In this document: one piece after another, positions 1-32,450 of the stretch | Numbering within the stretch: the first letter of the stretch is position 1 | Layout of the letters: each line of letters opens with the position of its first letter | Virus record (IMG/VR): IMGVR_UViG_3300046506_000137 | Coordinates: 1-32,450 of that record | Reading direction: 5' to 3' (one strand) | Source of the DNA: a virus | DNA: 32,450 bases | The notes under the pieces: model-generated | What the model saw: only the letters and a program-made list of their open reading frames with translations | What the model was told of the DNA's origin: nothing | Databases searched by the model: none | Position numbers and translations under genes: made by a program

Positions 1-114
1 CAGGAGGCCGCAGACCGGCTTGGGCATAGCGACCCTGCTATCACTCGCCGGGTGTATCGCCGCCTCCCCAGGCGCTCCATAGCCCTGCGAATCTTGGGGA
101 AGACTGATGGCTGA
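1..114 (+). CDS. int: Tyrosine recombinase (phage integrase), C-terminal fragment
   Basis: The window opens inside a reading frame in phase with base 1 that stops at 112-114 and gives 37 residues. These contain the end of a tyrosine integrase: a LGHSD segment, then T-R-R-V-Y, the usual spacing between the conserved His of box II and the nucleophilic Tyr (residue 19 of the visible part), followed by a short basic tail. Tyrosine integrases cut and rejoin attP and attB through a 3'-phosphotyrosine. The gene ends 125 bases before a tRNA-Arg 3' fragment, the usual position of an integrase next to its attachment site. The catalytic Arg and the N-terminal DNA-binding domains lie outside the window, so completeness cannot be judged. 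Confidence 0.85.
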   Translation, partial: QEAADRLGHSDPAITRRVYRRLPRRSIALRILGKTDG

Positions 115-239
115 GCTGTCCAATATCGAGAATCGAGCCCTTGTTTTCCGCAGTGAAATTGAGCGATCGACCATCCAGATATTTGACAATCTGAGAGCGT
201 CAATGCATTCAAATCAACATGATAAGCGCGCTCTTACTG

Positions 240-289
240 ACCGCCTCCTAAGCGGTAGGTCGTCGGTTCAACTCCGGCCGGGGGCGCCA
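240..289 (+). other. 3' part of a tRNA-Arg(CCU) gene; probable phage attachment site core
   Basis: Bases 240-244 and 252-256 form a 5-bp anticodon stem around a 7-base loop with anticodon CCT at 247-249 (tRNA-Arg, AGG codons). A 5-base variable loop (257-261), a T-arm with 5-bp stem (262-266/274-278) and TTCAACT loop, the 3' acceptor strand CGGGGGC (279-285), a discriminator G and an encoded CCA (287-289) follow. No matching 5' acceptor strand (GCCCCCG) or D-arm lies upstream, so it is not a complete tRNA gene. A tRNA 3' half beside an integrase is the classic att core of phages that integrate into tRNA genes and restore the gene on insertion. It is either attP of an unintegrated genome or the distal att site of a prophage. 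The rest of 115-416 holds no convincing gene. Confidence 0.8.
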
Positions 290-339
290 TCTAATCAATC
301 ACTTAGCTCGGGTCGCACTGGGCTCGATAGTCCCGTTTT

Positions 340-354
340 ATTGGACTGTCCAAT
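340..354. promoter_or_regulatory. Perfect 15-bp dyad, candidate operator in the early leader
   Basis: ATTGGAC and GTCCAAT (340-346 and 348-354) are perfect inverted repeats around a single T. The dyad lies 62 bases upstream of the first gene of the plus-strand operon. A TATAGA hexamer at 376-381 could be a -10 element, but no good -35 box sits at the right distance. The size and symmetry suit an operator for a small dimeric repressor such as the XRE protein encoded at the end of the operon. I saw no second copy of the full dyad in the window, which weakens the operator reading, since phage operators are often repeated. Confidence 0.4.
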
Positions 355-416
355 ATTCGCGCACGCGACTCATTCTATAGAGCGCTGCTCACAGTCTGAT
401 TCCTCCGGAGCTATCC

Positions 417-995
417 ATGGATAAGCCGACAGAGGCATATCCGCTGACGTGGCCAGTTGGGCGCCAGCGTACGAAGTGGCCAGAGGAATCCCGCTTCCGC
501 ACAACGCTCGGCATGGCGATCAAAGAAGTGCAGGCCGAGGTTTACCGACTGGGTGGCGTGGGGCTCATTATCTCGTCGAACCTGCCCCTGCGCCGCGATG
601 GCGTACCCTACGCGAACGCGAGCCAGCCGACTGACCGCGGCGTCGCCGTCTACTTTACCTATAAGAAACGACCCATGTGTTTCGCCTGTGATCGCTGGCG
701 GAAGATCGAAGACAACATGTGGGCCATAACCAAGACCATCGACGCCTTGCGCGGTATCGAGCGATGGGGATCTGGCCAGATGGTCGAGCAAGCCTTCACC
801 GGTTTCGTGGCGCTACCGGCTCCGGAACAGCCTTGGCAGGTGCTCGGCTTGGATACGTCGAATCCCACGCGCGAACAGATCGAGGAAGCGCATCGACGGC
901 TCGCCATGAAACATCACCCCGACCGCGGAGGCGACACGAATGAAATGGCACGCATCAACGCAGCACGCGACCAGCTGCTCGAATCGCCAAACTGA
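417..995 (+). CDS. Phage J-domain (DnaJ-like) protein
   Basis: The 192-residue product has two parts. Residues 1-130 resemble a domain common in phage proteins, with a conserved region around a CFAC-DRW motif (88-94) and an ERWGSG segment. Residues 138-190 are a compact J-domain with the diagnostic HPD tripeptide at 167-169 in the helix II-III loop, preceded by a basic helix and followed by an N-x-A-x-D-x-L helix. J-domains stimulate the ATPase of DnaK-type Hsp70 chaperones, so the protein probably recruits host DnaK for a phage process such as replication initiation or virion assembly (inference). The ATG at 417 has a GGAG ribosome site at 407-410. It is the first gene of the plus-strand operon, behind the dyad leader. 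The J-domain call is firm; the role of the N-terminal domain is unknown. Confidence 0.85.
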   Translation: MDKPTEAYPLTWPVGRQRTKWPEESRFRTTLGMAIKEVQAEVYRLGGVGLIISSNLPLRRDGVPYANASQPTDRGVAVYFTYKKRPMCFACDRWRKIEDNMWAITKTIDALRGIERWGSGQMVEQAFTGFVALPAPEQPWQVLGLDTSNPTREQIEEAHRRLAMKHHPDRGGDTNEMARINAARDQLLESPN

Positions 996-1016
996 TAGGG
1001 CCTGAGGTAGTAACCC

Positions 1017-1241
1017 GTGGATCGAGAATGCAACGACCTGCTGACCGCGCTCTGGAAATTCTGGGAGTGGGAGGCCGACTGGATGACGTGCAAAGCCTGT
1101 AAGCGGCACCTCATCGCGTCACGCGACGGTGAGCCATTGCGTCACGCTGATGGGTGCAAGAATTCGTCGCTGCTGCATCCCTGGCAATCGCTGCGCCTGA
1201 TTCTGAATCAGCAATCTGGTAGTGCGGGAGAAAGTCGATGA
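1017..1241 (+). CDS. Small phage protein with Zn-ribbon-like CxxC...HxxxC pattern
   Basis: A GTG start at 1017 with a GAGG ribosome site at 1004-1007 gives 74 residues. The sequence begins with a Trp-rich acidic helix and continues with C-K-A-C, then 14 residues later H-A-D-G-C, the spacing of a small metal-binding knuckle. The stop overlaps the next start by 4 bases (ATGA at 1238-1241), which indicates translational coupling. No family assignment is possible beyond phage-type small protein. The metal site is inferred from the Cys/His pattern only. Confidence 0.65.
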   Translation: MDRECNDLLTALWKFWEWEADWMTCKACKRHLIASRDGEPLRHADGCKNSSLLHPWQSLRLILNQQSGSAGESR

Positions 1242-1525
1242 AGCCTGGAATTCGCGTAGGAGCCATTCGTGACATGGACGCCAGCAAGGCCAACCTATAT
1301 GGGTACGGCGTTTATGTGGGCGATGTTACTGGCGGTCCCATGGATCAAATGATGGAGGAGCCCTGGGCCAATCCCAAGATCGAACTCGATGGTGGTGGAG
1401 TCGTTTGGGGCTGTGAATGCTGGTGGGGCCCCGAAGAACTCATCCGCAAAGAGATTGGTGCGCGAGCCACGGAAATCGTCCCTCCGCCTGATAGAACCGC
1501 TGACAATGGATCTTCAGCTCTATGA
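1238..1525 (+). CDS. Conserved phage protein of unknown function (GVYxGD / WGCECWWGPE type)
   Basis: The 95-residue product starts with M-K-P-G-I-R-V-G, has a YGYGVYVGD segment (about residues 21-29) and a striking VVWGCECWWGPEE motif near residues 55-67 that pairs two Cys with several Trp. I recall similar short proteins from operons of small genes in temperate phages of Proteobacteria, always without a known function. A small beta-rich fold with a possible metal- or nucleic-acid-binding loop is conceivable, but nothing shows it. It is coupled to both neighbours by ATGA overlaps (1238-1241 and 1522-1525), which supports its reality and its start. Confidence 0.7.
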   Translation: MKPGIRVGAIRDMDASKANLYGYGVYVGDVTGGPMDQMMEEPWANPKIELDGGGVVWGCECWWGPEELIRKEIGARATEIVPPPDRTADNGSSAL

Positions 1526-1737
1526 GCGTTCGACGCCGAAAGATACAGGAGCGATTGAAACGCCAGGAGCACCGCGCCGGCGTCGTAAAGGGTCTTCGCA
1601 ACTTCGGCTTGGGCCTAGAGCGAGCTGTTGCTATCGCCCAGGAGGCGCAGCGCCAGGGGATTACAAAGATAACCCCTGAGCTCACCGCCCAACTTATCGC
1701 AGCGATAGACGCTCACAGCGCAGAGGCGGGTAAATGA
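1522..1737 (+). CDS. Small basic helical protein, unknown function
   Basis: The 71-residue product starts with a very basic segment (SVRRRKIQERLKRQEHR) and continues as predicted helix with heptad-like spacing, ending in an Ala-rich tail. The ATG overlaps the preceding stop and the TGA overlaps the next start (ATGA at both ends), so the reading frame is well framed by its neighbours. The basic N-terminus could bind nucleic acid, but there is no recognisable motif. Function unknown. Confidence 0.6.
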   Translation: MSVRRRKIQERLKRQEHRAGVVKGLRNFGLGLERAVAIAQEAQRQGITKITPELTAQLIAAIDAHSAEAGK

Positions 1738-1928
1738 GGAAGCCGCGAAGTCCGGCTGAGAATGCCCGCGTCGGGCAGACCCTCATGCGCACGCTGGCTG
1801 AGCGAGATCGGAAGGCCGCTGCCTACGATAAATTACGCCGCCCGGTGACTGAGCGCGAGCCGCCCCACTGTCCGACTTGTGCATGCGGTATGCAACCTGA
1901 AACCGTGAGAGAAAGTCATGCTCGTTGA
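1734..1928 (+). CDS. Small protein with CxxCxC motif, unknown function
   Basis: The 64-residue product has a highly charged N-terminal two thirds and a C-terminal CPTCAC cluster (about residues 46-51) with a preceding His, a pattern that could bind one metal ion together with a partner. It begins in an ATGA overlap with the previous gene, and its last 11 bases overlap the next gene. It belongs to the coupled early operon. No family recognised. Confidence 0.55.
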   Translation: MRKPRSPAENARVGQTLMRTLAERDRKAAAYDKLRRPVTEREPPHCPTCACGMQPETVRESHAR

Positions 1929-2103
1929 GGTATACATCGGCCTTGGTACCCAAGCGAAAATCATTTGGGACGGTCAGTTAGACCACGTACCACGCATTGG
2001 CGAAGACGTGCTGCTGGGCCAGGATGGCTACACCGTGGAGTATGTCCATAGTGTCCTGCCGCATAAAACGCGGCCTGGCAGGGTAAAAATATATGTTCGC
2101 TGA
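1918..2103 (+). CDS. Small beta-rich protein, unknown function
   Basis: The 61-residue product alternates hydrophobic and polar residues in strands (MLVEVYIGLG, KIIWDG, VLLGQDGYTVEYVHSVL, RVKIYVR), which suggests a small beta-barrel or sandwich. The pattern (import-like strand, RIGEDVLL, Y-x-V-x-x-V) resembles small phage proteins I have seen unnamed in early operons. A purine-rich ribosome site (GAGAGAAAG) precedes the ATG. The gene starts 11 bases before the preceding stop. Function unknown. Confidence 0.6.
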   Translation: MLVEVYIGLGTQAKIIWDGQLDHVPRIGEDVLLGQDGYTVEYVHSVLPHKTRPGRVKIYVR

Positions 2104-2124
2104 CCCCACGACGGAGAGTAAATA

Positions 2125-2316
2125 ATGCGTTCCGCTCTTGTATGGGTTGTGGAAGGATCTCACGAAGATCACCCAGGAGAATGGTACGTCTACTCGGTGC
2201 ACCTCAATAGGCGCGGCGCCGACGATGATCTTGAGCAGGCTCAACGCGCGTGGAAGCACGAAACCTTCCGAATCATGGTCTATAGACCATCGGAACCACA
2301 GGAAGCGAGCAAATGA
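2125..2316 (+). CDS. Small protein, unknown function
   Basis: The 63-residue product has no recognised domain. It has a strand-like start (SALVWVVEG), an acidic middle and a strand-like end (FRIMVYRP), so a small alpha/beta fold is plausible. The ATG follows a GGAGAG ribosome site. The 21 bases between 2104 and 2124 form one of the few gaps in this operon. The stop overlaps the next start by ATGA (2313-2316). Confidence 0.6.
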   Translation: MRSALVWVVEGSHEDHPGEWYVYSVHLNRRGADDDLEQAQRAWKHETFRIMVYRPSEPQEASK

Positions 2317-2528
2317 CCCGCCCCGAGCTTGAGGAGCTAGACGTTCTCGTCAGGGAGATTATAGGCCCGGAGAAGGCGCTCTTGTGGTGGGTGACCCCTA
2401 ATCCTATGCTCGGCAACATTGAGCCTCAGATGCTGGCCGCGTGGCGCCCTGAACAGCTGGCGACCTTTATCCGGGATGCGCACGAAGCTCTTGTAAGAAC
2501 ACCGGCCCAACTAAACGGTGATGTATGA
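2313..2528 (+). CDS. Small protein resembling the MbcA/ParS/Xre (DUF2384) toxin-binding domain
   Basis: Residues 17-60 follow the pattern of the antitoxin Xre/MbcA/ParS toxin-binding domain: an Ala-Leu-x-Trp helix, the T-P-N-P-M-L-G turn, a Pro before a short helix, and a closing helix ending in Ala. In RES-Xre systems this domain covers the toxin active site. Here the protein is only 71 residues, has no HTH of its own and no RES toxin is visible next to it. An XRE protein is encoded two genes downstream. Either it is a solo domain adapted to another partner, or the resemblance is only local. It is coupled by ATGA overlaps at both ends. Confidence 0.55.
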   Translation: MTRPELEELDVLVREIIGPEKALLWWVTPNPMLGNIEPQMLAAWRPEQLATFIRDAHEALVRTPAQLNGDV

Positions 2529-2707
2529 CAAACACGCTGACGAGGGAAGAAATCCTTCAGATCGCTAACGCAGCCTTTCGGGACGTGCAACTCGCACCCA
2601 ATACCGAAGTGGCCTACATGATCGCCACCCAGGCTATGAACGTCTTGGCGGACACAATCCCGGACGAGCCACCTGAGAGGTGGCTGCGGCCCGCTCATCA
2701 ACCATGA
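2525..2707 (+). CDS. Small helical protein, unknown function
   Basis: The 60-residue product is mostly helical by residue pattern (EEILQIANAAF, then an MIATQAMNVLADTI helix) with a Pro-rich tail. It starts in an ATGA overlap with the previous gene (2525-2528), and its stop (2705-2707) overlaps the ATG of the XRE gene. No motif is recognised. Its reality rests on the unbroken chain of overlaps in the operon. Confidence 0.55.
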   Translation: MTNTLTREEILQIANAAFRDVQLAPNTEVAYMIATQAMNVLADTIPDEPPERWLRPAHQP

Positions 2708-2940
2708 CCACCTCTTTCGATTCGGCTGGCTTTCAGAAGGAAACGGGGCTAATGCTTACGCTTCGTAGAAAGGGCGCTGGGATGACGCAGAAGACTATGG
2801 CGAAGAAGATTGGGCTAGAGCGTGCTACGTACGCCAATATAGAAACGGGCCGCCAACGTGTTCCCCTCGACGTGGTGTGGCGCGCTGCCGTTGTGCTCCG
2901 CATATCCATCACCAAATTAGTACCCGAAAAGCTCGGATAA
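2704..2940 (+). CDS. XRE/Cro-CI family helix-turn-helix regulator
   Basis: The 78-residue product is little more than one Cro/CI-type HTH: a leading helix with L-R-R-K-G, then MTQKTMAKKIGLERATYANIETGRQRVPLDVVWRAA split over helices 2-4, including the Q-x-x-x-A-x-x-x-G-x-x-x-x-x-x-x-x-x-E-x-G-x-R signature. Helix 5 ends with I-T-K-L-V. An upstream in-frame GTG exists at 2680, but the ATG at 2704 keeps the ATGA overlap seen through the operon, so it is preferred. Such single-domain proteins act as dimers on phage operators. The dyad at 340-354 is a natural target to test. Last gene of the operon, followed by a convergent lysis module. Confidence 0.8.
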   Translation: MTTSFDSAGFQKETGLMLTLRRKGAGMTQKTMAKKIGLERATYANIETGRQRVPLDVVWRAAVVLRISITKLVPEKLG

Positions 2941-2974
2941 CTCAGCAGCGAGCCACTGAGCGTCGATCCGCTGA

Positions 2975-3259
2975 CTAGAACAGCTCAGCGGTTTCTGAGC
3001 TGGGGAGTAAGTTGCTCCACAATCGCATCGAGCCTGGCGTTATTTCTTCGGCATTCGGCGACGACGGCTGAAGCCAGTTCAGGAAGGCGTCCATTGCCGT
3101 CGTCTCCGCTGGACGCATCAACCCCCGATCTATCTGTGGCGGGGGGCATGGAATCACCAGGGGGGCAGGATCGGGGCGCAGTGGCGAGCACCCGGCGCAG
3201 CTGAGCGCCAATACGATCCCGCTCAGTGTCGATGATATCCAGTTTCGCGCGGTATTCAT
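2975..3259 (-). CDS. Rz1: Outer-membrane spanin subunit (o-spanin, Rz1-like lipoprotein)
   Basis: The frame gives 94 residues and is nested in the Rz gene in another phase, extending 10 bases past its end. It has an n-region with Arg, a hydrophobic stretch (12-20) and a lipobox-like LSCAGC with candidate lipidated Cys at 24 (or 21). A Pro-rich stretch follows (PLRPDPAPLVIPCPPP), the hallmark of Rz1 proteins. O-spanins sit in the outer membrane and pair with the Rz i-spanin to fuse inner and outer membranes in the last step of lysis. The tail beyond residue 45 is longer than in many Rz1 proteins (lambda 60 residues). The nested arrangement is the known embedded Rz/Rz1 architecture. Confidence 0.8.
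   Translation of the reverse strand: MNTARNWISSTLSGIVLALSCAGCSPLRPDPAPLVIPCPPPQIDRGLMRPAETTAMDAFLNWLQPSSPNAEEITPGSMRLWSNLLPSSETAELF
2981..3002. terminator. Hairpin at the convergent end of early and lysis operons
   Basis: An 8-bp perfect stem, CAGCTCAG (2981-2988) with CTGAGCTG (2995-3002), closes a 6-base loop. It lies between the stop of the plus-strand operon (2940) and the 3' ends of Rz and Rz1, overlapping both. It has no clear U-tract on either side (TTCT on the minus reading), so it may be a weak bidirectional terminator or an RNA-protecting hairpin rather than a strong intrinsic terminator. Confidence 0.35.
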
Positions 3260-3494
3260 GCAGGGCCTCTGAGTTGCGGATAATGGTAGCTTGGGAGGTG
3301 GCCAGCTGGCGCTCTAGGGCCTGCCGGGCGGCTTCCTCGCCCCTTGCCTTGGCTTGCCAAGCCTGCGCAATCTCAGCCGCGTAGCGGGTCTTCCAGTAGC
3401 TGGAGCCGAAATGCCAGCCGCCCCACCAGCCAAGCCCGACAATCGCCATCAGGGCGAGCGCGTAGGGGCCGTATCTGAGCAGCAGCGGGCTCAC
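2985..3494 (-). CDS. Rz: Inner-membrane spanin subunit (i-spanin, Rz-like)
   Basis: The 169-residue product has one N-terminal membrane anchor (about residues 9-28, with WWGGWHFG at the end). A long coiled-coil-like periplasmic part follows, rich in Ala, Glu, Gln and Arg (35-105), as in Rz proteins that span the periplasm. It ends with a Gly/Asp-rich linker and a further helix. The protein pairs with the nested lipoprotein encoded inside it. The start overlaps the upstream holin-like gene by ATGA (3491-3494). The double-frame usage of 2985-3259 and the position after lysozyme make the assignment strong although Rz sequences diverge widely. Confidence 0.8.
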   Translation of the reverse strand: MSPLLLRYGPYALALMAIVGLGWWGGWHFGSSYWKTRYAAEIAQAWQAKARGEEAARQALERQLATSQATIIRNSEALHEYRAKLDIIDTERDRIGAQLRRVLATAPRSCPPGDSMPPATDRSGVDASSGDDGNGRLPELASAVVAECRRNNARLDAIVEQLTPQLRNR

Positions 3495-3757
3495 GGCGTG
3501 GCCGGCGGCGCGCGGCTATTCGTGAACCCGCGCTTGAGCACCATGGCGCCCAAGGCGATATTGACCAGCGACAGCATCTGAAACTGCCTCGGGGTGACCA
3601 GGAGCTGGAAATCAGGGCTCGCCGCAATGCCCGCCAGAATGGCCTGCACCATGCCGAAGGTCGCCGAGATGCTGCCCCAGAGCTTTGTGCCATTGCCTTG
3701 ATACCAGCGCTTCCAGCCTGCGATAGCCCATTGTGCGAATTCAATGTAAGGATTCAT
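3491..3757 (-). CDS. Holin-like small membrane protein
   Basis: The 88-residue product has two hydrophobic helices: about 28-47 (WGSISATFGMVQAILAGIAA) and about 62-78 (FQMLSLVNIALGAMVL), with a charged C-terminus. A longer open frame begins at 3832, but the ATG at 3757 forms an ATGA overlap with the lysozyme stop and is preferred. Two-helix proteins between an endolysin and a spanin gene are usually holins or pinholins, which open the inner membrane and time lysis. Several other membrane proteins sit upstream, so the actual holin is not certain. Confidence 0.55.
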   Translation of the reverse strand: MNPYIEFAQWAIAGWKRWYQGNGTKLWGSISATFGMVQAILAGIAASPDFQLLVTPRQFQMLSLVNIALGAMVLKRGFTNSRAPPATP

Positions 3758-4209
3758 GTGTTGAGCCCCGTCAGTAAAAGTTGAGCGAGTTTTTCGTATC
3801 GTTTCGTAAGCTTGGCATCCTGCACGTGACATTCCGTCGCCGCGCTCGGCCAGTCATATCGCAAAATCGCCGCGATCATTCGTTTGAACTTGAGCAGACC
3901 TGAGACGCCGGTGTTGAATGCGATATCGAGCAGTACGGATTGCCGCACGGCATCGCAGTTGATATACCAAGGATAGGCGAAGAGAAACTTTTCAATCCCC
4001 CCCAGCACCCACCGGGCAACAAGTTCGCCGAGTTCTTCGGACCCCGCCGTTTCAAGGTTCAGCCCATAGAGCCAGGTAAGATTGCCGGATGTCGCCGGAT
4101 CACCAGTGATGCACGTGACGCGCTGTCCGGTACGGTCGTTATAGGGATGCAGCCTGAAGCCTTCCTCCGCTTTCAGTCGCGGCAAAACGAGATCGATGGA
4201 TGAACTCAC
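3754..4209 (-). CDS. Endolysin: T4-type lysozyme (glycoside hydrolase family 24)
   Basis: The 151-residue product has the GH24 signature: catalytic E16 in a K-A-E-E-G-F-R-L-H-P-Y-N-D context, and D25 nine residues after it, the same spacing as Glu11-Asp20 of T4 lysozyme. The Thr of the active-site triad is probably in G-N-L-T-W-L-Y-G, but it comes about 12 residues later than usual because of an inserted loop. The C-terminal helix bundle has the typical LLDIAFNTGVSGLLKF. It cleaves the MurNAc-GlcNAc bond of peptidoglycan. No signal peptide or SAR anchor is visible, so it probably needs a holin to leave the cytoplasm. GTG start at 4209, coupled by GTGA to the gene upstream. Confidence 0.85.
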   Translation of the reverse strand: MSSSIDLVLPRLKAEEGFRLHPYNDRTGQRVTCITGDPATSGNLTWLYGLNLETAGSEELGELVARWVLGGIEKFLFAYPWYINCDAVRQSVLLDIAFNTGVSGLLKFKRMIAAILRYDWPSAATECHVQDAKLTKRYEKLAQLLLTGLNT

Positions 4210-4466
4210 TTGTCCCTCCGGGGCAACTCAATCCCCAGCTTATTGGCGACGTACCACACGCACCCGCCCAGCCAGGTGAGCGCGTTGCTATGCTCGTGAA
4301 TCGTCCCGCGCATGCCGGTGTCACGCGAACCTATTTCGCGCTCGACCGTCTCCAGCCGAGACTCGCGCCGTTCGTCGTGCCGAATGTGCGCCACCAGGGC
4401 AATCACTATCGGAATCAAGATGACGGCGATCAGCGAGCCGAGCGCGATCCAGTTACCCGGGGTCAT
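4206..4466 (-). CDS. One-helix membrane protein of the lysis module
   Basis: The 86-residue product has an N-terminal membrane helix (about 5-27: WIALGSLIAVILIPIVIALV), then a charged coiled-coil-like region (RHDERRESRLETVEREIGSR) and a weaker hydrophobic part. This N-out anchor plus coiled coil resembles class III holins, antiholins or accessory lysis proteins (inference). It is translated directly upstream of the lysozyme with a GTGA overlap, which supports a lysis role. Its ribosome site GGGAG lies in a hairpin 12 bases before the ATG, which could limit translation. Confidence 0.6.
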   Translation of the reverse strand: MTPGNWIALGSLIAVILIPIVIALVAHIRHDERRESRLETVEREIGSRDTGMRGTIHEHSNALTWLGGCVWYVANKLGIELPRRDK

Positions 4467-4475
4467 AAATGGAAA

Positions 4476-4493
4476 CGGCTCCCGAAGGAGCCG
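4476..4493 (-). promoter_or_regulatory. UUCG-loop hairpin just upstream of the lysis genes
   Basis: On the minus strand, CGGCTCC, a TTCG tetraloop and GGAGCCG form a 7-bp perfect stem, followed by TTTCCATTT and the ATG at 4466. TTCG loops are exceptionally stable. The 3' arm carries the only GGAG that could serve as ribosome site for the 4206-4466 gene, so the structure may sequester it. It may also act as a weak terminator, given the short T-rich tract. Confidence 0.5.
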
Positions 4494-4515
4494 CCCAGTA
4501 GACTACAGGTCAGTT

Positions 4516-4704
4516 CTACAGATGACACAATGCCCATGAATAGGCATGTCCTGCAACGATGCAATCCGCATGCGTCCAAGAGCTTTCTTCCTTTGCCAGA
4601 ACCGGATCAACCGCTTCCTGCAATGGCATGGGCAGAGCCCCATGTACCAGCGGATCGCTGAGTGTCGCTTTAGTTTTGCTTCTGATTATCACGTGGCCGG
4701 CCAT
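4516..4704 (-). CDS. Possible small protein, unknown function
   Basis: The frame gives 62 residues with no recognised motif and several His, Cys and Trp residues at the C-terminus. In its favour, the ATG at 4704 is preceded by a strong AGAGGAG ribosome site (about 4713-4718), it overlaps the upstream gene by 35 bases as other genes here do, and it fills an otherwise empty stretch before the UUCG hairpin. Against it, the composition is unremarkable and no homologue is recalled. Could also be a non-coding 3' region of the transcript. Confidence 0.4.
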   Translation of the reverse strand: MAGHVIIRSKTKATLSDPLVHGALPMPLQEAVDPVLAKEESSWTHADCIVAGHAYSWALCHL

Positions 4705-5050
4705 TCTTCGACTCCTCTAAGGTTTGTTGAACCGTATCGTGTATGGTTTTCTGTAAACCATACGCTTGAATCAATTCGTGATCTGACTTGACCGTCGCTT
4801 TCAAGTCTGAAAAGCTGGTCTGAAGGAAATTGTCCAAATCCCAGCGCTTTAAATCCTGCACCATTGCGGCATGCCGGTAGACGAAAATCAACACAACCAG
4901 CGCCACGATGTTGATCGCCAGCAGCACATTGGTGAACCATGCCTTGGTGCGCTCGCCGGTAATCATCGCCTGATTGTTGACGTTAAGACGGCCGTCCTGT
5001 TTGAAGGATTGATCCGGAGAATCCTCAAGATGCCACTGCCCTTCGCTCAT
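4670..5050 (-). CDS. One-helix membrane protein, unknown function
   Basis: The 126-residue product has a polar N-terminal part (1-35), a single strong membrane helix (about 38-60: WFTNVLLAINIVALVVLIFV) and a 65-residue charged region after it with heptad-like spacing. With the next gene it forms a pair of membrane proteins with similar layout (polar segment, one helix, coiled tail). Position between tailspike and lysis genes suits a holin accessory, lysis regulator or superinfection-exclusion protein, none of which can be shown. Coupled by an ATGA overlap (5047-5050). Confidence 0.6.
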   Translation of the reverse strand: MSEGQWHLEDSPDQSFKQDGRLNVNNQAMITGERTKAWFTNVLLAINIVALVVLIFVYRHAAMVQDLKRWDLDNFLQTSFSDLKATVKSDHELIQAYGLQKTIHDTVQQTLEESKNGRPRDNQKQN

Positions 5051-5445
5051 GGCCGCTGCTCCAGTCTATCGAGCCGCCGGTCTGTGGCAATTTGCCATTG
5101 AGCCACCATCGCTTTGAGAGAGGAGATTTCCCCGTACATCACGACACCGCCGCAGATGCCGCTGACCGCCAATAAACTCACAATGGTAAGAGTCAGCGCC
5201 TGCATGCGGTTGTTATCGCCACCGCCCTCCTGATAGCTATTGCCCATCGGTCGCTGGAGCAACCGATGCACGCCCTTGAGCAACATCCGCATGTCATCGT
5301 CGCTCGGATTGTAGTCCGTATCGACGCGCACTTCAGGCGACATGTGCATCCTCCATCGCTCAAATAGAGCCTCTAGACGCCACCAAATCCGAAAGAGTCT
5401 CCCGGTCAGCTTGTCCAGCAACTCCCCTGATATCGCTTCGTTCAT
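5047..5445 (-). CDS. One-helix membrane protein, unknown function
   Basis: The 132-residue product starts with a Trp/Arg-rich amphipathic region (residues 15-33), a middle acidic stretch, a membrane helix at about 80-103 (ALTLTIVSLLAVSGICGGVV) and a short C-terminal coil ending in Arg-rich residues. A clear AGGTGA ribosome site precedes the ATG. The gene follows the tailspike after a 62-base gap (5446-5507) that contains a short GC-rich hairpin without a U-tract. It starts the lysis transcript or continues the late one. Function unknown. Confidence 0.65.
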   Translation of the reverse strand: MNEAISGELLDKLTGRLFRIWWRLEALFERWRMHMSPEVRVDTDYNPSDDDMRMLLKGVHRLLQRPMGNSYQEGGGDNNRMQALTLTIVSLLAVSGICGGVVMYGEISSLKAMVAQWQIATDRRLDRLEQRP

Positions 5446-5507
5446 TATTCACCTGCTCTCACCCCCGTGAGGAATCCGTTTTCCGGCGCGAGGCCGGCCC
5501 GTTAAAG

Positions 5508-7919
5508 CTAGAGCGCGCCGTAACCGGACAATACCCACGCGCTGCCGTTATATTCGGCATCGACGAAAGCTGCCGTTGCGCTGCCGATAGTCTTGAGACC
5601 GCCTACATCCAGCGTGAAACTCCCCAATCCTGTTCGTACAATACGGAATCGATCTCCTTGCCTGGCCCCCGTCGTGCTGAGCGTAACGGTTCGATTTGCG
5701 GTGAGCGTCGTCGCCCATCGCATCGTCTTGTGATTCGAGCCTACGGTCAGTGTTTTATTAGCATCGCCCTGGTCGGCAGACACGCCTTCATAATCGCTCA
5801 ACCATGCGCGATTGACCGTCTGGCTGCCTTGCGGGTTGATAATCGTGTTGCCGTTGGCGGCTGGAGTAGAGACATTAGAATAGGCATAGGTGCCGCCTAC
5901 AAGCGCCCCCACGTAGTTCGAATCGAATACGCAACCCGAGGCAGTCGCCGCGAGCTGAAAAGCATTTCCTTGTGTCGTTTCATCGACCCCATCATGTGCA
6001 ATCTCATAGTTAAAGCGATTGCCAAAAATGTTGACCGCAGCGGAATTCCCGATCTCCATGCCGGGGTTAGCGCCGGCGCTGCTCACGCTATTCCCTGCCA
6101 CGAAACAGTTTCGGATCGTGCCGACTTTCTGACGGATCGGACTCCAGATCGCGCTGCCACCGTTTAGGCGCAATCCGCCCGTCGCAGCCCCGGTCACTTT
6201 GACTTTTTCGATCAGGAAATCAACGCTCTCGTCCGTAAGAACGAGACTCGCGCCTTTGATCTCGCCATTTCGGATCACACAGGGCGCACTGCACAGAATG
6301 CCGCTAGTACTCTCAAAATAGAATCCATCTAACACATACTGCACTAAATCAGTCTGAGCGGCATATCGCTCCACTGCGGTAGGCAGCGCCGCAATGATCG
6401 CGGAGAGATAGCCGCCAGAGGCCAACTGAGCGCCGGTGAGCGTGATGGGCACGCCGCTGATGTCCAGTCCCACGATATTGCGGATAACCTGCCGGCCCTT
6501 CTTACATCCATCGTCCATGCCCGCCCATGGTCGATAGAACAACGATTCTCCTGGCGTAGCCGCTACAATAGAGGCGGCAGAACGTACGAAAAGATTGTCA
6601 ATCTCGTAGTTGTAAGCACCGCCCAGAATGACCGCTATGCCAGCAGAAGCATTCAAATCCTCTATGCGGCAATTGGTCATTTTAAACTCGCTCATGTGCG
6701 AGGTCTGACGAAGATTGGTGGTCCCGGATGTCGCCCAGCCGAATTCGTAGACGACCCCGTTATAGGCGCCACTGCCAAATACATGATCGAGCGTCACGCC
6801 TTTCAGGCCGCCCGTCATGGCGATCAGTCCGCCGCTGGCATCGGCCACGTTGGAGGCGATGCGAACATTACGGACGGTAATGTTACCCATGGGGGAAGCG
6901 AGCAGCGAATCCCACAGGCCGGGGCGGTAGGTCGTATTGTCGTCTCCGCGCCCGCCGAACTTGAGCGCATACCCCGCGCTGGTACTCACTCCATTCATGT
7001 CGTAATCGACTTCGATACTGCCGTTCTCGATCACGAAATCGCGGATAGGCCAGATAAATCCAGAGCCGGTATCGCTGGATACCGCTGTCTTGGTGAAGTG
7101 CAGCGCACACCCGTTCAGGTCCATCCATATCCCATCTCGAATCGGGATGATGTTGTTAAAATAGTAAGTGTCAGCGCCAGTCGTGTTAGGGAAGAATATC
7201 CGCCCCTTGACGCCTGTTTCAGTCGGATCAAGCAGCGCTTTGAGCGCGGTTGTATTGGCTGTCCGGGCGGAAGTGCTATTCGGTACTAAGCCGATGCGTG
7301 CGAGATTGTACGGATACGGTCCAAAAGCATAGTCCGTCGGCGTCACTCCGGCGGATTGTTCGGCGGGGATTTGAGGCGTTAACAGTCCGCCAATCACCGA
7401 ACGCGTCAGCGTGACGCTGCTGATACCCGCAGCTGGTTCCGGCTCTCCGCTCGCATTGATGTAGACGTATTTCGAGAGCCAGTTGGCAATCGGCGAAAGC
7501 TCCGCATCGAATGTGCCGATGTCCTGCAATCTCAGGCAGGATTTCACGAGACGGCGGACGTCCTGAAGCTGGCGGGTCTGTCGATCTAATGCGGCCTCAA
7601 TAGCTTGAAGCCGAAAGGTGCCCTGATCCTCAAGGCTGGTCGGTTGCTCAATGGGCGCGTTAGAACGGATGTCGAGCGTGTGTGCCGCATAGGCAGTCGC
7701 AGCCGCAGCAATCAGCGAAATAGTCCCGCCGTCTTCATCGTTCACTGAGGCATTGGGGACGGTGTAGTGCGTATCCTTTACCAGCGTGGTCGGCGCGCCA
7801 TCGCTATCAATTGCTTTGACCGCCAGATCGTCCGCATCGAAGATGCGAAAGCTGAAGGCATAGGGGCCCGTTCCGCTGATCGTGTAACGCTCAACGGTGT
7901 CATCTACTTCGACTGTCAT
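5508..7919 (-). CDS. Tailspike / tail fibre with T7 gp17-like N-terminus and beta-helix
   Basis: The 803-residue product starts with a virion-attachment domain like that of the T7 fibre (about 1-125): a strand-rich region around PYAFSFRIFDADDLAV, then T-x-Y-T-V, I-S-L-I, L-D-I-R-S-N, a fitting EQPTSLEDQGTFRLQAIEAA helix and a coiled stem. Residues about 200-690 have the repeat pattern of a right-handed parallel beta-helix (NGCALHF, IENGSIEV, VRNVRI, LDHVFG, MTNCRIED, IRNCFVAGN, IFGNRF), as in polysaccharide-cleaving or binding tailspikes. The last about 100 residues are a beta-rich cap (TLTANRTVTLSTTGARQGD). It probably binds or degrades the host surface glycan. No lectin-type variable domain of the BPP-1 Mtd kind is visible. 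GAGG ribosome site before the ATG. Confidence 0.85.
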   Translation of the reverse strand: MTVEVDDTVERYTISGTGPYAFSFRIFDADDLAVKAIDSDGAPTTLVKDTHYTVPNASVNDEDGGTISLIAAAATAYAAHTLDIRSNAPIEQPTSLEDQGTFRLQAIEAALDRQTRQLQDVRRLVKSCLRLQDIGTFDAELSPIANWLSKYVYINASGEPEPAAGISSVTLTRSVIGGLLTPQIPAEQSAGVTPTDYAFGPYPYNLARIGLVPNSTSARTANTTALKALLDPTETGVKGRIFFPNTTGADTYYFNNIIPIRDGIWMDLNGCALHFTKTAVSSDTGSGFIWPIRDFVIENGSIEVDYDMNGVSTSAGYALKFGGRGDDNTTYRPGLWDSLLASPMGNITVRNVRIASNVADASGGLIAMTGGLKGVTLDHVFGSGAYNGVVYEFGWATSGTTNLRQTSHMSEFKMTNCRIEDLNASAGIAVILGGAYNYEIDNLFVRSAASIVAATPGESLFYRPWAGMDDGCKKGRQVIRNIVGLDISGVPITLTGAQLASGGYLSAIIAALPTAVERYAAQTDLVQYVLDGFYFESTSGILCSAPCVIRNGEIKGASLVLTDESVDFLIEKVKVTGAATGGLRLNGGSAIWSPIRQKVGTIRNCFVAGNSVSSAGANPGMEIGNSAAVNIFGNRFNYEIAHDGVDETTQGNAFQLAATASGCVFDSNYVGALVGGTYAYSNVSTPAANGNTIINPQGSQTVNRAWLSDYEGVSADQGDANKTLTVGSNHKTMRWATTLTANRTVTLSTTGARQGDRFRIVRTGLGSFTLDVGGLKTIGSATAAFVDAEYNGSAWVLSGYGAL

Positions 7920-7927
7920 GGGGAACC

Positions 7928-10900
7928 TCAGTTAATGACCGGCATGCGCAGTGCGCGCTGATGCTCGCGTTTGACGCTCACGTCTAATGCTAGATCGGGG
8001 TATTCTTTAAGAAGTTGGCGGCGAGCCAATTCCCGGTATTGCTGAATCGTCTCGCGAATAAAGACATCCTTCCCGCCGTCTGGTCCGTCACTACGCAACC
8101 GATAGACCGCCGACATCGGATGATTGCCGGATACCACAGCATTTAAATAATCCTTTGCGCCAAGCCTCCAGGCCGGGTGCTTCAACTCGTTTCCTGCCAA
8201 CTCCACATAGCGCTCGTAAATATCGGGTCGCTGGCGAAGATTGACGGAGGCGCCATTGAATGAGGTGCTAGACGGGGGCATGGAGATATCAGCGCCTAAG
8301 CGCAAAATCTCTTGGTCAATGGGTTCGGGGGTCGGCTTTTGGCTGAACACGGGGGAAAGCGCATCGAATGGTTTCCCCAATCCGCTGTCGATCCGCATGG
8401 GCTCGCCCCACAGATCATGACGGGCTGGCAAGGATTCGCTCATACCGGGAATGCGCGAGCGGATCGCATCCATCATGGAATTGACGGCTCGTACATTGGG
8501 GTCCTGCGAACGTGCAAGCGCGGCGACTCCAGTTGGAATGACAGATCCAGCCATCTGTCGGGCCCATTGCGCCGCCCCTCCATTGGGATCATTCAAAGCG
8601 TCCACAGCGCTCGAAAAGCCCGACAGATAACTCTTGTTCATCACATTGCCAGCCACCGCAGCAATCCCCGCTAACACAACATTTTCCATGTCCTTGCCGT
8701 CAATAAGTTCTTCGTGACCGTACTTGGCAATCTCAGCGATATCGGCTGCCATACCAATTTGATCGCCAACCGGAGAAATGCCGTTGTAGGTAAACCAGCG
8801 GCCTCCAATGTTCCATGAGTACGGCTTCCAACCCTCCCGCGCCATCGCTTGCCGTTGGCCGGGGTCTGGCGGTCCACGTCCCGTGATCTGACCGCTGGTG
8901 GTCGCATCGATCACGGCGAGTGTGGCCATGCTGCCCAACGAGACACGCGCGAGCGCTAGATCACGTCGAGCGCCTCCCGCCATCAGGTCTGCTCGCCATT
9001 GCCCCACCAGGAAAGCCAAGGGAGTGCGCTCGAAAGATGCGCGTTGCAAATTCGAGGTCGTGCGCGCGAAGGGAATCAAGATATGGGCGAACAGTGAGTT
9101 GTGTTTAGCTTTGAGCAGCATCTGCCCGAACCAGCCTGGAGATTGGTTGAATGTCTGATAGAGCGCCTGATCGTGGGCGGCAAGGCGGATGTTTTCGGGC
9201 GGGCTGGAAATCAATTCAGCCATACGGTCAGGAATACCCTTCTCATCAATCAAACCTTGAGCTAGTTCCTGCCGTGCTTGGCGAAACGCTTGGGCATGAG
9301 TCTCACCACGATAGGCGAGTACCTTGTAGAAATTGTCCTCAGCGGTCAGGGCATTCGTCGTAAGACCGTAGGTACTCCCCAGCGCATCCACGCCCTTGCC
9401 TAGCCAGCTATCCTCGGGAATGCGCAGCGCCTCAGAGGAGATCGCGCGGGCAGGGAGGTCTAGTTTCTCAGTGCCTCGCAAGCCCGTCGCAAAAATGGGG
9501 TTGCTGGCTCGCGCCGCATCACCAGCCGCCATCGATTGCTCAAGGTCGGAGAGCGGCGCTTGTCCGGTCGAGACCGCAAAGGCGTCGGAGGTTTGCAGGA
9601 TGCGCGTTTGCAGCAGTTTGCCGTAGTAGCGAAACATGTCTTTCGCCGCTTGAGTGGTGCCGTAATACTGAGCAGCGGCCTCTCCGGCTTGAACGCTCGT
9701 CTCATCACCGAGAAAGCCCGCGAACTTGCCCGCCATCCATCGCTCGGCGATCTGCGTGGGCACAAACGCGGTATTGGAGACGATATTGCGCAGGTGGGTT
9801 TTGGGAGACGAAAGCAGCCCCAGAGTCCACGCCTCTTTTGCCGCATCTAGCGTACGAGCTCCCGCTCCCTTTTCGACGGTTGCGGAGAGATCGTGAATCA
9901 GCCCTGCCTTCGCCATACCGTCAACGGCGCGGGCAAGCTCCCGAGCGACATCCGTACCGCCAGAGGCTTCCAGCGAAAACTGCAATTCCCGCAGCCGCTC
10001 CGCACTAGAACCGACCGGAATGCGCATCGAGGCTTGCGCCCTGGCGATTGAGGCACGCGCCCCCAGCACTTCATTCTGGATCACGCTATGGGTTGCCAGC
10101 ATCTTGCGAAAGGCGAACAGATTCGCTTCCGATGGATTCGTAGCGGCTTCCTGGGCGAGTTGTGAGACCTTATCGGTCGCTGAGGCCCACAGCTGGCGTG
10201 CTGCGAGCATTTGGGCATCGCCCAGAGGCTCCCCTGCGCGCCGCGCCACGAGGCTGTCCCACGCATTCGTGTGAGCCGCATCGAGCTTCATCTGATCGAA
10301 GCTGCGCACCCCCTCCTTGGCAGTATCCGCATTAAGAGGAATCTTGTCAGCGAGTCCCTGCATGGCCCGCTGAACGTCTTCCCCGGTATCAATGCGGGCA
10401 AAGTTAATGAAGGTTTTCGGTGGCGTCATATCTCGGCCGATGGCCGAGGAATCAATGGGCTCAAGCGGGGCCACCATGCGCCCAACGACATCATCGGGGG
10501 CAATCGCAGAGGTTCGCTGAGCGGCCGCGGCAAGCTTCTCCGATGCCTGCGAGCCGGGGCGAACAATGACCGGCGGAGGCTCTGGAATACCGCCCGGCTC
10601 CGGGGGCTTGCCAGAAAGAAGCTGGTCGATTTCCTCAGAAGTTGCCGCCGGCTGCACCACCTTTTCGACAGCGGCTTGCGTCGCGGTCTTCGCGCGAATC
10701 GCGCTATTGAGAATCTTGACGCCCTTAAAAAACCCGTCTGTAAGCACCCCGAGTCCGACGCCTTCCAGTGCGTTTTTGAAACGCCCCTCGGCGGCGTTGT
10801 CGTTCGGGTCCGAGGCCAGATATTCAGTCACGGGATTCTGGAGGGATGGGAATTTCTGGATCAGATTCGAGAGCCGCTGCTGATGCGGATCAAAGGCCGT

Positions 10901-11485
10901 AAAGTTCGCCAGCGCACCCTTTCCGGCCGCCAACGCATACCCCGCTCCGCCCGTCAGTTCGGGGATTCCTGCTGCCTTGGCGAGCTTCCCCGCGCCCTTC
11001 ATGCCAGTAAGGAACTGCGCCACGCCTTTGATAAGACCGCCCGTCACAGTGGCGGGCGCATTCAAGTCGGGGAATAGATCGCCCGTCTTTAGGGGATCAA
11101 TCTTTTTAGCTTCCTCCGGGCTCATCCAATGCACGCCTTCCTTGTCGAAGCGCACGCCAGCATTCATGAACTTCAGCGGAGTGCCGGCGCTTTTCTGTTC
11201 AAGCCAGCCTGACAACTCATCCCCCATATTGAACAGATTCGCATAGGCATCGCGCACGCCCTTGACGATGGCGCGCGGGGTCTCAACGATGCCGCCGCCG
11301 ATGTCCTTAACGATGCCTTTGGCAGTATCCACTACCCCGTCTTGTGGGGCAGTCGCTGGAGCCACTGGATTGGGCTTGTCTTGCGCGCCCGCACGCGCAA
11401 AAGCCTCCATCTCATCGACTGCGCCTTGACTAGCCGCAGCGGATTTATAGGCCATGAAGCTCGGGCCTAGATTCTCGCCGCTCAT
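7928..11485 (-). CDS. Large internal virion (DNA ejection) protein, T7 gp16-position
   Basis: The 1185-residue product is the largest in the window and follows the two smaller internal virion genes, as gp16 follows gp14 and gp15 in T7. It is Ala-rich and mostly helical, with Gly/Ala-rich amphipathic segments near residues 150-200 that could contact membranes, and a Pro-rich linker around 290-310 (KPPEPGGIPEPPPVIV). I see no lytic transglycosylase motif at the N-terminus, where T7 gp16 has one. The likely role is part of the trans-envelope channel that leads DNA into the cell. Coupled by ATGA (11482-11485). Placement is firm by synteny, sequence identity is not. Confidence 0.65.
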   Translation of the reverse strand: MSGENLGPSFMAYKSAAASQGAVDEMEAFARAGAQDKPNPVAPATAPQDGVVDTAKGIVKDIGGGIVETPRAIVKGVRDAYANLFNMGDELSGWLEQKSAGTPLKFMNAGVRFDKEGVHWMSPEEAKKIDPLKTGDLFPDLNAPATVTGGLIKGVAQFLTGMKGAGKLAKAAGIPELTGGAGYALAAGKGALANFTAFDPHQQRLSNLIQKFPSLQNPVTEYLASDPNDNAAEGRFKNALEGVGLGVLTDGFFKGVKILNSAIRAKTATQAAVEKVVQPAATSEEIDQLLSGKPPEPGGIPEPPPVIVRPGSQASEKLAAAAQRTSAIAPDDVVGRMVAPLEPIDSSAIGRDMTPPKTFINFARIDTGEDVQRAMQGLADKIPLNADTAKEGVRSFDQMKLDAAHTNAWDSLVARRAGEPLGDAQMLAARQLWASATDKVSQLAQEAATNPSEANLFAFRKMLATHSVIQNEVLGARASIARAQASMRIPVGSSAERLRELQFSLEASGGTDVARELARAVDGMAKAGLIHDLSATVEKGAGARTLDAAKEAWTLGLLSSPKTHLRNIVSNTAFVPTQIAERWMAGKFAGFLGDETSVQAGEAAAQYYGTTQAAKDMFRYYGKLLQTRILQTSDAFAVSTGQAPLSDLEQSMAAGDAARASNPIFATGLRGTEKLDLPARAISSEALRIPEDSWLGKGVDALGSTYGLTTNALTAEDNFYKVLAYRGETHAQAFRQARQELAQGLIDEKGIPDRMAELISSPPENIRLAAHDQALYQTFNQSPGWFGQMLLKAKHNSLFAHILIPFARTTSNLQRASFERTPLAFLVGQWRADLMAGGARRDLALARVSLGSMATLAVIDATTSGQITGRGPPDPGQRQAMAREGWKPYSWNIGGRWFTYNGISPVGDQIGMAADIAEIAKYGHEELIDGKDMENVVLAGIAAVAGNVMNKSYLSGFSSAVDALNDPNGGAAQWARQMAGSVIPTGVAALARSQDPNVRAVNSMMDAIRSRIPGMSESLPARHDLWGEPMRIDSGLGKPFDALSPVFSQKPTPEPIDQEILRLGADISMPPSSTSFNGASVNLRQRPDIYERYVELAGNELKHPAWRLGAKDYLNAVVSGNHPMSAVYRLRSDGPDGGKDVFIRETIQQYRELARRQLLKEYPDLALDVSVKREHQRALRMPVIN

Positions 11486-12972
11486 TGGGATTTCCTAGCC
11501 GGCTGGGCGGCGCTTTCTGAGAGCAGCGCGTCTTTCCATTGTTTCAAAATTTGCATTTGTCGTTGATATTCATCAGGCGCAAGTTGCCCGGCATCCCGGG
11601 CTTTAATCGTCGCTTTGGCCGTATTCTGGAGATCGAGATCGAAACGATTGCCCACTGAAAAACGTGGCATCGGCAATCCCGCCCGTTGCACGAGCATGTT
11701 GTGCGTAACGAGGTCTTGATAGGCCGCTTGCGCTTCCTTGTCTGTGGCCTTGGGATGGGAGGTAGTCCAGTCGTCCCACTGATCCAGCATGGTTCCCAGA
11801 GTTTGCTTGGCGGAAGGATCAGGATTGAGCTCGGATACGCCGGCCATGTTGGTGATGTATTGTTTGCCGCGCGGATACCAGCCGGGGCGCTGCTGTTCCA
11901 CTTCTCCAATAATGCGATCCCAGTCAGATGATCGAATCGCGCCACTTTGTAAAGCTCTGCGCGCATCGGCCCTCACGTCCTCGCCGCGACCCGCCGCTTC
12001 CCGCAGATCTGCATAAGTGGAAGCATCTCTAGGGCCTTCCCCGTTTCCAGTCAGCTTGCCGTAGAAATATCGGTAATCCTGGGCATCGAGAGTGTTTCGA
12101 TGAGCCTCAATCCAGGCTGAAGTCAACTGCCCCTGCGCAAAGAGCTTGTCGCCGTTTTTCGCGGTCGCATCGGCCGCTAGTTTCTGCTGATGCTCTTGCC
12201 GGCGAACTTGCGCATCCTCTTCCGACAAGATACGACGCTGCAACGATTCCACGGCCGTATCGTCCATGTTGGGAGCGTTCACGGCGAGATATTCACTGGC
12301 CTTACCGATCTGCTGCATTCCAATCATTCGCCCCACAACCCCGGTATGAAGATCAGACTGAGCGGCCCGTAACGCGACATCCTTCTGAGCAGACGACCAC
12401 CCCTTGCGGGAGGCTTGCTGCTCAATCACAGCACGCTGACGATTCAGCTCTTCTGATACTCGTATAGGATCGTTCCAATGATTCGCCGCGCTATCGACGC
12501 TTTGCAGAACGTAAGATTTCGCCTCGTTGTCCGCATAGACTTCGCGTTGCTGTACTTCGTGACCTGCTAACTCGCGCTCGATATCTAAACGGCGCTTACC
12601 GGCCGCTTCCTGAAAGACCCGTTTTGCACGGGGCGTGACGAGACTGCCGGCGACCCGGGCTGTCTGTTGATCGTACTGAGTCAGCGTAGGGCCGCTGATT
12701 CGAATGGCATCTTTGCCCTGCTTGGTGAGCGCGCCATTCTGCGGATCGTAGAGCAGGCCATTTTCAACCTGGCCCAGCTGGCGATCCGCTTCCGTGACGG
12801 CGGTTTGATCGGCCTGCAACTGCTCGCGCTGCTTGACTTCAAACAGTGCTCCCGCCACATCCTGAATTCCCCCGCCCAACGCCTGCAAGCCATTCGGCGC
12901 AGCCTGTCGTGGAGCGATCTGTAAAGGAGTGGACGCAACTTGAGTGTTCGTCAGACGCGGGATGCTAGGCAC
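11482..12972 (-). CDS. Internal virion (DNA ejection) protein, T7 gp15-position
   Basis: The 496-residue product is almost wholly helical and charged, with long Gln/Ala/Arg-rich stretches typical of podovirus ejection proteins. A Pro/Thr-rich N-terminus (SIPRLTNTQVASTPLQIAP) leads into a GLQALGGGIQDVAGALFEV segment that I recall from internal core proteins of this phage group. In T7, gp15 forms the periplasmic part of the ejectosome. GTG start at 12972, overlapping the preceding gene by 8 bases. The C-terminus overlaps the large ejection protein gene by ATGA. Confidence 0.7.
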   Translation of the reverse strand: MPSIPRLTNTQVASTPLQIAPRQAAPNGLQALGGGIQDVAGALFEVKQREQLQADQTAVTEADRQLGQVENGLLYDPQNGALTKQGKDAIRISGPTLTQYDQQTARVAGSLVTPRAKRVFQEAAGKRRLDIERELAGHEVQQREVYADNEAKSYVLQSVDSAANHWNDPIRVSEELNRQRAVIEQQASRKGWSSAQKDVALRAAQSDLHTGVVGRMIGMQQIGKASEYLAVNAPNMDDTAVESLQRRILSEEDAQVRRQEHQQKLAADATAKNGDKLFAQGQLTSAWIEAHRNTLDAQDYRYFYGKLTGNGEGPRDASTYADLREAAGRGEDVRADARRALQSGAIRSSDWDRIIGEVEQQRPGWYPRGKQYITNMAGVSELNPDPSAKQTLGTMLDQWDDWTTSHPKATDKEAQAAYQDLVTHNMLVQRAGLPMPRFSVGNRFDLDLQNTAKATIKARDAGQLAPDEYQRQMQILKQWKDALLSESAAQPARKSQ

Positions 12973-13432
12973 TCTGCGCCCCTTTCCATAGCCCGTAGGC
13001 TCGCGAGCCGCCAGTCAACAACGTCGCGCCAAATCCTAACTGGCCCGCACCGCGAGCAGCCCTGCCCTGCCTACGCAATTCAGCCGCCTGACTGGTATAG
13101 CCGGCTGCCTCTCGTGAGGCGTTTTGGCGAATGGTTTGGGCGTCCTCCGAGGCGATCATGGCTGTATCGCCCAAGAGATCAAGCGCGGTTCCCGAACGGG
13201 TGACGTTGCTCGCGCCAAAGGCCGCCTTCTGCGAGCCCTCGACTTGCTTCACCTCTCGCGCGTAGCGGGACTCCGCTACAGTTCCACGATCCAGTGCATC
13301 ACGAGACTGAGCATCCGCTACAGAGGCGTTGTAGTTCGCTGCGCTCGCGGCTTCATTGCCCTGCTGCAGCACGCCAGATGCCTGCAGGCCCGTGCCGAAG
13401 GTTTGAAACAGCGCGGGGTTACACATGGTCAA
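12965..13432 (-). CDS. Small internal virion protein, T7 gp14-position
   Basis: The 155-residue product starts M-T-M-C-N-P and is rich in Ala, Gly, Gln and Ser, with a long central helix (GNEAASAANYNASVADAQSR) and a Gly-rich C-terminus (GAGQLGFGATLLTGGSRAYG). Both ends fit small virion core proteins that insert in the outer membrane during T7-like infection (gp14). The N-terminal MCNP start is shared with another small structural protein in this genome (23756-24190, MCYP). Start chosen at 13432 because it makes the ATGA overlap with the upstream gene. Confidence 0.65.
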   Translation of the reverse strand: MTMCNPALFQTFGTGLQASGVLQQGNEAASAANYNASVADAQSRDALDRGTVAESRYAREVKQVEGSQKAAFGASNVTRSGTALDLLGDTAMIASEDAQTIRQNASREAAGYTSQAAELRRQGRAARGAGQLGFGATLLTGGSRAYGLWKGAQSA

Positions 13433-13875
13433 ACATGCCAGTCGAATTTATGAAACGGCAATTGATCTACTCCAAACGGTTCGGCAGGATGAATCGTGAA
13501 CCCCAGCCATTTGAGCCACGTTACCGCTTTCTCATTGCGAGCATCGACGTAGTTCACCAGATAATCGAAATTTGACTGCATCGCCATCAATGGCAGATGG
13601 CAGGCTTTGAAGAACATCCGCGGATGTCGCTCAACCAGGGCCGTGAAGATCGCCCACGGCGCCCCGACGCGCCCCTTTGCCGCGACGCCAAAGATGCCGC
13701 CCGGCTCATCGTCAATAAAGCCCGCACAAGCCGCGCCCTGCTCAATGCCGTAGCGCATGGCCTGTTCTGGGGTGTGGCGATAGCTCGTCCACAACTCCTC
13801 GCGGTCCTGATGGCGCGCTTCAATCCGTTCGATGTCAGCTAGCGTCGCGGGTCGAATCTCAACTCGATGGGCCAA
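13429..13875 (-). CDS. GNAT-fold protein, T7 gp13-like
   Basis: The 148-residue product begins with the GNAT-type first strand and helix (VEIRPATLADIERIEAR) and ends with a late GNAT element (NEKAVTWLKWLGFTIHPAEP), where N-x-x-x-x-x-x-L-x-x-x-G-F matches the conserved final part of the fold. Phage proteins of this kind correspond to T7 gp13 (DUF2833-type), needed for virion assembly, and are found between nozzle and core genes exactly as here. The usual acetyl-CoA P-loop (Q/R-x-x-G-x-G/A) is not evident, so it may be a non-catalytic relative. TTG start at 13875, overlapping the nozzle gene by 17 bases. Confidence 0.75.
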   Translation of the reverse strand: MAHRVEIRPATLADIERIEARHQDREELWTSYRHTPEQAMRYGIEQGAACAGFIDDEPGGIFGVAAKGRVGAPWAIFTALVERHPRMFFKACHLPLMAMQSNFDYLVNYVDARNEKAVTWLKWLGFTIHPAEPFGVDQLPFHKFDWHV

Positions 13876-16321
13876 GCGATACCTGTGGGATCACGGCCAG
13901 AATGGTCGCCGGCAGCGGATCGTCCTGGCGAAGCAGAATGCGCCCGTTGGCATTCCAGGTGTTCGCGATGATGAACTTCATGACGCCCGTCAGCGGATCG
14001 GTCGGCGTGTCGAATTCCTCATCGCCCCGCAACCCGAATTCCTCGAGATGATCGGCGTCCGCTCCGGCCTTGAGGCCGCGCGTGCTCTCGACCACCACCG
14101 ACAGCTTGCCGATGTTCTTGGAGTTGTCGCGAACAGAGGGGGCATTAGGGATTGTGATATCGAGCGTTTCAATCTCAGCCGAGAACGGCAATCCGATATG
14201 CACCACACTGGCCGCATTCTCAAGCGTGATCCGCCCTGCTGTGACGACTTGGGGAGTTTCCTTAGAACCGTCCGCTAGAATCGCAACCGTCTCCCCTTCC
14301 AGATGATCGAGCCCGGTAAACACCGTCGCCGGAGCGCCATCATATGAAAGGCCGCTATCGACAAAGAACGCGTCCTCGATATCTTCAAACTCGCGCTCGC
14401 CAAGCTTCTCGATGTACCGTACCGTTTGTCCGTCGATGGTTCGGCGCACGATGAAATACACCGCGTCCTGTCCGCTCTCAGGAATAACACACACCCGCTC
14501 AAAGAAACCATCGGTGGTATGGCGGTGCCAGCCAATGACATCCTGCTCGCGTAGGTACGTGAGGCCAATCAACGCGCCATCGCTGCGAACTACCCACAGA
14601 ATGCCGTGAGGCTCACTCGCATAGTCCATGTCCACGATGTACTTGGACGGCTTGAATAGGTGGCGGGCCAGCACGGTAAGCTCGTTACCATTGAACTTGT
14701 CAATATCGAACTGGTAGCGCAAATCTCGAATCTTGGTGGCTTTGTCCTGGGCGTAGAGCGCGGTATCTCCCACGAGCACTGAACGAAGATCGGCCGCGCC
14801 GTTATAGGCTTGCGGGTCAAAGCCAATGGTAGACGGGGTCCATGCGGCTCCACGCTTAGGAGAGGCCCAGGCGCTAGAGGCGGTAAGGGCAATGAGTTGA
14901 TCGAGGGGGACAAGCTCTCTGATCGCATTGATCTGCCGAGCATTGAGCGTCTGAGTAATCGCATCGTCATCCACCAAAGGGCTCGACACGCCGAACTTAT
15001 GATATTCACCGGTCTTAGAGGCCCATTCGGTTTGAGGCTGTTCAGGGGAATTCGCAAAGACGAGCCGGTCTTGATAGTAGGTGACGACTGCGGGATACCC
15101 CTGATCTTCACTCCATGCGCCAAAGGCCCACACATTCGTACGGTTGTTGGCCGACAACTGGCGAGCGGAAACCGCAACGCCATTGGCCGGGGCGGTGTAG
15201 AAGGTCAACACGTCGGTCGTGGCATTGACCGTGTACAAGTTGGACTTCTGAATGACGCCAGCGAACGTCACCTCAAAGTCATTGGAGTCATTGCTTGTGG
15301 CGCCAGCCACGGCCAGCGTGACATCACTGCCATCGCCCGTCATCGTCCAGGGGCCCGCGCCGGTTGTCGCCCCGCCCACGCAATCGTCCGGCAGCTGACT
15401 GAGCACCGTGGCAGTCGCCGAGACGCCCGAAGCTACTGCGGTAATCCGCATAATCCCAAACCCGGAATGCTGAAATTCCCACTTCACGCCGGAGAAAGTC
15501 GCAAGGTCCTCTATCGGGCTGTGATCGCCGTCCGATTGGACGCCCTCATCGTGGGTAGGGCGCACGGTTCCGGTAAATGTACCGAACGAACTTGAGCCAG
15601 ATGCTTCGTCCGTCAAGCACTTATAGACCTTGCCATCGCTGCGGCGAAGAATCCCGAAGGGACTGCCCTCCCCGACTCCTGTTGAGTCGTCCGCCATGAG
15701 CTTGGACGGCTCCCAAGGCTTGATCGATTCAATGTTGCGCTGCCAGAGCTTGAACAGCCCGCCGATGTGGACCGCTTCAAATATCGCCGTGGTCGAAGTC
15801 AGCGTAACGGTGCCTTGCTTGGCGCTCGCGTGGACGTAGATAAACTCATCCGTGTTCTCATCCAGAAATGGCCCGTCCTTGAAGTCAATGGCCGCAAGCT
15901 CAAATGAGCTGGCCGAGAGTCGGCGCAACTCGTACTGCGCAAAGTTTGGATGCGCGAGTGTCAGTACATCCGCAGACTGCGCAAACCGAATCGTGGTTAA
16001 ATCATCTTCCTGATAGGGTGTGGTAACCTCGTCAACCAGGGTCGCTCCGGCGTAGATGCGGACGTACTCCTCGCCAAACTCCAAAATGTATGCCTGCTCG
16101 GTCGAGAACGTGAACGGCAACAGGATTGAGGTTTTTTCTCCGCTGTCTTTCGTCGCGGCAATAAACCGTGTCCCTGCGCGGTTTGATACGCCACCCGTAG
16201 GGCGGACAAAGAAATTCAGGCAGCTTTTAAGTGCAGTGCCATAACGTGCCAGATCGGTTCTCATCGCCACGCTGGGGCTCACCTCGCCCGCAGCGAAGCT
16301 GATCTGCGCCAACTTGGGCAT
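13859..16321 (-). CDS. Tail tubular protein B / nozzle (T7 gp12-like)
   Basis: The 820-residue product opens with a signature shared by phage nozzle proteins: Q-I-S-F-A-A-G-E-V-S-P, then A-R-Y-G-T-A-L-K-S-C-L-N-F, then R-P-T-G-G-V-S-N-R-A-G-T-R-F-I. The rest is beta-rich with inserted domains, including a VTFAGV-type Ig-like insert in the middle (about 350-395), and a region with WASPKRGAAW and DYASEPHGILWVVRSDG typical of the central propeller. It forms the distal tube of the short tail where the fibres or spikes attach. It overlaps the adaptor gene by TAATG. Length is similar to T7 gp12 (794 residues). Confidence 0.8.
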   Translation of the reverse strand: MPKLAQISFAAGEVSPSVAMRTDLARYGTALKSCLNFFVRPTGGVSNRAGTRFIAATKDSGEKTSILLPFTFSTEQAYILEFGEEYVRIYAGATLVDEVTTPYQEDDLTTIRFAQSADVLTLAHPNFAQYELRRLSASSFELAAIDFKDGPFLDENTDEFIYVHASAKQGTVTLTSTTAIFEAVHIGGLFKLWQRNIESIKPWEPSKLMADDSTGVGEGSPFGILRRSDGKVYKCLTDEASGSSSFGTFTGTVRPTHDEGVQSDGDHSPIEDLATFSGVKWEFQHSGFGIMRITAVASGVSATATVLSQLPDDCVGGATTGAGPWTMTGDGSDVTLAVAGATSNDSNDFEVTFAGVIQKSNLYTVNATTDVLTFYTAPANGVAVSARQLSANNRTNVWAFGAWSEDQGYPAVVTYYQDRLVFANSPEQPQTEWASKTGEYHKFGVSSPLVDDDAITQTLNARQINAIRELVPLDQLIALTASSAWASPKRGAAWTPSTIGFDPQAYNGAADLRSVLVGDTALYAQDKATKIRDLRYQFDIDKFNGNELTVLARHLFKPSKYIVDMDYASEPHGILWVVRSDGALIGLTYLREQDVIGWHRHTTDGFFERVCVIPESGQDAVYFIVRRTIDGQTVRYIEKLGEREFEDIEDAFFVDSGLSYDGAPATVFTGLDHLEGETVAILADGSKETPQVVTAGRITLENAASVVHIGLPFSAEIETLDITIPNAPSVRDNSKNIGKLSVVVESTRGLKAGADADHLEEFGLRGDEEFDTPTDPLTGVMKFIIANTWNANGRILLRQDDPLPATILAVIPQVSLGPSS

Positions 16322-16968
16322 TACTGCCTTGCCCGAATGGAGGACGCGTCAGCCTCCCGATCATCCCGCGACTCATTGCGCGAGGCGGCAGCGGCGCGTA
16401 TTCGCAATCCTTCGTAGGCCGTCACGGCTGCTTGTACAAGTCGAGCGTCGGCCTGTAACGGCCCACCAGCCTCTCCTGCCAGCTTCCACGCGAGAATGGA
16501 GAGAGCATCGGCCGGCCAAACATTGAGGTTTTCGACAATCGCGGTGTGAAACACCCACGCGCTCGGCACATCACTCAATATCACCTGGCTGTCGCCATCA
16601 GCCTTGAGTGCTAAATCGAACGGAAAGCGCGCCAGCAACTGTGGCGTTGTCCAGGTATCCGGCCAGTTGAACGCGGCTCGCGCATAGCGCATCCCGTTTT
16701 CATCCGCCACGGAACGCACCGCCGCGCATTTCTGCGGATACTGGTAAACATAAGTCCAGCCGGGATAGACTTGATCGGCTACGGCTGCCAGCGCCTCGGC
16801 CTTATTCGCAAAGCCCCACGGAAAGTCTCTCAAGACCTCATCGCGACATTGCGGGAACAAGCGCCGACAATGCCGGGCAGGCGTGGTCGCATCATCTGGC
16901 GTCTCAATCATCTGGCCTATCTGCAACCGGCCCAACGCCAGATTCCAGATATCCACTTGCGCGGTCAT
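16321..16968 (-). CDS. Tail adaptor / tail tubular protein A (T7 gp11-like)
   Basis: The 215-residue product begins with V-D-I-W-N-L-A-L-G-R-L, continues with C-R-R-L-F-P-Q-C-R-D-E-V-L-R-D-F-P-W-G-F-A, and has Y-P-G-W-T-Y-V-Y-Q-Y-P near residue 70. These are the hallmark motifs of gp11-type adaptors, a four-helix bundle ring that links the portal to the nozzle. The length matches T7 gp11 (196 residues) within the family range. The ATG at 16968 lies 3 bases after the previous stop. Assignment is firm from motif order and position before the nozzle gene. Confidence 0.85.
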   Translation of the reverse strand: MTAQVDIWNLALGRLQIGQMIETPDDATTPARHCRRLFPQCRDEVLRDFPWGFANKAEALAAVADQVYPGWTYVYQYPQKCAAVRSVADENGMRYARAAFNWPDTWTTPQLLARFPFDLALKADGDSQVILSDVPSAWVFHTAIVENLNVWPADALSILAWKLAGEAGGPLQADARLVQAAVTAYEGLRIRAAAASRNESRDDREADASSIRARQ

Positions 16969-16971
16969 GAA

Positions 16972-17307
16972 TCAGCCCCGACGCAGATCCCGAATCCATT
17001 CCTCGCGCCCTTTCTTTCTGGCTAGCGCGTCCGCTTCCATAAACGCCTTCGGCGGCCAAGGGCCTTTGTGATTGATGGGCATCAAACACCGCCCAGGCGA
17101 ACCCAGCTCCTTGACGATCGGCGCGTCAGACTTTACCCGTTCGCCAATCTCAAACAGCTTGCCGCCATTGAAATAGGGCTGATCGACGACGAGATATTCC
17201 GGCGCGCTCTCAGGAATGTTGGGGATGAAAGGCGTGGCGCCCGGCACCTTGACCTTGCGGGGATTGGTCGCCCGGCCCGCTTCGGCGAGAGACAGTTGCT
17301 GTGACAT
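16972..17307 (-). CDS. Phage protein of unknown function, capsid-tail junction position
   Basis: The 111-residue product has no recognised domain. It has a basic Pro-rich start (RKVKVPGATPFIPNIP), a beta-like core with FNGGKLFEIGERV, and a basic helical C-terminus (KKGREEWIRDLRRG). The pattern of a small beta-barrel with an extended N-terminus could suit a head-tail or cement protein, but this is inference from position between capsid cement and tail adaptor. A GGAG ribosome site sits 5 bases before the ATG, just after a hairpin (17325-17348). Confidence 0.6.
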   Translation of the reverse strand: MSQQLSLAEAGRATNPRKVKVPGATPFIPNIPESAPEYLVVDQPYFNGGKLFEIGERVKSDAPIVKELGSPGRCLMPINHKGPWPPKAFMEADALARKKGREEWIRDLRRG

Positions 17308-17324
17308 AGGAACTCCAAAAGAAG

Positions 17325-17348
17325 GAGGGCGGTGTCGGTCCCGCCCTC
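17325..17348 (-). terminator. Hairpin after the capsid cement gene, partial terminator
   Basis: On the minus strand GAGGGCGG and CCGCCCTC (8 bp) flank an 8-base loop and are followed by CTTCTTTT. This resembles an intrinsic terminator with an interrupted U-tract. It lies 13 bases after the stop of the cement gene and before the next gene, so it could lower expression of downstream tail genes compared with capsid genes, which are needed in far more copies. Confidence 0.5.
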
Positions 17349-17361
17349 AAGATGAGGACTG

Positions 17362-17802
17362 TCAGGTGTAAGCGTTCGCGTAGGACTTGTTGTCCTGCGA
17401 GTCTTTGCAGATGAACGAGGTGAAGGCCCCTGTCGTGAGGTCTGCCGTCGCCACGGTGTACTTCACCCGCGCGTACTTCAGGAACCCTCTCGGCAAGGCG
17501 ATGTCCGCAACCTTGTACCCCGCCACCAAAGTAGCCTTGGCGACAGCCGCCGAAGCCCACAAGGTCGTGGCAGTTCCGAAGGTTGCCGTGTCAGAGGTCT
17601 CCAGCGAGAACGTCACTGTTGAACTCGCCGTGGATTGCGCCGCCGTGTCGGTGATGATGACCAACCGCAAGGTCGTCCCCGCACCGATGTCACGGTCCGT
17701 GTTGTCCGCATGCATCGGACCCAGATCCATGATGTTCGTGGATACGATGGTGGTCGTAACCGCCTGCGCATCGGAGAACAGCATTTGTTTATCGAGAATC
17801 AT
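17362..17802 (-). CDS. Capsid cement (decoration) protein, Bbp16-like
   Basis: The 146-residue product is beta-rich and small-residue-rich, with M-I-L-D-K-Q at the start, S-T-N-I-M-D-L-G near residue 21, a charged R-D-I-G-A-G-T turn and G-Y-K-V-A-D-I-A-L-P-R-G-F-L-K-Y-A-R-V near residue 95. These are features of the Bbp16 family, the cement protein of Bordetella phage BPP-1, which braces the capsid lattice. Synteny (directly after the major capsid protein) agrees. A GGAG ribosome site lies 7 bases before the ATG. Confidence 0.8.
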   Translation of the reverse strand: MILDKQMLFSDAQAVTTTIVSTNIMDLGPMHADNTDRDIGAGTTLRLVIITDTAAQSTASSTVTFSLETSDTATFGTATTLWASAAVAKATLVAGYKVADIALPRGFLKYARVKYTVATADLTTGAFTSFICKDSQDNKSYANAYT

Positions 17803-17814
17803 GAAAGTTCTCCT

Positions 17815-18813
17815 TTACGAGATGGTGGCTTCAGCGTTGGTGATGGTGTCCACACGTCGCACGGGCACCTCACCGAATGTCATGACCTTCTTGCCGGCCA
17901 CTTCATCGAGGTTGAGGAATACCGTCGCCTTGTTCGTCATCTGCCGACGCAGGAACGAGGTGACTGTGCGATTGGCATAGAACGCCGGTTTGACTCCATT
18001 CAAGTCCTTGATCTTCTCCAGTGCTTGCACCATAAGATCGATCAAGTCGGCTCCCGAGGTGCCGGTCTTGGTGAGATCGCTGACATCGATGTTGCAGATG
18101 CGAACGATGTAGCGCCAATCCCGAACCGTCAGGCCGCACTTCCACTGAAAGTGAGTGCGGAAGACCTGATACATGAGTCCGTTGGAATCCACTTTCGTGT
18201 CTTCCCCGAGGTCGCGCATCTGAAGGCCCGCCTGCGAGCCTTTCGGAAAGATGCCGTGAACCGACTGCGGACCCCAGCCGACGAGCCATACCGACGTGTT
18301 ATCCGAGCCCGTGCCCGAACCGCCGATGATGTTGTCGGAGTTGTTGGGGCTCGACGCACCGATATCGTTGAAGCGCGGGGCAAAGCCCAGGAACTTCTCA
18401 GGATCGATCCCGGTGTTGCCGTACATCAACGTCGAGTTGAACGTCTGCCGCATGCCTTCCATAAACGCCACGTCTTCCGAGAGCCGGAAGGCCGCGGAGT
18501 TGCCGTTAAGCGCGAGCAGATCACGGTCGATCTCGCTGTAGGATTCGAGCATACCGACCGAGTCGTCCACCTGAACGGTGGTGCTCTTTTCCTGCGGGAC
18601 GCCGTAGTTGAGCAAGCGCCACGCGCCGGCCGGAATGCCCGTGCGAATCGTGGTGCGATGGCCCGTCGGCAGATTGCCTTCAACCCAAAGCATATCGTCC
18701 AAAATTTCATTCGATTGAGACAGTGCCTCAATCACCGTATCGACATTACCGTCAGGACCGATGCGTTTTGCCCAGTCGGCCAGCGTGACGGCAGTAGATG
18801 CCAGAGTCGTCAT
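17815..18813 (-). CDS. Major capsid protein, Bbp17-like (HK97 fold expected)
   Basis: The 332-residue product matches the major capsid protein type of the BPP-1 / BcepC6B group: T-L-A-D-W-A-K-R near the start, an E-A-L-S-Q-S-N-E-I-L-D-D-M segment, E-G-N-L-P-T-G-H-R, G-V-P-Q-E-K-S-T-T-V-Q-V-D-D, and a later F-Q-W-K-C-G-L-T-V-R-D-W-R-Y-I-V-R block. The E-A/Q-S-N-E-I-L motif and the E-S-Y-S-E-I-D repeat element fit the N-arm and E-loop side of an HK97 fold. It is preceded by the scaffold and followed by the cement gene. A TAGGAG ribosome site precedes the ATG. High confidence on role; the fold is from family knowledge. Confidence 0.9.
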   Translation of the reverse strand: MTTLASTAVTLADWAKRIGPDGNVDTVIEALSQSNEILDDMLWVEGNLPTGHRTTIRTGIPAGAWRLLNYGVPQEKSTTVQVDDSVGMLESYSEIDRDLLALNGNSAAFRLSEDVAFMEGMRQTFNSTLMYGNTGIDPEKFLGFAPRFNDIGASSPNNSDNIIGGSGTGSDNTSVWLVGWGPQSVHGIFPKGSQAGLQMRDLGEDTKVDSNGLMYQVFRTHFQWKCGLTVRDWRYIVRICNIDVSDLTKTGTSGADLIDLMVQALEKIKDLNGVKPAFYANRTVTSFLRRQMTNKATVFLNLDEVAGKKVMTFGEVPVRRVDTITNAEATIS

Positions 18814-18828
18814 TTGAAAAAACTCCTA

Positions 18829-19419
18829 TCAACTCAATTGAGCTGATGTGGGATGGTTGTAAATCGCCTTAGCGCCTTTCTCCGTGGGCTGTTGGCCCGG
18901 CGGAGGTACGGCGTCCTCGGAGATCGCCTTCCCGATGCGCAGAAACATTTTGACCAAGCCGGGGTGATTCCCGAGCCCTGTCTGATCCAGAAATGCCTTG
19001 TCCTGCGGGGTCAAAAATCGACCGACGGCTTTTTGAGCCTCAGCGACATTGGCCTCGAAGTTCTTACCGCCGAAATCCTTGTCCGCTTTCAACTCGCCTT
19101 CCCACGTCTGCACCTGCCGCTGCATAGCGGCCTGCTGGATCGCGAGATTGCTTTCGACAAGCTTTTGCGCGGCTTCCTGAGTGAGCCCCAGCTCTTTGAA
19201 GATCGGGGTGTACTCATTCAGCATCGCGGCATCGAGCTGCAAACCCTCTGGGACTTTGATCTCGTACTTGTCGGGAATGACGGGCTTGGTTTCCACCGGC
19301 GTTTCCGTCGGCTTCACTTCGGCAGGTTTGGTTTCAACTACCGGCGCTGCTTTCGCAGGGTCGGCAGCCGGATCGGACGCGGGTGTTTGTGTTGACGCGC
19401 CTTGAGTTTCATCAGTCAT
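18829..19419 (-). CDS. Scaffolding protein
   Basis: The 196-residue product has the usual scaffold layout: a disordered Pro/Ala/Thr/Glu-rich N-terminus (about 1-50, K-P-A-E-V-K-P-T-E-T-P repeats), then a helical region with L-G-L-T-Q-E-A-A-Q-K-L-V-E-S and a W-E-G-E-L-K-A-D-K-D-F-G-G block, then L-T-P-Q-D-K-A-F-L-D-Q-T-G-L-G-N-H-P-G-L-V-K-M-F found in phage scaffold or capsid-assembly proteins. The longer frame from 19437 exists, but the ATG at 19419 has a GAGG ribosome site 8 bases before it, and the longer start would lie within the terminator. It directs assembly of the procapsid and is usually removed before packaging. Confidence 0.85.
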   Translation of the reverse strand: MTDETQGASTQTPASDPAADPAKAAPVVETKPAEVKPTETPVETKPVIPDKYEIKVPEGLQLDAAMLNEYTPIFKELGLTQEAAQKLVESNLAIQQAAMQRQVQTWEGELKADKDFGGKNFEANVAEAQKAVGRFLTPQDKAFLDQTGLGNHPGLVKMFLRIGKAISEDAVPPPGQQPTEKGAKAIYNHPTSAQLS

Positions 19420-19437
19420 CGGATTTACCTCGAACAT

Positions 19438-19461
19438 AAAAAAACCCGCTCAGGGCGGGTT
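19438..19461 (-). terminator. Intrinsic terminator upstream of the scaffold gene
   Basis: On the minus strand AACCCGC and GCGGGTT form a 7-bp stem with a 5-base loop, followed by a run of seven T (19444 down to 19438). This is a canonical Rho-independent terminator for the transcript that comes from the terminase/portal/enzyme cassette side, placed 26 bases after the stop of the Bbp19-like gene. Transcription of scaffold and capsid genes must then restart or depend on antitermination. Confidence 0.85.
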
Positions 19462-19487
19462 CGTAGGGGCATCCAGCGTTGCTGGAA

Positions 19488-19793
19488 TTAGGGGGCGAAG
19501 CTCTCTTGCATCATCGTCAGGTATGTGCGCTCGTCGGCTTCGACGATCCAGGCTTTGAGCATCTGGCCGGCATCGCGACGACCTGAGCTGTATGCAGCTA
19601 GTGCTGCGTTAGGGTTGAACGTCGTTTGCTCGACCCCGCACTCACCCATGAAGCGCCATAAGAAGCGGCGACCCTCCACGGTAGTCAGCACGGCTTTCAG
19701 GTCGAGCAGGTCCTGTGCATGATTGCGTTTGACCTTGCGTTCGCGTTCCTTGACCTGCTTATGGTCGGCGGCGTTGAAGCCTTCCTCAGCCAT
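19488..19793 (-). CDS. Bbp19-family protein
   Basis: The 101-residue product has the pattern R-R-F-L-W-R-F-M-G-E-C-G-V near residue 42, a middle A-A-L-A-A-Y-S-S-G-R-R-D-A-G region and a closing W-I-V-E-A-D-E-R-T-Y-L-T-M-M-Q-E. These match the Bbp19-type proteins of BPP-1-like phages, found directly upstream of the capsid genes. The function is unknown; small helical proteins at this position may help capsid assembly. Overlaps the glycosyltransferase gene by 8 bases and is followed by the strong terminator. Confidence 0.75.
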   Translation of the reverse strand: MAEEGFNAADHKQVKERERKVKRNHAQDLLDLKAVLTTVEGRRFLWRFMGECGVEQTTFNPNAALAAYSSGRRDAGQMLKAWIVEADERTYLTMMQESFAP

Positions 19794-20439
19794 AGTTCAC
19801 GAGCTTGATGCGCGGCTTTTCAATCACGGCATCTTCAAGGCGATAGCTGTACTGGCCGAGGTGCTGGACTTCCTGGGACAGATCGATGTCCAGCCACACG
19901 CCGAATCCCTGTTCGCGCGCGCGGTCGCAAAACACGTTGTCCTCACTGATGCACTCGCCTTGCGGGCTCCACATCACGGGGAAGTAAGGCTTGGTAAGCT
20001 TCTCGAACACTTTCATGTTGATGAGCAGGCAGCCGGTGGCGATACGTGAGACTTCGCGCAAACCAGGCTGGCCGATTTGCCCGGCACTGCCATCGAGCTC
20101 GCGGTGCGTCAGGTCGAACGGGCCGCGGCGCTTGGTGTACGTCGCGCCGACGATGTCCTTACCGTGCGACATGAGCCGTTCCAGCGTCTGCGGCGGGACC
20201 ATCATGTCGCTGTCGAGAAAGAGTAGGTGTGTGGCTTCAATCTGCTGGGCAGCTGCTACGAGGTTATTCCGTCCTACTTCCACCAGTGAGCACTTGCTGT
20301 TGACCAGGCCGTGGCGAATGCCTTTTACGAGGCAGTAGTGCTGCAGCATCAGCCAGCAGGCCACGGCATCGGCATGCACCATGTCGTTTGACGGAATGGC
20401 GATGCAGGTTTTAGTAGGAGCAGCGGTTACAGGGCTCAA
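19786..20439 (-). CDS. GT-A fold glycosyltransferase (family 2-like)
   Basis: The 217-residue product shows a nucleotide-sugar glycosyltransferase core: a first strand C-I-A-I-P-S, a helix with R-N-N-L-V, and the metal-binding D-S-D in H-L-L-F-L-D-S-D-M-M-V (residues 71-81), followed by I-V-G-A-T-Y, a late acidic S-E-D-N-V-F pair (acceptor base candidate) and a C-terminal Gln-His. The fold transfers a sugar from a UDP/GDP donor to an unknown acceptor. It has a TTG start at 20439 preceded by GGAGG, and overlaps the radical SAM gene by 29 bases. Embedded in the head gene cluster rather than at its border, so a virion- or glycan-related target is inferred. Short forms like this occur in many phages. 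Confidence 0.8.
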   Translation of the reverse strand: MSPVTAAPTKTCIAIPSNDMVHADAVACWLMLQHYCLVKGIRHGLVNSKCSLVEVGRNNLVAAAQQIEATHLLFLDSDMMVPPQTLERLMSHGKDIVGATYTKRRGPFDLTHRELDGSAGQIGQPGLREVSRIATGCLLINMKVFEKLTKPYFPVMWSPQGECISEDNVFCDRAREQGFGVWLDIDLSQEVQHLGQYSYRLEDAVIEKPRIKLVNYG

Positions 20440-21232
20440 TCGACCTCCGGCTCAATAAGTGCTCGCGTCTCTCACGCCAATGCGGCGCGTTGTAGACCTC
20501 AAGCAGAGAATGGGTATTCAGATCGCCAATAGAATGTTCATCTCCGCTCGCCATGCAGCAGAGCGATACACGGCCCGTCGCCATGATCGAGAGCTCAAAC
20601 CAGCGGCCACAGGGGGTGTCTGGAATGCCGGGAAACTGCGCATCTACGTAGCCGAGCCACGAATCCTGTTTGATGAGCGTCGGCCTGAACTTCGGCCAGC
20701 GCTCTTTCACGTAGGCGATAAAGCCATCATCAGGCCCGACCTTCGACACCACCACCGGATGCGGGAAGGCCATCGCATGCAGCGCATCCAGGCGCTTGAC
20801 GGTGATCTCGAACTTGAGCGACATCAGCGCTTCGTACTTCGCCGGGTCGTGCTCGTTGAGTGATATCCATAAATGCTCGACGTTGCGTAGCCCGCCAATC
20901 ATCAGCGCCTTGCCCTCGGTGAGCGGGCTGCCATTGGTAAACAGCCTTAGCCTCGCTTGAGGAACGTGCTCGTTCATCATCCGACACAGCGGGCCGAGGC
21001 GCTGGTCAAGAAGAGGCTCGTTCAATTTGAAGGGGCTGAAGAAAAACGGCAGCTCAAATGCCGCCATCTCCTCCACCAGCCGTTCGATCAGCTCGTCTGG
21101 CATCCGCGCGCCCTTGCGCTCTATCGTGGGATAGGGGCAGAACGTGCAGGCTGCGTTACACAGAGCCAAGGTCTCAAGCGAGACCTCTTTCGGTTGACTG
21201 ACGTAGCGCTCGCGCAGCTGGACAAAGTTCAC
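20411..21232 (-). CDS. Radical SAM protein with C-terminal SPASM-like Cys cluster
   Basis: The 273-residue product has the radical SAM signature C25-x3-C29-x2-C32 (C-N-A-A-C-T-F-C) that binds the [4Fe-4S] cluster and cleaves S-adenosylmethionine to a 5'-deoxyadenosyl radical. It then has a typical barrel (L-F-T-N-G-S-P-L, W-I-S-L-N-E). The C-terminus carries a Cys-rich cluster (P-C-G-R-W, S-L-C-C-M-A-S-G-D, E-P-C-N-R-C) with G-D-L-N-T-H-S-L-L-E-V, like SPASM/twitch domains that hold an extra Fe-S cluster. A longer open frame reaches 21505, but the GTG at 21232 overlaps the methyltransferase stop (GTGA) and removes 91 unlikely residues. Substrate unknown; SPASM enzymes modify peptides or carbohydrate-type substrates. 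Confidence 0.8.
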   Translation of the reverse strand: MNFVQLRERYVSQPKEVSLETLALCNAACTFCPYPTIERKGARMPDELIERLVEEMAAFELPFFFSPFKLNEPLLDQRLGPLCRMMNEHVPQARLRLFTNGSPLTEGKALMIGGLRNVEHLWISLNEHDPAKYEALMSLKFEITVKRLDALHAMAFPHPVVVSKVGPDDGFIAYVKERWPKFRPTLIKQDSWLGYVDAQFPGIPDTPCGRWFELSIMATGRVSLCCMASGDEHSIGDLNTHSLLEVYNAPHWRERREHLLSRRSIEPCNRCSY

Positions 21233-21765
21233 ACACTGATCCGCGAAGGCTTCACCGCTCTCAACACAAAGGCGAACGTCTGGCCGTTGTCCTCTTGGAC
21301 CATGATGTCGAAGTCGGCCTTGTAAAAGGATCTGAAGTCGCTCATGGGCGTCTTGCCAATCTGCGCTGTGTACTGAGGCTGATTCAGGAACGTGAGCGAC
21401 TGAGAACTGATAACCCGGCGATGTGATGGGTCTCCCCATAACCACGGACTGCTCACACTCGGACACGTCGCGAACAGCAACCCGCCAGGCTTCAACACCC
21501 GCCATATCTCACTGAAGTGCGCACAGAATGCTTTCGCATCGCCTTGCTGGCCGAGGTGCTCCAAAATTTCAAATCCATGCACTTCATCGAATGAGCCGTC
21601 CTTGAACGGCCAGGGCAGCTGCTCAAGATCGTGAACCACGTCCGGCTCATGGCTCGCCTCAATATCCAATCGCGTGAGGTCTTGCCATTCAAGCGTCTGC
21701 CCCAGGTCTGGCAAATACATCACCTTCGCTCGGCGTGAGCCGCAGCCGATTAACAACTCACTCAC
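21229..21765 (-). CDS. Class I SAM-dependent methyltransferase
   Basis: The 178-residue product has the Rossmann SAM-binding motif I (L-L-I-G-C-G) at the extreme N-terminus, an acidic D-I-E-A-S strand end, H-D-L-E-Q-L-P-W-P-F-K-D-G-S-F-D-E-V (motif IV region) and W-R-V-L-K-P-G-G-L-L-F-A-T-C-P (motif V/VI). This is the methyltransferase 11/25 layout common in glycan and small-molecule methylation. The frame is open to 21816, but the GTG at 21765 gives a GTGA overlap with the gene upstream and matches the family start. The type of acceptor cannot be read from sequence. Translation is coupled on both sides, so it is made with the radical SAM protein and glycosyltransferase. Confidence 0.8.
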   Translation of the reverse strand: MSELLIGCGSRRAKVMYLPDLGQTLEWQDLTRLDIEASHEPDVVHDLEQLPWPFKDGSFDEVHGFEILEHLGQQGDAKAFCAHFSEIWRVLKPGGLLFATCPSVSSPWLWGDPSHRRVISSQSLTFLNQPQYTAQIGKTPMSDFRSFYKADFDIMVQEDNGQTFAFVLRAVKPSRISV

Positions 21766-22067
21766 TTCGCCGCCCACCCGGTATTCGTTGTATTCGATTC
21801 CTTGACGTACAGGCACGTTCCTGCACCGCCATCGGTGCGCTGATACAAAGCGCCCTTCGTAGCGGTCACCACGCCCTCTGGGCTTCCCGTGCCGCTGAAT
21901 AGCCGTTGAACGGTCGACGGCAAGTCCGCCGCAAGGTGCGAATGAGACGCGGCTGCTTTCGCTGCCAACGCGGAAGCCACCACCGCGCTCGCCACAGGAA
22001 CCGCTCGTGGATAAATGCCCGCCTCGCTCGGTTGAGCGATCTCATGAGGGACAGCTTTGACCCTCAC
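21762..22067 (-). CDS. Small structural protein with fibre-tip-like C-terminus
   Basis: The 101-residue product has a Pro/Val-rich start, a low-complexity Ala stretch and then a C-terminal segment G-S-P-E-G-V-V-T-A-T-K-G-A-L-Y-Q-R-T-D-G-G-A-G-T (split here for clarity) followed by L-Y-V-K-E-S-N and G-W-A-A-K. The G-S-P-E-G-V ... R-T-D-G-G-A-G-T ... Y-V-K-E-S motif is frequent at the ends of phage fibres and small structural proteins. It may decorate the portal vertex or the capsid. GTG start at 22067, GTGA overlap with the portal stop; the protein is thus made directly after the portal. Confidence 0.65.
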   Translation of the reverse strand: MRVKAVPHEIAQPSEAGIYPRAVPVASAVVASALAAKAAASHSHLAADLPSTVQRLFSGTGSPEGVVTATKGALYQRTDGGAGTCLYVKESNTTNTGWAAK

Positions 22068-23755
22068 GCAGCAGCGCCAGTCATCCGATCTAATGCGCTG
22101 ACGCCGCCTACTTGCGTCTCACTCAGATCCTTAGCGGCGCCCGCAGCATCGGCTACAGGCTTGGCCATTGCGGCCATCTGCTGCGCTTGCTGTTGCGCCT
22201 GGCGTTGCTTGCGCAGTTCAGCCACTTGATCGTCTGGACGCACAATACGCACCGGCGCACCGAGCGCCATGTTGTATTCGTCCACAGCCTGATCGAAGTC
22301 GATCTTGTCGAACACGGTTGGGGCTTCTCCCGACTCGGCCTGTGCTTTACCAGCGAGTGCTGCGAAGTTCACCAGCCGCTCAATGCTTCCGGTCGTCACC
22401 ATGCGCTGCGCCTGAGCGAGGATCGAGATGTAATCGGGCTTGAAGCTCTGTCCTTCAAGCTCCGGCGGCGGTGGCGGGAATTCCCCGCGCCTCGCCATGA
22501 TGTAGTACACCCGATCGATGGCCGGCGTTAGCAGCTCCTTGTTGGTCTGCGTGAGCACCGGATCAAGCATCAACACTTTCTCTTCGTACTTGCGTGAGAT
22601 TTCCTCAGCCGTCACTTGCCGGCGATCGGACTGTGCCAGCATGAGGAACAAGTCCTCGTACATCGCCTTGCTGATGCGCTGCTGAATCTCCTGCACGTCC
22701 TCGCGAATCGCTACGAGTCCGTCAGCTCGTGGCACATAGATGGGCTGAAACGGAATCGTCCCCGTGCCGGCCAAGGCAGAATACGTGAGATCGCCCGGTA
22801 GCAAACTCGACTTTTGATTCTTGAGTTCTGGCGTGCCCCACATTGGCGGGTCCGTCAGCTTGTCGATCTGCTTGGCTTTCTGCTTCTGCTGGTGCTGAAG
22901 CGCCTTAGCGTCTCCCAGCGCATCCATGGCGGGGCTCGAACCGTAGATATCTTCACCCGTGCGCGCCCACCGAGGGGCCATGACCGGGAATTCTTCGAAG
23001 CCTGACTCGCGCAGGAACGCCTCGCCATTCGTCGTCTCGTACCAGCACGAGCGGTAGGGCTTGTTTTTGGAGTCAGCCTTGCCGTACTCAGCCTCGCCAT
23101 TGGGCTCAACCAGGTGCACCATGCCGACCCAGTTCTCAAGCTGGCCGCTGGTGTGCAGCGCCTGAGTTTGTGGCGAGAGTTTGGCGAGTCCGAAATCCTG
23201 CGCGAGCTGCCTGACAGTCATCTTGCCTTCGTAATAGAAGGTATCAACCGTCTCCTCCGCCGACTGGGCGAGGAAGTAGCTGCCACACGTGTAGGAGCGG
23301 CAGCGGATCACATCGCGCGGATGCTCCAAAATCATCATCGGCGCCGTACCAAATACGCCCAGCTCGCCATATTCAGCCGCTAGGATGTTGTAGAAGTTGC
23401 TCTTCGCGAGCACGGCCAGCATTCGCTTTTGTACGATCTCCAGCCACTGCTTGACGGGACCGAACTCCATCAAGTCCTCATCCTCCGTGACGAACCGCAT
23501 CCAGGGGCGTGAAGGGCTCGATAGCCCTGCCAACATGCCCGAGGCCAACGTGCGAGCGGCAAACACGGGCGTGCCATCAATCACCTTTGTGTGGCGATTG
23601 GTGTTGCGATTAGCCTCACCCGTGTCCAGCAGCCATCGTGATTTGCGCGGCAGAAAGTGTTCAGCAAGCGTGCGCCATGTGCCATTCCAGGATTCGCGCT
23701 CGCCCTTGAGCTGCGTCAGGCGTTTGTTCGCGCGCTGTCGCGGTGTCTCGGCCAT
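22064..23755 (-). CDS. Portal protein (head-tail connector)
   Basis: The 563-residue product matches the podovirus head-to-tail connecting protein family: W-R-T-L-A-E-H-F-L-P-R-K near residue 26, D-G-T-P-V-F-A-A-R-T-L-A-S-G-M-L-A-G-L-S-S-P-S-R-P-W (split here) near 60-85, Y-G-E-L-G-V-F-G-T-A near 130 and a central M-W-G-T-P-E-L-K. It forms the dodecameric ring at the unique vertex through which DNA passes, and docks terminase and the adaptor. The C-terminus is Gln/Ala-rich helical with a short tail. Length is as usual for the family (500-560). ATG at 23755, one base from the gene upstream. Confidence 0.9.
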   Translation of the reverse strand: MAETPRQRANKRLTQLKGERESWNGTWRTLAEHFLPRKSRWLLDTGEANRNTNRHTKVIDGTPVFAARTLASGMLAGLSSPSRPWMRFVTEDEDLMEFGPVKQWLEIVQKRMLAVLAKSNFYNILAAEYGELGVFGTAPMMILEHPRDVIRCRSYTCGSYFLAQSAEETVDTFYYEGKMTVRQLAQDFGLAKLSPQTQALHTSGQLENWVGMVHLVEPNGEAEYGKADSKNKPYRSCWYETTNGEAFLRESGFEEFPVMAPRWARTGEDIYGSSPAMDALGDAKALQHQQKQKAKQIDKLTDPPMWGTPELKNQKSSLLPGDLTYSALAGTGTIPFQPIYVPRADGLVAIREDVQEIQQRISKAMYEDLFLMLAQSDRRQVTAEEISRKYEEKVLMLDPVLTQTNKELLTPAIDRVYYIMARRGEFPPPPPELEGQSFKPDYISILAQAQRMVTTGSIERLVNFAALAGKAQAESGEAPTVFDKIDFDQAVDEYNMALGAPVRIVRPDDQVAELRKQRQAQQQAQQMAAMAKPVADAAGAAKDLSETQVGGVSALDRMTGAAA

Positions 23756-24190
23756 CTATCCACCCAAAAGAGTTTTGTAGCCGGGCGTCACGGGCCCGGC
23801 ATTGCGTGTGAGCAGCGTCGATTGCTGGCCTCCTGCGAGTTTTGCGCGGCGGCGCGCATCGAGACTTGCCACCTTACCGGAGGGGTCGTTGTTCTCAGGC
23901 GGTGCGACTCCCGTATCTCCAGGCAACTTGGGCGTCAGAATCTTGCCAGCCAATAAACTCGCGCCCAGCGTCAATCCAGTTTTGACTGCTGCTCCCGTAA
24001 TTGCTGAAGTGGCGCCTGCTGTGGCGGCTGTACCCGCAGCCGCGCTGCCGGCTGCTGCTGTTCCAGCGCCTACTCCAGCCGCTGTTGCGCCAACCCCCGC
24101 GGCCGTTCCAGCCGCAGCGGCAGTTCCTGCGGCGGCCGCAGTCGTGCCGGAAGCTGCGGGTATCGCGGCCAGCAAAGCGGGGTAGCACAT
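23756..24190 (-). CDS. Ala/Gly-rich small virion-type protein
   Basis: The 144-residue product starts M-C-Y-P-A-L-L and consists, for residues 10-85, almost only of Ala, Gly, Thr and Val, in a hydrophobic low-complexity stretch. A C-terminal motif follows: D-A-R-R-R-A-K-L-A-G-G-Q-Q-S-T-L-L-T-R and then Y-K-T-L-L-G-G. The R-R-R-x-x-x-x-G-G-x-x-S-T-L-L-T ending is recurrent in small phage proteins encoded beside the portal. The hydrophobic stretch could enter a membrane in ejection (inference). Antisense frames are open here only because of the biased composition. Abuts the portal start without a gap. Confidence 0.7.
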   Translation of the reverse strand: MCYPALLAAIPAASGTTAAAAGTAAAAGTAAGVGATAAGVGAGTAAAGSAAAGTAATAGATSAITGAAVKTGLTLGASLLAGKILTPKLPGDTGVAPPENNDPSGKVASLDARRRAKLAGGQQSTLLTRNAGPVTPGYKTLLGG

Positions 24191-24193
24191 GAT

Positions 24194-25654
24194 TCAATTC
24201 CTACTTGAGTCGTAAGGGTCATAGTCCGTCAGGCATTTGCCCATCTTGTCCTGACCGAACGGGTTTCGATTCACATGGACCGGCGCAGCGAAGGTAGTCG
24301 CCAATGCGTCCGCTAGATCAGGAGAGCGCCCCAAGCGCGCTTTCACTTGGTCCTTCTCTTCCAAAATCAGCCTGTCACCCTTGAACGTGTAGAGCGGCGT
24401 GGTTAGCTCAGCGACAATCTCAGGCACGTTCGGCAATGCGCCGCCGTCTTTGATCCACTGGCACATCTCGAACCAAATCTCAGCACGCTTGTTGAAATAC
24501 TTTGGATCGGTTGCCTTGCCCGCAAACTGCACTTCAAGCGGCGAGCGTCCCATGGCTCTCAGCGCCACACGCCAGCCAGAAGCCCAGCCACCGGTCGCAT
24601 CGATAAAGCAGGCATCGGCCTTCCATTCCGTCCACTTCTGCGCTACCACTCCCGCACCGTGCTCATCCTCAGCATTGCGCAACACGATAGGGGTAAAGCT
24701 CGCCAAGCCCTGGCGCGGGAAGATCACGGATCGATCATCGCCAAACCGCGCCACATCCACCCCCAGCACGCGAGGCGAAAACACGTACTGCGGTTCAAGC
24801 AAATGCCGCCCTATGGCCTCATTGACCTGATCGGGACCAATCAGCGCATTTAAGCTCGACGGCGGGAAGCGACCGAAGATGTTGACCAGCACATAAGGGT
24901 TGTCTGCGCCATGCGCCTTGATCTGCTGTCTCGCCCATTCAATCGGAACACGAGGGCTGCGCTTCGGATCGTCAGGATCGCCCGTGATGGAGATCAACTT
25001 CCACTGATCGCGCTCAATGGTGGCTGCACGATACAGCGGCCCCTCAAGATGCGTCGGGTTTCCAGCCTGGACGATATGCCACTCAAGGGGAGCGCCCGAG
25101 CCGATGCCTTGAGCGGCCACCATCACGCCAGTCGGAATGCCGCCTGACTCATCCAGCACCGCCATAACGTACGGAGCATGTAGTCCCGCCCACGTATTGG
25201 CCTGCTGGCTAGAGTCCGCATCGCGAGGCCAATTCTTGGCGCTGATCCACTTCTCGCGTCCTACCTCATCACTCTCTTTCGAGAAGATGCGCTCTGCTGT
25301 CCACTGAAACAGCTCTTTGAGAAGCGGGCTGCGGTTCTGCCAAATCGCCAACTCAGCCCACAAGTTATCCTTGAGGTTCTGACCGCTGATTGCCGTGACG
25401 CCAATCTTGCACGGCGCGGGACGCGTCAGAACGAAGTTCCAGCACAGCCACGCGAGAACAGCGGTTTTGCCAGGACCCTTGCACGCAAGCAAGGCTAGCT
25501 GCGGGGTCGTCGGAAAGCATGCCAGCGCTTCGTCCTGCCACGGGTCTGGCGTTACCCCGAAAAGCTCCCGCACCATCACCTGCGGCTTCTCACGCCACAG
25601 CCGAATGCGCTCAGCCGCTTGGTCTTGAGTCGGTTCCCGTAAGACTGCGGACAA
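24194..25654 (-). CDS. terL: Terminase large subunit (DNA packaging ATPase and nuclease)
   Basis: The 486-residue product has an N-terminal W-x-D-P helix region (V-T-P-D-P-W-Q-D, about 34-41), a Walker A-type loop A-C-K-G-P-G-K-T (57-64, with Ala instead of the first Gly), a Walker B V-M-A-V-L-D-E (163-169) and a nuclease with D300 (L-G-V-D-V-A-R-F-G-D-D), D352 (F-I-D-A-T-G-G) and D449 (D-L-A-D-A). It pumps DNA into the procapsid and cuts the concatemer. TTG start at 25654, immediately after an in-frame TGA and 7 bases after GGAG, so the start cannot lie further upstream. It overlaps the small gene upstream by 44 bases. Confidence 0.9.
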   Translation of the reverse strand: MSAVLREPTQDQAAERIRLWREKPQVMVRELFGVTPDPWQDEALACFPTTPQLALLACKGPGKTAVLAWLCWNFVLTRPAPCKIGVTAISGQNLKDNLWAELAIWQNRSPLLKELFQWTAERIFSKESDEVGREKWISAKNWPRDADSSQQANTWAGLHAPYVMAVLDESGGIPTGVMVAAQGIGSGAPLEWHIVQAGNPTHLEGPLYRAATIERDQWKLISITGDPDDPKRSPRVPIEWARQQIKAHGADNPYVLVNIFGRFPPSSLNALIGPDQVNEAIGRHLLEPQYVFSPRVLGVDVARFGDDRSVIFPRQGLASFTPIVLRNAEDEHGAGVVAQKWTEWKADACFIDATGGWASGWRVALRAMGRSPLEVQFAGKATDPKYFNKRAEIWFEMCQWIKDGGALPNVPEIVAELTTPLYTFKGDRLILEEKDQVKARLGRSPDLADALATTFAAPVHVNRNPFGQDKMGKCLTDYDPYDSSRN

Positions 25655-25877
25655 TCAGGGACTCCAGAGAATGGCGAACTTCGCCACTCACGTTGAGATC
25701 ACGCGGAATTAACTTGCTCACCAATCCCATGAAGGCGCCAGGGTTCTCCCTGGCCTGCTGGGCGAGATATTCTTCACCCCCGGCTGCGGCCAGGGCGTTT
25801 TCGATCATCTCCTTCAACGTCGCTGTAGACTTGTTATGCGAGCCTTTCAATCGCCCGCCTGTCTTTTTACCTCGCAT
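25611..25877 (-). CDS. Putative terminase small subunit
   Basis: The 88-residue product begins with K-T-G-G-R-L-K-G-S-H-N-K-S-T-A-T-L-K-E, a basic start known from small phage proteins placed before the large terminase gene, then an A-A-G-G-E-E-Y-L-A-Q-Q-A-R-E-N-P-G-A-F-M-G-L-V-S-K-L-I-P segment (given here with breaks). The position and 44-base overlap with terL argue for the DNA-recognition subunit of the packaging motor. No classical HTH is visible, so this rests mainly on position and the shared pattern. Only a weak ribosome site precedes the ATG. Confidence 0.65.
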   Translation of the reverse strand: MRGKKTGGRLKGSHNKSTATLKEMIENALAAAGGEEYLAQQARENPGAFMGLVSKLIPRDLNVSGEVRHSLESLIVRSLTGTDSRPSG

Positions 25878-25901
25878 CTAAATCTGTCCGTTTTAGACCA
25901 C

Positions 25902-26228
25902 TCACTGATATCGTACCTTTCTGAACTTGCGCCTACGGGCGCGATGGCGCCTGCGCTTCGCGATTTGGAGCAGCCCGCCCCCCAGTCCAGCCGTAGCCGG
26001 CTCCTCCCCCAGGCTCAAGGTGAGCGTGATGGTGGAGCCGGGGTCGATGTCAGCGCCTTCGGTCTGGTCCAGCGCCATGACCGTGCCGACGTCGTAGAGC
26101 GTGCTGTATTGGCTTGTGGCGTAGGCGACGAGCAGGTCGGCGGTCGCGAGTGCCTCTTCGGCGGCCTCTTGCGTCAACCCTTTGAGCGGATCAGGGACCG
26201 TGGTTTGACCAACGCGGATGTCTACCAT
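25902..26228 (-). CDS. PASTA-domain protein with Arg-rich C-terminal tail
   Basis: The 108-residue product contains one PASTA domain (residues 9-76): V-P-D-P-L-K-G-L-T-Q-E-A-A-E-E-A-L, then a beta part with G-T-V-M-A-L-D-Q-T-E-G and a closing D-I-D-P-G-S-T-I-T-L-T-L-S-L-G. PASTA domains bind peptidoglycan or beta-lactam-like ligands in Ser/Thr kinases and PBPs. After a Gly linker the protein ends in a very basic segment, R-R-R-H-R-A-R-R-R-K-F-R-K-V-R. No signal peptide is visible. The ATG at 26228 forms TAATG with the upstream exported protein gene, so a longer start at 26267 is rejected. It may be a virion or cell-wall component; unproven. Confidence 0.75.
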   Translation of the reverse strand: MVDIRVGQTTVPDPLKGLTQEAAEEALATADLLVAYATSQYSTLYDVGTVMALDQTEGADIDPGSTITLTLSLGEEPATAGLGGGLLQIAKRRRHRARRRKFRKVRYQ

Positions 26229-28141
26229 TACTGCCAGGTCACCGAGTCGCCGGTGATGTCCGTGCACTTCAGCTGAATGTTGAGCGTCTTGGCGCGCACG
26301 GTGGCTGTGCCTTGCAACGTGCTGCTGCTGATCGAGAGGCCCGTGGGCAGGCTATCTACGTTCGTCACCGTGATCGCATCGCCCTCGGGGTCTGTGCAAT
26401 AAGGCGTCAGGTCAACCGGCGTCATGGCCGAGTTGAGCGGGACGAAGAACGTCAGCGAATTCGGCTCGGGCGGAATGGGCGGCAGGTTGTTCGCCCAGAA
26501 GTCCAAGTCGTCTGCGTGGATGCCTCCCACGCTCAAGTCATAGAACGTGCAATTGAGGTATTGCCTCGAGCTGTCGCCGGAGTAGCTGATGTTTCCATCC
26601 AGCCCAATGGTCGCGGCAAAACTTCCTGGCGTAGTCACGCTGTCGCAGGTGGGGATATCACCCGCTGCAATATCGGGGGTGATCGATGCATTCAACGTGT
26701 CAATCGGCGAGCCCGTCCCAATGCTCGTCAATCCGCTGGGACAGTTGATGACTTGCTTGCCACTCGGGGCGTCCAGGCACTCATCCGCGAGCGTGTGAAC
26801 CGCCGCTTCGTGCTGACTGCCATACGTGCCTACCACGTAAATGTCGTACACAGGAAAGGTGAGCGCACTGCCCAATGCAAACGTCCCCGTTGCGTCATCA
26901 TTCGATGAGGCTTGCGGGCTACTCGCACTCGCACAATGCGCGGCCTCCACGTCGGTGACTGATGGAGCCGTTGCATCCTTCTTGCATGCCACGGCATACA
27001 CCGTTCCGGCTCCATCCAGGGTCTTCGTGATCGTGTACGCGACATCCGACTGCGCGCTGATCGACGGCGTCACACTAAAAGCCGGAATCTTGTACATGTC
27101 CGCGATGCTCGCGACCGTACTGTCTCCATTCACCGTACTGTTGAGACAGAAATAACCGTCTCTCAGCGTCCCGTCCGTGTAGGTGCTGAATGTTCCCGTG
27201 TTCTGGACGGTGGTGGTCATGGCCACAGGACCAAAGGCCTTGTAAGCCGCCGTGCCGCCTGAATTCTGCCCCGCCTTCACCTGGGTACACGTGGGAGCGC
27301 CAGAGCCATCCACTACCGCCACCCCGTAGTAGTTGCAGTCCGTGCAGGCCGTGGTCGCCGTGACGGGAATCGTGCTGGTAGTGCGCGTTCCAATCGCGGG
27401 CGAGACACTAAACGTCGGCGGGGTCAGGTCGCCTGATTTCAGCGCCAGCACTAACGAGCCATAAGGGGCGCTTTCTGCTATCGATTGCGTCCACGCGGAA
27501 GACGTGAAGTTCGTCGCCGTGGTCTGAATCGTGTAGTCCGCGATAAACCCGACATCGGTTCCGTTATTCCATTGCGTCCAGGCTCTCGCTCCGGTCAATC
27601 CGGTGGGACTGGTAATCGTCGCGCCATCCGCTGTCACTGTTTTGGACTTCTTGCCCACACCGAGCAACAGCACGTTGTTCTCAGGCACCGTCACCGACGT
27701 ATTGGGGATGTTCGCCGTGTTAGATGAGCTACCCGCAATGCCGCTCGCCGCCACAATGCCCGTGCAGGTGGTCGGCACATTTCCAAACAACGCGAGCGCT
27801 ATGCCCCGAGTGTTGCTCGTGCCGGTGAAATCAACGCTCGGGATTGCATCCCCGCTTTGATAGATGCGACACCAGATCGCCAACGAATCATTGGTGGTCG
27901 AAGACGTATCCAGTAATAACGTCCAGCCTGAAGGGTCCGACGGCTGGGTATCCGTCGCCGCCCTCGCCCCCACGATCAAAATCAGCGGCGTCGTATTTGC
28001 GATGACGCCCGCGGGCATGCCGGGCGTGATCCCTCCGGTTCCACTGGCCGCCGTACCCGCGACCACCGAAGTGTAATTTCCCGTTCCTGCGAGCGCGATT
28101 GAGCAGAGCGAGCAGGCCAGGAAGGCAATGAGCTGACGCAT
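26228..28141 (-). CDS. Large secreted multidomain beta-sandwich protein
   Basis: The 637-residue product has a clear Sec signal peptide (M-R-Q-L-I-A-F-L-A-C-S-L-C-S-I-A-L-A-G, cleavage about 19). The mature part begins with a beta-sandwich region (about 20-245) with S-G-W-T-L-L-L-D and a later W-T-Q-W-N-N-G-T. Next come Ig/FN3-like modules with paired Cys, each starting with F-S-V-(S/T)-P (about 255 and 365), and a C-terminal cadherin/He_PIG-like module (Y-C-T-D-P-E-G-D-A-I-T-V ... L-P-T-G-L-S-I-S). It is coupled by TAATG at both ends. The longer frame starting at 28240 adds 33 residues without sense. Function unknown; cell-surface or extracellular adhesion is inferred. Confidence 0.75.
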   Translation of the reverse strand: MRQLIAFLACSLCSIALAGTGNYTSVVAGTAASGTGGITPGMPAGVIANTTPLILIVGARAATDTQPSDPSGWTLLLDTSSTTNDSLAIWCRIYQSGDAIPSVDFTGTSNTRGIALALFGNVPTTCTGIVAASGIAGSSSNTANIPNTSVTVPENNVLLLGVGKKSKTVTADGATITSPTGLTGARAWTQWNNGTDVGFIADYTIQTTATNFTSSAWTQSIAESAPYGSLVLALKSGDLTPPTFSVSPAIGTRTTSTIPVTATTACTDCNYYGVAVVDGSGAPTCTQVKAGQNSGGTAAYKAFGPVAMTTTVQNTGTFSTYTDGTLRDGYFCLNSTVNGDSTVASIADMYKIPAFSVTPSISAQSDVAYTITKTLDGAGTVYAVACKKDATAPSVTDVEAAHCASASSPQASSNDDATGTFALGSALTFPVYDIYVVGTYGSQHEAAVHTLADECLDAPSGKQVINCPSGLTSIGTGSPIDTLNASITPDIAAGDIPTCDSVTTPGSFAATIGLDGNISYSGDSSRQYLNCTFYDLSVGGIHADDLDFWANNLPPIPPEPNSLTFFVPLNSAMTPVDLTPYCTDPEGDAITVTNVDSLPTGLSISSSTLQGTATVRAKTLNIQLKCTDITGDSVTWQ

Positions 28142-30492
28142 TAGTTCGTATCGCATCCTTGCGTGTAAATGCTCGGGCAACTCGTGTGCGTCAGCGCATT
28201 CGCGCCTGTTTGAATGTAAGGCAGAATTCCACCGCTCCACTGCTGACTCGCGCTACCTGAAAAAGTGTTGCGATCCCAAAAGACGTGACTGGCTTGCAGG
28301 GTATCGTTGGCATAATCGCGCAACTGATCGATGGTGCAATTGCCCAACACCCCGCCCATCTCTGAGGCTTCCACGCTATAGAGCACGGGGATCTCGCTTC
28401 GATAATCATGCCCTCCTGACGTCCCGGTCAGTGTGTTGTAAGCGTAGGGCGTTTGAGTCGTGCAAGCGGTCGGCAATACATCCGGCCCGCCCATTCCCGC
28501 CTGGACGGAGGACAAATAGGCGATATGAGAATTCGTCGTGCTCTGACTGACCAGATAGTTGATCGATTCAATGACGTTGGACTTCTTGAAGACTGCCACT
28601 TCCGCGGCCACCATCCTGCGATACGAGGAGTCATACGCCGCGCCGGTATATCCACACGGAGTGGTCGATCCTAAAGCCGCGGCTGATTCGCGATTGAGAT
28701 ACAACCCTTCAAAATACGGTTCATCGTCAAATGCCGCTGCGTAAGCACTCAACATCGCAATGTAGTGATCCATCGCGGTCGAGTCCCAGCGACACCAGCC
28801 CACGCCATTGGTCCCTTGATAGGTATAGGTGCCGCTGACGTACGCGGGGAAATAGTTAGAGACGCCGCCGCTTCCGCCATAGTGGAAGTCCATCAGGCGA
28901 ATGAAGAGCCGCTTGGGCACCGCAAGCCCTTTGAGCTTGTTCACCTCCGCTTGAATCGTTGCGATTCCCGCGGCGTAGTCTCCGGCACTCGCGCCCTCAA
29001 GCTGCGACCAGCGAAACGGGACTACCACCCCGATAACGTGAGTGTCCGAAGCGATCGCATCGTAGTAACCAAACCGCGTCGATTGCACGAGGTCTGCATT
29101 GCCTCGGGTAATCTGCATGTAATGGCCGGGATGCCATTTCTTGAGCGGGACCGCATTAGGCGTCGCGGATATCGAACCGGAATAAGCCGAGAGGTTGTCG
29201 TTAACATCCTGGCTGGTCGCATCGATGGTGACGGTACTGGCCGTGGTTTTGGCGTAACTCCAACGTGCGACGTTGTTGAGATTCCAGTTCGTCAGGCTCG
29301 CCGTGGCGTTGGTCGCCGCCGTCGTGCTGGTGATGAACGTGCCCCAGTACACAGTCGAGGCCATCGAGAGCGTGAAGGTCGCCCCCGCCGTCCAGGTGAC
29401 CCCGCTATCGGTCGAGTAATCGAACTGCCAGCTATTCGTCGCCACGGTGCGCGTCAAGCGCAGCGAGAGCGTTCCCGTGACAGTTTGGGAAAGCTGTGAG
29501 GCCGTCGTGACACCATCTGTCGCGCGGGTCTTGCACTGGACCTTTTTCGTCGCGCTATTCTGGACGTAGCAGTAAACCGCCTTAGCGCCTACTGCGTTGG
29601 ATTCCGCAACGCGAATGCCCGCCTTCGGGAAAGAAGCCGCGCTCGTGATGCTCGATATCGTGACGGTCGCGAAAGCATCCCCTGCAATGCCCGTGGCGTC
29701 CGTGAACGCCAGAATCTGGTCTGCCGTGCTATCGACTCCCGCGCCTCCAAAGCCCAGCGAGAGCGCTGTGCCGGTTTGCGTCGAGGCGGGAGTCCCGTCA
29801 CTCGATCCAATGATCTGCTGCGTCAGCGCACGAGAGAGTCCTTGCCCAACAGAAACAGTCGTCGTACCGCCCGTGCCGTTGAATCGTAAATTGATTTGCT
29901 TGACGCGACTTGCCGAAGGGGGCGGGTCAGAGGGCGCATCGCCCGTGATCGTGACGGAATTGCTTCCAGGGGTGTAAGCCAACCCAGTGGGAATCGTCGG
30001 GGCCACCGTTTCTCCCGCAGGAGGCGCGGCGAACGACCAGTTTCGGGTTGAACAGTCCACACTATTGCCGCTGGTCGTGCCACGGACCTTGAGCGCCCCG
30101 GCACCGGCATTGCTGCCTGCATTGGTGAGGTTATTCCCGGCCCCGGCACTGGAGATCGCCCAACCATTCGTCGCGGCGTTATCGCCTGAGACCGTGACGA
30201 CGGTCAGGGTTGCAGTTGCGGCGGCCGAACCGCCGAAAAACTGACGCACATCCGCGCTATAAGCGGAGCCCGTTGAGAGCCCCGTCAAAGCCGGCGCGGC
30301 GGCATCGCTGCACGTCAACGTTCCTGTGGTGGGCGGCGCGCAATCACTGCGATCAGCCAGGACGCAGGGGAAAGCAGTGCTGTATACGCCATCCGCATTT
30401 GCCCTGGTCGTCACGCGCACGTTGATTGCTTCCACTTCAATGCCGCATAGCAGCAACATCAAAGTGATTACAATCTGTGAAATGCGTCTCAT
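28141..30492 (-). CDS. Secreted protein with lectin-like and glycoside-hydrolase-like domains
   Basis: The 783-residue product has a Sec signal peptide (about 1-22), an N-terminal Cys-containing beta region, a concanavalin-like sandwich (about 200-405: A-G-I-R-V-A-E-S, W-Q-F-D-Y-S-T-D-S-G-V-T-W), a short FN3-like linker, and a TIM-barrel-like C-terminal domain from about 452. In it, P-F-R-W-S-Q-L-E-G (492-500) resembles the W-S-x-L-E motif of GH-A clan enzymes. E602 (L-Y-L-N-R-E) and E708 (V-L-Y-S-V-E) are candidate acid/base and nucleophile at strands 4 and 7. Predicted action: hydrolysis of a polysaccharide outside the cytoplasm. No known family recognised. ATG at 30492 with a weak ribosome site; first gene of the leftward operon as far as visible. 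Confidence 0.7.
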   Translation of the reverse strand: MRRISQIVITLMLLLCGIEVEAINVRVTTRANADGVYSTAFPCVLADRSDCAPPTTGTLTCSDAAAPALTGLSTGSAYSADVRQFFGGSAAATATLTVVTVSGDNAATNGWAISSAGAGNNLTNAGSNAGAGALKVRGTTSGNSVDCSTRNWSFAAPPAGETVAPTIPTGLAYTPGSNSVTITGDAPSDPPPSASRVKQINLRFNGTGGTTTVSVGQGLSRALTQQIIGSSDGTPASTQTGTALSLGFGGAGVDSTADQILAFTDATGIAGDAFATVTISSITSAASFPKAGIRVAESNAVGAKAVYCYVQNSATKKVQCKTRATDGVTTASQLSQTVTGTLSLRLTRTVATNSWQFDYSTDSGVTWTAGATFTLSMASTVYWGTFITSTTAATNATASLTNWNLNNVARWSYAKTTASTVTIDATSQDVNDNLSAYSGSISATPNAVPLKKWHPGHYMQITRGNADLVQSTRFGYYDAIASDTHVIGVVVPFRWSQLEGASAGDYAAGIATIQAEVNKLKGLAVPKRLFIRLMDFHYGGSGGVSNYFPAYVSGTYTYQGTNGVGWCRWDSTAMDHYIAMLSAYAAAFDDEPYFEGLYLNRESAAALGSTTPCGYTGAAYDSSYRRMVAAEVAVFKKSNVIESINYLVSQSTTNSHIAYLSSVQAGMGGPDVLPTACTTQTPYAYNTLTGTSGGHDYRSEIPVLYSVEASEMGGVLGNCTIDQLRDYANDTLQASHVFWDRNTFSGSASQQWSGGILPYIQTGANALTHTSCPSIYTQGCDTN

Positions 30493-30527
30493 GAACTCAC
30501 GGATACCCTGTTATGCTAGGTGTGTAT

Positions 30528-30698
30528 ATGAAGCGCACCAACGTTCACCTGCCTTTGCCGCTGCTCGCAAGACTCAAGAAGCAGGCGAAAAAAAAAGACT
30601 TGACGGTCGCCGAACTCATACGACGATCTGCCGAGCATTACCTCAATCTCAAGGATTTAAGGAAGACCAAAAATGAGCCTGAAAAGCAACATTCGTAA
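30528..30698 (+). CDS. Ribbon-helix-helix (CopG-type) DNA-binding protein
   Basis: The 56-residue product is a classic RHH: a leading strand (K-R-T-N-V-H-L-P) followed by two helices (P-L-L-A-R-L-K-K-Q-A-K-K-K and T-V-A-E-L-I-R-R-S-A-E-H-Y-L). Such dimers repress their own operon or serve as antitoxins. The ATG at 30528 has AGGTG at 30518-30522. A longer frame starts at 30513 but adds only five residues. It lies divergent from the secreted protein gene with only 35 bases between the starts, so it may control both directions. The Lys codons contain nine consecutive A (30588-30596), a possible slippage site. No toxin gene is recognised next to it. Confidence 0.7.
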   Translation: MKRTNVHLPLPLLARLKKQAKKKDLTVAELIRRSAEHYLNLKDLRKTKNEPEKQHS

Positions 30699-31239
30699 CA
30701 TTTGCCAAAAAGCCATCCCTCTGCCCTGGTTCGTCCTGCAATACAACCGCTCTTCCGCGAAGGTCACCGCCAAGCGATCACGCGATACGTTGTTCTCAGA
30801 ATTTCTGTCGGAAACTTCCGGCCCTTGCCTGCAAATTGCAGTCAAAGACGAACACGGAGAGAAATTCGGTCCCAACTGGACCTCAGTCGATAAATTCGAC
30901 CATTCCGCGCGAATTGATCGGCACGATGACGTACAGGATCTCCAGTTCCCTGACGCCTCGTTTAACGCGGTGGTGTGCTGGTCCGTCCTGGAGCATGTGC
31001 CGGAACCGCATAAGGCGATTGCCGAAATGCATCGGGTTCTCAAGCCCGGCGGCGTGATCTGGGTGCAACTCCCCTTCCTGTTTCCCTACCACGCCGATCC
31101 GCATGACTACTGGCGCGTCACCCCCAGCGGCCTTCGCATGTGGATGAGAAAATTCGATGAAACAGCCTGCGCTTGCGATTACTGGGCGAGAAGCAAAATC
31201 GTGGCCGCGACTTATTTCTATGGACATAAATCAAAATAA
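30673..31239 (+). CDS. Class I SAM-dependent methyltransferase-like protein
   Basis: The 188-residue product has the later half of a methyltransferase 11 fold: Q-D-L-Q-F-P-D-A-S-F-N-A-V-V-C-W-S-V-L-E-H-V-P, then H-R-V-L-K-P-G-G-V-I-W-V-Q-L-P-F, then D-P-H-D-Y-W-R-V-T-P-S-G-L. The typical glycine-rich motif I (G-x-G-x-G) is not visible; the N-terminal part has only L-Q-I-A-V-K-D. It could bind SAM in an unusual way or be a degenerate member. The D-Y-W-R-x-T-P-x-G element is common in methyltransferases of polysaccharide loci. It overlaps the RHH gene by 26 bases and is followed by two small membrane genes. Confidence 0.75.
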   Translation: MSLKSNIRNICQKAIPLPWFVLQYNRSSAKVTAKRSRDTLFSEFLSETSGPCLQIAVKDEHGEKFGPNWTSVDKFDHSARIDRHDDVQDLQFPDASFNAVVCWSVLEHVPEPHKAIAEMHRVLKPGGVIWVQLPFLFPYHADPHDYWRVTPSGLRMWMRKFDETACACDYWARSKIVAATYFYGHKSK

Positions 31240-31378
31240 GGACTCCCGCTATAAGGGAATCGGGACCGCCGTGCTCTATAGCGCGTTCATCAGCCTCCCG
31301 GTCATCCTGGGGGCCCTAGCATGGCTATGGTTACTTGATGGCTGGCGAGGCAAAGGTAGGAAGACTCTTCATGCGTAA
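31220..31378 (+). CDS. Small one-helix membrane protein
   Basis: The 52-residue product has a short polar start (M-D-I-N-Q-N-K-D-S-R-Y), one membrane helix (about 17-41: V-L-Y-S-A-F-I-S-L-P-V-I-L-G-A-L-A-W-L-W) and a basic C-terminus. An upstream ATG at 31157 would extend it into the methyltransferase gene and is less likely. Positive charge after the helix suggests an N-out orientation. Phages commonly carry such proteins as superinfection-exclusion or lysis regulators; nothing specific can be said. Confidence 0.55.
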   Translation: MDINQNKDSRYKGIGTAVLYSAFISLPVILGALAWLWLLDGWRGKGRKTLHA

Positions 31379-31577
31379 ATTCTGGCGCTCCTTAGCGCGA
31401 ACCTGCGGCAGTCCTGAGGCCGCCGTTTTCGTCTTGGTCATTTTCTGGGGAACGGTCGGGCTGATGACCCTGGTTCTCTTTAAATCAAACTTTAGAGAGC
31501 TGGTCTCCAATCTGCGGCATGCAGCGCCCACCCCGCAGTCTGGCCAAACCCAAACTATCGGAGAAAGAGCCCGATAA
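31371..31577 (+). CDS. Small one-helix membrane protein
   Basis: The 68-residue product has a basic N-terminus (M-R-K-F-W-R-S-L-A-R), one membrane helix (about 19-39: V-F-V-L-V-I-F-W-G-T-V-G-L-M-T-L-V-L-F) and a polar tail. The ATG at 31371, preceded by AGGAAG, overlaps the previous gene by 8 bases; a longer frame from 31335 is less supported. With the gene before it, it forms a tandem of membrane proteins behind the methyltransferase. The 167 bases after it (31578-31744) up to the convergent gene hold no clear gene. Confidence 0.55.
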   Translation: MRKFWRSLARTCGSPEAAVFVLVIFWGTVGLMTLVLFKSNFRELVSNLRHAAPTPQSGQTQTIGERAR

Positions 31578-31744
31578 TGGCGGGTCCGCGCTAAGCGGCA
31601 GGATTGAACATGCGCTCGCAGCTCCTCACATTCTCGCGCACTGAGCAGCCGAACCTTGCGTCCAGGAAGCTTGGTTCGGGGACTGCCTGCATACTTTCGA
31701 GCGATACCGCGTAAGCCGCGACTTTTCACGCCAGCCTTTACTCG

Positions 31745-32107
31745 CTACTGGATCACCACTGTCGTGACCGGCTTGGCCGATGGACTCTGCACCACCCCGC
31801 ATGCCTCCGGGGATCGGGCCGATTCGTTCGCGCCGTTGAGCAATACCGAGATCGTATAGCAGTTGCTCTGCCCAGCTGGATACAGAGCGCTCGTGACGCT
31901 GGTTGCGGCCACGCCGGTCATGAGCTTCACTTCCGCCGCCCCGGCCAACTTGGCGTAAACGTTGTACGTCACCGCTACCGTGGTGGGAATCGCAGTCCCG
32001 TTCGTGTACTGGGTCGCCGCCGGCCAGGAGATTTTCTGCGCATTCGTCAGCGTCTGGCCATAGGCGAGACTCGACGCCAGCACGAGAGCGGCGATCAGAT
32101 AGCGCAT
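31745..32107 (-). CDS. Secreted FN3-like protein
   Basis: The 120-residue product has a Sec signal peptide (M-R-Y-L-I-A-A-L-V-L-A-S-S-L-A-Y-G) followed by a single fibronectin type III-like domain: I-S-W-P-A-A-T, V-T-Y-N-V-Y-A-K, S-N-C-Y-T-I-S-V, then the G-A-N-E-S-A-R-S-P end strand motif. A pair of Cys could form a disulphide. The ATG at 32107 has GGAG five bases before it; a longer frame from 32194 is unlikely. It is the third signal-peptide protein in the right third of the window. The domain is usually a binding module; a ligand cannot be named. Confidence 0.7.
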   Translation of the reverse strand: MRYLIAALVLASSLAYGQTLTNAQKISWPAATQYTNGTAIPTTVAVTYNVYAKLAGAAEVKLMTGVAATSVTSALYPAGQSNCYTISVLLNGANESARSPEACGVVQSPSAKPVTTVVIQ

Positions 32108-32300
32108 GTGAGCTCCAAAACAGGCCCGCTGAACACGGGCCGAGGGGTGAGAGCCGAGGCGAAACAGGGGCGTCTGAGGCAAGTTGCCTTGCACGAGCGC
32201 ATAGCGTCTCTCTCAGGCGCGAGAAAGGGGTGGCCCCAGCTAATACCGGCAAAATGCGACAACTATCGCTACAGGGGTGGCCGGGGCTGGGGCCAAAACG
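32108..32300. repeat. Noncoding stretch with 10-bp inverted and direct repeats
   Basis: TGGCCCCAGC (32231-32240) and GCTGGGGCCA (32286-32295) are perfect inverted repeats 45 bases apart, and AGGGGTGGCC occurs twice (32226-32235 and 32273-32282). No convincing gene is present between 32108 and 32300; open frames here cross the terminator that follows. The repeats could be a regulatory or protein-binding region or the promoter area of the 31745-32107 gene. No promoter hexamers stand out. Confidence 0.4.
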
Positions 32301-32322
32301 AAAAACCCCGCTTGAGGCGGGG
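32301..32322 (-). terminator. Intrinsic terminator for the gene running in from the right
   Basis: On the minus strand CCCCGC and GCGGGG form a 6-bp GC stem with a 5-base loop, followed by five T (32305 down to 32301) and then CG. It starts about 10 bases after the stop of the partial minus-strand gene at 32332, which is the right place for its terminator. The 31745-32107 gene therefore needs its own promoter in 32108-32300. Confidence 0.8.
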
Positions 32323-32331
32323 CTTCGGAAA

Positions 32332-32450
32332 CTATCGCCAGACTTTGAGTCGTTGCCTTTGATAGACGGCGAAATCCAGTTCGGGTTTCACCGGGGAAAC
32401 CTCGGCTACCCTAGCTGGAATGTCCGGTAAAATCCGCTTCCCAGTGCCAA
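32332..32450 (-). CDS. C-terminal end of an unidentified minus-strand protein
   Basis: From the right edge one minus-strand frame stays open for 38 residues (starting at base 32448) and ends in TAG at 32332-32334; the other two minus frames stop within about 15 codons. The visible end has basic residues and a Y-Q-R-Q-R-L-K-V-W-R tail. The strong terminator directly after the stop supports a real gene. No family is recognisable from so short a piece. Confidence 0.5.
   Translation of the reverse strand, partial: GTGKRILPDIPARVAEVSPVKPELDFAVYQRQRLKVWR

Follow-up and report, generated by a model that had tools for sequence, protein, structure and literature searches.

A predicted exported, glycan-directed gene pair coupled to the terminase genes of an uncultured phage

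Gene Order around the Terminase Genes

The window, meaning the whole stretch of DNA analysed here, comprises 32,450 bases recorded from an uncultured virus, probably a podovirus. The genes around the terminase are as follows.

24194–25654, minus strand: terminase large subunit (TerL); phrog_2, E=3.6e-22; 52% identity to Xanthomonas phages CP2/SAC
25611–25877, minus strand: small-terminase-like (TerS-like) gene; phrog_11043 (function unknown), E=9.6e-13, and position
25902–26228, minus strand: PASTA protein, 108 aa, Arg-rich C-terminus, without signal peptide; PF03793, E=1.5e-9
26228–28141, minus strand: gene2, 637 aa; signal peptide, minor-tail-type beta-sandwich, Cys-bearing repeats, He_PIG Ig domain; 16 Cys
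28141–30492, minus strand: gene1, 783 aa; signal peptide, FN3/ConA-like beta region, C-terminal GH-A-like KWHPGHY barrel; 13 Cys
30513–30698, plus strand: RHH (CopG-type) regulator-like gene, divergent from gene1; PF01402, E=3.6e-7
30673–31239, plus strand: SAM methyltransferase, overlapping the RHH gene; PF08241, E=5.6e-15
31745–32107, minus strand: gene0, a third signal-peptide protein, 120 aa, FN3-like by eye, 2 Cys; signal-peptide rule and sequence

Gene1, gene2 and the PASTA gene form a block that runs on into the TerS-like gene and TerL, all on the minus strand. The TAATG overlaps with which the initial annotation joined the first three genes are present at 28141 between gene1 and gene2 (GAACTAATGCG) and at 26228 between gene2 and the PASTA gene (CAGTAATGG). 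A gap of 24 nt separates the PASTA gene from the TerS-like gene, which follows it and overlaps TerL. Because gene1 and gene2 are coupled to the terminase, their late expression is likelier than lysogenic expression. Their GC content is ordinary for the window, and no consensus promoter was found. Phages with close TerL relatives lack the gene1/gene2 set, which indicates that it is an added module.

The gap between the RHH gene and the start of gene1 is ~20–35 nt. The RHH and methyltransferase genes sit as a plus-strand pair between gene0 and gene1; this pair and gene0 were overlooked in the earlier reading. Gene0 weakly matches an FN3-like gene preceding a related gene pair in another phage locus, L003.

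The PASTA domain scores 38.1 bits against a Pfam cutoff of 23.2. In PADLOC, the PASTA protein matches the C-terminal part of the PD-T4-6 models only, and gene0, gene1 and gene2 are without an anti-phage defence match.

At 228–286, the window contains the 3' part of a tRNA with a CCT anticodon loop and without the D arm (Rfam E=0.0055). Positions 1–111, adjoining this fragment, encode an integrase-like C-terminus, read by eye. The two are a probable attachment site, and based on the tRNA fragment, the phage is probably temperate.

Predicted Export

Signal peptides were called by a simple fixed rule devised for this analysis, together with inspection.

30427–30492, minus strand: gene1 Sec signal peptide, 22 aa, MRRISQIVITLMLLLCGIEVEA^INV, ATG at 30492; sequence and rule; AlphaFold helix 2–14
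28088–28141, minus strand: gene2 Sec signal peptide, 18 aa, MRQLIAFLACSLCSIALA^GTG, ATG at 28141; sequence and rule

Both N-termini show the canonical Sec/SPase I n-h-c layout with a cleavage motif by rule and inspection. The two large proteins with Sec signal peptides of about 19 and 22 residues described initially are thus confirmed at 18 and 22 aa, with coordinates and strand right. The PASTA protein, which had been counted in the exported set, fails the rule; its Pfam domain and TAATG coupling stand, and it has no recognisable export signal.

Among large ORFs (≥250 aa) in the examined phage loci, 9 of 189 pass the rule versus 3 of 189 with a shuffled N-terminus, a comparison that is a control and no survey, since the loci were chosen as relatives. 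Eight of the nine are members of this kind of gene set. Besides, the Cys content of the signal-peptide-bearing proteins is 2.00%, versus 0.68% in relatives without a signal peptide (p=0.0004, a value that overstates independence, as the counts come from related proteins). The high Cys content fits an oxidising compartment.

Signal-peptide export is known for phage enzymes. Sec-exported endolysins such as Lys44 of fOg44 are held outside the cytoplasm until lysis (review, PMC6116005). Gene1 and gene2 resemble them in their predicted export, although Sec-exported endolysins target peptidoglycan; neither gene has a lysin match in Pfam or PHROG.

The Gene1 Barrel

29233–30015, minus strand: beta-rich, possibly ConA-like region of gene1, residues ~160–420; alignment A11, low pLDDT
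28144–29139, minus strand: GH-A-like TIM barrel of gene1, residues 452–783, KWHPGHY family; profile, AlphaFold, Foldseek
28687–28689, minus strand: codon of E602, end of beta4
28369–28371, minus strand: codon of E708, end of beta7

Searches of whole gene1 and gene2 against Pfam, PHROGs and NCBIfam gave nothing reliable. Model confidence is low outside the barrel, and the N-terminal half of gene1 is modelled poorly by AlphaFold. A lectin-type module is not confirmed for the beta-rich region, which matches neither Pfam nor PDB profiles.

The GH-A-like barrel at the end of one of the proteins, also proposed initially, is borne out for gene1 by three agreeing lines. A PDB profile search finds GH42/GH35 beta-galactosidases (down to 3.4e-6); the AlphaFold model has eight strands, with pLDDT mostly >90 over residues 452–783; and Foldseek matches GH5-type enzymes. 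Gene1 thus contains the (beta/alpha)8 barrel typical of clan GH-A. The barrel shares its fold, a W..LE..G.YDF motif and a Glu at the end of beta4 with GH42 and GH35. Unlike them, it is a single barrel of ~330 aa with a new conserved KWHPGHY start and a variable beta7 residue, and it scores below the Pfam GH42 and NCBIfam GH35 cutoffs.

The acid/base Glu at the end of beta4 is E602. This residue is kept in 91 of 92 family sequences, as are E499, E595 and D671. At the E708 position the family has E in 32, M in 30 and Q in 20 of the 92. It is Glu in the window, in the clade of metagenome-assembled genome (MAG) copies containing the window barrel, and in the phage locus L009. Most others have M, Q or D, and phage members without a signal peptide have Gln or Tyr. 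In the model, E602 and E708 occupy the acid/base and nucleophile strand ends. Since E708 varies across the family, the standard GH-A pair cannot be taken for granted as the catalytic residues. The gene1 barrel may hydrolyse host-surface polysaccharide.

The KWHPGHY Family in Bacteria

The family scan sampled each bacterial and archaeal species with a single genome and accepted bacterial members only with an exact KWHPGHY, which makes the motif invariant among them by construction. It found 159 bacterial loci, of which the best 79 were kept. The bacterial members are mostly single barrels of 380–450 aa. All 84 testable members have a hydrophobic N-terminal segment ahead of KWHPGHY, and the family is apparently secreted in several phyla. 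In Nitrosomonas, the family is strongly expanded, often as two tandem copies (L039, L063, L065, L077, L089 and other loci).

In the maximum-likelihood tree, the window barrel is nested in a gammaproteobacterial secreted clade together with MAG copies (100/98), to which it is 41–46% identical. Long phage branches outside the window clade are placed unsurely in this tree. Descent of the window barrel from the tail versions without a signal peptide is not supported by the tree, where it groups with secreted proteins of bacteria instead. Based on the phylogeny, a host-type origin of the gene1 barrel is proposed.

Two copies in Niabella lie in a SusC/SusD-type locus with sulfatases, and the MAG copies have sulfotransferase, flippase and sugar-transferase genes nearby. 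Sulfatases occur near 8 of the 79 loci, a count without a background rate and concentrated in lineages likely rich in sulfatases. Such surroundings fit work on glycans. An alternative is that the exported barrel digests environmental polysaccharide and feeds the infected cell, as was proposed for other soil-virus glycoside hydrolases. Soil phages encode an active GH5 endomannanase (PMC6786970), a chitosanase is known from a soil virus (PMC9485262), and the Niabella locus is of the polysaccharide-use type. Like these hydrolases, gene1 and gene2 represent phage-borne, putatively carbohydrate-active proteins of uncultured viruses. They differ in family and in forming a set of two genes for predicted exported proteins, one a tail-type adhesin, with coupling to the terminase; the text of neither paper mentions signal peptides or secretion. 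The pairing with a tail-type adhesin and the contiguity with packaging genes make it likely that the barrel is produced too late to supply replication, and no uptake genes were recognised in the window. Feeding of the infected cell is therefore considered highly improbable.

Domains of Gene2

27431–28087, minus strand: beta-sandwich domain of gene2, common to phage minor tail proteins; alignment A7 plus 18 viral loci, BFVD Foldseek
26240–26437, minus strand: He_PIG Ig-like domain of gene2; PF05345, E=1.1e-6, above cutoff

The first domain of gene2 is present in 18 viral loci, in several of which it belongs to minor tail proteins encoded 3' of a tape-measure-like gene. In a Foldseek search of BFVD, the model of this domain hits predicted minor tail proteins (E down to 8.5e-8). 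The N-terminal domain of gene2 thus has the fold shared by minor tail/adhesin proteins at tail loci. At the C-terminus, the Ig-type module suggested initially corresponds to the He_PIG domain detected by Pfam. Viral scans with the alignment of signal-peptide-bearing gene2 proteins and with its Cys repeat found only the phage loci L092 and L094, and a gene2 scan of Gammaproteobacteria gave a match in 1 of 369 sampled genomes.

Related Sets in Other Phages

The neighbourhood survey in phages, which the initial annotation had called for, revealed sets with signal peptides among head or tail genes in L009, L092 and L094. Including the window, four phages, all uncultured, have such sets. L092 encodes 930-aa and 628-aa signal-peptide proteins adjoining the portal gene. 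L094 encodes 808-aa and 576-aa ones among tail genes, with the gene for the distal tail protein on one side and further tail genes on the other. In L009, three consecutive genes for signal-peptide proteins separate the capsid genes from the tail genes. The E-values of the locus searches apply to candidate stretches only. A tblastn search of 50,697 phage records with gene1, gene2, the PASTA protein and gene2 of L092 and L094 gave no match.

The gene2 proteins of the window, L092 and L094 are alignable over most of their length at 25–28% identity. The catalytic part is more changeable. Among these sets, the KWHPGHY barrel is seen in the window and L009. By eye, L092 has another barrel-like region, and a beta-helix-like region replaces the barrel in L094.

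The barrel protein of L009 (9287–11188) ends with a hydrophobic stretch and RRRR. This ending resembles C-terminal sorting signals, although the Synerg-CTERM match (E=0.13) falls short of the cutoff. In L092, small proteins with signal-peptide-like N-termini (6032–6370 and 12022–12384) flank the pair; the first failed the rule. In L094, a PASTA domain at 10970–11260 is split by a -1 shift between gene2 and the next ORF, where the rest of the domain continues into a tail protein. This could be a frameshift, a split domain or a sequence error.

The same gene pair, with the barrel gene first and the beta-sandwich gene second but both without signal peptides, is located at the tail loci of L002, L003 and L007. 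The tail locus of L105 also has a pair without signal peptides, whose first gene has a related-looking C-terminus. With these pairs and the minor-tail fold of gene2, the argument that virion proteins lack signal peptides and that gene1 and gene2 are hence non-virion proteins is too strong. Attachment to virions after export is the main rival. Here, the exported proteins would acquire their disulfides in the periplasm and join the tails at lysis as receptor-binding or depolymerase fibres. The position of the L094 set next to the distal tail protein, and the continuation of its PASTA domain through the -1 shift into a tail protein, also speak for such maturation. However, export keeps the proteins away from the site of virion assembly, the literature searched offered no earlier case of a tail adhesin with a signal peptide, and the phage has its own 803-aa presumed tailspike (5508–7919). 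On balance, we regard virion adhesins maturing outside the cytoplasm as rather unlikely.

The locations of these sets also bear on lysogenic conversion, another role offered initially, in which the prophage would express the set and thereby change the surface of the host, its biofilm or its superinfection by other phages. In favour, a temperate lifestyle is probable from its tRNA fragment and the adjoining integrase-like C-terminus, the divergent RHH gene could regulate gene1, and the set is missing from close TerL relatives. Nevertheless, it is contiguous and coupled with TerS-TerL, the other signal-peptide-bearing sets lie within head or tail modules, and no promoter was found. Lysogenic conversion is thus disfavoured, and we consider it less probable still than virion attachment.

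Proposed Role

The secreted, glycan-directed nature first suggested for these products is supported by predicted signal peptides, high Cys content, a barrel of a secreted family and the sets in three other phages. Our preferred reading, in which the chances of being right and wrong are about balanced, is that gene1 and gene2 are a late-expressed, exported glycan-binding and hydrolysing pair that strips host-surface polysaccharide. From late transcription through actual export and catalysis to substrate and benefit, we infer the following course. Gene1, gene2, the PASTA gene, TerS and TerL would be translated from one late transcript. The gene1 and gene2 proteins would cross via Sec and have their signal peptides removed. 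In a diderm host, the periplasm would then be where they fold and form disulfides, gene1 bearing the glycoside-hydrolase clan A-like domain and gene2 being the tail-type adhesin. They might be secreted before lysis or freed by it, and would then bind and cut the polysaccharide surrounding the host population, so that progeny could escape debris and biofilm or get to new cells.

Tail-associated depolymerases and adhesins likewise combine binding modules with a swappable catalytic domain, and gene2 shares their minor-tail fold. Gene1 and gene2 differ from them in their Sec signal peptides, high Cys content and position before TerS in the window. It can be speculated, with somewhat less confidence than the role of the pair itself, that some phages have remodelled adhesin/depolymerase genes of the virion into a module that is exported through Sec and held by disulfides. 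This module would be expressed with head and tail genes, take an interchangeable catalytic domain from secreted host enzymes, and act beside virions or dock on them after lysis.

The sets in four phages suggest how phages might attack the polysaccharide around their host. If this is true, phages export tail-type adhesins and sugar-cutting domains from the living host, beyond carrying them on virions, and the pair could be tested as a phage-derived means of acting on capsules and biofilms. It would also draw attention to the KWHPGHY family as an uncharacterised GH-A-like family.

Elsewhere in the window, a Radical-SAM/SPASM protein, a glycosyltransferase-like protein and a methyltransferase are encoded between the portal and capsid genes (19786–21816). 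A radical-SAM gene similar to that of the window is seen at 332–1201 of L011.
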